From contig JAFLCY010000013.1 in the NCBI GenBank assembly GCA_017303485.1, positions 1-56,284 of the forward strand: a stretch of DNA of 56,284 nt, read 5' to 3'. Numbering within the stretch: position 1 is the stretch's first letter; each line of letters starts with the position of its first letter. Position numbers and translations under genes: made by a program. Below, in pieces: positions 1 to 56,284 of this stretch. The DNA is from Rhodobacterales bacterium (GTDB lineage: Bacteria > Pseudomonadota > Alphaproteobacteria > Rhodobacterales > Rhodobacteraceae). The notes beneath the pieces were generated by a model. That model saw nothing but the letters and a program-made list of their open reading frames with translations. It was not told the DNA's origin and did no database searches.

Positions 1-2
1 CG

Positions 3-758
3 CCCGATGCGATGGCCACCGCGCGACGGGATGATATTCACGCCTGGCTGGAACTGCATATCGAACAGGGCAAGGCGCTGGAAACCGCCGGTCTCGATCT
101 GGGTATCGTCACCTCGGTCGTCGGCATCACCCGGGTGGAAATCCGCATCGAAGGCCAGCCCGATCACGCCGGAACCACCGCCATGCCGGATCGGCGCGAT
201 GCCCTTGTCACCGCGGCCGCGCTGGTGCTGGCCGTGCGCGACATGGCCGAAATCCGCGCCACCTCGGGGCAGGGGCATTTCGTGGCGACGGTCGGCGAGA
301 TCGAGATTTCCCCGAACGCCGCCAACGTGGTTCCCGGAACGGCCCGGCTGCTGGTCGAGGTCAGGGCCGTCACCGAGGCCGCAATCGACGGCTTCCTGGC
401 CGAACTGGCGGGATCGGCCGGGCGGCTCGCCCAGGAACAGGGCACCAGGCTGGCCGCCTTTCAGGTCCTGTCCCGGGGCGAGCCGGTCGGGTTCGACCCC
501 GCCCTCGTTACACTGTTGGAAGAGGTGGCGACGGTACAAGGCTTGCGGACACAAGGCATGGCCAGCGGCGCGGGGCATGACGCGGTGTTCTTCGCAAGGA
601 TTGCCCCTGCCGCGATGCTTTTCGTTCCCAGCCGCGACGGACGCAGCCATTGTCCCGAGGAATGGAGTGAGCCGCACCACCTCACCCAGGGCGCGGCGGT
701 CCTGTTCGAGACGGTCCAGCGGCTGAGCGCAATTCCGGCTGGTCAGACCTTGCGGTGA
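3..758 (+). CDS. M20-family amidase, hydantoinase/carbamoylase type (5' truncated)
   Basis: C-terminal part of a zinc-dependent amidase of the N-carbamoyl-L-amino-acid hydrolase / allantoate amidohydrolase family; the start lies before the window and the frame is open from base 3. The motif ELHIEQG near the visible N-terminus, GQPDHAGTTAMPDRRDA in the dimerisation/substrate region and GAGHDAVFF near the end are family signatures. Family members hydrolyse N-carbamoyl amino acids or ureidoglycine-type compounds in purine/pyrimidine or hydantoin catabolism. The exact substrate cannot be told from this fragment. The next gene is convergent, and no clear terminator hairpin is seen between them. 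Confidence 0.9.
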   Translation, partial: PDAMATARRDDIHAWLELHIEQGKALETAGLDLGIVTSVVGITRVEIRIEGQPDHAGTTAMPDRRDALVTAAALVLAVRDMAEIRATSGQGHFVATVGEIEISPNAANVVPGTARLLVEVRAVTEAAIDGFLAELAGSAGRLAQEQGTRLAAFQVLSRGEPVGFDPALVTLLEEVATVQGLRTQGMASGAGHDAVFFARIAPAAMLFVPSRDGRSHCPEEWSEPHHLTQGAAVLFETVQRLSAIPAGQTLR

Positions 759-859
759 CGGGGTCCTGCCGCAGCACCTGGTTGCAGTCGTTTGGTAAAC
801 TCAGCCGGCCATCCCGGCCACCGCTTTGCTGTCAGGCCGCGACGGGACACGCCTTTCCC

Positions 860-1963
860 CTATGATCGCAACCGCAGGCCGTCGGGGTCAAAAAAGGCCC
901 TGCGCGCCACAATCGCGGGCTGGCCCAGCACGCTGACCTCCGCACCCTCCGCGGCGAGGTCCTTCTGGATATGCGCGCTTGCCAATACAGCGCCGACCGA
1001 ATGACCATGGTCGGAATAGGTGACATGGCCGATTTGGCGACCTTCGGCCATCACGGGCGTCAGATCCGGGGCAGGGCTGTCGCCCGTCAGCCTCAACCCG
1101 ACCCATGCGGTTTTCACACCCTCGTCGCGCACCCGCACCAGCGCCTCACGACCGATGAAATCGCCCTTGTCGAACTTGATGAAAGCATCGGTGCCGACAT
1201 GATACGGGGTGAGGCTCTCGTCCATGTCGATGCCATGAGCGGGGTAAAGCTTTTCCAGTCCCAGCGTGAACATCGCCTTCACGCCATAGGGGCGCAGGCC
1301 GTGGACGCCACCGGCATGGAAAAGGGTATTCCAGACGCCCGCAGCCTCATCGGCGGGCACGAAAAGCTCGAACCCCAGTTCGCCGGTGACGCCAGTGCGT
1401 GAAATCATCACGCGGGTGCCGTCCAGATGGCCGTGCGTGAAGGTCCAGCGTTTCAGGGCGGCCAGATCGGCATCTTCGATGACACTTTGCAGCAAGGCGC
1501 GCGAATTGGGTCCCTGGATCGTCGGGAAAGCCACTGCCGCCGTGATGTCGGTGACATAGGCGCGGCGGCCCGTGGCATGGCCCGTCGCCCAGTCGCGGAT
1601 CTTCAGCCGGTTGCGCGAGCCCGAGACGATCAGGAAATGCTCCGACGCAAGCCGGAACACCGTCAGGTCATCCATGATCCCGCCATCGGGCGCACAGACG
1701 CTGGCATAGCGCGCCTGGCCGGGGGTCATGCGGGCGGCATCGTTGACGATCAGATGGTTGACCAGGGCCTCGGCATCCGGGCCCTTGATGTCGATCTTCC
1801 CCATCGTGGACAGGTCCTGCACCCCGACATTGGCGCGGGTGTTCAGATGTTCGCCCGCCACATCGCCATAGCTGTGAACATTCAGAAACCCGCCGCCCAC
1901 GGGCACCATCTGGGCCCCCATGGCCGAGGCGAGGGCGTGAAACGGGGTGCGGCGCAGCGTCAT
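860..1963 (-). CDS. GcvT-family aminomethyltransferase-like protein
   Basis: 367-aa folate-binding protein of the glycine-cleavage T-protein (GcvT/DmdA/YgfZ) superfamily. Visible family features are the N-terminal VGVQDLSTMGKIDIKGPDA stretch, the central GELGFELFVP motif and the C-terminal beta-barrel with a VGLRLTG-type segment. The start at 1963 is chosen because GGGAAGGAGACC precedes it at proper distance; the frame is open for another 32 codons upstream without better support. The other glycine-cleavage subunits (H and P proteins) are not in the window, so it may demethylate another substrate such as dimethylglycine, sarcosine or dimethylsulfoniopropionate. Substrate is not determinable here. 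Confidence 0.85.
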   Translation of the reverse strand: MTLRRTPFHALASAMGAQMVPVGGGFLNVHSYGDVAGEHLNTRANVGVQDLSTMGKIDIKGPDAEALVNHLIVNDAARMTPGQARYASVCAPDGGIMDDLTVFRLASEHFLIVSGSRNRLKIRDWATGHATGRRAYVTDITAAVAFPTIQGPNSRALLQSVIEDADLAALKRWTFTHGHLDGTRVMISRTGVTGELGFELFVPADEAAGVWNTLFHAGGVHGLRPYGVKAMFTLGLEKLYPAHGIDMDESLTPYHVGTDAFIKFDKGDFIGREALVRVRDEGVKTAWVGLRLTGDSPAPDLTPVMAEGRQIGHVTYSDHGHSVGAVLASAHIQKDLAAEGAEVSVLGQPAIVARRAFFDPDGLRLRS

Positions 1964-2300
1964 GGCGGTCTCCTTCCCGGGCAGAATGCCATGCCAGACG
2001 GGGTTTTCGCCTGCGTGGACGACGCGGACGGGTCGCAAAGGGAACAGATCCGCCATCACCGCAACCGGGGCGATGCGCGTCGCTTTTCGTCAATTGGTCA
2101 CAGGCGGGCAGGGGGGACGCGGCAGATACCTGGGGCCTCGATCGCCACGAGCTTGGCAGAAGCGTCAGGGCTGCGCAGGAGGGTTTGATCCGTTGTTGAA
2201 CTTCTGTATAGTAAGACCATCGCGGATGTCCGGCAACCGAATCGGAGCATTGGAATGCAGCGGCCAGGTGAAACGGTCTCGGCTGGCCAGGGTGGGGCAC
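1964..2300. other. Divergent intergenic region, no gene
   Basis: This 337-base stretch separates the leftward GcvT-like gene from the rightward peptide operon and should hold both promoters. A reasonable sigma70-like pair for the rightward operon is TTGATC at 2185 and TATAGT at 2207 with a 16-base spacer. No RNA gene or conserved riboswitch pattern was recognised. Confidence 0.5.
2185..2212 (+). promoter_or_regulatory. Candidate sigma70-like promoter for the peptide operon
   Basis: TTGATC (2185-2190) and TATAGT (2207-2212) are separated by 16 bases and lie about 90 bases upstream of the hydrolase start. Assignment is by pattern only. Confidence 0.35.
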
Positions 2301-4313
2301 ATGGCGCTGATCCGGCGTGAGTTTCCCCATCGGGTAGAGGTGGTCGAGAACCTCTGGATTCCCTTGCCCGACGGCACGCGGCTGGCGGCAAAGCTGTGGC
2401 GACCGGCGGACGGGAAACACCCGGCGATCCTGGAATATCTGCCCTACCGCAAGCATGACGGCACCCGCGGGCGCGACCAGGGGATGCACATGTATCTGGC
2501 GGGCCATGGCTATGCCTGCCTGCGGGTCGACATCCGCGGTAGCGGCGAAAGCGAAGGGCTGCTGCACGACGAATATTCGGAGATCGAGCAGGAGGACGGC
2601 TGCGACCTGATCGCCTGGATCGCGGCTCAGGACTGGTGCGACGGGCAAGTCGCGATGATCGGCATCAGCTGGGGCGGGTTCAACGGCTTGCAGATCGCGG
2701 CCCGGCAGCCGCCCGCGCTGAAGACGGTGATCGCGGTCGGCTTTACCGACGACCGCTATGCGACGGATGTGCATTACATCGGCGGCTGTCTATCGAAGGA
2801 CAATCTGGACTGGTCGGGCACCATGGTGGCGGGCATGGACCTGCCGCCCGACCCGGCCCTGCACGGGGCGGCCTGGCGCGACCTCTGGCTGCAAAGGATC
2901 GCGGCGAACCGGCCCTGGGGGCTGATCTGGATGCAGCACCAGCACCGCGATGGGTACTGGCGGCAGGGCTCAGTCTGCGAGGATTTCAGCGCGATCAACG
3001 TCCCGGTCTACGCGGTCTCGGGCTGGGCCGACAATTATTCGGAAGCCGTGCCGCGCCTGCTGGCGGGCCTTGGCCCCGCGAAATGCCGCGGGCTGGTCGG
3101 CCCCTGGGCGCATTCCTTCCCGATGGACGTGACGGTCGGCCCGGCGATCGGCTGGCTGCAGGAGGTGTTGCGCTGGTGCGACCACTGGATGAAGGGGCGC
3201 GACACCGGAATCATGGACGAACCCGCGCTGCGGGTCTGGATGCAGGAGAGCGTGCCGCCAAAGACCTGCTATGCGGAACGTCCGGGGCGCTGGGTTGGCG
3301 AGGAGAGCTGGCCCAGCCCGCGCCTCCGGGATTGGCGGCTTTACCCCGTGGGCGGCACCTTGTCCGATGTGCCGGAACCGGGCGAGGCACGCATCTGTTC
3401 GCCCCTTTGGGTCGGGGCGGCGGCGGGCGAGATCGGGCGCTATGGGGATGAGGCGGACTGGCCGACCGACCAGCGGGAGGATGACGGCGGCTCGCTGGTC
3501 TGGATGACCGCGCCGCTGTCGGAGCGGGTGGAGATTCTGGGCGCGCCCCGGCTGCGGCTGCGGGTGGCCTCGGACAAGCCGCTGGCGCTCGTGGCGGTGC
3601 GGCTGTGCGACGTGGCGCCGGACGGGGCCTCGACCCGGGTGACGCTGGGCATGCTGAACCTTGCACATCATTTGGGGCACGACCGGCCCGAGGCGCTGGT
3701 CCCGGGTGTGCCTGTCGAGGTGGTGGTGGAGCTGGACGACATCGCCCATGCCTTCCCGGCGGGGCACCGGATCGGGCTGTCGCTGTCCTCGGTCTATTGG
3801 CCGATTGCCTGGCCCTCGCCCGAACTGGCGACGCTGACGCTCGACCTTGGCGCGACGGAACTGGTGCTGCCCCGGCGGCCTGCGCGGGCCGAGGATGGCG
3901 TGTTGCGCGTCTTCGATCCGCCGGAACTTGCGCCGCAAAGCCCGGTGGTGGACCATCCCGTCGCGCCCGGCCATCCGCGGCGGGTGACGCGGGACCTCTT
4001 GTCGGGCCGGATCACGGTGGATTTCCCGCGCTGGTGCTATGATCACGAGTTTCCCGACATCGGCATCAGGCAGGCGAGCGAAGGCCATGCGCGGTACCAG
4101 ATCACCGAGGGCGACCCCCTGAGCGCAGCGATGGAGACCACCTACCGGGTGGTGCAGACCCGCGCCGACGGGGTGTTCAGCCATGACAGCCGCAGCCGGA
4201 TGACCTGCAATGAAAAGGCATTTCACATCTGGGCCGAAACGGTGATCCGGGAGAACGGCACCGAAATCGCCCGGCTGGAATGGCGCGAGGAGATTGCCCG
4301 TGACCACCTGTAG
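2301..4313 (+). CDS. CocE/NonD family alpha/beta hydrolase
   Basis: 670-aa serine hydrolase of the X-Pro dipeptidyl-peptidase / cocaine esterase family. The catalytic triad is visible: Ser123 in GISWGG, Asp244 in SGWADNY and His271 in GPWAHSFP. An alpha/beta-hydrolase domain (about 1-350) is followed by a C-terminal jelly-roll domain (about 380-580) typical of the family. The start at 2301 gives the usual N-terminus (VENLWIPLPDGTRLA) and follows GGGTGGGG; an in-frame ATG at 2226 is possible but would add an atypical extension. It is the first gene of the peptide operon, so hydrolysis of an acyl- or proline-containing peptide is likely. The family also contains ester hydrolases. Confidence 0.88.
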   Translation: MALIRREFPHRVEVVENLWIPLPDGTRLAAKLWRPADGKHPAILEYLPYRKHDGTRGRDQGMHMYLAGHGYACLRVDIRGSGESEGLLHDEYSEIEQEDGCDLIAWIAAQDWCDGQVAMIGISWGGFNGLQIAARQPPALKTVIAVGFTDDRYATDVHYIGGCLSKDNLDWSGTMVAGMDLPPDPALHGAAWRDLWLQRIAANRPWGLIWMQHQHRDGYWRQGSVCEDFSAINVPVYAVSGWADNYSEAVPRLLAGLGPAKCRGLVGPWAHSFPMDVTVGPAIGWLQEVLRWCDHWMKGRDTGIMDEPALRVWMQESVPPKTCYAERPGRWVGEESWPSPRLRDWRLYPVGGTLSDVPEPGEARICSPLWVGAAAGEIGRYGDEADWPTDQREDDGGSLVWMTAPLSERVEILGAPRLRLRVASDKPLALVAVRLCDVAPDGASTRVTLGMLNLAHHLGHDRPEALVPGVPVEVVVELDDIAHAFPAGHRIGLSLSSVYWPIAWPSPELATLTLDLGATELVLPRRPARAEDGVLRVFDPPELAPQSPVVDHPVAPGHPRRVTRDLLSGRITVDFPRWCYDHEFPDIGIRQASEGHARYQITEGDPLSAAMETTYRVVQTRADGVFSHDSRSRMTCNEKAFHIWAETVIRENGTEIARLEWREEIARDHL

Positions 4314-4403
4314 GCCATTGCGCAAAAGCCGTTGCAGGGTTGACTCGTGCCGCGGGCGAAGAGCAAGCTTTGATCACATGGCCCTGCCAGGCCCGAGGTG
4401 TGC

Positions 4404-5513
4404 ATGAGAACCGAGACCGTGCCCCTCAGCGGGCCAAGTCCAGGCACCACGCGGACCCTGACCCGCCATCACTGGGGGACCGAGGAGGCGAGGCCCAAGG
4501 TCTATCTGCAGGGCGGTCTGCATGCCGACGAGATGCCGGGCCCGCTGGCGCTGTATCACCTGATGCAGGCGCTGGACGCGGCGGAGGCCGGGGGGCGTAT
4601 CACCGGGCATGTGGTGGTGGTGCCGCTGGCGAACCCGGTCGGGCTGTCGGAGTGGCTGTTGCACAAGCCGGTCGGTCGGCGCGACCTTGAGGGCGCGAAC
4701 AACTTCAATCGCGGCTATCCCGATCTCGCCGCGCTGGCCGGCGACGGGCTGGAGGGGAAGTTGGGTCCGGACCCGGAGGCGAATGTCGCGACGATCCGCG
4801 CGGCCTTTGGCAAGGCATTGGCCGCAGCGAAGATCGAGACCGAGGTGGACGAACTGCGCATCCGGCTGATGGAAGCCACGTATGACGCCGACATCGTGCT
4901 GGACCTGCATTGCGACCATAGGGCGGTGATGCATTTCTACGCCTCGACCGCGCGGCCCGGGATAGCCGATCTTCTGGGCCGCTGCACCGGCTCGGTGCTG
5001 GCGCTGATGGAGGACTCCTCGGGCGGAAACGCCTTCGACGAGGCGCATACCGCCCCCTGGCGCGCCTTGCGGGAACGGTTCGGCGACGCGGTGCCCGTAC
5101 CCTGTTTCTCGACCACGCTGGAATATCGCGGGCAGGGCGATGTTTCGGATGAGGTGGCGGCAGCGGATGCCGAGGGGCTGATGGCCTTTCTCGCCGGGGT
5201 CGGCGCGGTGACGGGGGGACCAGCGCCCTTGCACGGACCGGCCGAGGCCATGCCGCTGGCGGGCGCAGTGGAGTTCATGGCCCCCATTGGCGGGATCGTG
5301 ACCTGGGTGACCGAGCCCGGCGACCGGGTGACCGAGGGGCAGGTGCTGGGCCATGTGACGGACGCTGCGGCCCGGCGGCGGGTAGAGATCACGGCCCCGA
5401 CCTCGGGCATCCTGTTCCGGCAGGAGCTTTGGACGACCTGTCTGAAGGGACAGGGGCTCTGCCATGTGGCGGGAACGGAAATCCGGCGGGAGGGCGACCT
5501 TCTGTCCGACTGA
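4404..5513 (+). CDS. Succinylglutamate desuccinylase/aspartoacylase family protein
   Basis: 369-aa zinc carboxypeptidase-fold deacylase of the AstE/AspA family. The zinc-site motif HADEMPGPLA lies near residue 40, ANPVG and NNFNRGYPD follow, and a DLHCD motif carries another metal ligand. The C-terminal ~70 residues (MAPIGGIVTWV...GDRV) form the lipoyl-like barrel common in this group. GAGG six bases upstream supports the ATG at 4404 over the in-frame GTG at 4398. Family members remove acyl groups from acylated amino acids. In this operon it may deacylate imported peptides or amino-acid conjugates; that role is inferred. Confidence 0.87.
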   Translation: MRTETVPLSGPSPGTTRTLTRHHWGTEEARPKVYLQGGLHADEMPGPLALYHLMQALDAAEAGGRITGHVVVVPLANPVGLSEWLLHKPVGRRDLEGANNFNRGYPDLAALAGDGLEGKLGPDPEANVATIRAAFGKALAAAKIETEVDELRIRLMEATYDADIVLDLHCDHRAVMHFYASTARPGIADLLGRCTGSVLALMEDSSGGNAFDEAHTAPWRALRERFGDAVPVPCFSTTLEYRGQGDVSDEVAAADAEGLMAFLAGVGAVTGGPAPLHGPAEAMPLAGAVEFMAPIGGIVTWVTEPGDRVTEGQVLGHVTDAAARRRVEITAPTSGILFRQELWTTCLKGQGLCHVAGTEIRREGDLLSD

Positions 5514-5541
5514 AGACCAACGACAACAGGGAGTGACGCAG

Positions 5542-7143
5542 ATGATCGGAAAGGCAGGCAAGGCGGCGCGGTGGCTGGCTGGCGCGGCCGTTGCACTTTC
5601 GCTGGCTACGGTTCCGGCGCTGGCCGACGATACGCTCGACCGTGGCGTGGGGTCCGAATGGTCCTCGCTTGATCCGCAGGTGAACTTCGACGCCGCGGCG
5701 GGCTGGATCCTCGCGGACGCCTACGAGGGGCTGGTCAACTTCGACCCCGATGGCAAGATCATCCCCGGCGCGGCCGAAAGCTGGGAGGCCAATGCCGACG
5801 GCACCACCTACACCTTCCATTTGCGCGAGGGGCTGAAATGGTCCAACGGCGACCCGCTGGTGGCGCAGGACTTCGTCAACAACGTGTTGCGGACGCTGAA
5901 CCCCGACACGGTCTCCGAAAAAGGCTACTACTTCTATTCCACCATCAAGATCAAAGGGGCCGAGGCGCTGGCCAACGGCGAGACCAAGGACCCCGCCGTC
6001 CTGGGCGTGACCGCCCCGGATGACCGGACCGTGGTGGTCGAGATGGAGACCCCCGCGCCGCATATCCTTGACCTGATGGGCGCGTTCCAGATGGCCCCGC
6101 TGCACAGCCCCAGCTTTGATGCGAATGGCGCGGGCGCGTTCATCGACCCCGCGAAAGTCGTCTCGAACGGGGCCTATGTCATCAAGGAGGTCGTGCCGCA
6201 AAGCCATGTTCTCCTGGAGAAGAACCCGAATTACTGGGACGCGGCGAATGTGAAGATTCCCTTCGTAAAATATCACGTCACCGAGGATGTGGGCACCGAA
6301 CTCAAGCGCTATCAGGCGGGCGAATTGGACATCACCTATGACATCCCGCTGGCCGACATGGATCGTCTCAAGGCCGAAATCCCGGACGAGGTGCGCGTCT
6401 TCCCCTCGACCTATCTGATCTACTACAGCTTCAACCTGTCGAACCCCGACCTGCAGAACATCGACCTGCGCCGCGCCCTGTCGCTGGCGCTGGACCGCGA
6501 CGTCCTGGAGAACAAGATCGTCAAGGGCGGGGCGACGCCGAAGCTGAACTATGCGGGCGGGTTCGACCCCGAATACAAGGGCCCGGACATTGCCGAGGCG
6601 GGCATGAGCCAGGCTGACCGCGAAGCGCTGGCGAAAGAGCTTTATGCCAAGGCGGGCTACGGCCCGGACAATCCCCTGAAGCTGTCCATTGCGACCACTG
6701 TGGCCGAAGTGAACATCCGCCGCGCGCAAGGCGCTGCGCTGATGTGGAAGAAAGTGCTGGGCGCCGAGGTCGAGGTGAACTCGATGGAACGCAAGGCCTG
6801 GCTTGACCTGTTCTACACCGACGACTGGTCGATCTTTGCCGACAACCTCGTCGGCGACTTCGCGGGACCGGAGACCTTCCTCGCCTACATGCGCCCCTCG
6901 GCGGAACCCGGCTATGGCTGGGTCAAGCCGGAATACGATGCGGCGATGGACGAGGCGGCGACGAAGCCGGACAAGGCCAGCCGCTATGTCGAACTGGCCA
7001 AGGCCGAGAAGATCCTGCTCGACGACTACATCTTCGCGCCGATCTCGATCGAGCCCTACCGGCATCTGGTCAAGCCGAACGTCAAGGGCTTCGGCCCCTC
7101 CGCCGCCGGTTACCACAACTCGCAGTTCATGACGCTGGAGTAG
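5542..7143 (+). CDS. ABC transporter substrate-binding protein, family 5 (peptide type)
   Basis: 533-aa periplasmic binding protein of the DppA/OppA family. Residues 1 to about 29 are a signal peptide with AxA before the mature DDTLDRG start. Family-5 hallmarks include PGAAESWEANADGTTYTFHL and GAYVIKEVVP. GGGAG precedes the ATG at 5542, which restores a proper signal peptide; the open frame extends further upstream inside the previous gene. It is followed after 9 bases by the permease genes and should deliver di- or oligopeptides (or modified peptides) to the DppBCDF-type complex. Confidence 0.93.
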   Translation: MIGKAGKAARWLAGAAVALSLATVPALADDTLDRGVGSEWSSLDPQVNFDAAAGWILADAYEGLVNFDPDGKIIPGAAESWEANADGTTYTFHLREGLKWSNGDPLVAQDFVNNVLRTLNPDTVSEKGYYFYSTIKIKGAEALANGETKDPAVLGVTAPDDRTVVVEMETPAPHILDLMGAFQMAPLHSPSFDANGAGAFIDPAKVVSNGAYVIKEVVPQSHVLLEKNPNYWDAANVKIPFVKYHVTEDVGTELKRYQAGELDITYDIPLADMDRLKAEIPDEVRVFPSTYLIYYSFNLSNPDLQNIDLRRALSLALDRDVLENKIVKGGATPKLNYAGGFDPEYKGPDIAEAGMSQADREALAKELYAKAGYGPDNPLKLSIATTVAEVNIRRAQGAALMWKKVLGAEVEVNSMERKAWLDLFYTDDWSIFADNLVGDFAGPETFLAYMRPSAEPGYGWVKPEYDAAMDEAATKPDKASRYVELAKAEKILLDDYIFAPISIEPYRHLVKPNVKGFGPSAAGYHNSQFMTLE

Positions 7144-7152
7144 GGCGCGCCC

Positions 7153-8076
7153 GTGCTGCGGTTCATCGGGAAACGGCTGTGGCACGGGGGCCTGACGCTT
7201 GCGGCGCTGGTCACGCTGACCTTCTTCGTCATGCGCCTGGCCCCTGGCGGCCCGTTTTCGCGGAACCGCAAGATCAGCCCCGAGGTGCAGGCCAATATCG
7301 AGGCGGCCTTCCATCTGGACGAGCCGGTCTGGCAACAGTTCGGCCGGTTCGTCTGGGGGGTGCTGCGGCTGGACCTCGGGCCCTCCACCCGGCACCGCGA
7401 CTATTCGGTCAACGACCTGATCGCGAGCGGTCTGCCCTATTCGCTGACCATCGGCTTCTGGGCGGTGTTCATCGCGGCACTGGTGGGCGTGGCGCTGGGT
7501 CTGGCGGGGGCCTTGCGGCGCAATTCGGCCACCGACTATCTGGCCGGAACCGTGGGCGTGGTCGGCATCGCCATCCCGATCTTCGTCATCGGCCCCCTGT
7601 TGCAGGCGACCTTCGCGCTGCGGCTGAACTGGTTGCCGGTCGGCGGCATCAGCGCGGGCTGGCGGTCGCTGATCCTGCCGGTCATCGTGCTGGCCCTGCC
7701 GAACATCGCCTATATCAGCCGCCTGACCCGCACCTCGATGATCGAGACGATGCGCGAGAACTATGTCCGCACCGCCAGGGCCAAGGGGATCGGCTGGCGG
7801 CGCGTCCTCTGGCGCCACACGCTGACCGGGGCGCTTCTGCCAGTGATCGCCTATCTGGGGCCGGCGACAGCGGCAATCATCACCGGGTCGATCCTGATCG
7901 AGACGATTTTCGCGGTGCCGGGCATCGGGCGGCACTTCGTCGACGCCGCACTGAACCGGGACTATCCCCTGGTGATGGGGATCACGCTTCTTTACGGCGG
8001 GCTTCTCATTCTGTTCAACATCGCCACGGATGTGGTCCGCGCAATCCTTGACCCGAGGATCCGCAATGAGCGTTGA
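7153..8076 (+). CDS. Peptide ABC transporter permease (DppB/OppB type)
   Basis: 307-aa inner-membrane permease with about six predicted helices. The first helix (LAALVTLTFFVMRLAPGGPF) is typical of the DppB/OppB family, and the cytoplasmic loop with RTARAKGIGWRRVLWRHTL is the EAA motif that contacts the ATPase. A GTG start is used nine bases after the binding-protein stop. It pairs with the next gene to form the channel. Confidence 0.93.
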   Translation: MLRFIGKRLWHGGLTLAALVTLTFFVMRLAPGGPFSRNRKISPEVQANIEAAFHLDEPVWQQFGRFVWGVLRLDLGPSTRHRDYSVNDLIASGLPYSLTIGFWAVFIAALVGVALGLAGALRRNSATDYLAGTVGVVGIAIPIFVIGPLLQATFALRLNWLPVGGISAGWRSLILPVIVLALPNIAYISRLTRTSMIETMRENYVRTARAKGIGWRRVLWRHTLTGALLPVIAYLGPATAAIITGSILIETIFAVPGIGRHFVDAALNRDYPLVMGITLLYGGLLILFNIATDVVRAILDPRIRNER

Positions 8077-8927
8077 TCTCGCCCCCGCGCGCGGCACCTC
8101 GACCTTCGCGCTGCAACTACGCCGCTTTCGGCAGAACCGCCTCGCCATGGTCTCGGTCGCGGTGCTGGTGCTGATCATCGCGCTTTGCTTCCTTGGCCCC
8201 TATGCCTTCCCTTTCGACGGCGAGGATGCCGACTTCGACTTCATCTCCGCCCCGGCCCAGTTCACCTGGCCGCATCTCTTCGGCACCGACGATTTCGGGC
8301 GCGATCTTCTGGTCAGGGTGCTGGAGGGCGGGCAGGTCTCGCTGACCATCGGCTTTCTCGGCGCGCTGGTCGCGGGGGTGATCGGCGTCCTTTACGGCGC
8401 GGTCGCGGGCTATGTCGGCGGGCGCACCGATGGCGTCATGATGCGCATCGTCGAGATCCTTTACGGCTTTCCCTATGTGATCCTGGTGATCCTGCTCAGC
8501 CTCCTCTTCGGGGGTGGCAACGTCGCCCTGTTCTCGGCCATCGTCTTCACCCTGTGGCTGACACCCGCCGTTATCGTGCGGGCACAGGCGCAGTCGCTGG
8601 CGCAGCGCGAATTCGTGCAGGCGGCGCGGGCGGGGGGGATGACCGGCCCGGCGATTGTCATCCAGCATATCGTGCCGAACTGCATGTCCACTGTCATCGT
8701 CTACGGCTCGCTTCTGGTGCCCGAGGTGATCCTGTCGGAAAGCTTCCTCTCCTTCCTCGGCATCGGCATCAAGGAGCCGCAGGCAAGCTGGGGCAACCTG
8801 ATCCAGACCGGCACTGCGGCGATGGGCAGCGACCTGCGGCTGCTCCTTCTGCCGGGGGGGCTGCTGGCGCTGGTGCTTCTGTGCCTGAACTTCATCGCCG
8901 ACGGGCTGCGTGACGCCTTTGATCCCA

Positions 8928-8938
<11 letters not shown>
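8066..8938 (+). CDS. Peptide ABC transporter permease (DppC/OppC type)
   Basis: 290-aa second permease, with the DppC-type N-terminal helix (MVSVAVLVLIIALCFLGPYA), the HLFGTDDFGRDLLVRVLEG motif and the EAA loop (VQAARAGGMTGPAIVIQHI). Its ATG overlaps the end of the preceding permease gene by 11 bases, indicating translational coupling. The frame is open upstream, but the start at 8066 has GAGG at proper distance. Confidence 0.93.
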
Positions 8939-9904
<966 letters not shown>

Positions 9905-9908
<4 letters not shown>

Positions 9909-10876
9909 CGCTTCTTGACGTGCGCAACCTTGATGTCGGCTACCGTGTGCCCGGTGCAGGCCCGTTCTCTGCGCCGCGTCTGCTGCCCATCGTGCATGAC
10001 GTGTCCTTCACGCTGGAGGCGGGCCGCACCCTTGGCGTCGTTGGCGAATCCGGCTGCGGCAAGTCCACGCTGGGCCGTGCCCTCCTCCGCCTGATCGAGC
10101 CTTCCGCCGGGCAGGTTCTGTGGCAGGGTGAGGACATGGCCGCGATCCCCGACCTGCGCCGCCGCCGGTCCGAGATGCAGATCATCTTCCAGGACCCGGT
10201 CGCCGCCCTTGACCCCCGGATGACGCTGGCCCGCATCGTCAGCCGCCCGCTGGCCACTTTCGAGCCCGGCCTCTCTCGCGCCGAGGCCCGCGCCCGGGCG
10301 GTCGAGGCCTTGCAACAGGTAGGTCTCTCCGCCGATTTCGCCGACCGCTACCCGCATGAACTTTCGGGCGGGCAGGCGCAAAGGGTGGGCATCGCGCGGG
10401 CGCTGGTCGGGCGGCCCAGGCTCATCATCTGCGACGAACCCGTTTCGGCACTGGACGTCTCGATCCAGGCGCAGGTGATCAACCTGTTGATGGACCTGCA
10501 AGAGAAGATGGGGCTGGCGCTGGTCTTCATCTCGCACAACCTGGCCGTGGTACGCCACATCAGCCATGACGTGATGGTGATGTGCCTTGGCCGCGTGGTC
10601 GAACACGCCCCGCGCAGCGCCTTCTACGCAAAGGCTTTGCATCCCTATTCGCAAGCCCTGATGCAGGCCGTTCCCGAACCCGACCCGCGCCGCGAGAAGG
10701 GTCGTATCGGCATGTCGCTTGCGGGTGAGTTGCCCTCGGTTCTGTCGCCGCCCCCCGGCTGCGTCTTCGCCAGCCGTTGCCCGAAGGCCGCCGACCTCTG
10801 CCCCCAGACCCGGCCCGCCCTGCGCGAGGTCGCCCCGGGCCGCCTGGCCGCCTGCCATTTCGTCGAGGGACCATGA
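9905..10876 (+). CDS. Peptide ABC transporter ATP-binding protein (DppF/OppF type)
   Basis: 323-aa ATPase with Walker A GESGCGKST, signature LSGGQAQRVGIARAL, Walker B LIICDEPVSALD and the C-terminal cysteine-containing oligopeptide-transporter domain (PPGCVFASRCPKA). The start overlaps the upstream stop by four bases (ATGA). With the preceding four genes it completes a DppABCDF-type importer. Confidence 0.94.
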
Positions 10877-12684
10877 CCGATCTTGCCGCCCTCTGGGCCT
10901 CTGTCCCGCAGCTTTCGAACATCCACGCCAGCGCCGATGGCCGCTGGGCCTTCTGGTGCCTTGCCGGGCCGGATGAGACCGAGAACGTCTGGTGCGCCCC
11001 CCTGGACGGATCGGCCCCGCCACGCAGGCTGACGGACGGGCAGAACCACTATCTGATCCGGGATGTCACCCGCGATGGAAGCCAATTGCTTCTCGCGCAG
11101 TCGGTGAATGCGAACGAGCATGACCACCTTCTGCTCCTTGACCGGGAGAGCGGCGGGCTGAGGCAGATCACGCCGACGCAAGATACGCATTACGTCTATG
11201 GCGGGGCGTTCACCAAGGATGGATCGGCGATCTGTTTCCTTGCCGATTTCGACTTTGCCACCGGCGAGGTGACGCCAGGAGCCTGGCTCTGGAAGCAGGA
11301 CCTTGGCACCGGCGCGCGGACTTGTCTGGCCCGCGCCGACAGCCCGCCGCATTTCTACGTCGGTCCCCTGCTTTCACCCGACGGCACCCGGCTGCTCTGG
11401 CATCGCAGCGACCGCGCGCCGGGGGGTTATCAGCTTTGGGTCGTGCCCGTCGATGGCGGAGAGGCCCGGAAAGTGCTGGACCTGGGCGAAAGGAACAACG
11501 TCCTCGCCGCCTGGCTGGACGATGACCGCATCGGCTTTGCCTGCGACCATGAGGGACGCGACCGGCTGGGAGTGCTGAGCCTTGCCAGCGGGGCAGTCGA
11601 CTGGGTGGCGGGCCAGCCGCAGCTTTTCCCGCATTCCGTCCTTGCCGGAACGGGCGATGACTTCCTTTGCATCCACCACGAAGAAAGCCACACCCGCGCC
11701 GCGCTGGTCCGGGGATACGGCATTCGCCCGCTTCCCAACCTCTCGGGCCGTCGCAGCCTCTTGCCCCATGCCGCGCTGCCTGGCGGGGGCTGGCTGGCCG
11801 AGGCCTATGACGCCGATGCCCCGCATGACCTCATGACTGTGGCGCCGGATGGCACTTGCCGGGTTGTCTTCCGTGCCGCCCCGAACTCAGAACTCCACTA
11901 CGCCGCGCCGCAGGATTTTCGCTGGACCGCGCCGGACGGGCGTCCGATGCAGGGCTGGCTGTACCGGCCCGAAGGCCAGCCGAAGGGCCTGATCGGCTAT
12001 GTCCACGGCGGCCCGACCTGGCATTCCGAGGATTGGGTCAACCCCAAGGTCCAGTTCTGGGTGGCCAATGGCTATGCCGTGCTGGACCCGAACTATCGCG
12101 GCTCGACCGGGTTCGGGCATGACCACCGCGAGGCGGTGAAGGAGGACGGCTGGGGCGGGCGCGAACAGGCCGACATCCGCGCGGGTCTGGAGGCGGCGCT
12201 GGCCGCCGGCATCCCCGGACCCGTCGCCGTTGCGGGCAACAGTTACGGCGGCTTTTCCAGCTGGTTCGCCATCACCCGCCACGCCGACCTTGTGACGGCG
12301 GCGATCCCGATGTGCGGGATGTACCGGCTGGACATCGACTACCACGCCACCGAAATGCCGCATGGCCGCGCCTATAGCGAAGAGATGATGGGCGGCACGC
12401 CGGAAGAGTTCCCCGAGAAATACGCCAATGCCTCACCCGGTCGGTTCATCGACCAGATCCGGGGCCATGTGATGATCGTGCATGGACTGGCGGATTCGAA
12501 CGTGGGGCCGGAGAACACCCATACGGCCGTGCGCGAACTGACGGCGGCGGGCATTCCGCATGAGGTGATGCTGTTCGCCGATGAGGGTCACGGCGTCTTT
12601 CGCCGGCGGAACGTGGAAAGCTACCTGCGGCGCAGTGCGGTCTTTCTGGACAAGGCGTTTGGCAGCGGAATGCGCCGGGGATGA
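10873..12684 (+). CDS. S9-family peptidase (prolyl oligopeptidase / acylaminoacyl peptidase type)
   Basis: 603-aa serine peptidase. The N-terminal ~370 residues form a beta-propeller of WD/TolB-like repeats, and the C-terminal alpha/beta-hydrolase carries Ser457 (GNSYGGFSS), Asp541 (HGLADSNVGP) and His573 (DEGHGVF). No signal peptide is seen, so it should act in the cytoplasm on imported short peptides. It starts by a four-base overlap with the DppF-like gene and is the last gene of the operon; the next gene is convergent. Confidence 0.92.
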   Translation: MTDLAALWASVPQLSNIHASADGRWAFWCLAGPDETENVWCAPLDGSAPPRRLTDGQNHYLIRDVTRDGSQLLLAQSVNANEHDHLLLLDRESGGLRQITPTQDTHYVYGGAFTKDGSAICFLADFDFATGEVTPGAWLWKQDLGTGARTCLARADSPPHFYVGPLLSPDGTRLLWHRSDRAPGGYQLWVVPVDGGEARKVLDLGERNNVLAAWLDDDRIGFACDHEGRDRLGVLSLASGAVDWVAGQPQLFPHSVLAGTGDDFLCIHHEESHTRAALVRGYGIRPLPNLSGRRSLLPHAALPGGGWLAEAYDADAPHDLMTVAPDGTCRVVFRAAPNSELHYAAPQDFRWTAPDGRPMQGWLYRPEGQPKGLIGYVHGGPTWHSEDWVNPKVQFWVANGYAVLDPNYRGSTGFGHDHREAVKEDGWGGREQADIRAGLEAALAAGIPGPVAVAGNSYGGFSSWFAITRHADLVTAAIPMCGMYRLDIDYHATEMPHGRAYSEEMMGGTPEEFPEKYANASPGRFIDQIRGHVMIVHGLADSNVGPENTHTAVRELTAAGIPHEVMLFADEGHGVFRRRNVESYLRRSAVFLDKAFGSGMRRG

Positions 12685-12701
12685 TGCTCCCCGGCCGGGG
12701 G

Positions 12702-13391
12702 TCATGCCCGCCCGGCCAGCGCACGGCTCGCCAGCCAACGGGTGATCCCGTCGACAAGGTCTTCCCCGGTCATGGGCGGCTTCAGGCGCGGGTCGGTTCC
12801 GACGATGCCCCAGAGCGGCGACAGCGGATCGAAGCGATGCACCGTCTCGGGTTCGGACGACAGGGCTCCGAGATCGACCAGATCGCGCGCGAGGCCAGAC
12901 ATCAGGGTGGTCTCGAACAGGCCCGCGTGGTCGGGGGGAAGCTCCGCCACCTGCGCCCGGTTCACGGACAGAGGCTCGACACTCAGGCCGGGGTTGTGGC
13001 GCGTCCATCCCGTCGCGATGCGGTCGATCATCTCCAGCTGGCTGTCGGCGAAATGGCCGGAGAACAGGATGACCCTTTTCACTCCGAGATCCCGCAATCG
13101 CCGAAGGGTAAAGGTCAGCAGCGCCTCGATTTCGGCAGCTTCCGGCATCATCACCGTCCAGGGAAAATCCCCGTGATCCCCGCCTGTGCCGTAGTAAAGC
13201 GTCGGCCAGACCAGCCCGCCCGTCACCTCTGCCGCGCGCAGGCACAGGCCATGGGCGGTCAATCCGTCCAGCCCTACCGGCAAGTGATGGCAATGCCACT
13301 CGATCGTCCCGAGCGGCAGGTAGATCAGCGAGGTCTCGGCAAGGGCATCCCGGATCTGGTGCGGACGCAGGCGCTCGATCTGGCGGGTCAT
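12702..13391 (-). CDS. Creatininase family protein
   Basis: 229-aa protein with the creatininase/amidohydrolase metal site: LPLGTIEWHCHHLPVGLD at residues 25-42 (Glu31, His33, Asp42), then GTGGDHGDF and SGHFADSQ. Creatininase-family enzymes hydrolyse cyclic amides or formamides (creatinine, FAPy, mycofactocin precursor), and the substrate here is unknown. The start overlaps the stop of the aldo/keto reductase gene by four bases, so the two are co-transcribed and likely under the LacI-type regulator. Confidence 0.87.
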   Translation of the reverse strand: MTRQIERLRPHQIRDALAETSLIYLPLGTIEWHCHHLPVGLDGLTAHGLCLRAAEVTGGLVWPTLYYGTGGDHGDFPWTVMMPEAAEIEALLTFTLRRLRDLGVKRVILFSGHFADSQLEMIDRIATGWTRHNPGLSVEPLSVNRAQVAELPPDHAGLFETTLMSGLARDLVDLGALSSEPETVHRFDPLSPLWGIVGTDPRLKPPMTGEDLVDGITRWLASRALAGRA

Positions 13392-14362
13392 GTGTAGAAG
13401 TTCCTTACCCAGGCGTGGCGTGGCAGGCGGTCAAGCAGCTCTTGCGGGAACTGGGCGCCATCGCTGTAGCGGATGTTCAGGTCGACCTCCTCCGGCGTTT
13501 TCATCCCCGGGATCAGCAGGCTGACCGCCTCATGCGCCAGGACATAGCGCATCGCCGCTTCGGCCAGCGTGGCGTAATAGGGCGCAACCTCGGCCTTCAA
13601 CGCATCGACCCGTGCCAGCGTTTCGGCAAAGCGGTCCCCGCGGAACATCTGGTGCGGCTGGCTGCCGGGCTGGAACCCTGCATAGCTGTCGGCGGTCCAG
13701 GCGCCGACCAGCGACCCGGAATCCAGCGGAACCCGTGCGATGATCCCGGTGCCGCCCGAGATTGCCGCCGGAAACAGCGCATCGCGCGGGGGTTGTTCGA
13801 ACAGGTTGAAGATCACCTGCTCGGATGCGACGAGACCCAGACGGGCAAGTGCCACGCCTTCCTCAGGGTGGTTGTCGCGCAGGGAGACGCCGATCTGGTC
13901 GATCTTCCCTTCTGCGCGCAGGTCGTTCAGCGTTTCCAGCCAGTCCAGCTCGACATGGCCAAGCGGACCCCAGCTGTGCAGCTGGAACAGGTCGATCCGC
14001 TCAACTCCCAGCCGGCGGAGCGAGGCCTCGACATTCCGGCGCAGGTGCCAGTCGGGAAAGCGGCCACGGACCGGCGGGGCAGGGTCGTCCGGGTCGGGCC
14101 AGACGGTCGGCTGTGCCTTGGTCGCGACAAGGATCCTGCCACCCGTCCACTGTCGCAGCGCCCGTCCGATCACGGTTTCGGAATGACCCGCGCCGTAAAG
14201 CTCGGCCGTGTCGACGAAATTGATCCCGCGCTCGAAGGCGTGCAAAAGGGTCCGGACCGAAGCGGCGTCATCGACCTTGCCCCATTGCCCGCCGATCTGC
14301 CAGGCGCCGAAGCCGATCTCCGATACCTTCCATCCGGTTCGCCCGAAGTCCCTGTAGCGCAT
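13388..14362 (-). CDS. Aldo/keto reductase
   Basis: 324-aa NAD(P)H-dependent oxidoreductase of the AKR superfamily. The tetrad is visible: Asp51 and Tyr56 (NFVDTAELYGAGHSE), Lys82 (VATKAQ) and His129 (LFQLHSWG). A C-terminal segment (LLIPGMKTPEEVDLN) matches the NADP-binding pattern of L-glyceraldehyde/sugar-type reductases. A putative LacI-family operator lies 62-77 bases upstream of the start, pointing to a role in sugar or polyol catabolism. Confidence 0.92.
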   Translation of the reverse strand: MRYRDFGRTGWKVSEIGFGAWQIGGQWGKVDDAASVRTLLHAFERGINFVDTAELYGAGHSETVIGRALRQWTGGRILVATKAQPTVWPDPDDPAPPVRGRFPDWHLRRNVEASLRRLGVERIDLFQLHSWGPLGHVELDWLETLNDLRAEGKIDQIGVSLRDNHPEEGVALARLGLVASEQVIFNLFEQPPRDALFPAAISGGTGIIARVPLDSGSLVGAWTADSYAGFQPGSQPHQMFRGDRFAETLARVDALKAEVAPYYATLAEAAMRYVLAHEAVSLLIPGMKTPEEVDLNIRYSDGAQFPQELLDRLPRHAWVRNFYT

Positions 14363-14423
14363 TGCACCCTCCTGCCTGCCGCTCCGGCCTAGGGCCGCGG
14401 CGGGTTGCAGAAAAGCGGCGCGC

Positions 14424-14439
14424 TGATGGAAACAGATCA
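14424..14439. promoter_or_regulatory. Candidate LacI-family operator 1
   Basis: TGATGGAAACAGATCA, 62-77 bases upstream of the aldo/keto reductase start and overlapping the stop of the regulator gene. It matches the dyad at 20906 in 14 of 16 positions. Confidence 0.6.
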
Positions 14440-15489
14440 GCCCGGCGGCTGATCCGGCAGGTTCTGCGGGCCGTAAAGCACGATGGGCACGTTCGACACA
14501 TAGGGCGGCGCGGCATGGGTCGCGCCTTCGAACCCGAAGTGGTTCATCAGGACCTCGATGGCGTATTGCGTCTGAAGTTCCGGGCTCTGGTCGATGGTCA
14601 GGGTCATCACCCCGTCCTTCAGCGAATGCCAGGTGAAATTCGTCAGCTCATGCCCGATGAAAATCGGAGGCTCGCGCAGGATGCCCGCCCGGATCGCGGC
14701 CACGACGCCCCGGTTTCCAGCACCAACATTGTAGATGCAGGCGGTGTCGGGATGGCGGCGGAATGCATCTTTCAGCCTCATCTCGGACAGGACCGCATCA
14801 TCGCCGCCAAAGGCGATTTCGGCGACCGTCAGGTCAGAAGCGTCCGCAGCGAACTGGTCCGTCAGCCCGCGGATGCGTTCCGACTGGCCCTTGTTGCCTT
14901 GGTGGAAGCAGAGGACGATCACCTTGCCGCTGGTCCCGGGCCGCGTCATCCGGTCGAGGAAGAACCCGGTTGACCGACCGGCCTTGTAGTGATCGATGCC
15001 CGCATAGGCCAGCTGCTCCGAACCCGGGATATCCGAGATGATCGTCACCACCGGCACGTTGCGCACGGCAAGATCGCAGATGGCCCGCCGCGTCAGCGGA
15101 TCGTCCGGCGCATTCGCCACCACCACGGCATCGAAGCCGGTCGCCAGCATGGCGGCGGACATCGATTCCGGTGTCTCGTGTTTCAGGATTGTGCGCTGGA
15201 TGATGATCGACGGGCCAAGCCGCTGCCCGAGACGCCGGAACTCGTCGTTGATGCGCGGGATCAGCGGACGCTCGGGCCGTGCAAGGACGACATGGACCCG
15301 CAACGTCCGGCGGTAGCTTGAGGGCAGGATGCGCTTCAGGCCCAGATCGCGGGCGGCAGCCAGGACCTTCCTGCGCACCTCGTTGCTGACATTTCCCCGG
15401 TCGTTGATCACCCGGTCCACCGTGGCGCTGCCAACTCCGGCCAGCAGGGCAACATCCTGCAAGGTGACGCGTTGCGATTTTTTGGTCAT
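14437..15489 (-). CDS. LacI-family transcriptional regulator
   Basis: 350-aa repressor/activator. Residues about 8-50 contain the LacI helix-turn-helix and hinge helix (TLQDVALLAGVGSATVDRVI), followed by a periplasmic-binding-protein-like effector domain ending about residue 345. The start at 15489 is the first ATG giving a correct N-terminus; the same frame stays open far upstream but only as an antisense artefact. Family members bind a sugar or polyol and control nearby uptake genes. Three matching 16-bp dyads in this locus, one just upstream of this gene, suggest autoregulation and control of the surrounding genes. Confidence 0.93.
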   Translation of the reverse strand: MTKKSQRVTLQDVALLAGVGSATVDRVINDRGNVSNEVRRKVLAAARDLGLKRILPSSYRRTLRVHVVLARPERPLIPRINDEFRRLGQRLGPSIIIQRTILKHETPESMSAAMLATGFDAVVVANAPDDPLTRRAICDLAVRNVPVVTIISDIPGSEQLAYAGIDHYKAGRSTGFFLDRMTRPGTSGKVIVLCFHQGNKGQSERIRGLTDQFAADASDLTVAEIAFGGDDAVLSEMRLKDAFRRHPDTACIYNVGAGNRGVVAAIRAGILREPPIFIGHELTNFTWHSLKDGVMTLTIDQSPELQTQYAIEVLMNHFGFEGATHAAPPYVSNVPIVLYGPQNLPDQPPG

Positions 15490-15523
15490 GATTTCAGCCT
15501 GTTGACGTGGATGTCCGGCGCAA

Positions 15524-15539
15524 TGATTGAAATCAATCA
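15524..15539. promoter_or_regulatory. Candidate LacI-family operator 2
   Basis: TGATTGAAATCAATCA has perfect 7-base arms around a central AA. It lies between the divergent LacI-type gene (35 bases from its start) and the fatty-acid-hydroxylase-family gene. Confidence 0.65.
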
Positions 15540-15747
15540 ACGCGGGATGCGACATTCTGTCAAGCCTTGGTATGAGTCCGCACCACGGGCTTGGGGGAGG
15601 GCTCGCGGGGAACAGCATGAGATTGCCCTTCCGGATTTCCAGAAGGCGCAAGGACCGGCGGGACCGCAGGGGCAGGGGCCTTTTGCGCAGCCGGGTCAGC
15701 TGTCCCTGACGGATCCCACTTATCGCCCGACGGAAAGGAACCGGACG

Positions 15748-16767
15748 ATGGACGAACTGAAATACGGGACCAAGAACAAGCGCGGCGACTTTACGCCGTC
15801 CGCTCGTCTTGAAGGTGCCCCGGTCTTCGTCTGGCCGCCGCGCCCGCTGAAGTTCTTCGCCTGGCTGCCCGGCTATTTCCTGCCGTGGAACCTGCTGTTC
15901 TTCGCTATCGGCGCCGCGCTCTGGTTCTGGGCAACGCCGTCGAAAGAGACGCTTGCGACCTTCGACTGGGGTTGGATCCTGTACCTTCTGGCGCGCAACG
16001 CGGCTATCGTCTTTGTCCTCTATGGCGCGCTGGAGTTGCGGCTCTACGTCAAGCGCACACAGGGAAACCGCTTCAAGTTCAACGGGTTGTTCCCGGCTGA
16101 CAGGAAGTCGGACACCTTCATGTTCGGCAGCCAGAACATCGACAACATCATCCGCAGCTTCGGCACCGGCGTCCCGATCTGGACCGCCTACGAAGTGGTC
16201 ATGCTGCATCTCTGGGCCATCGGCTGGGGCCCGTGGACGACCTTCGGTGAAAGCCCCGTGACGCTGATCCTGCTGGGCCTTCTGGTGCCGGTGATCCACG
16301 AGACGCATTTCTTCGTCATCCACTGGCTGATCCACCAGGGGCCGCTCTACAAATGGGTGCATTCGGTTCACCACAACTCGGTCAACCCCTCGCCCTGGTC
16401 CAGCCTGTCGATGCATCCGGTGGAGCATCTCCTGTACTGGTCCGACGTGCTGATCCACCTGGTCGTGCCGTCGCATCCGCTGCTGGTTCTCTACCACCTG
16501 CAGGTCACCGGCACGGGTGCGGTCGTGGGTCACATCGGCTTCGACAAGATCGAGACCGGAGAGGACAGCGCGATCGGCACGCAAGCCTACGCCCACTACC
16601 TGCATCACAAGTATTTCGAGGTGAACTACTCGGACGGGCTGATGCCCTTCGACCGCCTGATCGGCACCTGGCATGACGGCACGAAAGCGGGCGATGCGCT
16701 GATGCAGGCGCGGTTTGAAAAGAAGAAGGCGCGGATGAATGCCCGTGCTGGCAACACCTCGCAATGA
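15748..16767 (+). CDS. Fatty acid hydroxylase / sterol desaturase family membrane protein
   Basis: 339-aa di-iron membrane oxygenase. Four to five hydrophobic segments lie between about residues 35 and 210, and the histidine clusters are present: HETHFFVIHWLIH, HSVHHNSVNPSPWSSLSMHP and YAHYLHHKYFEVNYSD. AAAGGAA seven bases upstream supports the ATG at 15748. The product hydroxylates or desaturates a lipid-like substrate in the inner membrane by family analogy. Its place between a LacI regulator and a sugar ABC transporter is unexpected, and it may be co-regulated with them. Its substrate is unknown. Confidence 0.88.
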   Translation: MDELKYGTKNKRGDFTPSARLEGAPVFVWPPRPLKFFAWLPGYFLPWNLLFFAIGAALWFWATPSKETLATFDWGWILYLLARNAAIVFVLYGALELRLYVKRTQGNRFKFNGLFPADRKSDTFMFGSQNIDNIIRSFGTGVPIWTAYEVVMLHLWAIGWGPWTTFGESPVTLILLGLLVPVIHETHFFVIHWLIHQGPLYKWVHSVHHNSVNPSPWSSLSMHPVEHLLYWSDVLIHLVVPSHPLLVLYHLQVTGTGAVVGHIGFDKIETGEDSAIGTQAYAHYLHHKYFEVNYSDGLMPFDRLIGTWHDGTKAGDALMQARFEKKKARMNARAGNTSQ

Positions 16768-16811
16768 AACGCACGTCCGGCGGCCCCGAAGGACAGCCGG
16801 TTCACATGGGA

Positions 16812-16829
16812 CCCGCCAGGGATGGCGGG
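16812..16829 (+). other. Intergenic hairpin before the sugar-binding-protein gene
   Basis: CCCGCCA / TGGCGGG stem of 7 bp with a 4-base loop, directly upstream of the AGAAGGAG ribosome site of the binding-protein gene. There is no T tract, so it is not a simple terminator. It may protect the 5' end of a processed mRNA. Confidence 0.4.
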
Positions 16830-16848
16830 CAACAGAAGGAGTGACCCC

Positions 16849-17814
16849 ATGAAGATGAAGACCTTTGGACTTGCTCTGACCACCTCGGCTCTGGTGGCGT
16901 CGCAGGCGATGGCGGCGGACCTCGCCGTGATTGCCGGTTCGGCTCAGGATGCCTTTTTCAACAAGATCAAGAAGGGCGTCGACGACGCCGCGCTTGTGGT
17001 GCAGGCCAATGGCGGCACCGTCACCTATTTGACCGTGCCGAACTACGACAATTTCGGCCCGGACCTCGTCGGTCTGATCAACACCGCCGTCAGCCAGGGC
17101 GTCGATGGCATCGCGATCCCGATCTGGGTGCCGGATGCGCAGGTTCCGGCGCTGGAGGCGGCGGCGAAGAAGGGCATCAAGATCATGCTCTACAACACCA
17201 TTGGTGCCGACGGCGACAAGGACAAGATCGGTGCCTTCAACTACTTCGGCACCGACGAACACCTCGCAGGCGTACGCGCCGGAGAATACATGGCCAAGGC
17301 CGGATCGAAAAAGATGCTCTGCGTCATCCACGTCCCGGGAGCAGTGAACCTGGAAACCCGCTGCAACGGGCTTGAGGAAGGTGCAAAAGCCAGCGGCGCC
17401 GAGATCATCCGTCTGCCGCTTCCGGCAAACCTTGACGGCAATGCCGCCGGCACCACCGAAGCGATCAAGGCAGAACTTCTGAAAGATCCGTCCATCGACT
17501 CTGTCATCACCCTGAATGCTTCGGTCACCGATTCCGCCGCGCTGGCGATCGAACAGGCTGGCGTGGCGGACAAGGTTCAGCTTGCATCGACCGACCTCAG
17601 CGCCTCGATCCTGGACCGGATCAAGAACGGCAAGCAGACGATGGCGGTCGACCAGCAGCCCTACCTGCAGTCGTTCCTGGCCGTGACGATGCTGGCCGCG
17701 ACGATTGACTGGGGCACCGACCTTGCGACCGACCCGGTGCTGACCGGCCCGGCCATCGTCGATGCCTCGAACGTCGATGCAACGCTGGCAGGCGTGGAAG
17801 CCGGCGCGCGCTGA
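16849..17814 (+). CDS. Sugar ABC transporter substrate-binding protein (RbsB/FrcB type)
   Basis: 321-aa periplasmic binding protein. Residues 1 to about 23 are a signal peptide ending AMAAD. The rest is the type-1 periplasmic fold with the family segment GVDGIAIPIWVPDAQVPALE and a hinge near NTIGADGD. AGAAGGAG upstream supports the ATG at 16849. It heads a binding protein-permease-ATPase group of the Frc/ribose class; the sugar is not identifiable from sequence alone. Confidence 0.92.
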   Translation: MKMKTFGLALTTSALVASQAMAADLAVIAGSAQDAFFNKIKKGVDDAALVVQANGGTVTYLTVPNYDNFGPDLVGLINTAVSQGVDGIAIPIWVPDAQVPALEAAAKKGIKIMLYNTIGADGDKDKIGAFNYFGTDEHLAGVRAGEYMAKAGSKKMLCVIHVPGAVNLETRCNGLEEGAKASGAEIIRLPLPANLDGNAAGTTEAIKAELLKDPSIDSVITLNASVTDSAALAIEQAGVADKVQLASTDLSASILDRIKNGKQTMAVDQQPYLQSFLAVTMLAATIDWGTDLATDPVLTGPAIVDASNVDATLAGVEAGAR

Positions 17815-17821
17815 TCCTTCG

Positions 17822-17849
17822 GGCCAGTCTGCCATCTGGCGGACTGGCC
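17822..17849 (+). other. Strong intercistronic hairpin between binding protein and permease genes
   Basis: GGCCAGTCTGCCA pairs with TGGCGGACTGGCC across a very small loop, directly after the binding-protein stop. No T tract follows. Such hairpins in other sugar ABC operons keep the binding-protein mRNA stable so that it is made in excess; that function is inferred here. Confidence 0.5.
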
Positions 17850-17875
17850 ATCCGAACCACGAAAAGGGGGCCACC

Positions 17876-18885
17876 ATGGGAAGCCTGTCACTTGAAAACC
17901 TGATGCGGCGGCCCGAGGCGGGCGCCTTTCTGGGCATGGTCTTCGTGGCCATCTTCTTCACAATCTTCGGCGGGGTGCTGTTCCTGTCGCCGCAAGGTAT
18001 TGCCAGCTGGCTGAACGTCGCGGCGAACCTTGGGATCATCGCGGTTCCTGTCGGCTTCCTGATGATCGCGGGAGAGCTGGACATCTCCATCGGCGCGATG
18101 GTTCCGGCAGCCTCGATGACCATCGCCATCGTGTCGGGCTACTACGGCCTGCCGATGATCGTGGGTATCGCCGCAACCCTTGGCTTCGGGGTTCTCGTCG
18201 GACTGATCAACGGCATGATCGTGGTGCGCACCAACGTGCCCTCGCTGATCGTCACCATGGGCACCCTGTTCGCGATTGCCGGGCTGGTGCTGTTCCTGTC
18301 GATCATCCTGACCAACTCGACCTCGGTCTCGATGCCGAACATCGAACCCTGGGCGAAAGCCGTCTTCGGCAGCTTCATCTTCGGCACCTATCAGGTTCTG
18401 GTGATCTGGTGGCTGGTGCTGTCGGTCGCCTATTTCTGGTTCCTGCATGTCAGCCCCTGGGGGAACTGGGTTTTCGCCCTCGGCGGAGACAAGGACAGCG
18501 CACGGAACGCCGGCACCCCACGGACCGGATGACGATCTGGCTGTTTATCCTTTCCTCTGTTTCCGCCGCCTTTGTCGGCATGTGCCAGACGATCCTGTTC
18601 AACTCCGCCCAGGTTTCGGCAGGGCAGAGCTACATCTTCAACACCATCATCTCGGTCGTGGTTGGTGGAGTGCTTCTGACCGGAGGTTTCGGGTCGGTCG
18701 TCGGCATCTTCTTCGGCACCATCACCTTCGCCATCGTCAACCAGGGCATCTATTTCACCAACTTCGACCGCAACCTGTCGTCGCTGATCATCGGCGTGAT
18801 GCTGCTGGTCGCCGTCCTGATGAACAACACCTTCCGCAAGATCGCGCTCTCGGCCACGACGAAGAAGAAGGGCACCGCAGCATGA
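17876..18885 (+). pseudogene. Sugar ABC transporter permease (RbsC/FrcC type) broken by a one-base frameshift
   Basis: The first frame (17876-18532) encodes about 213 normal permease residues, with helices beginning FLGMVFVAIFFTIFGGVLFL and the LDISIGAMVPAASM motif. It then runs off-frame at ...NAGTPRTG and stops. The missing C-terminal third ([18 protein letters not shown] onward, to 18885) continues in another frame from about 18515. Adding one base near GGCACCCCACGG (expected GGC ATC CCC ACG) would restore one uninterrupted protein of about 336 aa. The downstream ATPase gene overlaps its final stop by four bases. Either a genuine inactivating deletion or a sequencing/assembly error; the clean reading on both sides favours a recent or artefactual event. 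Confidence 0.85.
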
Positions 18886-19700
18886 CCGCGCCCATCCTCG
18901 CCCTGCGTGGCGTGAACAAGAGCTTCGGCCCCATCGACGTATTGCACGACATCACTTTGGAGGTCCGGCCGGGTGAGGTCCTTTGCCTTCTCGGCGACAA
19001 CGGCGCGGGCAAGTCGACGCTGATCCGCATCCTCTCGGGGGTCCACCAGCCCACCACCGGCCGGATCGAGATGGACGGCAAGCCCGTCAGTTTCCCAAAC
19101 CCCCGCGCCGCGCAGGAGGCCGGGATCTCCACCGTCCACCAGTTCGGCGGGACCTTCCCGCTGATGTCCATCGGGCGCAGCTTCTTTGTCGGGGTGGAAC
19201 CGACGAAAGGCTGGGGGCCGTTCAAGACCTATGACCGTGCCCGTGCCAATGCCGTCGCTGTCAAGGCCGTGCAGGACATGGGCATCACCCGGATCACCGA
19301 TGGCGACCGGCTGGTCGGCGGGTTGTCGGGCGGCGAGCGCCAGTCGCTTGCCATCGCGCGCGCGGTGCATTTCGGCGCGCGGGTGCTGATCCTCGACGAG
19401 CCGACAGCAGCCCTTGGCGTGAAGCAGGCAACCCACGTTCTGCGCATCGTGAACGAGGCGAAGCGGCGCGGCCTCGCCGTCGTCTTCATCACCCATCAGG
19501 TCATGCATGCGATGGCGGTCGGCGACCACTTCGCCGTCCTGATCCGCGGTGCGGTTGCCGCCGACTTCAAGAAGGGCGAAAAGACGCGCGAAGAGATCAC
19601 CGACCTCATGGCCGGTGGTGCCTCGATGGCCAGTCTCGAAGCCGAGATCGAGGGCTACATGGCCACCCATGACGGCCATCCGCCGCCACCAGCCGCATGA
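18882..19700 (+). CDS. Sugar ABC transporter ATP-binding protein (single-domain FrcA type)
   Basis: 272-aa ATPase with Walker [10 protein letters not shown], signature [15 protein letters not shown], Walker [13 protein letters not shown] and H-loop ITHQ. It has one nucleotide-binding domain, unlike the duplicated RbsA type of about 500 aa, which puts it with the FrcA-like subgroup. It starts by ATGA overlap with the permease reading frame. Two hairpins follow its stop. Confidence 0.92.
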
Positions 19701-19742
19701 TCTCCCGGTCGGTCTGCCGGGTTGCCCCCCGGCGCCGACCAG

Positions 19743-19774
19743 GCCCCGCCCGCGTTCTCCTCGACGGGCGGGGC
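19743..19774 (+). terminator. Hairpin terminator after the sugar ABC operon
   Basis: GCCCCGCCCG (19743-19752) pairs with CGGGCGGGGC (19765-19774), followed by ATTTGTTT. Confidence 0.7.
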
Positions 19775-19802
19775 ATTTGTTTCACCCCGCGGGGTCACGA
19801 AG

Positions 19803-19830
19803 AAGGCCCGGCACGCAGGTGCCGGGCCTT
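19803..19830. terminator. Second hairpin, likely bidirectional terminator
   Basis: AAGGCCCGGCAC (19803-19814) pairs with GTGCCGGGCCTT (19819-19830) with a 4-base loop. It sits between convergent genes and has a weak T-rich tail on the plus side and A-rich bases before it, so it could serve both strands. Confidence 0.7.
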
Positions 19831-19857
19831 TGTCTCCGATGCAACTGCCCTGCGGCG

Positions 19858-20817
19858 TCAGATCGCCTGCAACTTGAAATCCGAAGATGCCACCGGGATC
19901 ACGCCCTTGAGAAGCGCCACGGACTTCTCCAACCCCTCAAGTGAATTGAGCAGGATGTCCTCATGCTCGATCGACAGCCAGCCATCGTAGCCGGCCATTC
20001 TCAGCCGGTAGCAGAAACTGCGCCACCAGGTCTCGTCATGACCGAAGCCCAGTGTGATGTAGCTCCAGGACCGGGCCGGTATGTCCGTCAGCCCGCCGTT
20101 TTCCAGCAGGCTGGTGGTTGCCTGCACGCGGGTATTCAGCATCGTGTCCTTGGCATGGACATGGTAGACCGCCGCGCCCAGGGCATCGGCGGCAGCCAGC
20201 GGGTCGGCCCCCATCCAGAACAGATGCGACGGATCGAGGTTCGCGCCGATCACCGGCCCGATGGCCTCGCGCAGGCGCAGCAGCGTCGGCACGTTGTAGA
20301 CGCACTGGTTGCCGTGCAGTTCCAGCGCGATGCGCTCCACGCCGCAGTCCCGGGCCAGCGCGGCAATCTCGGTCCAGAACGGGATCAGCACCTCGTTCCA
20401 CTGGTAGTCGAGAATGCGGCGCGTCTCGGGTGGCCAGCTTGACACCACCCAGTTCGGCATCTGATCGCCCCTTTGTCCCGCTGGCAGGCCAGACATGGTG
20501 CAGACCGTCGTGATCCCCATCTCGCCCGCCAGCCGGATCGTATCCTTCAGGCAATCGCCCTGCTTCGGGTCGGTCGGATGGGTCGGGTTGCCGTTCGCAT
20601 TCAGGCTGACGATCTCCAGCCCGCGCGCATCGAATGCAGCCCGGAACGCCTTGCGGGCCTCGGCGCTGGCCATCATCGTCTCCAGGTCGAAATGCGGCGC
20701 GGTGGACCAGCCCCCGGTGTTCACCTCGACCCCGGACACCCCAAGCCGAGCGGCATGGTCCAGCACCTGATCAAACGACAGCCCGCCCAGGCTGTCCGAC
20801 ACGAACCCGATCTTCAT
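19858..20817 (-). CDS. Sugar phosphate isomerase/epimerase (xylose-isomerase-like TIM barrel)
   Basis: 319-aa AP-endonuclease-2/xylose-isomerase-like barrel. Features include the N-terminal KIGFVSDSLGGLSFDQVLDH, an ALELHGNQCVYN segment, ANLDPSHLFWMGADP and the metal-ligand region VYHVHAKDTM. GGGAAGGAACTGCC precedes the ATG at 20817. Relatives act on inositol derivatives, ketoses or 3-keto sugars. A LacI-type dyad lies 89-104 bases upstream, and the neighbouring Gfo/Idh/MocA dehydrogenase fits a sugar or inositol oxidation pathway. Confidence 0.9.
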   Translation of the reverse strand: MKIGFVSDSLGGLSFDQVLDHAARLGVSGVEVNTGGWSTAPHFDLETMMASAEARKAFRAAFDARGLEIVSLNANGNPTHPTDPKQGDCLKDTIRLAGEMGITTVCTMSGLPAGQRGDQMPNWVVSSWPPETRRILDYQWNEVLIPFWTEIAALARDCGVERIALELHGNQCVYNVPTLLRLREAIGPVIGANLDPSHLFWMGADPLAAADALGAAVYHVHAKDTMLNTRVQATTSLLENGGLTDIPARSWSYITLGFGHDETWWRSFCYRLRMAGYDGWLSIEHEDILLNSLEGLEKSVALLKGVIPVASSDFKLQAI

Positions 20818-20905
20818 GGCAGTTCCTTCCCGATACCCGGCGCCGGTCCCCGGCACCCCTTGCCGAGGACATAGCTTCGCCAACCGCGTCGGGCACCGTC
20901 CCAAC

Positions 20906-20921
20906 TGATGGAAACCCATCA
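20906..20921. promoter_or_regulatory. Candidate LacI-family operator 3
   Basis: TGATGGAAACCCATCA, with 6-base arms, in the divergent region between the isomerase (20817, -) and the small protein/dehydrogenase pair (+). Confidence 0.65.
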
Positions 20922-20986
20922 CCTTGATCCCTGTTCCCGGACTTCTCCTGTGCCAGAACCATGCCAGCATTGGGGAGGGTCATGCC

Positions 20987-21241
20987 GTGTCGATGTCCGT
21001 TGAACCTGTCCGCTCGGGAAACCTTGTCGCCGTGCGGATCGCCGACTGGGCGCGCAAGGCGGCCGAGGCGGGCATTCATGTGCGGATCGAAAAGCGTGCC
21101 GCGTTGTACGCCGTCAAGGTCCCCTCGCTGGACCAGTACGAGGCCGGCGTGACCGATTTTGTCCGCGCCAAGGCCCCCTTGGCGGATGTCGTCTTTGCCT
21201 CGGCGCCATTGGGCATCCGGGTCGATGTGAAAGGACACTGA
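20987..21241 (+). CDS. Small protein of unknown function upstream of the dehydrogenase
   Basis: 84-aa basic-to-neutral protein with no signal peptide or membrane helix and no recognised domain. Start: GTG at 20987 after GGGGAGGG with 7-base spacing; ATG at 20993 is an alternative. The stop lies one base before the dehydrogenase ATG, so the two are translated together. Codon use resembles the neighbouring genes, supporting a real gene. Confidence 0.65.
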   Translation: MSMSVEPVRSGNLVAVRIADWARKAAEAGIHVRIEKRAALYAVKVPSLDQYEAGVTDFVRAKAPLADVVFASAPLGIRVDVKGH

Positions 21242-21242
21242 A

Positions 21243-22409
21243 ATGCCGTTCCACGGAATCGCCGTCATCGGAGCCGGGATGATCGGGGCCGCTCATGCCG
21301 CCGCCTATCGCCAGTTCGCGCACCGGTTCGGGCCTGCGGGCACCTTGCACACGGTCTGCGACATGAACCATGAGGCCGCGCGGAAACTTGCCGCCGACTG
21401 GGGCTTTGCCCGGACTGCAACGGACTGGAAGTCCGTCATCGCCGATGCCGGGATCGACGTGGTCTCGGTCTGCCTGCCGAACTATCTGCATACCGAGGTG
21501 ACGCTTGCCGCCCTTGCCGCGGGCAAGCATGTGCTGTGCGAAAAGCCCCTTGCGCTGGATGCGGCCTCCGCCCGTCCCGTTGCCGAGGCCGCGCGCAAGG
21601 CAGGGTCGGTCTCCGGCACCGTCTTCAACTATCGGCGCATCCCGGCCATCGCCGCAATCAGGGCGCGAATCGAGGCGGGCGATCTGGGGCGGCCGGTCCA
21701 GATCGGGGTCCAGTTCCAGTGCGACTATGCTGCCGATCCGCTTCTGCCCCATTCCTGGCGTTACGAACTGGCCAAGGCCGGGCCGGGGGCGCTCCTCGAC
21801 GTCGGCACCCATGCGGTCGATACGATGCGGTTCCTGTTCGGCGAGGTGGTCGAGGTGATCGGCGCGGTCTCGACCATCTCGATTCCCGAACGCCGTCTGC
21901 CGCTGGGCGCGACCTCCGGGCACGGCCATGCCGCACTGTCCGACCGGACCGCCCCCGTCGACAACGATGACGTGATGTCGGCGCTCTTGCGCTTTGCTAA
22001 CGGGGCGCAGGGCTTCCTGTCCGCCAGCCGCGTCGCAGTCGGCAGCGGCAACCGGCTGGCGGTCGAGGTGATGGGCACCGAAGGAACCGCGCGGTTCACG
22101 ACCGAAATGCCCAGCTTCTACGAGATTGCCCTGCGCGCGCCCGGCGGACCTGCCGGCTTCACGCGGGTGATGAACAGCCCGCAGGCCCCGGATATCGGGA
22201 CGCTTGCCACCGTCCCGCACGACGCGGTGTCGGTCGGCTATGCCGAGTGGTTCGGCTTCATGATCCACGATTTCCTGCGCTGCTGCGCCGAAGGCCGCCC
22301 GTTCCGCAACGGATCCATCGAAGACGGCTACGCCGCCGCACGGGTCCTGGACTCGATCCAGAGTGCAAGCAGTCGGGCGGCCGCGGTTCAGGTCGAGCCT
22401 GCTGCCTAG
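21243..22409 (+). CDS. Gfo/Idh/MocA family oxidoreductase
   Basis: 388-aa NAD(P)-dependent dehydrogenase. The N-terminal Rossmann fold starts AVIGAGMIGAAHAAAYR, with the catalytic lysine motif CEKPLALD near residue 100 and a C-terminal alpha/beta domain containing LLDVGTHAVDTMRFLFGE. Family members oxidise inositols, glucose derivatives or other sugars. It is coupled to the preceding 84-aa gene and divergent from the TIM-barrel isomerase, so both may act on the sugar imported by the nearby ABC transporter. Confidence 0.92.
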   Translation: MPFHGIAVIGAGMIGAAHAAAYRQFAHRFGPAGTLHTVCDMNHEAARKLAADWGFARTATDWKSVIADAGIDVVSVCLPNYLHTEVTLAALAAGKHVLCEKPLALDAASARPVAEAARKAGSVSGTVFNYRRIPAIAAIRARIEAGDLGRPVQIGVQFQCDYAADPLLPHSWRYELAKAGPGALLDVGTHAVDTMRFLFGEVVEVIGAVSTISIPERRLPLGATSGHGHAALSDRTAPVDNDDVMSALLRFANGAQGFLSASRVAVGSGNRLAVEVMGTEGTARFTTEMPSFYEIALRAPGGPAGFTRVMNSPQAPDIGTLATVPHDAVSVGYAEWFGFMIHDFLRCCAEGRPFRNGSIEDGYAAARVLDSIQSASSRAAAVQVEPAA

Positions 22410-22654
22410 GCATGGGTCACGCAACAGGCAGGTGCCAGGCCGGGCCGGGCACCGCGAACACGGCCCGACGCGGTCTAGGAAGGGCAGGGTGACAGACCGT
22501 GCCCCGGCACCAGTCACGCCTTCGGCTCGGCTGGCGCTTTCCGCTGCCTATTTCACGAGCAGATGATCACGCCACAGGCGTCAATGCCGCAGAAACCCTT
22601 TTCGTCCCCGCAAGGGTCTGATCTAGTCGGTTCAGGATCATAGCGGGGGAAGCG

Positions 22655-24064
22655 GTGTCGCAGTTCAACGAGATGTTTCAGGGAACCGGGGTGCGCATTC
22701 CCTATGCCCGGCTGCAGGACTGGGTCGCGACCATGCCGCAGGAACTTCGCAGCCTGAAACAGGCCGAGGCCGAGGCCCTTTTCCGCCGCATCGGCATCAC
22801 CTTCGCCGTCTATGGCGAAGGGGGCGATCCCGACCGGCTGATTCCCTTCGACATGTTCCCCCGGGTCTTCTCGGGCAGCGAATGGGCGCGGCTGGAAAAG
22901 GGGATCAAGCAGCGGGCGCGGGCGCTCAATGCCTTCCTCGTCGACGTCTACGGACGCGGCGAGATCATCCGCGCGGGCCGCATTCCTGCCCGCCTCGTCT
23001 ACCAGAACGAAGCCTACGAGAAGGCCGTCGCCGGGTTCGTGCCGCCGAAAGGGGTTTATTCCCACATCGTCGGCGTCGATATCGTTCGCACCGGGCCGGA
23101 GGAATTCTACGTCCTGGAAGACAACTGCCGCACGCCAAGCGGGGTCAGCTACATGCTGGAATCCCGCGAGATCATGATGCGGATGTTCCCCGACCTTTTC
23201 CGCGAGAACCGGATCGAACCGATCGACAACTATTCGGAAAAGCTGCGCCGGACGCTGGCCAGCGTCGCCCCCGCGAAATGCAAGGGCGAGCCGACCGTGG
23301 TGATCCTGACGCCGGGCCACTACAACTCGGCCTATTACGAACATTCGCTTCTGGCCGACCTGATGGGGGTGGAACTGGTCGAGGGCCAGGACCTCTTCGT
23401 CGATGGCGAATATGTCTACATGCGCACCACCGAAGGCCCGCAGCGGGTGGACGTGATCTACCGCCGCATCGACGACGCCTTCCTTGATCCCCTGTGCTTC
23501 CGCCCCGATTCCACTTTGGGTGTGCCCGGGCTGATGGATGTCTACCGCTCGGGCGGCGTCTCGATCTGTTCGGCGCCGGGGGCAGGGGTCTCTGACGACA
23601 AGGCGGTCTACACCTATGTCCCCGACATGGTGCGCTTCTACCTGGGCGAGGAGCCGATCCTGCAGAACGTGCCCACCTGGCAATGCGGTCGTCCTGACGA
23701 CCTTGCGCATGTGCTGGCGAACCTGCCGGACCTTGTGGTGAAAGAGGTCCACGGTTCCGGCGGCTATGGGATGCTGGTCGGCCCCAAGGCCTCGAAGGAC
23801 GAGATCGAGCGCTTCCGTCTGAAAGTCACCCAGGATCCGGCGAACTACATCGCCCAGCCGACGCTCGCGCTCTCCACCGTTCCGACATTCGTCGAGGAAG
23901 GCGTCGCCCCCCGCCACGTCGACCTGCGCCCCTATTGCCTGGTCGGAGAGCGCATCGAACTGGTCCCCGGCGGCCTCACCCGTGTCGCGCTGACCGAGGG
24001 CTCGCTGGTGGTGAACTCGTCGCAGGGCGGCGGGGTGAAAGATACCTGGGTTCTGGCGGAATGA
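22655..24064 (+). CDS. Circularly permuted ATP-grasp protein (Anbu operon)
   Basis: 469-aa protein of the circularly permuted type-2 ATP-grasp group (COG2308). Recognisable segments are FYVLEDNCRTPSGVSYMLES, VVILTPGHYNSAYYEHS, VVKEVHGSGGYGMLVGPKAS and the basic HVDLRPYCL near the end. GTG start after GGGGGAAGC. ATP-grasp enzymes ligate carboxylates to amines. In the Anbu operon it is proposed to make peptide bonds on an unknown acceptor; that role is unproven. It is the first of four genes in one direction. Confidence 0.9.
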   Translation: MSQFNEMFQGTGVRIPYARLQDWVATMPQELRSLKQAEAEALFRRIGITFAVYGEGGDPDRLIPFDMFPRVFSGSEWARLEKGIKQRARALNAFLVDVYGRGEIIRAGRIPARLVYQNEAYEKAVAGFVPPKGVYSHIVGVDIVRTGPEEFYVLEDNCRTPSGVSYMLESREIMMRMFPDLFRENRIEPIDNYSEKLRRTLASVAPAKCKGEPTVVILTPGHYNSAYYEHSLLADLMGVELVEGQDLFVDGEYVYMRTTEGPQRVDVIYRRIDDAFLDPLCFRPDSTLGVPGLMDVYRSGGVSICSAPGAGVSDDKAVYTYVPDMVRFYLGEEPILQNVPTWQCGRPDDLAHVLANLPDLVVKEVHGSGGYGMLVGPKASKDEIERFRLKVTQDPANYIAQPTLALSTVPTFVEEGVAPRHVDLRPYCLVGERIELVPGGLTRVALTEGSLVVNSSQGGGVKDTWVLAE

Positions 24065-24077
24065 GGGGGCGTAGATC

Positions 24078-25028
24078 ATGCTGAGCCGTACCGCCGACAA
24101 CCTCTACTGGATCGCCCGCTACATGGAGCGCGCCGATACCGTCGCGCGCCTTTTGGAAGTGGGCTCGCGCATCAGCCTGCTGCCCTCTGCACAGGGCTAC
24201 CGCAGCGAATGGGACAGCCTGTTGCAGGCCACAGGGATGGCCCGTGCCTTCGGGCAGAAATACGGCGACCCGGTCCAGCGCAACATCGAGAGCTTCCTGT
24301 TCTTTGACCGCGACAACCCCTCGTCCATCGCCAGTTGCATCACCGCCGCGCGCGAGAACGGCCGCATTGTCCGCACCGCGCTGACGACCCAGGTCTGGGA
24401 CGCGCTGAACACCGCCTTTCAGGAGCTAAAGCAACTGGAACGCGCGGAACGGACGACACTTGAACTCTCGCGCCTGACCGACTGGACCATGCGCCATGCC
24501 GCCATGCTGCGGGGCGCGATCGACGCCACCCTCCTGCGCGGCCCCGGCTTCAACTTCCTGAACATCGGCTACTATCTGGAACGCGGCGACAACACGGCCC
24601 GGCTGATGGACGTGAAATACTACGTCCTCCTGCCCCGCATCGACTTCGTCGGCACCGGCCTCGACAATTACCAGTGGACCACGCTGCTGCGCGCGATGGG
24701 CGCGCACCGGGCCTTCCACTGGGCCTATGGCGGCGACGTGACCGCCGCCAAGATCGCCGACTTCCTGATCCGCAACCCGCAGTCGCCCCGGTCGCTGGCG
24801 ACCTGCACGGCGGGGCTGATGAACCATCTCGGAAGGCTCTCCAAGGCCTATGGCCGCGAGACCGAGGCGCAGGACAAGGCCCGCGGCCTGGTCTCCGGGA
24901 TCGAGACCACCACCGTTGACGCGATCTTCGACGAAGGCCTGCACGAATATCTCACCCGCTACATCGCCGAGGCCGCCACCCTCGCGAATGCGATCCACGA
25001 CACCTATCTCAGCGGGGAAATGCGCTGA
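24078..25028 (+). CDS. Alpha-E domain-containing protein (Anbu operon)
   Basis: 316-aa all-helical protein of the alpha-E family (COG2307). The N-terminus LSRTADNLYWIARYMERADT and the FNFLNIGYYLERGDNTARLMD segment are family hallmarks. Biochemical role unknown; the gene is found with the permuted ATP-grasp protein and is thought to work with it. It starts 13 bases after the ATP-grasp stop. Confidence 0.9.
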   Translation: MLSRTADNLYWIARYMERADTVARLLEVGSRISLLPSAQGYRSEWDSLLQATGMARAFGQKYGDPVQRNIESFLFFDRDNPSSIASCITAARENGRIVRTALTTQVWDALNTAFQELKQLERAERTTLELSRLTDWTMRHAAMLRGAIDATLLRGPGFNFLNIGYYLERGDNTARLMDVKYYVLLPRIDFVGTGLDNYQWTTLLRAMGAHRAFHWAYGGDVTAAKIADFLIRNPQSPRSLATCTAGLMNHLGRLSKAYGRETEAQDKARGLVSGIETTTVDAIFDEGLHEYLTRYIAEAATLANAIHDTYLSGEMR

Positions 25029-25834
25029 TGCGGCTTATCGTCGACCACCAGACCCGCTACGCCTACGACGCGCCTGTCCGCTCGGTCGTGCAAAGCCACC
25101 GCCTGACGCCCTCGGTCTTTGCGGGCCAGAAGGTGCTGGACTGGGAGGTCACGGTGACAGGCGGCACGAAAGGCGCCCGGCACCGCGACGGGGCGGGCGA
25201 CACGATCCAGGGCTGGACCATCGCCGGTCCCGTCACCGAGATCATCGTTCAGGTCAGTGGCACGGTGGACACCGAGGATCTCGCCGGTGTCCTGCGCGGC
25301 CACCGCGAGGTCGTGGCACCCGACTGCTACCTGCGCGAAACCACGCCCACCCGGATCGATGTGGCACTTGGCGAGCTTGCCGCGAAGGCCAGCGGAGCCG
25401 ACAGTCTCGGCCTGGCACACGCCCTGTCCGACGCCGTCGCCGATGCCATCGCCTACCGCCCCGGAGTGACGCACGCCCATACCACCGCCGCCGAGGCGCT
25501 GGCGCTTGGCGAAGGCGTTTGCCAGGATCACGCCCATGCCCTGATCGCCTGCGCCCGGTCGCGCGGCATCCCGGCGCGCTACGTCTCGGGCTATCTCTTC
25601 GCCGCCGAGGACGGCACGCCCCACGAAGCCGCCCATGCCTGGGCCGAGCTGCATGTCCAGGGCCTTGGCTGGATCGGCTTTGATCCGGCAAACCGGTCCT
25701 GCCCGGATGCCCGCTACATCCGGCTTGGCTCGGGCTTCGATGCCCAGGACGCCGCCCCCATCCGCGGCATCGCGCGGGGAACCGCGGATGAAGCGATGGA
25801 TGTGACGGTTGCGGTCCTGCAATCCGCCCAATAG
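25028..25834 (+). CDS. Transglutaminase-like protein (Anbu operon)
   Basis: 268-aa protein with an N-terminal beta domain and a C-terminal transglutaminase/protease-like core. The Cys165-His203-Asp219 triad is visible (GEGVCQDHAHALI, EAAHAWAELHV, WIGFDPANRS). No signal peptide is present, so it is cytoplasmic. The start overlaps the alpha-E stop (TGATG). Such proteins cleave or form amide bonds; in this operon it presumably works on the same product as the ATP-grasp enzyme. Confidence 0.91.
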   Translation: MRLIVDHQTRYAYDAPVRSVVQSHRLTPSVFAGQKVLDWEVTVTGGTKGARHRDGAGDTIQGWTIAGPVTEIIVQVSGTVDTEDLAGVLRGHREVVAPDCYLRETTPTRIDVALGELAAKASGADSLGLAHALSDAVADAIAYRPGVTHAHTTAAEALALGEGVCQDHAHALIACARSRGIPARYVSGYLFAAEDGTPHEAAHAWAELHVQGLGWIGFDPANRSCPDARYIRLGSGFDAQDAAPIRGIARGTADEAMDVTVAVLQSAQ

Positions 25835-25842
25835 GGTGCGGG

Positions 25843-25879
25843 CCGGAACTGGGGTCCGAACGGGGGCCCGAACTGGGGA
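25843..25879 (+). repeat. Three-copy 12-13 bp tandem repeat in the Anbu leader
   Basis: CCGGAACTGGGGT, CCGAACGGGGGC and CCGAACTGGGGA lie head to tail between the transglutaminase stop and the Anbu ribosome site. Confidence 0.6.
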
Positions 25880-25885
25880 CAGACG

Positions 25886-26608
25886 ATGACTTACTGCGTG
25901 GGCCTTCTCTTGAACGAAGGCATGGTGCTTCTGTCGGACACGCGCACCAATGCGGGCCTCGACAACATCTCGACCTATCGCAAGATGTTCACCTTCGAGG
26001 ACCCGGGCGAGCGGGTCATCGTGATCATGACGGCAGGCAGCCTGTCGGTGACCCAGACCACCATCGCGCAACTGCGCGAGGCGATCGAGGATCCCGAAGC
26101 CTCGAACGCAACCTCGATCATGCTGGCACCCACGCTCTTGAAAGTGGCCGAGATCGTCGGGGCCACGCTGGCCAAGGTCCGCGCCGAGGTGGACGAGAAG
26201 CTTTCCGTCATGCAGGGGGCAACCGCCTCGATGATCGTCGCCGGGCAGCGCAAGGGCGGGGCCATGCGGCTGTTCCTGATCTACCCGGAAGGCAATTTCA
26301 TCGAAGCGACCGAGGACACGCCCTTCCTCCAGATCGGCGAGCACAAATACGGCAAGCCGATCCTCGACCGGGTGGTCAATCCGGCCACCAGCCTTGCGGA
26401 TGCGACGAAGGCGGTCCTCCTGTCGATGGATTCGACGCTGCGCTCGAACCTCTCGGTCGGAATGCCGCTTGACCTTGCGGTGATCGGGCGTGACGCCTGC
26501 AAGGTGACGCAGACGCGCCGGATCGAGGCGGGCGATCCGGCGTTCCGTGACATGTCCGAGGCCTGGTCGAATGCCCTGCGCGACGGCTTCGCGAAGATCA
26601 CCATCTGA
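25886..26608 (+). CDS. Proteasome-type peptidase Anbu
   Basis: 240-aa Ntn-hydrolase of the Anbu (COG3484) branch of proteasome/HslV subunits. The protein begins MTYCVGLLLNEGMVLLSDTR, so removal of Met1 exposes catalytic Thr2. VIVIMTAGSLSVTQTT follows in place of the proteasome GS loop region. GGGGACAG precedes the ATG. Anbu assembles into rings or a helical open ring; its natural substrate is unknown. It is the last gene of the ATP-grasp/alpha-E/transglutaminase operon, the standard context for this protease. Confidence 0.93.
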   Translation: MTYCVGLLLNEGMVLLSDTRTNAGLDNISTYRKMFTFEDPGERVIVIMTAGSLSVTQTTIAQLREAIEDPEASNATSIMLAPTLLKVAEIVGATLAKVRAEVDEKLSVMQGATASMIVAGQRKGGAMRLFLIYPEGNFIEATEDTPFLQIGEHKYGKPILDRVVNPATSLADATKAVLLSMDSTLRSNLSVGMPLDLAVIGRDACKVTQTRRIEAGDPAFRDMSEAWSNALRDGFAKITI

Positions 26609-26629
26609 CCGGGCGGGGCAGGGGGCGGC

Positions 26630-28144
26630 TCAGTCCGCGTCCCCCGCCACCTGCGACAGCACGGCACCGCGCCCGCGCAGCCGCATGATCATCGGCACCA
26701 CGAGGAAGACAGCCGACACCGCCAGCAGCACCGCCGAGACCGGGGTAGAGACCAGCGTCGACCAGTCGCCTTGTGCAATCGCCAGCGCCCGGCGCAACTG
26801 CTGTTCCGCCATCGGCCCCAGGATCAGCCCGACCACAACGGGCGCGACGGGATAGCCGTAAAGCCGCATGCCGTAGCCCATCACCCCGAACAGGATCAGC
26901 ATCCCCAGTTCCACGGGCGAGGGGTTGACCCCGATGGTGCCAAGCGTGGCAAACAGGAGGATGCCGCCATAAAGCCAGGGCCGGGGGATCGACAAGAGTT
27001 TGATCCACAGCCCGATCAGCGGCAGGTTCAGCACCACCAGCATGACGTTGGCGATCAGAAGCGAGGCGATCAGACCCCAGACCAGATCGGCGTTCATCAC
27101 AAAGAGCAAAGGCCCCGGCTGCAACCCGAACTGCTGGAACCCCGCCAGCATGATCGCCGCCGTCGCCGTCGTCGGCAGGCCCAGGGTCAGAAGCGGCACC
27201 AGCGTCCCCGCCGCCGCCGCATTGTTCGCCGCCTCCGGCCCCGCCACGCCCTCGATGGCGCCATGGCCGAACTCCTCGGGGTGTTTGGTCAGCTTCCGCT
27301 CCGCCGCATAGGACAGGAAGGACGCCACATCCGCGCCCCCCGCAGGCATTGATCCGATGGGAAAGCCGATGAAGGTGCCGCGCAGCCAGGCCTTCCACGA
27401 CCGCCGCCAGTCTTCGCCCGTCATGCGGACCGACCCTTTCACCCGGTGCATGCCGTCCGGCGGGTCCAGCATCGCCGCCACCGCCAGCGCCTCGCCGATG
27501 GCGAAAAGCGCGACCGCCAGCGTTGTCGTCTCAATCCCGTCCATCAGTTGCGGCACGCCATAGGTCAGCCGCGCCGCGCCGGTCAGCTGGTCGATCCCGA
27601 CACAAGCGAGCGCGAGGCCGACGAACAGCGAGGTAATCCCGCGCAGCGCAGAATCGCCAAAGGTCGCCGAGACGGTGACAAAAGCCAGCACCATCAGCGC
27701 GAAATACTCACGCGGGCCAAGGGCCAGCGCCAGCTTCACCACCTGCGGAGCCAGGAAGGCCAGCAAAAGCGTCGCGATCAGCCCGGCGACGAAGCTGCCG
27801 ATGGCCGCCGTCGCCAGCGCCGGCCCGCCGCGCCCTTGCCGGGCCATCTGGTTGCCCTCGATGGCCGTGACGATCGAGGCACTTTCCCCCGGCGTGTTCA
27901 AGAGGATCGAGGTCGTCGATCCGCCATACATGCCGCCGTAGTAGATGCCCGCGAACATGATCAGCGACCCGGCCGGGTCAAGCCCGTAGGTGACCGGCAA
28001 GAGCAGCGCCACCGTCAGCGCCGGGCCGATCCCCGGCAGAACGCCCACGGCGGTGCCCAGCGTCACGCCGATCAGCGCGTACATGAGGATCATCGGGTCC
28101 AGCGCGGTCGACAGGCCCTGCAGCAGCAGCGAAAAGCTCTCCAT
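26630..28144 (-). CDS. tctA: Tripartite tricarboxylate transporter, large permease TctA
   Basis: 504-aa inner-membrane protein with about 11-12 helices. TctA hallmarks are [21 protein letters not shown] near the N-terminus, [18 protein letters not shown] and [17 protein letters not shown]. It is the last gene of tctCBA, three bases after tctB. The TTT family imports citrate or other carboxylates with an external binding protein. Confidence 0.95.
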
Positions 28145-28147
28145 CGC

Positions 28148-28636
28148 CTATCCCCCGAAGATCAGATGCTCAAGCGGCCCGCCCGGCAGGTTCAGCTTCA
28201 ACAGCCGGTCGAAGACCCCGTAGATCACGAAAGCCAGCGCCAGCCCGACCGCGAGGTTCCGCCACAGCGGCTTCTGCCCGAAGCCGCGCGCCGTCATCCC
28301 GAACAGGATCGCGCCGGAAATCGCGAACCCCGCGACATGCAGCAGCGCCAGTTGTCCCAGAAGCCCGCCCATGATCCACAGGATCGGGGCAGGGGCCTGC
28401 CGGGGCGGGCGCGGCAGGTCGCCCTTGAGCCCCGAGATCACGGTCAACCCCGCCAGCACCAGAAGGCCATAGGCGATCAGCCGCGGCACATCCGCCGGTC
28501 CCACGCCCGCATAGCCGCCGTCCTGCTTTAACCCGGCGGCATCCGTCAGGATCATCACGGCGAGGCCAGCAAGCCCCGCCGCGATGACGAACGCCGCCCA
28601 CCGGGGGCGGCGTTCTTGGGGAAACTCCCCGCTCAC
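28148..28636 (-). CDS. tctB: Tripartite tricarboxylate transporter, small permease TctB
   Basis: 162-aa four-helix membrane protein of the TctB family, with a conserved central position between tctC and tctA. Its start overlaps the tctC stop by four bases. Confidence 0.9.
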   Translation of the reverse strand: MSGEFPQERRPRWAAFVIAAGLAGLAVMILTDAAGLKQDGGYAGVGPADVPRLIAYGLLVLAGLTVISGLKGDLPRPPRQAPAPILWIMGGLLGQLALLHVAGFAISGAILFGMTARGFGQKPLWRNLAVGLALAFVIYGVFDRLLKLNLPGGPLEHLIFGG

Positions 28637-29577
28637 TTCACCAGACCGATGTCGCGCAGCACGCCATCCGTCGCCGCGATGTCGGCGTCAAGCTGTGCGG
28701 CGAAGGCGTCACCGGCCAGATAGGTGTTGGTCCAGCCCTTCGCGGCCAGCATTTCCGTCCAGCCCGCACTGGCGTTCAGCTTCTCGATGTCACCCGCGAT
28801 CTTGGCCTTCTGCTCGTCGCTCAGCCCCGGGGCCGCCGCGACCATGCGCCAGTTCTCGACCACCACGTCAAAGCCCGATTCCTTGATGGTCGGCGCCTCG
28901 ATCCCCGGCAGCCGCTCGGCCGAGGACACCGCCAGAAGCCGCATCGTCCCCGCCTTCACCTGCTCCTGGAACTCGCCCACGGAAGAGACGCCCGCCGTCA
29001 CCTGGTTGCCCAGGATCGCCGCCATTGCCTCGCCGCCGCCCGAGAAGGCGACATAGTTGATCTTGGTCGGATCAACCCCTGCCGCTTTGGCCAGCAGCCC
29101 GACAAGGATATGGTCCGTCCCGCCCGCCGAGCCGCCAGCCCAGGACACCGAACCCGGATCGGCCTTCAGCTTCTCGACCAGATCGGCCAGCGTCTGGATG
29201 TCCGAAGCTGCGGGCACCACGATGGCCTCGGTATCGCCGGTCAGCCGCGCGATCGGAGTCACGTCCTTCAGCGTCACTGGCGAGGCGTTGGTCAGGATCG
29301 CCCCCACCATCACATAGCCGCCGACGATCAGCTTGGTCGGGTCGCCCGCGCTGTCGGCAACGAACTGCGCCAGACCCACCGTGCCGCCCGCGCCGGGCAC
29401 GTTGATCACCTCGACCGAGGGCGCGATCCCTTCGGCCTGCATCACTTCCTGCATCGCGCGGGCCGTGCCGTCCCAGCCGCCGCCGGGATTGGCCGGCGCC
29501 ATGATCGTGTAGTCCTGCGCGAATGCGGGCACCGCCAGCGCGGCCGCAAAGGCCACGCCCAGAATTGCGTGTTTCAT
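28633..29577 (-). CDS. tctC: Tripartite tricarboxylate transporter substrate-binding protein TctC
   Basis: 314-aa periplasmic binding protein. Signal peptide at residues 1 to about 20 ([20 protein letters not shown]), then the TctC/Bug motif [18 protein letters not shown] and [29 protein letters not shown] precedes the ATG at 29577. It binds a carboxylate for TctAB. A tandem 11-bp repeat upstream suggests control by the neighbouring TctD-type regulator. Confidence 0.95.
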
Positions 29578-29658
29578 CTTGTTTCCTCCCATGGGGCAAC
29601 CGAGGTTGCCGAATCCGCCGGGGCTCCTCTCCCCGGAACGCGATCAGGAAAACACGCC

Positions 29659-29680
29659 AACCTGTCACGAACCTGACACG
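29659..29680 (-). promoter_or_regulatory. Tandem 11-bp repeat upstream of tctC, candidate TctD site
   Basis: AACCTGTCACG is followed directly by AACCTGACACG (10 of 11 identical). The 11-base period is that of OmpR-family regulator sites, and the site lies 82-103 bases upstream of the tctC start, where an activator could act. Confidence 0.55.
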
Positions 29681-29689
29681 GGCAAAGGG

Positions 29690-30742
29690 CTACTCGCCGC
29701 CCTCCAGCGCCGCATGCCATTCGGCCAGCACCCGCGCCCGGCTCGCCGCGTCGAGATAGGCCAATAGCCCCGGCGACACCGCTACCGGGCGCAGCTTCGC
29801 TCCCAGTGCCTCTTGCATCGCCGCCGCCGAGTCCTTGCCCGCCACCTCAAGGCTGACCGCCGGCAGCCGCAGCCTTTCAGCCAGCACCGTCTGACCCTCT
29901 CGTGACATGAGAAAGGCAAGAAAGGCCTCGCCCAGATCCGGCGACCGCGCCGCTTTCGGCACCAGCGCCACCCGGCTGACCACCACCACATAGTCGCGCG
30001 GCAGGACCAGCCCGAGGTTCGGCAACTTTGTTGCCTGATCCGCCGCGTAAGAGCCAAGCACGTTGTAACCCAGCTTCAGCACACCCGAATTCACCCGCTC
30101 GATCACGTCCTGCGAGGTGGGAAAGACCTGCACCCCCGCCCGGCCCATCGCCCGGATAAGCGGCCAGAGATCGGCGAAATGCTCCCGGTCCCGCATCAGG
30201 AACAGATAGCCCACCGCCGACCGCGCGATGTCATAGGTGCCGATTGATCCTTCAGGCGCTGTCGCCAGCCAGTCGATCAGCGCCGCCCGCGTATCGGGCG
30301 GGCCAGCGGGAAACGAGGGCTTGTGATAGACGATCACCGCCGGCTCGAAGGTCAGCGCGAAGACCATGTTGCTCCAGGCCGCCCAACCCGGCCAGACCGC
30401 CGCTTCCGGCACATCGGCCTCCCGCGCATAGCCGTCATTGGCGAGCTTCACCGTCACATCCATCGCCGAGGAAAAGATCAGGTCCGCCGTCGCTTCGCCC
30501 GCATCGGTCTCCTTTATCACCCGATCCGCGATCTCTCCGGTCAACAGGTCCTCATAGCGGACCGCCACATCGGGCCGGATCGCCTGGAACGCCTCGATCA
30601 GCGGCTGTGCCAATGGGGAATCGAGCGAGGAATAGACCACCAACTCCCGCTCGCCGCCGTCAGGGGCGGGAAACACCACAACCTCGGCCCTTGCGGGAAG
30701 GCTGAACAGGCAGGCGAGCAGGGCAGGACCAAGGCAACGCAT
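29690..30742 (-). CDS. Periplasmic ABC-type (iron-like) substrate-binding protein next to tctDE
   Basis: 350-aa extracellular solute-binding protein of the family that includes Fe3+-binding FbpA/AfuA. Signal peptide at residues 1-18 (MRCLGPALLACLFSLPARA), then ELVVYSSLDSPLAQPLIEAF, ADLIFSSAMDVTVKLANDG and NSGVLKLGYNVLGSYA. No permease or ATPase accompanies it. It is divergent from the tctD-like gene and upstream of tctCBA, so it may serve as a periplasmic ligand sensor for the TctE-like kinase rather than as a transporter component; that is inference. Start at 30742 gives a proper signal peptide. Confidence 0.85.
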   Translation of the reverse strand: MRCLGPALLACLFSLPARAEVVVFPAPDGGERELVVYSSLDSPLAQPLIEAFQAIRPDVAVRYEDLLTGEIADRVIKETDAGEATADLIFSSAMDVTVKLANDGYAREADVPEAAVWPGWAAWSNMVFALTFEPAVIVYHKPSFPAGPPDTRAALIDWLATAPEGSIGTYDIARSAVGYLFLMRDREHFADLWPLIRAMGRAGVQVFPTSQDVIERVNSGVLKLGYNVLGSYAADQATKLPNLGLVLPRDYVVVVSRVALVPKAARSPDLGEAFLAFLMSREGQTVLAERLRLPAVSLEVAGKDSAAAMQEALGAKLRPVAVSPGLLAYLDAASRARVLAEWHAALEGGE

Positions 30743-31105
30743 GGCCAGAACCCTAGCGTCAATGTCCCGGCCCCGACAATCGCCACCACCGTCTTGCACG
30801 GTATTCCACGCCAATCTGCCGCGCTGGTCGGGCCGCCCCGATGGGCGCGGCACCGGTGAACGGACTGGAACGACCCGCGCCGCGATTCGCCGGACAGGGT
30901 TAATATCCCGTGGTATTGCCGTGCGTATGCATGGAATGTAGACGGGATGTAGACGCGTGGAAGACGCTCGGCACCCCCGGAACCAGAAGTATTAATCAAG
31001 CGTTCCCAGACACTTGCGGACACATGCGGATATCGCGGCCCGGTCTTCCCTTTCGCGCCGCCATCCCGGTTCCCTAATCCTGCGATCCTGCCTTACGCTC
31101 GCCCG
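30743..31105. other. Divergent promoter region between binding protein and tctD-like gene
   Basis: 363 bases without a gene. It contains two tandem direct-repeat pairs: ATGTAGACG at 30936 and 30947 (11-base period), and GACACTTGCG/GACACATGCG at 31009-31028 (10-base period). No RNA gene recognised. Confidence 0.55.
30936..30955. promoter_or_regulatory. Direct repeat with 11-base period, candidate OmpR-family site
   Basis: Two copies of ATGTAGACG spaced 11 bases apart, in the region between the binding protein and the tctD-like response-regulator gene. Typical geometry for a winged-helix response-regulator dimer. Confidence 0.45.
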
Positions 31106-31771
31106 ATGCGAATCCTGCTCGTCGAAGACGACCTTCCTCTCGCCGAAGCCCTGACGACGCTCCTCCTCGGCGCGGGCTATGCGCTGGACGTCACCCACGA
31201 CGGCCTTTCCGCCGAGGCCCTGATCGACGTCGAGCGGTTCGATCTGGTCATTCTTGACCTCAACCTGCCGGAAAAGGATGGGCTGTCGGTCCTGCGTTCC
31301 CTGCGCCTGCGCAAGAATTCCGTGCCGATCCTGATACTTACCGCGCGGGGTGATCCCGCCGAAAAGGTGGCCGGGCTCGATCTCGGGGCTGACGACTACA
31401 TGGTCAAGCCGTTCGACGTGGGCGAGTTCGAGGCCCGGGTGCGTTCCATCCTCCGGCGCCAGACCGGGCATCACACCTCCGACCTTCAGATCGGCGCGGT
31501 CCGCTTCGACATGACCGCCCGCCGGTTCCATGTCGGCGAAGACGATCTCGACCTCCCCGCGCGCGAGTTGGCGCTTTTGGAACTGTTCTTCCTGCGCGCA
31601 GGCCGAGTTGTCGGAAAAGAGGCGATAGTTCAGTCACTTACCTCGCTTGACGATGGCCTTTCCGACAATGCTATCGAGCAATATGTCAGCCGCCTCCGCC
31701 GCCGCCTGCACCCGCACGGCCTGACCCTGCGCACCGCGCGCGGCCTCGGCTACATGCTGGAAAGGCCGTAG
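31106..31771 (+). CDS. tctD: OmpR-family response regulator, TctD-like
   Basis: 221-aa response regulator. The receiver domain (1-115) has acidic Asp8-Asp9 and phospho-acceptor Asp51 (LVILDLNLPEKDG), with TARGD and GADDYMVKPF. The C-terminal winged-helix domain (about 125-220) ends QYVSRLRRRLHPHGLTLRTARGLG. The adjacent sensor kinase and nearby tctCBA suggest that it activates tricarboxylate uptake, as TctD does in enterobacteria. Symbol given by context and resemblance. Confidence 0.9.
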   Translation: MRILLVEDDLPLAEALTTLLLGAGYALDVTHDGLSAEALIDVERFDLVILDLNLPEKDGLSVLRSLRLRKNSVPILILTARGDPAEKVAGLDLGADDYMVKPFDVGEFEARVRSILRRQTGHHTSDLQIGAVRFDMTARRFHVGEDDLDLPARELALLELFFLRAGRVVGKEAIVQSLTSLDDGLSDNAIEQYVSRLRRRLHPHGLTLRTARGLGYMLERP

Positions 31772-31773
31772 GC

Positions 31774-33147
31774 TTGGACCACCCCGCCTCGCTTCGCCGT
31801 TCGATCCTAGTCTGGCTTCTCCTCGCCACCGCTGCAATCGGGGCCCTGGCGCTTCTCGATACCCGGACCGAGGCCCTGCGCACCGCCCGCGATGTCTCCG
31901 ACCGCGTTCTTACCGGCTCTGCCATGGCCATTGCCGAAGGCGTGGACGTCGCCGCCGACGGCGGCCTGGCCATTGCCATTCCCTTCTCCGCCCTCGACAT
32001 GCTGTCCTCGACCGCCCAGGATCAGGTCTTCTACCGGGTCGATGGTCCCTCCGGAATTATCACTGGGTATCAAGACCTTGCCCCGGCAGTGATGAGTCCG
32101 GGGCAGGAGGCCGGCCTGGCGGATGCCAGCTATCGTGGTCTTCCCGTCCGCACCGCTACCATCCTGCGCGAGCTGACCACGGGGGAGGGAACGCTGCCCT
32201 TCTCCGTCACGGTGGCCGAGACTACCCGGGCGCGGGAGGCTTTGGCCCGCTCGCTCCTCACCCGCTCGGCGCTGCGCATCGCGGGCCTGATCGCCGGTGC
32301 CGCGCTCGTGGCCTGGACGGCCGCGACCTATGCGCTTCGGCCGCTTGACCGGCTCTCGCGCTCGATTGCCGCCCGTGCGCCGCATGACCTGACGCCTATC
32401 GAAACCGACACGCCTGCCGAACTTCGCCCCGTTGTCGATGCCCTGAACGGCTTTCTGTTGCGCCTGTCGCGCGCGATGGCGGCGCTGCAGAACTTCGCCA
32501 GCAACGCCAATCACCAGATCCGCACTCCACTGACCGTCGCGCGGACGCAGATCGCCGTCGCCTCCCGGCCAAAGGGTCCGCAGCCGTCTGCGCTCGACAA
32601 GGCCGATACCGCGCTGATCCGGATCGAGCGCGTACTGGAACAGGTCCTCCTCCTTGCCCGTGTCGAGGCTTCCGGCACCCGCCCGGAGCTGAGGAAAGTC
32701 GATGTGGCCGCACTCGTCCGCGCAATCACCGCCGACCTGTTGCCACAGGCCGTCAGGCTGGGTCAGGACCTGGGCTATGACGGCCCCGACCGCGCCCTTG
32801 CGCGCACAGAGGAAGTCCTCCTGGGCGAACTGCTGCGCAATCTGGTCGGCAATGCCCTGGCCCATTGCCCGCCGGAGACCATGGTCACAGTGCATCTGGA
32901 CAGCCAGAACCCCGCCGGTCTGCGCGTGACGGTCATCGACACCGGCCCGCCGCTGTCTTCAGCCGACCTCGCCGCCCTGCGCTCGCGCCTTCTCCCGACC
33001 CCCGGGCCCGCGGAAATGCGGTCTGGAACCCGGGGTCTGGGCCTGCACATCGTGGCCGAGATCGCCCGCGCCCTGCAGGCCGGGCTGGAATTGCACGAAG
33101 GCGCGCAAGGCAGAGGGCTGGCCGTGACGGTGACGCTGCCGGTGTGA
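31774..33147 (+). CDS. tctE: Sensor histidine kinase, TctE-like
   Basis: 457-aa membrane kinase. Helix 1 is at about residues 10-28, a periplasmic sensor region follows to about 160, and helix 2 is at about 168-187. The H-box has His247 (NANHQIRTPLTV), N-box ELLRNLVGNALAH, G-box GTRGLGLHIVAEI. The start is TTG, two bases after the response-regulator stop, with AAAGG upstream. The last 60 codons and the following 30 bases are repeated at 39478-39688 because of the adjacent integrative element, but the gene here is intact. Confidence 0.9.
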   Translation: MDHPASLRRSILVWLLLATAAIGALALLDTRTEALRTARDVSDRVLTGSAMAIAEGVDVAADGGLAIAIPFSALDMLSSTAQDQVFYRVDGPSGIITGYQDLAPAVMSPGQEAGLADASYRGLPVRTATILRELTTGEGTLPFSVTVAETTRAREALARSLLTRSALRIAGLIAGAALVAWTAATYALRPLDRLSRSIAARAPHDLTPIETDTPAELRPVVDALNGFLLRLSRAMAALQNFASNANHQIRTPLTVARTQIAVASRPKGPQPSALDKADTALIRIERVLEQVLLLARVEASGTRPELRKVDVAALVRAITADLLPQAVRLGQDLGYDGPDRALARTEEVLLGELLRNLVGNALAHCPPETMVTVHLDSQNPAGLRVTVIDTGPPLSSADLAALRSRLLPTPGPAEMRSGTRGLGLHIVAEIARALQAGLELHEGAQGRGLAVTVTLPV

Positions 33148-33177
33148 GGGAAGGCTGGCTGGGGCGCTAGGATTCGA
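32967..33177. repeat. Left copy of 211-bp direct repeat flanking the integrative element (attL region)
   Basis: Identical to 39478-39688 except at two bases (33113 G/A and 33136 C/T). It covers the last ~180 bases of the sensor-kinase gene plus 30 bases downstream. The last 22 bases (33156-33177) are the 3' end of a tRNA-Gln gene read on the minus strand, now cut from its 5' part by the element. Confidence 0.92.
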
Positions 33178-33314
33178 TGACCGATGTAAGTCTCCAAGGG
33201 GTCGATGCCGGGTCGTTGGCGAGGTGGGGCAACGGATGGGGCGGTAGTGATGCTTGCGCTGGTCGAAAGTTCAGGTGATACCAAGCCTCCAGCTATCTCA
33301 CTTTGGAGTTTCCG

Positions 33315-33560
33315 ATGAAGATCGATACGAGGTCAGCGCTACTGGGAGCTATCGCGATACTCGGGCTTCTTGCTGTTTCTTATTTCGGTTATGGCGCTTA
33401 CATGGCTGGAGATAGCGGTGTGTCGGTCAGTTCTGCTTGCGCTGACATGCGCGACAACCTCCGCAAGGGCGAAGAAGGGCTAGAGGAAAACCCAAATTCG
33501 AAGGAGTTGATAAAGGCCGTTTCAAATCTCAATAACCTCTACATCCAGACTTGCCTGTAG
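33315..33560 (+). CDS. Small membrane-anchored or secreted protein
   Basis: 81-aa protein with one N-terminal hydrophobic helix (about residues 8-30) and a short polar domain containing two cysteines (about residues 41 and 80) that could form a disulphide outside the membrane. TTGGAG precedes the ATG at 33315. No family recognised. First gene inside the left end of the element. Confidence 0.6.
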   Translation: MKIDTRSALLGAIAILGLLAVSYFGYGAYMAGDSGVSVSSACADMRDNLRKGEEGLEENPNSKELIKAVSNLNNLYIQTCL

Positions 33561-33688
33561 AAGCCTCACGCGAAGTAAGAAATGTTCGGCGTTTCCTTGC
33601 TGCAGTCGTGCAGAAAAGTTCGACTACCACGTCCAGCAGGCGGTTCGGCAGGTCCACTTCAGTTAAATCGGCAAGTGATCGTCAGGCC

Positions 33689-34102
33689 CTATATGTCCAG
33701 GTCGAAGTCAGCATCACCAACGTCTCCTAGCGATACGGCGGTAGCTTCAAGATCGCTTTGAATGTCCGCAAACGCGGCTTCTAGCTGCGCAGCCTGAATA
33801 GATGCAGAGATAGCGTTTCCTACTACCATGCCGCCTGCCACGGCGGCTGCGGTCCCGAGGGCATTGCTTGAAGTCGATGCAACGGCACCACGACTTCCTC
33901 CGGCTGGGTTGAGGTAGTTTGCCTCCATCAACTGCAGTTGCCTGATAGCATCCTTGTCGCCAGAGGCCAGGATGGCCGCGCGTGCTGCTTCTGCACGTTC
34001 CTTTCTGCTACTCTCCTCAGCTTTCTTCTTGTTCTCATCTGATGCCTTGGAAATGGCCCCCAGCACGACGAGACCCACAACGATCCACCAGAACCAATCC
34101 AT
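33689..34102 (-). CDS. Membrane-anchored alanine-rich protein of unknown function
   Basis: 137-aa protein starting MDWFWWIVVGLVVLGAISKA: an N-terminal transmembrane helix, then a charged coiled-coil stretch (about 22-45), a glycine/alanine-rich hydrophobic stretch (about 80-105) and an acidic tail (DVGDADFDLDI). AAAGG lies nine bases before the ATG at 34102. It is transcribed leftward, unlike the other element genes. No family recognised. Confidence 0.6.
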   Translation of the reverse strand: MDWFWWIVVGLVVLGAISKASDENKKKAEESSRKERAEAARAAILASGDKDAIRQLQLMEANYLNPAGGSRGAVASTSSNALGTAAAVAGGMVVGNAISASIQAAQLEAAFADIQSDLEATAVSLGDVGDADFDLDI

Positions 34103-34212
34103 AGGGTTAGACCTTTCATTAGATACCAAGAGACTAAACCCTGAAGATTCAGTGGGTCAGTGTCATTTTCATGGCGCCGCTGCGGTCCCAAGCAGGAAAT
34201 CTGAGGATTCGA

Positions 34213-34239
34213 CTGTATCTAAATAGGTAGTAGATACAG
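34213..34239. promoter_or_regulatory. Perfect 9-base inverted repeat, candidate operator of the element
   Basis: CTGTATCTA and TAGATACAG are separated by nine bases. The site lies between the leftward gene at 34102 and the rightward genes starting at 34251, where it could control both. Confidence 0.55.
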
Positions 34240-34250
34240 GAGCTTACACC

Positions 34251-34418
34251 ATGAAGACGATCTTGGCCCTCGGCTCAGCCGGGGGTCTTTTCATTGCTGC
34301 ACGTGGGTCTTTCGGCCTCTTCGTGCTTCTGCTGGTAGCCAAGCAGGTCAGTCAGGACCTTGCGATGGCCCTCTTCAAGGAGGCGCTGAAGGCCGGGTGG
34401 TTCAATGGAACCCGGTGA
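34251..34418 (+). CDS. Small hydrophobic protein of the element
   Basis: 55-aa protein beginning MKTILALGSAGG, with a hydrophobic helix at about residues 10-30 and an amphipathic C-terminal half. AGGAG eight bases upstream supports the ATG, and it overlaps the next gene by 14 bases. Unrecognised; a holin-like or toxin-like small membrane protein is possible but unsupported. Confidence 0.55.
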   Translation: MKTILALGSAGGLFIAARGSFGLFVLLLVAKQVSQDLAMALFKEALKAGWFNGTR

Positions 34419-34611
34419 TGTCGTGCTGATCAAGGCTTTCGACGACGTGCCTGAGCACTGGTTCCGAGTGGACGAGGTCTACGAGGACTGCATCACAGGT
34501 CAGGCCCTCACGGGGCCTCTCCAAGGGGAGTACGGGGAACCGGAACTCTCGATGGTTATCAGGGTCCTAGACCCCGCAGAGGTGCCGCTGGGAACGTCAG
34601 AATCCCAGTAG
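34405..34611 (+). CDS. Small acidic protein of unknown function
   Basis: 68-aa soluble acidic protein (MEPGDVVLIKAFDDVPEHWF...). It overlaps the preceding 55-aa gene and is followed by the integrase gene. The beta-rich N-terminus resembles small phage-encoded SH3-like proteins, but no family is recognised. Confidence 0.55.
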   Translation: MEPGDVVLIKAFDDVPEHWFRVDEVYEDCITGQALTGPLQGEYGEPELSMVIRVLDPAEVPLGTSESQ

Positions 34612-34680
34612 GCCGCAGAAACTAAACGGAAAAATCGGAAGCAATCATGAAGTGGGGCGAAGGCCCCAGATGGAGGACGC

Positions 34681-35898
34681 ATGTCTGTACGTATCCAGTA
34701 TGCCTATCTCAAGCAACAGACGTGGCTGTACCGGAGGAACTATCCGAAGGAGCTGCAGTCGCTGCTGGGGCAGGCCTACAAGCAGTCACTCAAGACCGGG
34801 GACGCCCGGATAGCCAAGGCTAGGGCCGCAGAGGTCAACGCCAAGTACGAGGAGATCATCACTAAGGCCAAGTCGGGGCAGGTGGTGGAGAAACCGCAGC
34901 CCGTGAAGATCGTTGCTCCTGCTTTCACGCAGGTGACGATTGTGGGCAGGGTCAGCGTAGCGGAGCTGGGGAAGCAGTACCTGAACCGCCGCTCTAACGA
35001 GCTACAGCACGGTGGCTTCAAGTCGGTCCGCTTCTCAGTGGGGCTGTTCGTCTCAGCCTTCGGAAAGAGGCCGATTGGGACATTGACACGGGAGGACGCC
35101 TTGGCCTTCACCCGCAAGGTGGCTCAGCTCGGCAAACACGTTGGCAAGTCGTACAGGACCAAGGGCTACCCACTGGAGCGGCTGCTGGCGCTGAGCGAGG
35201 GGGAGAGGATCAGTCCGCAGACACAGCGGCGGATCGTCAGTCAGGTGGGTCACTTCCTCGACTGGACCGTTTACGAGGGTCAGCTTGCCAGCAACCCGTT
35301 CAAGACGGTTCGGGTGGAGGGGAAGGCAAAGCCACAGCACTACGAGGCTCTGACCGATGAGGAGGTGCTAAGGCTCCTCAGCCTCGACGATCCTCGGATT
35401 GGGGTGGCGCTACGAGTCTGCTTGCTCTCAGGGATGAGGGCAGGGGAGGCAGTAGGGCTAGTAAGGGAAGATCTGATCTGGAAGGGCAATCTGGGCTGGT
35501 ATGCCTGGATCAGACCCAACGAGGTTCGATCACTCAAGACGGATGCAGCGGAGCGGATCGTTCCTTTGCACTCAAGCCTGACGCCTATCCTGGCTGCCCT
35601 ACCGGCTTCAGGGCGGCTCTTTCCACGCCTCTCCGTCAACGTGGTCACGAAGCGCTTCAGTGTGCTGCGGGATCAGGCTGCGATCCACAGGCAGGGGGTG
35701 GTGTTCCACTCTAGCAGAAAGTGGTTCGTGGCCGAGTGCGAGAGGGCAGGGGTGCCGGAACACTTCACGGCGTCCATCGTCGGCCACCAGTCGGCAAGGT
35801 CAGAGAACCGGATGACCTACGGCATCTACTCTGCCGGGATCAGTGACGAGCAGAAGCGCGAGATCGTGGAGAAGGTGGGGCTACCGTGCCGCCACTGA
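34681..35898 (+). CDS. Tyrosine-type site-specific integrase
   Basis: 405-aa recombinase. Residues 1-70 form an arm-binding/DUF6538-like domain (YLKQQTWLYRRNYPKELQSL), about 90-200 the core-binding SAM-like domain, about 220-395 the catalytic domain. Catalytic residues visible: Arg253 (SGMRAGEA), His343 and Arg346 (FHSSRKWF), His369 (VGHQS) and tyrosine 380 or 383 (MTYGIYS). GGAGG precedes the ATG. It should drive insertion at the neighbouring tRNA-Gln site. No excisionase was recognised among the small genes. Confidence 0.93.
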   Translation: MSVRIQYAYLKQQTWLYRRNYPKELQSLLGQAYKQSLKTGDARIAKARAAEVNAKYEEIITKAKSGQVVEKPQPVKIVAPAFTQVTIVGRVSVAELGKQYLNRRSNELQHGGFKSVRFSVGLFVSAFGKRPIGTLTREDALAFTRKVAQLGKHVGKSYRTKGYPLERLLALSEGERISPQTQRRIVSQVGHFLDWTVYEGQLASNPFKTVRVEGKAKPQHYEALTDEEVLRLLSLDDPRIGVALRVCLLSGMRAGEAVGLVREDLIWKGNLGWYAWIRPNEVRSLKTDAAERIVPLHSSLTPILAALPASGRLFPRLSVNVVTKRFSVLRDQAAIHRQGVVFHSSRKWFVAECERAGVPEHFTASIVGHQSARSENRMTYGIYSAGISDEQKREIVEKVGLPCRH

Positions 35899-36080
35899 AA
35901 CCCGTGACACCCGTACCGGACATCGACGCGTTCGAAGAGAGAGCCGCTATCATCCAGCATGATGGCGGTCTTTCTCGTTCAAAGGCTGAGGACATGGCGG
36001 CCAAGGCTCAGGGCTTCCGGGATGCAAGCCACTACTGGCAGGTGCTGGCCGACTACGTGGTGAGCAAGAAGTTGGGGTGA
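35886..36080 (+). CDS. Small protein with EERAAI...GGLSR motif
   Basis: 64-aa protein from a GTG that overlaps the integrase end by 13 bases. The segment FEERAAIIQHDGGLSRSKAE resembles short motifs in phage and plasmid replication or transfer proteins, but no function is established. A terminator follows. Confidence 0.6.
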   Translation: MPPLKPVTPVPDIDAFEERAAIIQHDGGLSRSKAEDMAAKAQGFRDASHYWQVLADYVVSKKLG

Positions 36081-36093
36081 CCCGATCGCGACC

Positions 36094-36137
36094 CTCCCGG
36101 TGGCTTCGGCTGCCGGGGGGAGCACTTCCCTTTTTTT
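36094..36137 (+). terminator. Terminator after the integrase unit
   Basis: Imperfect GC-rich stem (CTCCCGG... / ...CCGGGGGGAG) capped by TTCG, followed by TTTTTTT at 36131-36137. Confidence 0.65.
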
Positions 36138-36177
36138 ATCGTTTCGGGAAGGTAAGGAGAAACTGCAGAGTCTTGGC

Positions 36178-36190
36178 CGGAAAATTTCCG
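36178..36190. promoter_or_regulatory. 13-bp dyad upstream of the second element operon
   Basis: CGGAAAATTTCCG has perfect 6-base arms around a central A, about 145 bases before the gene at 36334. Possible operator. Confidence 0.35.
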
Positions 36191-36333
36191 ATGGGCTCTT
36201 GTAAAGATCGGACCTTAGGAATAGGTGGCCGCTTGAAGGGGGCGACTCCTTCCACCCGTGGATGGCGATTACCGGAGGGTGCTACGCTCAATCAAGATTT
36301 CCGAGTTTTCGGCTTAACAACAAAGGACTTACT

Positions 36334-36684
36334 ATGCACAACGAATCTAACGCCCTTACAATGCGTCTCCCAGCGAACATCGACCAGATCGGGAGCTTTA
36401 AGCTTGGCCCTAGGGCACATCACCATGTTCGAACAGCGCTCACTGTAGCAAAGCGAATGCGGCGCGGCGGGGACGGGGCTGTGGAAGATACAGCGCGCGC
36501 AATCCGCCTGTTGATTGGCACTACCCTTCTCGACGGCGACGCCTGGACAGAACTCGACGTCGTGAGCGACGAGGATCAAGATCGTCAACTGGATGACTAT
36601 CACGACTGCCTTGGGGTGCTCTTGTACGCACTCGGCATGCAAGAAGTCGCTCCAATACTGGGCGCAGTAGAGGGAGAGGCCTAA
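36334..36684 (+). CDS. Unrecognised element protein
   Basis: 116-aa protein, basic in the middle (KLGPRAHHHVRTALTVAKRMRR is trimmed here to HHVRTALTVAKRMRR, residues about 30-45) and acidic towards the C-terminus. AAAGGA seven bases upstream supports the ATG at 36334. First gene of the rightward group ending in the polymerase-like gene. No family recognised. Confidence 0.55.
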   Translation: MHNESNALTMRLPANIDQIGSFKLGPRAHHHVRTALTVAKRMRRGGDGAVEDTARAIRLLIGTTLLDGDAWTELDVVSDEDQDRQLDDYHDCLGVLLYALGMQEVAPILGAVEGEA

Positions 36685-36856
36685 GGGTAAGATGGGGGGG
36701 CGGGGCTTCCCGCCTCCTCTCTCAGATAATCGCGACAAGGGTGCGACTGGAGGCTCTTCGTTATGAAGAGGCGAGTTCCATCCATTTCTATGAAGGCTTT
36801 ACCGCTGGAGAATGTTGCACCCATTGACCCCGAGCAGATCGGGAAAGGGAAAAGCA

Positions 36857-37243
36857 ATGAAAATACAGCGACTTGAAGAACCCAATTCAACCATTTACGA
36901 CTTCCAAATCGATCCAATCAGGCTGGCACTGGCGCTGCAACGGTCTGATGATGCCGCTCCACTGACAGACCTCCTAGTTAGAAGGCAGACGATCCGACGA
37001 GACTGGAAGCGGATCATGGGAAGGGAAACTTCGAAGGTCCGAACTTGGCTAGCGGAAAGTCTAGTTCGTTTCAGGTCCCTAGTTCCAGGGGCGGTCGGCG
37101 AGAGAGTTGGGGCAGATAGAGCGAACTTGCTCCGACACGAGATGTCTGCTCGACACGGGCGACAGGGGGAGGAGCTCAGAGGTAAGTTTGATGGCTGTTT
37201 CGATGTTTTGCGTCCAATAGGTATAGGTAATGGAAGAGGTTGA
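36857..37243 (+). CDS. Unrecognised basic protein upstream of the polymerase-like gene
   Basis: 128-aa arginine-rich protein; GGGAAAAG precedes the ATG at 36857. It overlaps the start of the polymerase-like gene by 14 bases, so the two are coupled and may cooperate, for example in DNA binding. No recognised domain. Confidence 0.6.
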   Translation: MKIQRLEEPNSTIYDFQIDPIRLALALQRSDDAAPLTDLLVRRQTIRRDWKRIMGRETSKVRTWLAESLVRFRSLVPGAVGERVGADRANLLRHEMSARHGRQGEELRGKFDGCFDVLRPIGIGNGRG

Positions 37244-38798
37244 AAATCATGATGAAATTCTTAGCACAAGTAGCACTACTAGTTGCTCTCCGTCTGATAG
37301 TCCAGAAAGGGAAGAGTCACCTATCGAAGACCCGTGGCACTCTAGAGTCTTAGACGTCCACCGCTGGTCAGATCATCCGGAGATAATCCGGGTGGTCACC
37401 CAAGTATGGGACACCCACTTCCAGCACCTTCAGGAGGAGGGCCGATCAGGTCCCAAGCCCAAGCAAGACTTCCGCCACCAGTTACGAGTGCTCGTTCTTG
37501 ACCTTTACGTGGCTTGGCTGGAAGACCCGACGCTAAGCATAGCTGTATCAATGTCCGCTAACGACTGGAAGACGTGGTCCCGATACAACGCCCTGAACAT
37601 CTCCAAGAAAATCCTGCAGCTGATTCACGGGCTGGCAGACGCTGGGATGATCGACGTAGCCAGAGGCAGCTACTCTGGCCGGGAAGCTTGGTGGAACAGA
37701 ACGACTAGGGTCAGGGCGGCTGAGCCTCTGGTTACCCTGTTTCGAGGTGCCAAGGCCACGAGGGACGATATCCCGCAGATCGAAGGGCAGGAGTGTATCG
37801 TCCTCAAGGCTGGGGACGGCGACAAGGCCAAGCTGACCGAGTACGAAGACACGCCTGAGACCGTGAAGATGCGGCGTGAGCTAGAGGCCTATAACGCCCT
37901 GCTTGCCGACACCTTCATTGATATCCCTACCCTGGAAGAGCCCTGGACCACGCGGCTAGACGAGCGGGGCAAGGAGGTGCGGGTACTGATCGACCACCAC
38001 CATCAGTTCGTAAGACGCATCTTCAGCCGGGGTGAGTGGGGCTGCAATGGCAGGTTCTACGGGCCTTGGTGGCAACAAATCAGCAAGGAACTTCGATCCC
38101 AGATCTTCATCAACGACACCCCGACGGTGGAGGTGGACTTTAAGGGGCTGCACGTTGCGATCCTGTCGGCACAGAAGGGGGTGGAGGTTGAGGGTGATCC
38201 CTATGCCCTCCATGAGGGCTTGGTCCCTGGTGCTCCTCCTCCGTTGCAGAGGCAGATTGCCAAGAAACTGATACTCACGGCGTTCAACGCCCGGAGCAAG
38301 AAAGCAGCCTTCGGTAGCTTTAGGGAGGGCTTCCCTACTGGTCACATGGCTAAAGGCTTGACCAACAGCTCCCTTGATGACCTGCTGGCAGCGTTCACTG
38401 AGCGCCACCCCCACCTTGCCGAGTTCCTCTTTGCGGACCACGGCATCCGCCTCATGAACATCGACAGCAAGATTGCCGAGTTCGTCCACCGCTGGTTCAC
38501 TAGGAGGGGCGTCCCAGTCCTGTCGATCCATGACAGCTTCATCATCGATTACACCCGAGTAGAAGAGCTTAAGCGGGTGATGGGAATTGCTTCGAGGATA
38601 GCGGTCGGAAGAGCGCTCGCGGTGGAAGCAAACGGGGCTGGGCTGGATAGATTTTCTAGTGCCGAAGAGCGGGCAGTGATGCTTGACTTCCAATCGTGGC
38701 GGGAGGCGCCTCGTGGGGATGGCTATCGCAACAGGTTAAAGCGGTGGGAAGAGCGGAAAGCTAGAGAGGTTGTTCCTTATGGTAGAGTTGAAGGGTGA
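37230..38798 (+). CDS. Polymerase-like protein with family-A palm motifs
   Basis: 522-aa protein, not assigned to a named family by me. Residues about 80-175 look helical, possibly a winged-helix DNA-binding part. The C-terminal half has three motifs in the order and spacing of family-A DNA polymerases and T7-like RNA polymerases: motif A EVDFKGLHVAILSA (Asp303) followed by GDPY; motif B RQIAKKLILTAFNA (Arg341, Lys345, Asn353 in place of the usual Tyr); motif C LSIHDSFII (His434-Asp435). No 3'-5' exonuclease motifs are seen. A replicase or replication initiator for the element is the simplest reading. Starts inside the preceding gene, so expression is coupled. Confidence 0.65.
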   Translation: MEEVENHDEILSTSSTTSCSPSDSPEREESPIEDPWHSRVLDVHRWSDHPEIIRVVTQVWDTHFQHLQEEGRSGPKPKQDFRHQLRVLVLDLYVAWLEDPTLSIAVSMSANDWKTWSRYNALNISKKILQLIHGLADAGMIDVARGSYSGREAWWNRTTRVRAAEPLVTLFRGAKATRDDIPQIEGQECIVLKAGDGDKAKLTEYEDTPETVKMRRELEAYNALLADTFIDIPTLEEPWTTRLDERGKEVRVLIDHHHQFVRRIFSRGEWGCNGRFYGPWWQQISKELRSQIFINDTPTVEVDFKGLHVAILSAQKGVEVEGDPYALHEGLVPGAPPPLQRQIAKKLILTAFNARSKKAAFGSFREGFPTGHMAKGLTNSSLDDLLAAFTERHPHLAEFLFADHGIRLMNIDSKIAEFVHRWFTRRGVPVLSIHDSFIIDYTRVEELKRVMGIASRIAVGRALAVEANGAGLDRFSSAEERAVMLDFQSWREAPRGDGYRNRLKRWEERKAREVVPYGRVEG

Positions 38799-38870
38799 TA
38801 GGGGTAGCTGAGCGTGCTCCTAACCAACTTTTCCCCCCTCATCTTCCATTACTTATACCTATTCCCACAG

Positions 38871-38898
38871 CACTAGATTAAGGCAAGATTACCTAGTG
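38871..38898. repeat. Inverted repeat in AT-rich region after the polymerase-like gene
   Basis: CACTAG and CTAGTG enclose two copies of AGATTA. An adjoining pyrimidine-rich stretch (38825-38870) is unusual for this genome. A replication origin or promoter is possible. Confidence 0.35.
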
Positions 38899-38979
38899 AT
38901 CTCGGCGAGTGATGATCAGTACGTCCAGTCCGCAGCCGATCGCACGGTGCGCCTACTTACTATCAACCGGAGACAAAAA

Positions 38980-39216
38980 ATGGCACAGATCGAAGACTAC
39001 GAAGCGGATATTCAAGATCGGATAGATGCTCTGGAGCCGGGAAAGGACTTTAGGTTCTCCGGCCTTATGGGTGAGCTTTGGGCGACCGTCCCAGAGAAGG
39101 AGCGGACAAACCTAGGGACGCAGTTTGCGGAGTGGGTGCAGGCCGAGAAGTTCGTGAGCGTCCGATACGACGGCATTTACAAGTCCGGGCGCGACAACAG
39201 GTATGTAAGAACTTAG
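38980..39216 (+). CDS. DUF1413-like small protein
   Basis: 78-aa protein. The pattern LEPGKDFRFSGLMGELWA, then lGTQFAEWV and a terminal RDNRYVR, resembles DUF1413 proteins, which are short and of unknown function. CCGGAG precedes the ATG at 38980. It is the last gene before the right end of the element. Confidence 0.6.
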   Translation: MAQIEDYEADIQDRIDALEPGKDFRFSGLMGELWATVPEKERTNLGTQFAEWVQAEKFVSVRYDGIYKSGRDNRYVRT

Positions 39217-39666
39217 GGACTTCCCACGCACGATCGACGTGCAAACCCCTTGATAGTTTAGCGATGAGTCACTTCACGTCGCTGCAGCCGGGAAAAGTAC
39301 TTCCTTTGGCTTGCCTTGTGAGTGCATCTCGATACGTATCACCTGAAGGTATTCTATGTGCCAAGGGCGAACCATCGCCCTCCGTACCCCTTGGGGCACT
39401 TTCTGGGGCATTCCGTGGACACCCCCTTCCTGCAGATCGGCGAGCACAAGTAGGGCAAAGCCAATTCCCGACGCCACCCTCGCCGCCCTGCGCTCGCGCC
39501 TTCTCCCGACCCCCGGGCCCGCGGAAATGCGGTCTGGAACCCGGGGTCTGGGCCTGCACATCGTGGCCGAGATCGCCCGCGCCCTGCAGGCCGGGCTGGA
39601 ATTGCACGAAGGCGCGCAAGGCAAAGGGCTGGCCGTGACGGTGACGTTGCCGGTGTGAGGGAAGGC
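39217..39666. other. Right end of the element, no intact gene; host-gene fragments
   Basis: 450 bases with no complete gene. Bases 39415-39458 match part of the Anbu gene (39 of 44 identical to 26312-26355), and 39478-39658 match the 3' end of the sensor-kinase gene. The sequence 39217-39414 matches nothing else seen in the window. Confidence 0.75.
39415..39458 (+). pseudogene. Decayed fragment of an Anbu protease gene
   Basis: 39 of 44 bases match 26312-26355, encoding DTPFLQIGEHK; most differences are at third codon positions. The homologous Tyr codon is TAG and a base is inserted just after, so the copy is not functional. It seems derived from a related strain's Anbu gene rather than from the local copy. 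Confidence 0.7.

Positions 39667-39688
<22 letters not shown>
39478..39688. repeat. Right copy of 211-bp direct repeat (attR region)
   Basis: Carries the last ~180 bases of a tctE-like kinase gene (39478-39658) without its start, followed by the 3' part of tRNA-Gln shared with 33156-33177. The encoded C-terminus differs from the intact kinase by one Arg-to-Lys change. Confidence 0.92.
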
Positions 39689-39741
<53 letters not shown>

Positions 39742-39854
39742 ACCGTGCGGCGGTGTTTAGCGAAGGGTGTCAGGGCGTGCAAGGGGCCTCGGTCGAAAAT
39801 TTCAGCCCGCTTTTCGCGGCTTGCCCGGCCCCGGGCCGACCGCTAGGACGGGGC

Positions 39855-41021
39855 ATGATCTGGGACGCACTCATCCTTGGCGCCGGGGCTGCCGGCATGA
39901 TGGCCGCCATCGAGGCGGGGCGTCGCGGGCGCAGGGTTCTGGTCATCGACCATGCCACGAAGCCGGGCGAGAAGATCCGCATCTCGGGCGGCGGGCGCTG
40001 CAATTTCACCAACCTCGGCATCGCGCCAGACCGATTTCTGTCGCAGAACCCGCGCTTTGCCCTTTCGGCGCTGAAGCGGTTCACGCAGTGGGATTTCATC
40101 GCCCGAATGGATGCCGCCGGGGTCGCCTGGCACGAAAAGACGCTGGGCCAGCTGTTCTGCGACGGCTCCGCGATGCAGGTTGTCGAGATGCTGCTCCGGG
40201 ACATGGAGCAGGCCGGGGTGACGCTCTGGCTGGGCTGTGCGCCGGGCGAGTTGCGTCGCGCTGCCGGGGGCTTCGAGGTCGAGACCGCGCGGGGGGTGCA
40301 GAAGGCGCGGGCTGTGGTGGTCGCCACCGGGGGCAAATCGATCCCGAAAATGGGCGCGACGGGCTATGGCTACCGGCTGGCCGAGGCCTTCGGGCTGCCG
40401 GTGGTGGAAACCCGCCCGGCGCTGGTGCCGCTGACCTTCGCCGAGCAGGAACTGGCATGGATGCGGCCCCTGGCCGGGGTTTCTCTGCCAGGCCGGGTGT
40501 CCTGCGGACGGACCGGATTCGACGAGGCGATGCTTTTCACCCATCGCGGTTTGTCGGGGCCAGCCGTGCTGCAGATTTCATCCTACTGGCGGGAGGGAGA
40601 GGCGATTTCGGTAGACCTCTTGCCGGGACGCGACGTTGCGGCAGATCTCCGGGGCGCTCGGGGCAAGGTCGCGCTGCGCACGGTCCTTGGGCGCTGGTTG
40701 CCGGAGCGGCTGGCGCGGCATCTGGAAGAGGCGGCGGGAGTGACCTCCCCGATGGCGGAACTGTCCGGGACGGTTCTGGACCGGGTGGCGGCAGGGGTGC
40801 GGGACTGGCGGCTGGTGCCGGTCGGCTCCGAGGGCTACCGGACGGCGGAAGTCACGCTGGGCGGCGTCGACACCCGGGCGCTGGACGGGCGGACGATGGA
40901 GGCCAAAGGTGTCCCGGGGCTCTATTTCGTGGGCGAGGTGGTCGACGTGACCGGCTGGCTCGGGGGGTACAATTTCCAGTGGGCCTGGTCGTCGGGCTGG
41001 GCGGCGGGGCAGGCGATCTGA
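39855..41021 (+). CDS. BaiN/HI0933-family NAD(P)/FAD-dependent oxidoreductase
   Basis: 388-aa flavoprotein. The N-terminal dinucleotide-binding motif is LILGAGAAGMMAAIEAGRRG (residues about 6-25); then IRISGGGRCNFTN, VVATGGKSIPKMGATG and the C-terminal GLYFVGEVVDVTGWLGGYNFQ. The ATG at 39855 gives the conventional N-terminus; upstream in-frame sequence overlaps the tRNA spacer. Function in vivo is uncertain; relatives include a bile-acid reductase and RdsA-type enzymes. Confidence 0.92.
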   Translation: MIWDALILGAGAAGMMAAIEAGRRGRRVLVIDHATKPGEKIRISGGGRCNFTNLGIAPDRFLSQNPRFALSALKRFTQWDFIARMDAAGVAWHEKTLGQLFCDGSAMQVVEMLLRDMEQAGVTLWLGCAPGELRRAAGGFEVETARGVQKARAVVVATGGKSIPKMGATGYGYRLAEAFGLPVVETRPALVPLTFAEQELAWMRPLAGVSLPGRVSCGRTGFDEAMLFTHRGLSGPAVLQISSYWREGEAISVDLLPGRDVAADLRGARGKVALRTVLGRWLPERLARHLEEAAGVTSPMAELSGTVLDRVAAGVRDWRLVPVGSEGYRTAEVTLGGVDTRALDGRTMEAKGVPGLYFVGEVVDVTGWLGGYNFQWAWSSGWAAGQAI

Positions 41022-41146
41022 ACGGACGCCGGGCAGGTTGCCAGCTTTGAAGTATCTATTCCCCACCCGGACCCAATCTGGAAAAGAAAGTTTTATCAGG
41101 GAGTTGCCTGTGAATGTTAAACTATTGACCGGCACCGGTTTGCATT

Positions 41147-41539
41147 TCAATCCAGCCGGTCGAGCCGTCCCTTGTTCCGGATGATGTTCTTGTAGTCGTA
41201 TTGCACCACCCGCGCCTCCGCGAGCCAGAGGTCGAGGGCGACCGGGTCGATCTCGGCAGCAGAGTGATAGCGCGCCTCGGCGGCCTTGAAGCTGCCTTCG
41301 GGATGCAGGCCGGGGGCGGCAAAGGACTGACCGCTCCAGAACAAGAGCCGGATGCAGGACTTGAGCTTCGAATAGCCGGTGATCGGATTGTCGTTGAGGA
41401 ACCAGACCGGGTGCGCGTGCCAGATCTTCGCTTCGGCATCGGGCAGGGCGCGGTCTATCGCGATGCGCAGGGCATCGCAGATCGCCCTGTCCTCGGGGGC
41501 TTGGGCCGCGTGATAGGCATCAATGGTCTTGAAGTGCAT
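41147..41539 (-). CDS. DUF1801 domain-containing protein
   Basis: 130-aa protein of the DUF1801/YdhG-like group: KIWHAHPVWFLNDNPITGYS and IRLLFWSGQSF are typical. Function unknown; structures of relatives form a small alpha/beta fold. Single-gene unit. Confidence 0.85.
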   Translation of the reverse strand: MHFKTIDAYHAAQAPEDRAICDALRIAIDRALPDAEAKIWHAHPVWFLNDNPITGYSKLKSCIRLLFWSGQSFAAPGLHPEGSFKAAEARYHSAAEIDPVALDLWLAEARVVQYDYKNIIRNKGRLDRLD

Positions 41540-41572
41540 GGTTCAGTCCTTCGACTGCGGCAACTTCATCGA

Positions 41573-41788
41573 TCAAAAGTCAGAGGTGTGAACGACTACT
41601 CTTCCTTGACTATCCAGCTGCCCCGCATCGTACTTGATGGACGCCTTCTGACGAACGCGATCAAGCTTGTAGTCTTGTATAGCTTCTGATGATGTTACGA
41701 CTACTACCCTAAGGTCACCGTCAAATGCTTCCAATAATAGCTCGAATTGTTCCGTTGCACCCTGTTGGCCTGAGAAAGTAAGCGGCAT
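41573..41788 (-). CDS. Small hypothetical protein
   Basis: 71-aa protein, MPLTFSGQQGATEQFELLLE..., ending VVVHTSDF, low in GC relative to neighbours. GGAG ten bases upstream of the ATG. No function recognised; the lower GC and lack of operon partners suggest recent acquisition. Confidence 0.55.
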   Translation of the reverse strand: MPLTFSGQQGATEQFELLLEAFDGDLRVVVVTSSEAIQDYKLDRVRQKASIKYDAGQLDSQGRVVVHTSDF

Positions 41789-41897
41789 CAGATCATATCT
41801 CCGAGAAAGCTAAAATTCTCGATAGCATAGAACATTCTGCCGCCACCAAAAAGTGGCGAAACACCAACGACTTGACCCGGAGCCACTTTCTAAGCGA

Positions 41898-42734
41898 TCA
41901 CACCCGCAAGGGATCAGCCTTTGCCAGCCGGTCGAACCGCATCAGGCTGTCGACCAGCGCGGGCATCCGGGAGAGGGGGATCATGTTCGGCCCGTCCGAG
42001 GGCGCGCGGTCGGGATCTTCGTGGGTTTCGATGAACACCCCGGCGATCCCCAACGAAACGGCAGTGCGCGCCATGACGGGGGCAAACTCGCGCTGGCCGC
42101 CCGAGGAATTGCCCTGCCCACCCGGCTGCTGCACCGAATGGGTCGCGTCCATGATCACCGGCCAGCCGGTCCGCGCCATGATCGGCAGGCTGCGCATGTC
42201 GGCGACCAGCGTGTTGTAGCCGAAGCTGACGCCGCGTTCGGTCAGGAGAATCCGCTCATTCCCTGTCGAGGCCACCTTGTCGGCCACGTTCGCCATGTCC
42301 CAGGGCGCGAGGAACTGGCCCTTCTTCACATTCACCACCGCCCCGGTCTCTCCGGCGGCCAGCAGAAGATCGGTCTGGCGGCTGAGGAAGGCGGGGATCT
42401 GGATCACGTCGACCACCTGCGCCGCCTCACGCGCCTGGCCCGCGTCATGGACGTCGGTCAGGACCGGCATTCCCATGGCGCGCACGGCCTCCAGCACCTG
42501 CAGGCCCGCCTCCATCCCCATGCCGCGCTTGCCCGACAGCGAGGTGCGGTTGGCCTTGTCGTAGCTGGCCTTGAACACATATTGTGCCCCCGCCGCCGCA
42601 CAGGCCGCCGCCATCGCGCCCGCGATCATCTGCGCATGGTCCAGGCTTTCCAGCTGGCATGGCCCCGCGATGACCAGAAGCGGCCGGTCGTTGCCGACGG
42701 TCAGCCCGCCGATCGTCACATCCTTCATGCGCAT
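41898..42734 (-). CDS. kdsA: 3-deoxy-8-phosphooctulonate synthase
   Basis: 278-aa enzyme that condenses phosphoenolpyruvate and arabinose 5-phosphate to Kdo-8-phosphate in the cytoplasm. Diagnostic stretches: VIAGPCQLES, FKASYDKANRTS, DVIQIPAFLSRQTDLL, NVKKGQFLAPWDM and DATHSVQQPG. Located four bases after the kpsE-like gene, so the Kdo is probably destined for the Kdo linker of an exported capsule as well as for lipid A. Confidence 0.96.
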   Translation of the reverse strand: MRMKDVTIGGLTVGNDRPLLVIAGPCQLESLDHAQMIAGAMAAACAAAGAQYVFKASYDKANRTSLSGKRGMGMEAGLQVLEAVRAMGMPVLTDVHDAGQAREAAQVVDVIQIPAFLSRQTDLLLAAGETGAVVNVKKGQFLAPWDMANVADKVASTGNERILLTERGVSFGYNTLVADMRSLPIMARTGWPVIMDATHSVQQPGGQGNSSGGQREFAPVMARTAVSLGIAGVFIETHEDPDRAPSDGPNMIPLSRMPALVDSLMRFDRLAKADPLRV

Positions 42735-42738
42735 GTCC

Positions 42739-44487
42739 TTATGACGAGACCTGTTCCCGCAGGATCGAGGCGGTCATCGAGACCATGAGGTATATCCCCA
42801 GCATGATCAACATGGTCACCATCGTGTTCTCGAAGGCACGGGGATAGGTCGGCTCGTCGGGCGGGATCGGGCTGACCGAGAGCGACAGATAGCGGACCTG
42901 GCGGTTGGCCTCGATCCGTGACGTTTCCATCGACTGCAGGGCCTGGGCCAGCAGCATCTGCCGGGTCTGCAGGTCGGCCTGGGCAACCAGAAGCTCGCCC
43001 TGCACTTCGGCCAGGCTGGTCGCGTCGGGTGTGTCTTCGGTCATCTTGGCGCGCAGTTCGTCGATCTGCGCCTCAAGCGTCGCGATCCGGCGCTTGATCG
43101 GTTCCATCCGGGCCTGGTTCGGCTCAGGATTGGCTTCCATCTGCGCCAGCGACAGCCGTTCCTGGGTGATCTGCTGTTCAAGCCCGCCGATCTGGCTGAC
43201 GATCAGAGCGACTTCGGCATCGCTGGAGATCGTCTTGAATTTCTCCTGCAGATCTATGAGCTTGCGCTGCGAAGCGGTCAGTTCGGCCTGTGCGGAATCG
43301 TAGCCGGCCTGGGCATCCTTCATCTGGTCTTCGCGCAGCCGCTGCGTAAGGTGATCGACCTGACCTTCGGCATAGGTGACCAGCTGCTTGGACCAGTTCG
43401 CCGCGACCTCGGGATCGGCGGCAATGACGTCCATCCGGATGACGCCCTCGGTGGTGTCGAAGGAGATTTTCAGGAACTTCTTGTAGACCTTGTAGGCCGC
43501 TTCCAGGCTGGCGTCCTTGGCCAGTCTTTGCAGCGGGTCGATCCTTTCGTCCTGGAAATGCGCGCGGAAGCCCAGGTCCTCGTCCAGGCGTCCCATCGCC
43601 TCGCGCGATTGCAGGTAGCCCTGGACGGCAATGGAATCCTGCGAGGTGGCGAAGGCCGTGCCGCTGAACAGCCCGCCCAGACTGCCGCCGCCCCCGGACG
43701 GACCGGCCTGCTGGATCACGAACTCGGTCCGCACCGAATACATCGGCGTCGCGACCATGTAGAAGTACCAGCCGGCCAGGAAGGTGGGCATCAGGACGAA
43801 GGCGAAAAGCCGTGCCGCCAAAAGCGCAAGCCGCCGCCGCCGCCGCCGGGCGATGTCCTGCTGCATGCGCAGGATTTCGGCCGCCTGGTTCACCTCGGCG
43901 CGCTGTTCTGTCGAGGGCAGCTTCGCAGGCTTTATCTTCGTCGGCAATTGCGCGCCGTCGCCGGGCAGGCGCGCAAGTTCGCGTCCGGCCGGGATGGGGG
44001 AAACGACGGGGTCCGTAGCCGCGCCTGCGGAGGGAATTGCGGGCACTTCGGCCTCCGGGCTGACGATGCGCAGAATGGAGGCCCGCGAGAACGGATCCAC
44101 GCCCGCCTCGCGCAGAAGCCGGACGGCATCGTATTCGGACGTTGCCTCCAGGCGGTGTTTTTGCGCGATCATCGCGGCGCGGCGCAACTGACGTGCCGTG
44201 AGCCCCTCGGCGGCGATGGCTTTGTTCGCGGCTTCGATCTCTTCCGGCGACGTTGCCCGCGCGGCCGGGGTCGGCGGATCGGCAGGCGTCTGGCCGGGTT
44301 CGGTCAGGACCACCGGCGCTTCGGCCACGGGCATGGCCGCCTTGTCCTGCGGGGCGCGGAAATCGAGGTTTCCAAAGCCGTCGTCCTGGTTGTCGAACAG
44401 AAGGCCGCTGCCGCCCGGCGCCTCGGGGGGCTCCGGCCGCTCGACCCGGCGGGTGTTGTAACGGGCGGCCTTAGGATTCGTAGTCAT
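42739..44487 (-). CDS. kpsE: Capsule export inner-membrane protein (KpsE/CtrB/BexC type), extended N-terminus
   Basis: 582-aa polysaccharide co-polymerase-like protein. TM1 at about 220-243 (FVLMPTFLAGWYFYMV), a long periplasmic part with coiled-coil about 390-540, TM2 near 552-575. The 219-residue cytoplasmic N-terminal extension, rich in Pro, Ala and charged residues, is longer than in classical KpsE (about 380 aa). The start at 44487 overlaps kpsT by 17 bases. It should bridge the ABC exporter and the outer-membrane KpsD-like channel, whose gene is not in the window. Confidence 0.85.
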   Translation of the reverse strand: MTTNPKAARYNTRRVERPEPPEAPGGSGLLFDNQDDGFGNLDFRAPQDKAAMPVAEAPVVLTEPGQTPADPPTPAARATSPEEIEAANKAIAAEGLTARQLRRAAMIAQKHRLEATSEYDAVRLLREAGVDPFSRASILRIVSPEAEVPAIPSAGAATDPVVSPIPAGRELARLPGDGAQLPTKIKPAKLPSTEQRAEVNQAAEILRMQQDIARRRRRRLALLAARLFAFVLMPTFLAGWYFYMVATPMYSVRTEFVIQQAGPSGGGGSLGGLFSGTAFATSQDSIAVQGYLQSREAMGRLDEDLGFRAHFQDERIDPLQRLAKDASLEAAYKVYKKFLKISFDTTEGVIRMDVIAADPEVAANWSKQLVTYAEGQVDHLTQRLREDQMKDAQAGYDSAQAELTASQRKLIDLQEKFKTISSDAEVALIVSQIGGLEQQITQERLSLAQMEANPEPNQARMEPIKRRIATLEAQIDELRAKMTEDTPDATSLAEVQGELLVAQADLQTRQMLLAQALQSMETSRIEANRQVRYLSLSVSPIPPDEPTYPRAFENTMVTMLIMLGIYLMVSMTASILREQVSS

Positions 44488-45124
44488 AGAGGCGCTTCGC
44501 TTCTTCGAGGGTCTCGAACTGGTAGAGCCGGCCATTCTTCAGCACCGCGGCAGAGCGGCAGAATTTCTCCAGCGTCCTGGGCGAGTGCGAGACGATGACA
44601 ACGGTCGAGTTGCGCAGGCGTTCCTGCAGGATATTGCCGGCCTTGCGGTTGAACTCGACATCGGTCGAGGAGGGCATTCCTTCGTCGATCAGGTAGATGT
44701 CGAACTCGATCGAAAGCAACAGCGAGAATGAGAACCGCGAGCGCATGCCGGAGGAGTAGACCGACAGCGGCTGATCGAAATATTCGCCCAGGCCGCAGAC
44801 CCAGCGGCAGAAGCTTTCGACATAGTCGGGGTCGAGGCCATAGAGCCGGGCGATGTAACGACAATTTTCCTTGGCGGAGTGCTTGCCGTTCACGCCACCC
44901 ATGAAGCCCAGCGGGAACGATACCCGAGAGGTCTTGCGGACAGTACCTTCGTCCGGCTTTTCAAGACCCGCCATCATGTTGATGATCGTGGTCTTTCCGG
45001 CGCCGTTCGGGGCGAGGATGCCAAGCGAATTGCCGAGATCGACCCGGAACGAGGCGCGGTCAAGGATCACCTTGCGCTGCGTCCCGGTCCAGAACGACTT
45101 CGACACGTTTCGGAACTCGATCAT
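44471..45124 (-). CDS. kpsT: Capsule polysaccharide export ATPase (KpsT type)
   Basis: 217-aa ATPase with Walker A LAPNGAGKTT, the KpsT/ABC-2 signature-like YSSGMRSRFSFSLLLSIEF, Walker B YLIDEGM and H-loop VSHSPRTLE. Its length and motif variants fit KpsT/BexA. No KpsM permease gene accompanies it here. Confidence 0.9.
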   Translation of the reverse strand: MIEFRNVSKSFWTGTQRKVILDRASFRVDLGNSLGILAPNGAGKTTIINMMAGLEKPDEGTVRKTSRVSFPLGFMGGVNGKHSAKENCRYIARLYGLDPDYVESFCRWVCGLGEYFDQPLSVYSSGMRSRFSFSLLLSIEFDIYLIDEGMPSSTDVEFNRKAGNILQERLRNSTVVIVSHSPRTLEKFCRSAAVLKNGRLYQFETLEEAKRLYDYES

Positions 45125-45242
45125 ACAAGCCTCGGCGCCCGTTCGCTGGGCGTCTTCGTTATGCCTACGGCCCTATCGTTAACATCCGGTTTGTGGCTTT
45201 CAAAGGGCCGCAGCCGGGCATTGGCGGTCAGAGGCGCAAGGT

Positions 45243-46466
45243 TCACGAAGCTGTGCGTTCGCCCGGCGAGCGATGCAGAAGCAGCGCAAGCGGTCCGGCG
45301 AGAAGGCTGATCGCAAGGCCAAGGCGCGCGGCCTCCTGCATCGCGCCGCCGGGAAGCGCGGTTTCCAGGCTGAGGATGGGCACCGTGAAGCCCATGGCCA
45401 TCACGACAGCGATTCTCACGATATCGCGCAGGGTCACACCTTGCGGCAGCCGCAGGCCCAGGACGGCGGCAAGGCCAAGCCCGATGACCAGCATCCCCAG
45501 CGGACGGCCAAGCCAGAGCGCCACCAGCACCGTCACCGTGGTCGGCGCGAAGGCCATCAGGTCGATGCCGCCATGGGTCAGACCGAAGAGGAAGAGGATC
45601 AACGTCAGCGGCCAGACGAGCGCATGGCTGAGGCGGTTCAACGGATCGTGCAGCGCGGCCTCGGCTTCGGCGAAAAGGCCGAAGCTGCGGTCGGCATGCG
45701 CGATGGCCGGGATGACCGGCAGGAGGCCGAGTGCGGGCGGCAGCCCGGACGCGGCGACGCCGATCCAGGACAGAATCCCGGCGGTCACATAGGGCAGAAG
45801 ATGCTGGCCCGCGCGGCGCTGGCGCTCGGCCGCGCCGGGGGCAGGCGGGCGCCCGAACAGCACCCAGGTCACCAGTGCGGCGGCGAGGGGAAGCAGCAGC
45901 CAGGCCAGCCGCAGCGAGACGTCGGGATGGGTCAGCCCGGTGACGAGCAGGGCCAGGATGTCGGTCGCGATGCTGAGAAGGAGCAGAAGATGCAGCGCCG
46001 GGTGCCCTGGTCCGAAAGCCGCCCGTCCGACCAAGAAGCAGAGGACCACATCCGATCCCAGCGGAACCTGCCAGCCGACGGCGAAGCTTGCTTCCTCGGC
46101 GGTCTCGACCAGGCTGCCCACCAGCACCCAGACCATCCCCGCGCCGACCATCCCGCCCAGCGTCAACCCGGCGGGCAGAAGCGCCTGCCGTCCCTTCAAC
46201 GCGCCGCGTTCCAGTGTCAGCGCCTCCCACAATTCCTTGCCGATGAGGAACAGGAACAGCGACATCAACCCGTCGGACACGATGTTCTGCGGGGTAAGGC
46301 TGAAGGGCAGGGCAGTGATCCACCCCGGCAGATCAAGGTCCAGGAGCCGAAATTCGACGCTGTCATAGTAGCTTGCAGGCGCAAGGTTGACCCAGGCCGA
46401 GGCCAGGACCGCGCCGCCAAGAAGCGCCTTGGCGAAACGGGGCACGAAGGATGCGATACGGTACAT
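45243..46466 (-). CDS. NhaA-family Na+/H+ antiporter, variant active site
   Basis: 407-aa protein with about 11-12 helices and NhaA-like GKELWEALTLERGALKGRQA and ALLPAGLTLGGMVGAG. Compared with E. coli NhaA, the TDIAFA site is GSDVVLC (Asp139), the Asp163-Asp164 pair is Thr168-Asp169 (SIATDILALL), and the Lys300 region GKPLG is GRPLG. Loss of one aspartate of the pair might make it electroneutral or inactive as an antiporter. Confidence 0.8.
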   Translation of the reverse strand: MYRIASFVPRFAKALLGGAVLASAWVNLAPASYYDSVEFRLLDLDLPGWITALPFSLTPQNIVSDGLMSLFLFLIGKELWEALTLERGALKGRQALLPAGLTLGGMVGAGMVWVLVGSLVETAEEASFAVGWQVPLGSDVVLCFLVGRAAFGPGHPALHLLLLLSIATDILALLVTGLTHPDVSLRLAWLLLPLAAALVTWVLFGRPPAPGAAERQRRAGQHLLPYVTAGILSWIGVAASGLPPALGLLPVIPAIAHADRSFGLFAEAEAALHDPLNRLSHALVWPLTLILFLFGLTHGGIDLMAFAPTTVTVLVALWLGRPLGMLVIGLGLAAVLGLRLPQGVTLRDIVRIAVVMAMGFTVPILSLETALPGGAMQEAARLGLAISLLAGPLALLLHRSPGERTAS

Positions 46467-46618
46467 CGGGCAGACCGGGCTATAGGACCTGGCCCCATTT
46501 GACCGTGTTTTCGGCCTGCCGCAATGGGGGCCTTGCCTGGACGGGCAGGACCGGGCGGGGGTGGCCGGAGCCGCAAATGCCGGTTGCAGCCATTTCGGGG
46601 CAGGGGCAGTCTGGCCGC

Positions 46619-47203
46619 ATGGGACTGGTCGAGGAGATCACCGCCTGCCGTTTGTGTGCAGGGCGGTTTGAAGCCACGGCGACGGCGCATGAGCCGCGCC
46701 CTGTCGTCTGGTTCCGCCCTGGCGCGCACATTCTGGTCGCGGGGCAGGCCCCGGGCCTGCGGGTCCATGAGAGCGGGCGCCCCTTCACCGACCGTTCGGG
46801 TGACCGCCTGCGCGACTGGATGGGGATCACGGAGGCCGAGTTCTACGACCGAGACCGCGTTGCCATCGTGCCGATGGCCTTCTGCTTTCCCGGCTACGAT
46901 GCGAAAGGCGCCGACCTGCCACCGCCGCCGATCTGCGCGCAGACCTGGCGGGACCGGGTGATGGCTGCCCTCGGCCCGGTCCGCCTGACCTTGCTGGTGG
47001 GGGGAGCCGCGATCCGCTGGCAACTTGGCGCGAAGGATGTCACCGCCGCCGTGGCCGAATGGCGCGGTCTGGCGGCGGCGGGCGTCTTTCCCTTGCCGCA
47101 TCCGTCCTGGCGGAATACGGCATGGCTGAAACGCAACCCCTGGTTCGAGGCCGAGCTGCTTCCGGCCCTGCGTGCCCGGGTGCGGGAGGTGATGGATGAC
47201 TGA
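46619..47203 (+). CDS. Uracil-DNA glycosylase family protein
   Basis: 194-aa protein of the family-4/5-like UDG superfamily. The GQAPGLRVHESGRPFTDRSG segment matches the GxAPG...GxPFxGxSG motif, and PLPHPSWRN is the second catalytic-side motif. N-terminal CRLC may be a remnant metal-binding region, though the four cysteines of classical family-4 enzymes are not all seen. The gene overlaps the following sseB-like gene by 8 bases. Confidence 0.8.
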   Translation: MGLVEEITACRLCAGRFEATATAHEPRPVVWFRPGAHILVAGQAPGLRVHESGRPFTDRSGDRLRDWMGITEAEFYDRDRVAIVPMAFCFPGYDAKGADLPPPPICAQTWRDRVMAALGPVRLTLLVGGAAIRWQLGAKDVTAAVAEWRGLAAAGVFPLPHPSWRNTAWLKRNPWFEAELLPALRARVREVMDD

Positions 47204-47984
47204 GATCGTGACTTTGCTTGACGCCGCCCATGCCGCGGTCTCGGCCGACCCGGAGAACGAGGCGCTGCGCCTGCGCTTCTTCGAGCGGCTGGCGGATGGC
47301 GAATTGGTGCTGCTTCTGGACCGCGAAGCCGAGGGCGATCGGCTGGAGCCGAGGGTGTTCGAGCTGGAGGACGGGCCGGTGGTGCTGGTCTTCGACCGCG
47401 AGGAGCGGCTGGCGAGCTTTGCCGGCGGGATCGCGCCCTATGCGGCATTGCCGGGCCGGGTGATCGCGGGGCTCTTGAAGGGGCAGGGCATCGGGATAGG
47501 CGTGAACCTGGGCGTCGCGCCCTCGTCGATGCTCTTGCCGCCCGAAGCGATGGACTGGCTGGCCGAAACGCTGGATGGCACACCGGAGGAGGTGGAGGCG
47601 CTGCCGGAAGCATTCCATCCACCCTCGGTGCCCGAGGCGGTGGTTGCCGCACTTGACGGCAAGCTGGCGCGGGCTGGCGGGCTTGCCACGGCGGCGCTTC
47701 TGGCGGGGGTGGTCTACAAGGGCGGGCGGCGGGGGCATCTTCTGGCTCTGCTCGATGCGGCGGAGGGCGCCGATTCCGCGCTGGCCCGCGCGATGCGCGA
47801 GGCGCTGGTCTTCTCTGGCGTCGAGGCGGGTGAGCTGGACGTGGTCTTCCTGGCCTCGGACTCTCCGGCGGCAGAGGCAATGGCGCGGGTGGCCCTGCGC
47901 TTCGACCTGCCCGCGCCCGAGGTGCAGGATCTGACCCCGGCAGCCCCCGGCATGGATCCCTCGCGCCCACCGAAACTGCGGTAA
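47196..47984 (+). CDS. SseB family protein
   Basis: 262-aa cytoplasmic protein with an N-terminal SseB domain (FFERLADGELVLLLDREA and VLVFDREERLASF). SseB in enterobacteria enhances serine sensitivity, but general function is unclear. Overlaps the UDG gene. Confidence 0.82.
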   Translation: MTEIVTLLDAAHAAVSADPENEALRLRFFERLADGELVLLLDREAEGDRLEPRVFELEDGPVVLVFDREERLASFAGGIAPYAALPGRVIAGLLKGQGIGIGVNLGVAPSSMLLPPEAMDWLAETLDGTPEEVEALPEAFHPPSVPEAVVAALDGKLARAGGLATAALLAGVVYKGGRRGHLLALLDAAEGADSALARAMREALVFSGVEAGELDVVFLASDSPAAEAMARVALRFDLPAPEVQDLTPAAPGMDPSRPPKLR

Positions 47985-48162
47985 GAGAACGGAGCGGCTT
48001 GCGCCGCAAGTTCCCCGTCTCGCCTCTGGCCTCTGGCCAACCGGCTCGGGTGAAGGGCCTCCGGCGGGAGTATTTGGGAAAAGAGCAAGGGGAAAGTGTG
48101 GGGTAATATAATACCGCTTGAACAAGGTATTGAAATTACTTGATTAAATCTTGCTTCTGCCG

Positions 48163-48191
48163 CTTGACGCTGCATCGGCCTTCGGCGATAA
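48163..48191 (+). promoter_or_regulatory. Sigma70-like promoter of rplM-rpsI
   Basis: CTTGAC (48163-48168) and CGATAA (48186-48191) separated by 17 bases, about 55 bases before the rplM start. Confidence 0.6.
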
Positions 48192-48209
48192 GCCCGCATC
48201 CGAGATTCC

Positions 48210-48227
48210 GGGGGCAGTGGTGCCCCC
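48210..48227 (+). promoter_or_regulatory. Leader hairpin upstream of rplM
   Basis: GGGGGCA (48210-48216) pairs with TGCCCCC (48221-48227) around GTGG, in the 5' untranslated region of rplM. It could be a site for translational feedback by L13 or only a stabilising structure. Confidence 0.45.
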
Positions 48228-48246
48228 TTATTCGTTGGGAACCACG

Positions 48247-48711
48247 ATGAAAACCTTCACCGCTACTCCGGCGGACATCGAGAAGAAGTGGATCCTGATC
48301 GACGCCGAGGGCGTCGTTCTGGGCCGCCTCGCCACGATCGTCGCCAACATCCTGCGCGGCAAGAACAAGCCGACCTTCACCCCCCACATGGACATGGGTG
48401 ACAATGTCATCGTCATCAACGCCGACAAGGTGCAGATGACCGGCAACAAGCGCAACGACAAGGTCTATTACTGGCACACCGGCCACCCGGGCGGCATCAA
48501 GCAGCGCACCGCGCGGCAGGTGCTGGAAGGCAACCACCCCGAGCGCGTGGTGGAAAAGGCTGTCGAGCGGATGATCACCCGCAACCGTCTGGGCCGTCAG
48601 CAGATGTCGAACCTGCGCGTCTATGCCGGCGCCGCCCATCCGCATGAGGCGCAGCAGCCGACCGTTCTGGACCTCAAGGTCCTGAACCCGAAGAACACCC
48701 GGAGCGCGTGA
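48247..48711 (+). CDS. rplM: 50S ribosomal protein L13
   Basis: 154 aa, with L13 hallmarks [20 protein letters not shown] and [14 protein letters not shown]. The ATG at 48247 gives the standard N-terminus [15 protein letters not shown]. Operon with rpsI, two bases between stop and next start. Confidence 0.98.
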
Positions 48712-48713
48712 TC

Positions 48714-49196
48714 ATGGCCGATATCAAATCTCTCGATGACCTGAAATCGGCTGTCGGCTCGGCACCCGCCGCTGTCGAAGCCGCTCCGCGCGTTCCCGTC
48801 CGCGACAAGCTGGGCCGCTCCTATGCCACCGGCAAGCGCAAGGACGCGGTCGCCCGCGTCTGGGTCAAGCCCGGTTCGGGCAAGGTCGTGGTCAACGGCA
48901 AGGAAATGGCGGTCTACTTCGCCCGTCCCGTGCTGCAGATGATCCTGAAGCAGCCCTTCACCGTTGCCAACGTGGAAGGCCAGTTCGACGTCTACGCGAC
49001 CGTCGCCGGTGGCGGGCTCTCGGGCCAGGCCGGTGCGGTGAAGCACGGCATCTCGAAGGCGCTGCAGCTTTATGAGCCCGCCCTGCGCGGTGCGCTGAAA
49101 GCGGCAGGCTTCCTGACCCGCGACAGCCGCGTCGTCGAACGGAAGAAGTACGGCAAGCCGAAGGCCCGCCGCTCGTTCCAGTTCTCGAAGCGCTGA
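48714..49196 (+). CDS. rpsI: 30S ribosomal protein S9
   Basis: 160 aa, with an alphaproteobacterial-type N-terminal extension (about 30 residues), the core [17 protein letters not shown] and the basic C-terminus [11 protein letters not shown] that reaches the P site. Second gene of rplM-rpsI, ending at a strong terminator. Confidence 0.98.
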
Positions 49197-49215
49197 TCCT
49201 TCGAAATCCGATCCG

Positions 49216-49244
49216 AAAGGCCCGCCCATCCGGCGGGCCTTTTG
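49216..49244 (+). terminator. Terminator of rplM-rpsI
   Basis: AAAGGCCCGCC (49216-49226) pairs with GGCGGGCCTTT (49232-49242), followed by TT. Confidence 0.85.
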
Positions 49245-49256
49245 CTTTGTGTCAGG

Positions 49257-49286
49257 ACAAAAAAATAGGCCGGGATTAACCCGGCC
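49257..49286 (-). terminator. Terminator of the DUF1127 gene
   Basis: GGCCGGG/CCCGGCC stem with a 5-base loop (49268-49286), then an A tract on the plus strand (TATTTTTTT on the minus strand). Confidence 0.75.
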
Positions 49287-49325
49287 CAGTCAGGGGTAAG
49301 AGCGAAAGAACGCTCGGGGAATGGA

Positions 49326-49529
49326 TCAGGGCTGCCAGAACGGCTTGTCGCTCTCGCGGCGCGCGTCCTGCGCATCAAGGCCGATGTCACGCAGAAGATG
49401 CGCATCAAGGCGGCCGAGGCGCTGGCGATCACGGCGGCGGGTGACGAGGATGGTCACGGTCTGGATCAGGCGCGCAACGACGCCGGGGCGGGCACGCAGG
49501 GGAAGGGTTTCGATTCTGACCTGGGGCAT
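49326..49529 (-). CDS. DUF1127 domain-containing small protein
   Basis: 67-aa protein. The C-terminal half (RRRDRQRLGRLDAHLLRDIG) is the arginine-rich DUF1127 (YjiS-like) motif. AAGGAGG precedes the ATG at 49529. In alphaproteobacteria DUF1127 proteins can bind RNA and affect phosphate, polyamine or stress responses. It is divergent from a MocR-type regulator, whose probable sites lie between them. Confidence 0.87.
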   Translation of the reverse strand: MPQVRIETLPLRARPGVVARLIQTVTILVTRRRDRQRLGRLDAHLLRDIGLDAQDARRESDKPFWQP

Positions 49530-49550
49530 CGCTGCCTCCTTCGATTTGTG

Positions 49551-49590
49551 TTGATACAATTTGCCTTCCAAGGTAGATCTATTGTATCAA
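49551..49590. promoter_or_regulatory. Inverted repeat, candidate MocR-type operator
   Basis: TTGATACAAT (49551-49560) and ATTGTATCAA (49581-49590) are perfect 10-base arms 20 bases apart. A third half-site, CTGATACAAG, is at 49624-49633. They lie in the divergent DUF1127/MocR promoter region. Confidence 0.65.
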
Positions 49591-49620
49591 TGTCCCGCAA
49601 TGAGTCGCCAGAGGTTTATT

Positions 49621-51024
49621 GTGACTGATACAAGTTGGTCGCCAGATCTGACTCAATTCCCAGGTCCGAAGTATCTGGCTCTGTCCCGCGCCCTGCGGGA
49701 ATCGATCAGAAGCGGCGATCTTCCCGCGAATTCCCAGCTTCCGACGGTGCGTGACCTGGCCTGGCGGCTGCAATTGACGCCCGGTACGGTCGCGCGGGCC
49801 TATCAATTGGCAACACAGGAAGGGCTGCTGGCAGCGACTGTGGGACGGGGAACATTTGTAGCAGCACAATCACCGCGCTTTGGACCGACCCAACCCTTGT
49901 ATGCCGAGCGTGTCACCGGCGGCACGACCGGATTGATCGACCTGCGTGCCCCGCAGGTTCCCGACATGGGGCAGGGCGATGCGTTCCGCCAGGCGTTGCT
50001 GGAGATGGCAGAAAGTACCCATCACGGCTGGCTAGACTATACCAGCCAGACCGGCGAGGCGGCTCTGCGGGTCGAGGTCGTTGCCTGGATGGGCGACCGC
50101 ATCCTTGGCCCCATCGGCCCGGAGGATGTGGCGCTGACCCATGGCGGGCAGAACGCGATCCACCTGATCTTCGACTGCTGCCTGAGGGGCGAACGTCCGG
50201 TCGTGCTGATCGAGGAACTGGCCTATCCCGGCTTCCGCTATGCTGCCCGCGCCGCCCGAGCCGAGGTGGTGCCGGTCGAGATCGACGAACATGGCATCGT
50301 TCCTGCCGCACTGGAAGCCGCCTGCCGCCGTCACGGTGCGCAGGTGTTGTGCCTGACGACCGAGGCGCAGAACCCGACGACCGGACGGATGCCGGTGAAA
50401 CGCCGGCAGGAAATCGCCGAGATTGCGCGCGCCTATGACCTGCAGATTCTTGAGGACGACTGCTATTCGGTCGCAGCCTCCGACATCCCCTCCTTGCGCG
50501 CTTTGGCGCCGGAACGGGTCTGGCTGGTGGGCTCGGTCTCCAAGACCATCTCCGCCGCGCTGCGTTTCGGCTATGTCATCTGCCCCGCGGGGATGGGCGA
50601 GGCCGGGCGGCTGACCGCGCAGCACGGGTTCTTCGCCTTGTCGCGCCCGGTGGCCGATCTGATGCTTCGGCTGTTCCAGTCAGGCGCGGCGGCGCGCATC
50701 CGCGAGAGCGTCCAGACCGAATTCGCCGCCCGCCAGCAGATCCTGGTCAATCATCTGGGCGCTTTCGACCTTGGCTGGCAGCCCGGGGTGCCCTTTGCCT
50801 GGCTGCGCCTGCCGGTCGGCTGGCGCGCCTCGACCTTCCTGCGCACGGCCGAGGCGCGGGGGGTTCTTGTCCGCTCGGCGGACGAATATGCCCTTGTCCA
50901 TGGCCGCGCCCCGAATGCCGTCCGCTTCGCGATTGCCGCCAGCCTTCCGCGCGAGACCTTCGAGACGGCGGTGCGAACGCTGGCTGACCTTCTGGCCCGG
51001 CCGCCCTCGGACCTCCTGGTGTAG
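49621..51024 (+). CDS. MocR-type GntR regulator with aminotransferase domain
   Basis: 467-aa fusion of a GntR winged helix (residues about 15-80, QLPTVRDLAWRLQLTPGTVA) and a fold-type-I aminotransferase (about 110-460). The PLP lysine is Lys308 (VGSVSKTIS) and QNPTTG is the PLP-binding turn. GTG at 49621 is favoured by AGAGG six bases upstream; ATG at 49600 is an alternative. MocR regulators use PLP or PLP-amino compounds as effectors. Likely controls its own promoter and the DUF1127 gene; the downstream polyamine-type transporter may be a target. Confidence 0.9.
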   Translation: MTDTSWSPDLTQFPGPKYLALSRALRESIRSGDLPANSQLPTVRDLAWRLQLTPGTVARAYQLATQEGLLAATVGRGTFVAAQSPRFGPTQPLYAERVTGGTTGLIDLRAPQVPDMGQGDAFRQALLEMAESTHHGWLDYTSQTGEAALRVEVVAWMGDRILGPIGPEDVALTHGGQNAIHLIFDCCLRGERPVVLIEELAYPGFRYAARAARAEVVPVEIDEHGIVPAALEAACRRHGAQVLCLTTEAQNPTTGRMPVKRRQEIAEIARAYDLQILEDDCYSVAASDIPSLRALAPERVWLVGSVSKTISAALRFGYVICPAGMGEAGRLTAQHGFFALSRPVADLMLRLFQSGAAARIRESVQTEFAARQQILVNHLGAFDLGWQPGVPFAWLRLPVGWRASTFLRTAEARGVLVRSADEYALVHGRAPNAVRFAIAASLPRETFETAVRTLADLLARPPSDLLV

Positions 51025-51146
51025 GGAAATCCCGACCTGTTGCAGAAGAGACTCGTTGCCGAAGAATTGATTTATCAAACAGTTGACCGAAGGGCTGCTG
51101 CTGGCGGAGATTCCGCGCACGAGCAGACAAAAAGAGAGCCCGAAAA

Positions 51147-51407
51147 ATGGGACTGCAACATGCCTTTCACGCGCCGCATGGCGGCGCGGATTTTCTTGGT
51201 TGGCGCAAGACACGCCAGGGTGCGACCGAAATCGTCTATGATGACGGCGTCACCCGCCGCATGATCTGGCGGGTCGCCTCCAACGACCCTTCGGAAGCGC
51301 GCATCAGCGAAGCCCTGCGCGTCGCCGTCGGCGCGATCCGCATCGTTCCGACGCTGTATGACGAGTTGAAGAAGCGGGCGATTGCTATCGAACGCGTCGC
51401 CGGCTGA
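51147..51407 (+). CDS. Small protein of unknown function
   Basis: 86-aa protein, MGLQHAFHAPHGGADFLGW..., with no membrane helix or recognised domain. A weak GAGAG lies upstream. Base composition fits the neighbours. It lies between the MocR gene and the transporter operon. Confidence 0.55.
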   Translation: MGLQHAFHAPHGGADFLGWRKTRQGATEIVYDDGVTRRMIWRVASNDPSEARISEALRVAVGAIRIVPTLYDELKKRAIAIERVAG

Positions 51408-51509
51408 TCCCTGAAAGGGAGGGACAAGGGCACCTGTCCCACCCGCCTCCGGGCTTGATTTCTTCAGGAATTAATTGCCCTCTTGCCTAAACGCTGTAGT
51501 TCGGTCTAG

Positions 51510-51521
51510 ATTTGATCAAAT
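51510..51521. promoter_or_regulatory. 12-bp palindrome upstream of the polyamine-type transporter
   Basis: ATTTGATCAAAT is a perfect dyad 38 bases before the first permease gene. A related dyad, TTGATTTATCAA, is at 51067-51078. Confidence 0.4.
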
Positions 51522-51558
51522 TACAAGGCTGCCGAAGCACAGCCGAACAGGGGGCAAG

Positions 51559-52428
51559 ATGGCTGCAACGCCAAGTTCCGAGGCCCGGACCGGCCTCAAG
51601 CTGATCTCACCAACAGCAATCTATGTGATTCTTCTTCTTGCAGCGCCGCTTGCCACCGTGGTGGTCTACTCGGTGATGACCGGCGGGCGCGGCAATGTCT
51701 CCTTGCCGCTGACGCTGGAGAATTATACCGAACTCGCCTCGAAATCGGTCTACGCCTACCTTCTTTTCAAGTCGCTGATGGTGGCCTTGTGCGTGACGGC
51801 GATCACCGTCCTCCTGGCCTATCCGGTCGCCTATTTCGTAAGCTTCCACATCAGGCCGGAACGGAAAAGCCTGTGGCTGTTCCTGATCACCATCCCATTC
51901 TGGACCAGCTACATCATCCGGGTCAGCCTGTGGTTCGTGATCCTCGGGTATGACGGGGTCTTGGACAAGACGCTGATGTCGCTTGGCATCATGGACACCC
52001 AGCTCAACTTCTCCAGCTACGGCATTCCGGCGATCATCTTCGTTCTGGCCCATGCCTACGCCCCCTTCGCGGTGCTGCCGATCTTTGTCAGCCTGGAAAA
52101 GGTCGACCGTTCGCTCCTGGAGGCCGGGCAGGACCTTGGCGAAAGCCGCTGGATCACCTTCCTGCGGGTGACGCTGCCCCTGTCGATGCCGGGGGTGATC
52201 GCCTCCTCGCTCATCGTCTTCATCCCGACGGTCGGCGACTATGTCACCCCGAAACTGGTGGGCGACGGCAAGCAGCCGATGATCGCCAACTTCATCGAGA
52301 CCCAGCTTCTGAAGCTGCAGGACTTCCCGCAGGGCTCGGCCTTCGCGGTGGTCTCGATGCTGATGGTGGGTATCGTTTCGGTGGCCTTCGTCCTGTTGAA
52401 CAAGCGCTTCATCGGAGGCCAGAAATGA
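51559..52428 (+). CDS. Polyamine-type ABC transporter permease (PotB type)
   Basis: 289-aa permease of the spermidine/putrescine family (PotB/PotH), with six helices from about residue 15, the EAA loop LLEAGQDLGESRWITFLRVTLP and TVGDYVTPKLVGDGKQPM. ATG at 51559 after GGGGGCAAG. Operon with PotC-like and PotA-like genes; no binding protein gene is next to it. Confidence 0.9.
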   Translation: MAATPSSEARTGLKLISPTAIYVILLLAAPLATVVVYSVMTGGRGNVSLPLTLENYTELASKSVYAYLLFKSLMVALCVTAITVLLAYPVAYFVSFHIRPERKSLWLFLITIPFWTSYIIRVSLWFVILGYDGVLDKTLMSLGIMDTQLNFSSYGIPAIIFVLAHAYAPFAVLPIFVSLEKVDRSLLEAGQDLGESRWITFLRVTLPLSMPGVIASSLIVFIPTVGDYVTPKLVGDGKQPMIANFIETQLLKLQDFPQGSAFAVVSMLMVGIVSVAFVLLNKRFIGGQK

Positions 52429-53234
52429 AGAAGGCCCCGTTCCTGCGCAGCTACACGCTGTTCTACCTCCTCTTCCTCTACAGCCCGATCATCCTTTTGC
52501 CGATCTTCGCCTTCAACGACTCGAAGGTCGTGGCCTTCCCGCTGACCGGCTTCACCTTCGGCTGGTTCCGCGAGATGTGGGGCGACGTGAACCTGCGCAT
52601 CGCCGCCAAGAACAGCCTGATCATCGCGCTGTCGGTGGCCTCGCTCTCTACCGTCCTGGGCATCTTCGCGGCCCGCGCCTCCGTCCGCTACCGCTTCCCC
52701 GGCAAGGCGCCGATCATGGGGCTGATCATGCTGCCGCTGGTGCTGCCCGAGATGATCGTAGCGATGGCGCTCCTCGTGGTGCTTTTGTCGCTGAACGTGC
52801 CGCTGTCCCTGTTCACCGTGATCATCGGCCAGGTGCTGATCACCACGCCCTTCGCGGTGGCGATCCTGACGTCGGCCTTCCAGTCGCTTGACCGCTCGCT
52901 GGAAGAGGCGGCGATGGACCTTGGTGAAACCGCCTGGTCGACCTTCCGGCTGATCGTCCTGCCCTTGGTGATGCCGGGGATCATGGCCGCCTTCCTGATC
53001 TGCTTCACCATCTCGTTCGACGAATTCATCATCTCGAACTTCCTCGGTTCGGGGCAGCCAATCCTGTCGGTCTACATCTTCGGCCAGTTCCGCTTTCCCG
53101 CCAAGGTGCCCTCGATGCTGGCACTCGGGACCGTGCTTGTCTGTTTCTCGATCATCCTGCTCGGTTTCGCCGAGTACATGCGCCGCCGCGGCATCGCCAA
53201 GGCGGGTGGCAAAGATTCCGGAGGCTTCCTGTGA
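52425..53234 (+). CDS. Polyamine-type ABC transporter permease (PotC type)
   Basis: 269-aa second permease, with FNDSKVVAFPLTGFTFGWF near the N-terminus and the EAA loop LEEAAMDLGETAWSTFRLIV. Overlaps the first permease by four bases. Confidence 0.91.
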   Translation: MKKAPFLRSYTLFYLLFLYSPIILLPIFAFNDSKVVAFPLTGFTFGWFREMWGDVNLRIAAKNSLIIALSVASLSTVLGIFAARASVRYRFPGKAPIMGLIMLPLVLPEMIVAMALLVVLLSLNVPLSLFTVIIGQVLITTPFAVAILTSAFQSLDRSLEEAAMDLGETAWSTFRLIVLPLVMPGIMAAFLICFTISFDEFIISNFLGSGQPILSVYIFGQFRFPAKVPSMLALGTVLVCFSIILLGFAEYMRRRGIAKAGGKDSGGFL

Positions 53235-54331
53235 CCTTTTCCGACGACCGTCCGACCATGATCGAGTTCAAGGACGTCCACAAATACTACGGCGATTACC
53301 ACGCGCTGCGCGGGATCAACGGCACGATCAAGGCGGGGGAGTTCTTCTCGCTCCTTGGCCCCTCCGGCTGCGGCAAGACCACGCTCCTGCGCACCATCGC
53401 CGGGTTCGAGGACATCTCCTCGGGCGTGATCATGATCGACGGCAAGGACACCGTTTCCATAGCGGCGAACGCGCGCCCGACGAACATGGTGTTCCAGAGC
53501 TACGCGATCTTTCCGCATATGAGCGTCGAGGAGAACGTGGGCTTCGGTCTGCGCAAGGACCCGCGCTCGAAGGAGGAAAAGGCAAAGGCCGTCGCCGAGG
53601 CGCTGGAAATGGTCGGTCTGAAAGGCTTTGGCAAGCGGGCGGCGCATGCGCTGTCGGGCGGCCAGCGGCAACGTGTCGCGCTGGCGCGGGCGCTGATCCT
53701 GAAGCCGAAGGTGCTGCTCCTCGACGAACCCTTGTCCGCGCTCGACAAGAAGATGCGCGAGCATATGCAGGTGGAACTGATCAAGCTGCAACGCCAGGTC
53801 GGCATCACCTTCATCCTGGTCACCCACGACCAGGAAGAGGCGCTGGTCATGTCCGACCGCATCGCCGTGATGTTCGAGGGAGAGATCGCGCAACTGGCCG
53901 ACCCCGAGACGCTGTACCGCCGCCCGAATTCGAAGAAGGTCGCGGATTTCATCGGGACGATGAACTTCATCCCGGCGACCGTCCTGTCGGAAAGCGGTGA
54001 CAAGGTCGAGGTCGATGCCAAGGGGCTGGGCCGCGTGACGATTGATGCGTCGATGGCCCCCCCGGCCAAGGGCGAAACCCCGGTCGTGGGATTGCGCCCC
54101 GAAACGCTGACGCTGCTCTACGATGACCAGAAGGCGCAAGAGCGCGAGACGGAAGGCCTGATCGACGAAGTGATCTACTTCGGCGACATGACCTATTACG
54201 ACGTCTACCTTGGCGGCACCGATGTCGAAGTCCGCTTGTCGATGCGCAACGTCCCGGGCCGTCCGGTGCTGGACGTTGGCGAAAAGGTCCGCGTGGCCTG
54301 GAGCCCCTCGGCGCTGGTGCTGTTCCGCTGA
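53231..54331 (+). CDS. Polyamine-type ABC transporter ATP-binding protein (PotA type)
   Basis: 366-aa ATPase with Walker A GPSGCGKTT, signature LSGGQRQRVALARAL, Walker B LLLDEPLSALD and the C-terminal TOBE domain (about 290-360). GTG at 53231, overlapping the permease stop (GTGA), is supported by GGAGG; ATG at 53258 is an alternative. Lack of a PotD-like gene nearby means the substrate is uncertain. Confidence 0.93.
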   Translation: MTFSDDRPTMIEFKDVHKYYGDYHALRGINGTIKAGEFFSLLGPSGCGKTTLLRTIAGFEDISSGVIMIDGKDTVSIAANARPTNMVFQSYAIFPHMSVEENVGFGLRKDPRSKEEKAKAVAEALEMVGLKGFGKRAAHALSGGQRQRVALARALILKPKVLLLDEPLSALDKKMREHMQVELIKLQRQVGITFILVTHDQEEALVMSDRIAVMFEGEIAQLADPETLYRRPNSKKVADFIGTMNFIPATVLSESGDKVEVDAKGLGRVTIDASMAPPAKGETPVVGLRPETLTLLYDDQKAQERETEGLIDEVIYFGDMTYYDVYLGGTDVEVRLSMRNVPGRPVLDVGEKVRVAWSPSALVLFR

Positions 54332-54434
54332 GGCTTCCTCCTCGTTCGACTTCGTCTCCTCGTCGGCGGGTGCCGCCCGCGAGGAATGACGAAGTTCACG
54401 ATGAGCTGCTCTCAAAGACCGCGGGCGGCCCGTC

Positions 54435-55046
54435 TCACCGATCCGGCGACAAGAGGCCCAGTCCCCGCAGGTAGATGCCGATTGCCGTCTCCAGCAGGTC
54501 CTCCGGCGGCCAGGGCTGCGGCCCGCCATTGCCCCGCAGGTACAGTTCCACCACCCCGTGACTCACCGCCCAGACATGGGCCGAGATCATCCGGGCCGGT
54601 GGCCGCCGGCTTTCGGGCAGCGCCCGCGCCAGCCCCTCCGCCGCCCGGTCCATCGTGTCCCGCGCCTTGGCCGAGACCTGGGCGAGATCCGGGTGCTTGC
54701 CCGGCTGGAGGCCGCTCTCGAACATCGCCTGGTAATGGCCGGGATATTTGCGGGCGAAGGCGAGGTAGGCCCGCCCCGTCGCCTCGAAAGCCGCCAGCGG
54801 CGAGGGCCGCCCCTCGTCGAAGGCATATTCCAGAAGTGCTGCGAAGATGTCGAAGCCCTGCCGCGCCACCTCGGCCAGAAGGTCGTCCCGTCCCGCGAAA
54901 TGCCGGTAGACCGCCGCCGGGGTCACGTCGGCGGCCTTCGCCGCCTCCGACAGGGTGAAGCCCTGCGGCCCCTTTTCGGCGATCAGGTCCAGCGCCGCCT
55001 CGACCAGCGCCTGCCGGAGGTTGCCGTGGTGGTAGCCCCGCTTCAA
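54435..55046 (-). CDS. TetR/AcrR family transcriptional regulator
   Basis: 203-aa regulator with the TetR helix-turn-helix at about 10-55 (EAAKAADVTPAAVYRHFAGR) and a C-terminal ligand/dimer domain resembling the TetR_C_33/WHG group (KYPGHYQAMFESGL). A TTG start at 55046, preceded by GAAGGA, gives the normal KRGYHHGN N-terminus. It begins two bases after the ppk2 stop, so the pair is probably one transcript. Confidence 0.87.
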   Translation of the reverse strand: MKRGYHHGNLRQALVEAALDLIAEKGPQGFTLSEAAKAADVTPAAVYRHFAGRDDLLAEVARQGFDIFAALLEYAFDEGRPSPLAAFEATGRAYLAFARKYPGHYQAMFESGLQPGKHPDLAQVSAKARDTMDRAAEGLARALPESRRPPARMISAHVWAVSHGVVELYLRGNGGPQPWPPEDLLETAIGIYLRGLGLLSPDR

Positions 55047-55048
55047 GG

Positions 55049-55921
55049 TCAGTCCTTCGGCCGGAGTTTCGGCCCGCCGCAGATCTTGTCGTCGATCTTG
55101 CCGATGGCCGCCTTGTCCTTGCCCGCGTAGTCGACAGCGCCAAGGATCGTCTGCAGCGCCGCAAGCCGCGCGCGTTTCTTGTCGTCGGACAGGATCACCG
55201 TCCAGGGCGCGTGCTTGAAATGGGTCCGCTCCATCGTCTCGTCGATGGCCTTGCAATAGTCGTCCCATTTCGCCAGCCCATCGACGTCGATCTGGGACAG
55301 CTTCCATTGCTTCAACAGGTCGCCCTCGCGGTCGAGGAAGCGTTTCAGCTGCTCGGCGCGGCCGACCTCCAGCCAGATTTTCAGGAAGATGATGCCTTCA
55401 TCGACGATCATCTGCTCGAACTCGGGAAGCTGGCGGAAGAATTTCTCGCGCTGGTCGGGCGTGCAGAAGCCGAAGACATGCTCGATCATCGCCCGATTGT
55501 ACCAGCTGCGGTCGTACAGCGCGACCTCGCCCTTGGCAGGGAACCAGTCGACATAGCGCTGGAAATACCATTGCTGGCTTTCCCGCTCCGAGGGTTTCGG
55601 CAAGGCCACGACAAAGGCCTGGCGCGGGTTCATGTTCTCGGTCACCGCCTTGATCGTGCCGCCCTTGCCGGCGGCGTCTCGGCCCTCGAAGACGACGATC
55701 AGCCGCTGGCCTGTGGCCTTGATCGCGGCCTGCATCTTTGCCAGCTCGACCTGCAGCGCCTCCATCTGCCTGTTATAATCCTTGCCCTTGATCTCTTCCC
55801 GATAGGGATAGGATTTGGTGAGGATGTCATCCTTTCCCGCCTCCTCGATCGCCTTGCGCACGGCTTTCGGAGCGCCTTCGCGGAAATAGCGGCTGATGGC
55901 GCCGTCGAATGGTAGGGTCAT
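55049..55921 (-). CDS. ppk2: Polyphosphate kinase 2
   Basis: 290-aa PPK2 class-I-like enzyme that transfers phosphate between polyphosphate and nucleoside diphosphates. Walker A is [10 protein letters not shown] (residues about 80-89), followed by the [18 protein letters not shown] lid/Walker B region, and a basic [14 protein letters not shown] segment. GGGGAGACC precedes the ATG at 55921. Followed by a TetR regulator in the same direction. Confidence 0.94.
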
Positions 55922-55995
55922 GCTGGTCTCCCCGGTTTCGTGCAGTATGGCGCTTGGGCAGACGGGCCGCAATGCGGGCGACGGTCCCGTCCCGA

Positions 55996-56284
55996 TCAGC
56001 GGCCGATCTCGTCCAGGTCATAGGGCGTGGACTGATAGATCTCGTTGATCCAGTTGCCGTAAAGCAGATGGGCGTGGCTTCTCCAGCGGTTCAGCGGCGG
56101 ACGCGAGGGGTCGTCGTCGGGGTAGTAATTCAGGGGCACGTTGATCGGCGTGCCATTGGCGACGTCGCGGTCGTACTCCTGCTTCAGCGTGTCGCTGTCA
56201 TATTCGAAATGGTTGAAGATGTAGAGCGCGCGATGCGCCGCATCCTCGACCAGACAGGGGCCGACTTCCTCTGATCCAAGCAGG
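55996..56284 (-). CDS. metA: Homoserine O-acyltransferase MetA, C-terminal part (5' truncated by window end)
   Basis: The last ~95 residues of MetA run leftward to a TGA at 55996. Recognised stretches are [31 protein letters not shown] and [16 protein letters not shown]. The enzyme acylates homoserine in methionine biosynthesis; whether succinyl or acetyl is used cannot be told from this part. No start codon is within the window. Confidence 0.92.

Follow-up and report, generated by a model that had tools for sequence, protein, structure and literature searches.

Polymerases of the transposon-virus kind (TV-Pols) were described in 2008 (Iyer, Abhiman and Aravind) from bacterial elements with integrases, resolvases or transposases, Rhodobacterales included, and were predicted to have both primase and DNA polymerase activity (PMC2579912). 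Their features include a bi-helical coiled-coil thumb and, in a subset, an all-helical N-terminal domain, and direct repeats of ~200 nt were noted around a TV-Pol element of Brucella (PMC2579912). According to a paper on staphylococcal cassettes, no TV-Pol besides CcPol had been characterised by 2020; there, primase activity was shown for CcPol-MP, in which CcPol needs MP to prime, with a preference for a start site at the putative origin of its element (PMC7581432). PolA-SSB primases have further been described in Bacillota elements, in a source that also mentions pipolins (PMC10061031).

The window considered here, i.e. the whole stretch of 56,284 nucleotides analysed from a Rhodobacterales bacterium (GCA_017303485.1, contig JAFLCY010000013.1, positions 1 to 56,284), contains an element of 6.5 kb, which is integrated at the 3' end of tRNA-Gln and carries its own tyrosine integrase. 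Its features are as follows.

32962..33177, no strand: left direct repeat, made of the 3' end of a histidine-kinase gene and the tRNA-Gln 3' end; att core at 33156-33172
34405..34611, plus strand: ORF of 68 aa ahead of the integrase; its family, none of the known ones, occurs in 6 of 29 element loci
34681..35898, plus strand: tyrosine integrase, 405 aa, with the Pfam domains DUF6538 and Phage_integrase
35886..36080, plus strand: 64-aa ORF overlapping the end of the integrase; its family, likewise none of the known ones, occurs in 6 of 29 element loci
36812..37243, plus strand: 143-aa ORF with a 14-base overlap with the polymerase start; no family
37216..37233, plus strand: motif copy 1, AATAGGTATAGGTAATGG, directed into the gene and overlapping the polymerase start codon; 22-nt arm at 37216-37237
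37230..38798, plus strand: TV-Pol-like family-A polymerase, 522 aa, ATG start (ORF call, alignments and model)
38846..38863, minus strand: motif copy 2, AATAGGTATAAGTAATGG, 48 bases past the polymerase stop and pointing into the gene; 22-nt arm at 38842-38863
38896..39216, plus strand: DUF1413 protein, 106 aa, downstream of the polymerase (Pfam PF07205)
39473..39688, no strand: right direct repeat, with 4 differences from the left one over its 216 positions; att core at 39667-39683
39667..39741, minus strand: tRNA-Gln (ttg), the integration target (tRNA and Rfam scans)

The first-pass annotation had read motifs A, B and C in the polymerase ORF, and all three are where it placed them, namely VEVDFKGLHVA with Asp303 followed by GDPY, then R341-x3-K345-x7-N353, and finally IHDSF with Asp435, the HDS triplet occupying residues 434-436 and the RxxxK signature residues 341-345, beyond an N-terminal domain of about residues 28-250. 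In an alignment of 47 sequences, from which 11 of the 58 matching loci had been left out beforehand (truncated, broken or cut), D303 and D435 are kept in all 47, R341 and K345 in 43 each, H434 in 42, N353 in 41 and Ser436 in 39, together with D323 of the fingers (41/47) and two candidates for the β-hairpin Arg, i.e. R263 (42/47) and R275 (43/47). D303, K345, H434 and D435 are invariant in a separate alignment of 58 sequences. As judged from these alignments, the conservation of the motifs of this ORF is beyond chance.

Sequence-based family assignment was far less telling. Pfam, NCBIfam and PADLOC returned no family for the protein and, as the first-pass annotation had held, no exonuclease domain can be recognised, no nuclease family of Pfam or NCBIfam being matched within it. 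Searches against PDB sequences gave no meaningful match and a single-protein viral scan none at all, the sole PHROGs match being phrog_4756, of unknown function (E 2.4e-44). Pfam DNA_pol_A had no match in the polymerase or its family members, and PF00940 (RNA_pol) matched 3 of 45 members, with a best E of 0.012. Profile comparison with hhalign was not significant either against seven phage RNA polymerases (probability 3.6-6.5%, at which motif C is nonetheless aligned in register with all seven) or against PolA (0.1% for seven, 1.2% for one).

The fold was more informative. An AlphaFold model, computed from 58 sequences comprising the window protein and its relatives, reached a mean pLDDT of 88.9 and a pTM of 0.87, and Foldseek retrieved 71 PDB matches at E ≤ 0.001. 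The 50 that were listed comprise nothing but family-A polymerases, namely apicoplast Pol, Klenow, Taq, Bst, Pol theta, Pol nu and human mitochondrial RNA polymerase; the best E is 2.2e-5, and the mitochondrial enzyme has 4.5e-4. Since these matches are family-A polymerases and the TM-scores among the same 50 are low, 0.20-0.35, the palm is backed by local structure and the rest of the protein differs. Against a viral structure library, the best rows were phage relatives, with E down to 5e-23, one of them annotated as a DNA polymerase. The family-A palm claimed by the first-pass annotation is thereby confirmed in the predicted structure, and the structural comparison and conservation survey it had called for agree, with a palm fold present and Asp303, Lys345 and Asp435 conserved in the aligned homologues. 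The model further contains a hairpin (strands 262-265 and 273-277) and a helix at 209-226, a candidate for the thumb region. Predicted alone, the N-terminal domain (pLDDT 91.3) combines helices and strands; its best PDB match has an E of 0.046, with nothing at 1e-3, and its best matches include winged-helix regulators (Fur and a GntR-superfamily protein), none significant, which gives this predicted domain a weakly winged-helix look.

Some other identities were considered and rejected. A reverse transcriptase, a family-B polymerase or another palm was set aside on the predicted fold, with family-A polymerases in all 50 PDB matches listed, and a defence gene for lack of any PADLOC match. PolA enzymes read HDE in motif C, and a classical PolA or T7-type DNA polymerase was discarded for lack of an exonuclease family, for HDS instead of HDE and for lack of a Pfam DNA_pol_A match.

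Pipolins carry primer-independent family-B polymerases and resemble the present element in being small, integrated and equipped with a polymerase of their own, but the enzyme here is of family A. The first-pass annotation was reminded of them, but they are not the closest precedent. Its underlying idea, a putative self-replicating element, draws its support from the context, namely integrase, tRNA site and flanking motif. The polymerase fits a known kind, the TV-Pols, with which it shares a minimal palm like those of family A and T7 RNA polymerase with two Asp, RxxxK fingers, a conserved Arg on a β-hairpin, an extra N-terminal domain and the lack of a nuclease domain, as well as an integrase in the same integrated element and an alphaproteobacterial host (PMC2579912). 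It departs from them in that no D5-like helicase was found in the window element and that the N-terminal domain, predicted to be all-helical in TV-Pols, is here modelled with helices and strands. The novelty that had been attributed to a family-A polymerase in a small integrated element accordingly finds no support, TV-Pols being known since 2008 (PMC2579912). With CcPol-MP and the PolA-SSB primases, the likeness lies in a family-A polymerase within an integrative element and a proposed role in replication; unlike them, the window polymerase has no exonuclease remnant and reads HDS in motif C, a family scan of 10 window ORFs revealed neither a helicase nor an MP-like partner with an OB fold beside it, and the recombinase is a tyrosine rather than a large serine enzyme. 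The window protein falls short of features of the PolA-SSB group.

Regarding distribution, polymerase matches were obtained in 53 of 394 genomes of the family and 27 of 385 of the class (drawn samples, with a few genomes in both), in 158 of 50,697 phage records and in 4 of 72,556 records of plasmids. Of the 336 pattern matches obtained in a collection of bacterial and archaeal genomes, 305 matched the polymerase, and the best 80 of these were retained. The homologue of Paracoccus denitrificans (L095) is 53% identical, its link to the TV-Pol paper of 2008 being a match of species only. Among the 158 phage records with distant relatives, 115 are Rheinheimera phages (phrog_4756), and in Shewanella phage KASIA a relative is encoded close to a primase and to an RNA polymerase of T7 type. 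The cargo of the relatives is varied: a restriction-methylase of type ISP/IIG (L065), a DUF2779 protein with a weak Cas4-like match (L080), an arginase, an AraC regulator and TerB (L068), a nucleotide cyclase with TPR (L062), or, in L125, OmpA and DUF1254 proteins weakly matching ZorB.

The direct repeats that bound the window element are 216 nt long, 6511 nt apart from start to start, and comprise the last ~194 nt of the host histidine-kinase region followed by the tRNA-Gln 3' end, in other words far more than the att core, a host region being duplicated with it. In a relative with cores of the same orientation (L069), the repeat measures merely 21 nt, for which reason the kinase duplication looks like a recent capture. 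A genus mate (G781, locus L149) offers the empty site, with the histidine-kinase gene directly abutting tRNA-Gln, and the GC content of the element is ~0.56-0.61 vs. ~0.64-0.69 in the kilobases preceding it. Besides, a 60-nt piece at 39413-39472 is 85% identical to 26310-26368, inside the host ORF 25886-26608; as this piece abuts the right kinase fragment, the right end of the element carries pieces of two host genes. The linkage with integrases that the first-pass annotation had proposed to survey is borne out by the integrase of the element itself and by homologues of it in 16 of 29 clustered element loci. The Rfam scan of the window yielded tRNA only, and PADLOC no match among the 10 window ORFs scanned.

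LP1413 of SCC elements is a member of DUF1413, the family to which the 106-aa protein downstream of the polymerase is assigned by PF07205 (E 9.1e-7, 29.4 bits for a cut-off of 25), its score of 14.6 bits for NF047346 lying below the cut-off of 75. LP1413 is a winged-helix ssDNA-binding protein (PMC7581432), and the neighbour of the polymerase here thus bears the family name of a component of the other SCC pattern. As a conserved partner, DUF1413 finds no backing in a phmmer search of the ORFs of 145 loci, where it recurred, beyond the copies of the window itself, just in L004 and L070, from one genome.

An 18-nt motif, AATAGGTATARGTAATGG, stands at both ends of the polymerase gene with both copies facing inward, and the repeat search recovered it as a 22-nt inverted repeat (21/22 matching) with arms over the start codon and just past the stop. 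In the whole genome (4.38 Mb), allowing up to 3 mismatches, there are exactly two copies, both perfect and both beside the polymerase; the reversed pattern gave 1 match under the same conditions. Across 1.34 Mb of loci, AATAGGTATAAGTAATGG with up to 4 mismatches gave 82 matches vs. 6-18 for five shuffled patterns, and GTATNAGTAATGGA with at most 1 mismatch gave 59 in 137 partly redundant loci vs. 5 for the reversed pattern, 51 of the 59 being near the polymerase gene and inward. A pattern-free count of 9-mers in 120 polymerase flanks was led upstream by GTAATGGAA (21 loci) and downstream by ATAAGTAAT and AGTAATGGA (15 loci each); the outward list being the mirror of the inward one in this count, orientation controls come from the motif pattern searches. 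There, a loose core of the motif is inward in 53 of 105 deduplicated polymerase flanks of relatives and outward in 7, while in the other 52 the flanks searched hold no inward copy, and both flanks carry the motif within 600 bases in only 4-5 of 103 loci. The core is inward in 21 of the 30 loci that have a Gln core or the integrase type of the window (outward in 4, shuffled mean 1.25) and in 32 of the 75 loci with neither (outward in 3, shuffled mean 4.25), a group that includes short contigs and is hence not pure; its presence in both groups indicates that the motif follows the polymerase, not the integrase. Distant relatives retain RGTAATGG but not the TATA, and phage relatives gave one match in 5 viral loci. 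In two related genomes (L130 and L132), two like-oriented copies lie past the polymerase stop, ~490 bases apart.

In the yeast 2-micron plasmid, inverted recombination sites lying in inverted repeats divide the circle, and inversion between them amplifies replication. Relatives of the window element, drawn as circles, would have a comparable layout, with a pair of inverted recombination sites enclosed in inverted repeats, the inverted copies around the two att sites spanning ~630 bases in L080 and ~560 in L085; they differ in being bacterial integrative elements with their own polymerase, inversion and amplification being only putative here. With thresholds of 100 nt and 80%, long inverted repeats enclose the polymerase in 16 of 87 loci vs. 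7 of 298 control positions; these 7 positions belong to 6 loci, of which 5 also figure among the 16 and probably owe the result to the arms of the integrase segment itself. L063 and L066 escaped this test despite their arms, their ORFs having been called too short. The outer ends of the repeats are the tRNA-Gln 3' end. In 10 loci (L062, L063, L066, L067, L068, L072, L079, L080, L085 and L125), the polymerase is placed between oppositely oriented att cores, with inverted arms of 245-492 nt that start at the core and are 85.6-100% identical. Seven of the 10 have a third core beyond, oriented like the first, and the segment with the integrase homologue then also has inverted arms, from 24 nt in L066 (core only) to 332 nt in L085. 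The motif is found ~130-280 bases from the core on its inner side, each core being flanked by two copies that point away from it (e.g. L062 and L068). Cores of the same orientation characterise four loci, i.e. the window, L058 from Paracoccus versutus DSM 17099, L065 and L069, and the element of the window has neither inverted cores nor long inverted arms, the doubled inverted sites that recall the 2-micron plasmid thus being a trait of its relatives.

The polymerase segment of these relatives appears to invert, as suggested by aligned sequences of Ruegeria denitrificans (L086) and R. arenilitoris (L125), whose polymerases are 91.7% identical. The two loci align in plus orientation over the polymerase segment (2395 bases, 89%) and in minus orientation over the integrase segment on the other side (2505 bases, 88%), so that the former is inverted relative to the latter, with breakpoints of orientation at the core and arms; L086 having no tRNA-Gln and a single core, its arrangement could be a translocation. 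In L062, the order is integrase-core-polymerase-core-integrase, the integrase copies being inverted and 95.8% identical over 2136 bases (-5606..-3472 and 8573..10705 from the polymerase start), and these paired modules resemble an inverted dimer. In the open-licence literature, no description was found of a flanking motif pair or of bacterial elements with inverted att sites or of 2-micron type, nor does the main text of the TV-Pol paper mention the motif pair or inverted att cores (PMC2579912). Both the motif pair flanking the polymerase gene and the inverted att design of the relatives look new.

Taken together, the polymerase is a new member of the TV-Pols, a compact family-A enzyme of an integrative element, and probably acts as a primase-polymerase that would start and perform the replication of the element from the motif; the computed support for a TV-Pol element comprises the fold, the catalytic residues, the element ends, the empty site of the genus mate and the motif pair. 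The integrase would recombine the direct repeats at tRNA-Gln and excise a circle of ~6.5 kb, the N-terminal domain of the polymerase would read the two flanking motif copies, and primer-free synthesis would start at both sites, the copied circle then reintegrating at tRNA-Gln. In relatives, the diverging motif pair at the att core may serve as a bidirectional start, and an inversion between both att sites may change or amplify replication as in the 2-micron plasmid, the inverted arms being reduced to the 22-nt motif repeat in the window element. More broadly, it is conceivable but unlikely, as a whole, that alphaproteobacterial TV-Pol elements replicate themselves from a cis motif of their own and that the tRNA-Gln branch is 2-micron-like, i.e. 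a circle with two inverted attP, diverging motifs and an integrase-driven inversion that switches or amplifies replication, of which the window, with direct att cores and arms reduced to the motif, would be a simpler form.

Four competing explanations were considered. The motif could be a regulatory or recombination site, be it an operator, a host promoter or an arm-type site of the integrase, with the polymerase priming elsewhere, which is judged somewhat unlikely. Inverted-core relatives have the motif ~130-280 bases from the att core, a spacing compatible with integrase arm sites, and its TATAAG resembles a bacterial -10 box; yet the motif stays beside the polymerase in the 32 of 75 loci of the mixed group devoid of Gln core and integrase type, and a host promoter is ill-suited to a copy that is antisense just past the stop and to distant relatives that keep RGTAATGG without TATA. 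Also unlikely is a single-subunit RNA polymerase that would transcribe the genes of the element, or make RNA primers, from a promoter-like motif. The aligned phage RNA polymerases do read IHDS, sharing the HDS of motif C, and the few PF00940 matches point the same way; besides, the motif of the tRNA-Gln clade contains TATAAGTA, i.e. 8 of the 9 bases of the yeast mitochondrial promoter, which is given as ATATAAGTA, its final A being +1 (PMC8979003), and for which AA at +1+2 is one of the starts allowed (PMC4191429). This likeness is given little weight since distant relatives lose TATA; it is confined to the tRNA-Gln clade and could be due to chance, the best PDB matches among the 50 listed are DNA polymerases, and the TV-Pol paper predicts primase and DNA polymerase activity (PMC2579912).

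A role in second-strand synthesis after DNA uptake, or in defence, in place of circle replication seems very unlikely for the polymerase: both roles were raised for PolA-SSB primases (PMC10061031), and restriction or nuclease genes are part of the cargo of some relatives, but PADLOC was silent on the 10 window ORFs scanned and the motif copies on both sides of the gene suggest that the element has a cis site of its own. As for the inverted arms of the relatives, it is quite conceivable, if short of probable, that they are relics of head-to-head insertions or duplications, without any role or inversion. The inverted integrase copies of L062 are what a head-to-head duplication would leave, and the possible translocation in L086 goes in the same direction; against this, the arms start exactly at the att core in the 10 loci, at 86-100% identity, and the direction of the polymerase gene relative to tRNA-Gln varies, with 6 co-directional and 3 convergent cases among the 9 inverted-core loci where the tRNA was found.

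For TV-Pols as a family, a conserved cis motif beside the gene provides the missing substrate, that is a defined DNA on which their binding and initiation can be tested. If the reading of the polymerase as a primase-polymerase starting from this motif is true, the element would hold a minimal system in which a single protein, related to RNA polymerases of T7 type, achieves initiation. To our knowledge, a replicase gene in an invertible segment bounded by recombinase sites is known only from yeast plasmids; if the inversion is equally true, the relatives of this element would be a bacterial element of that design, with the replicase gene in an apparently invertible segment.
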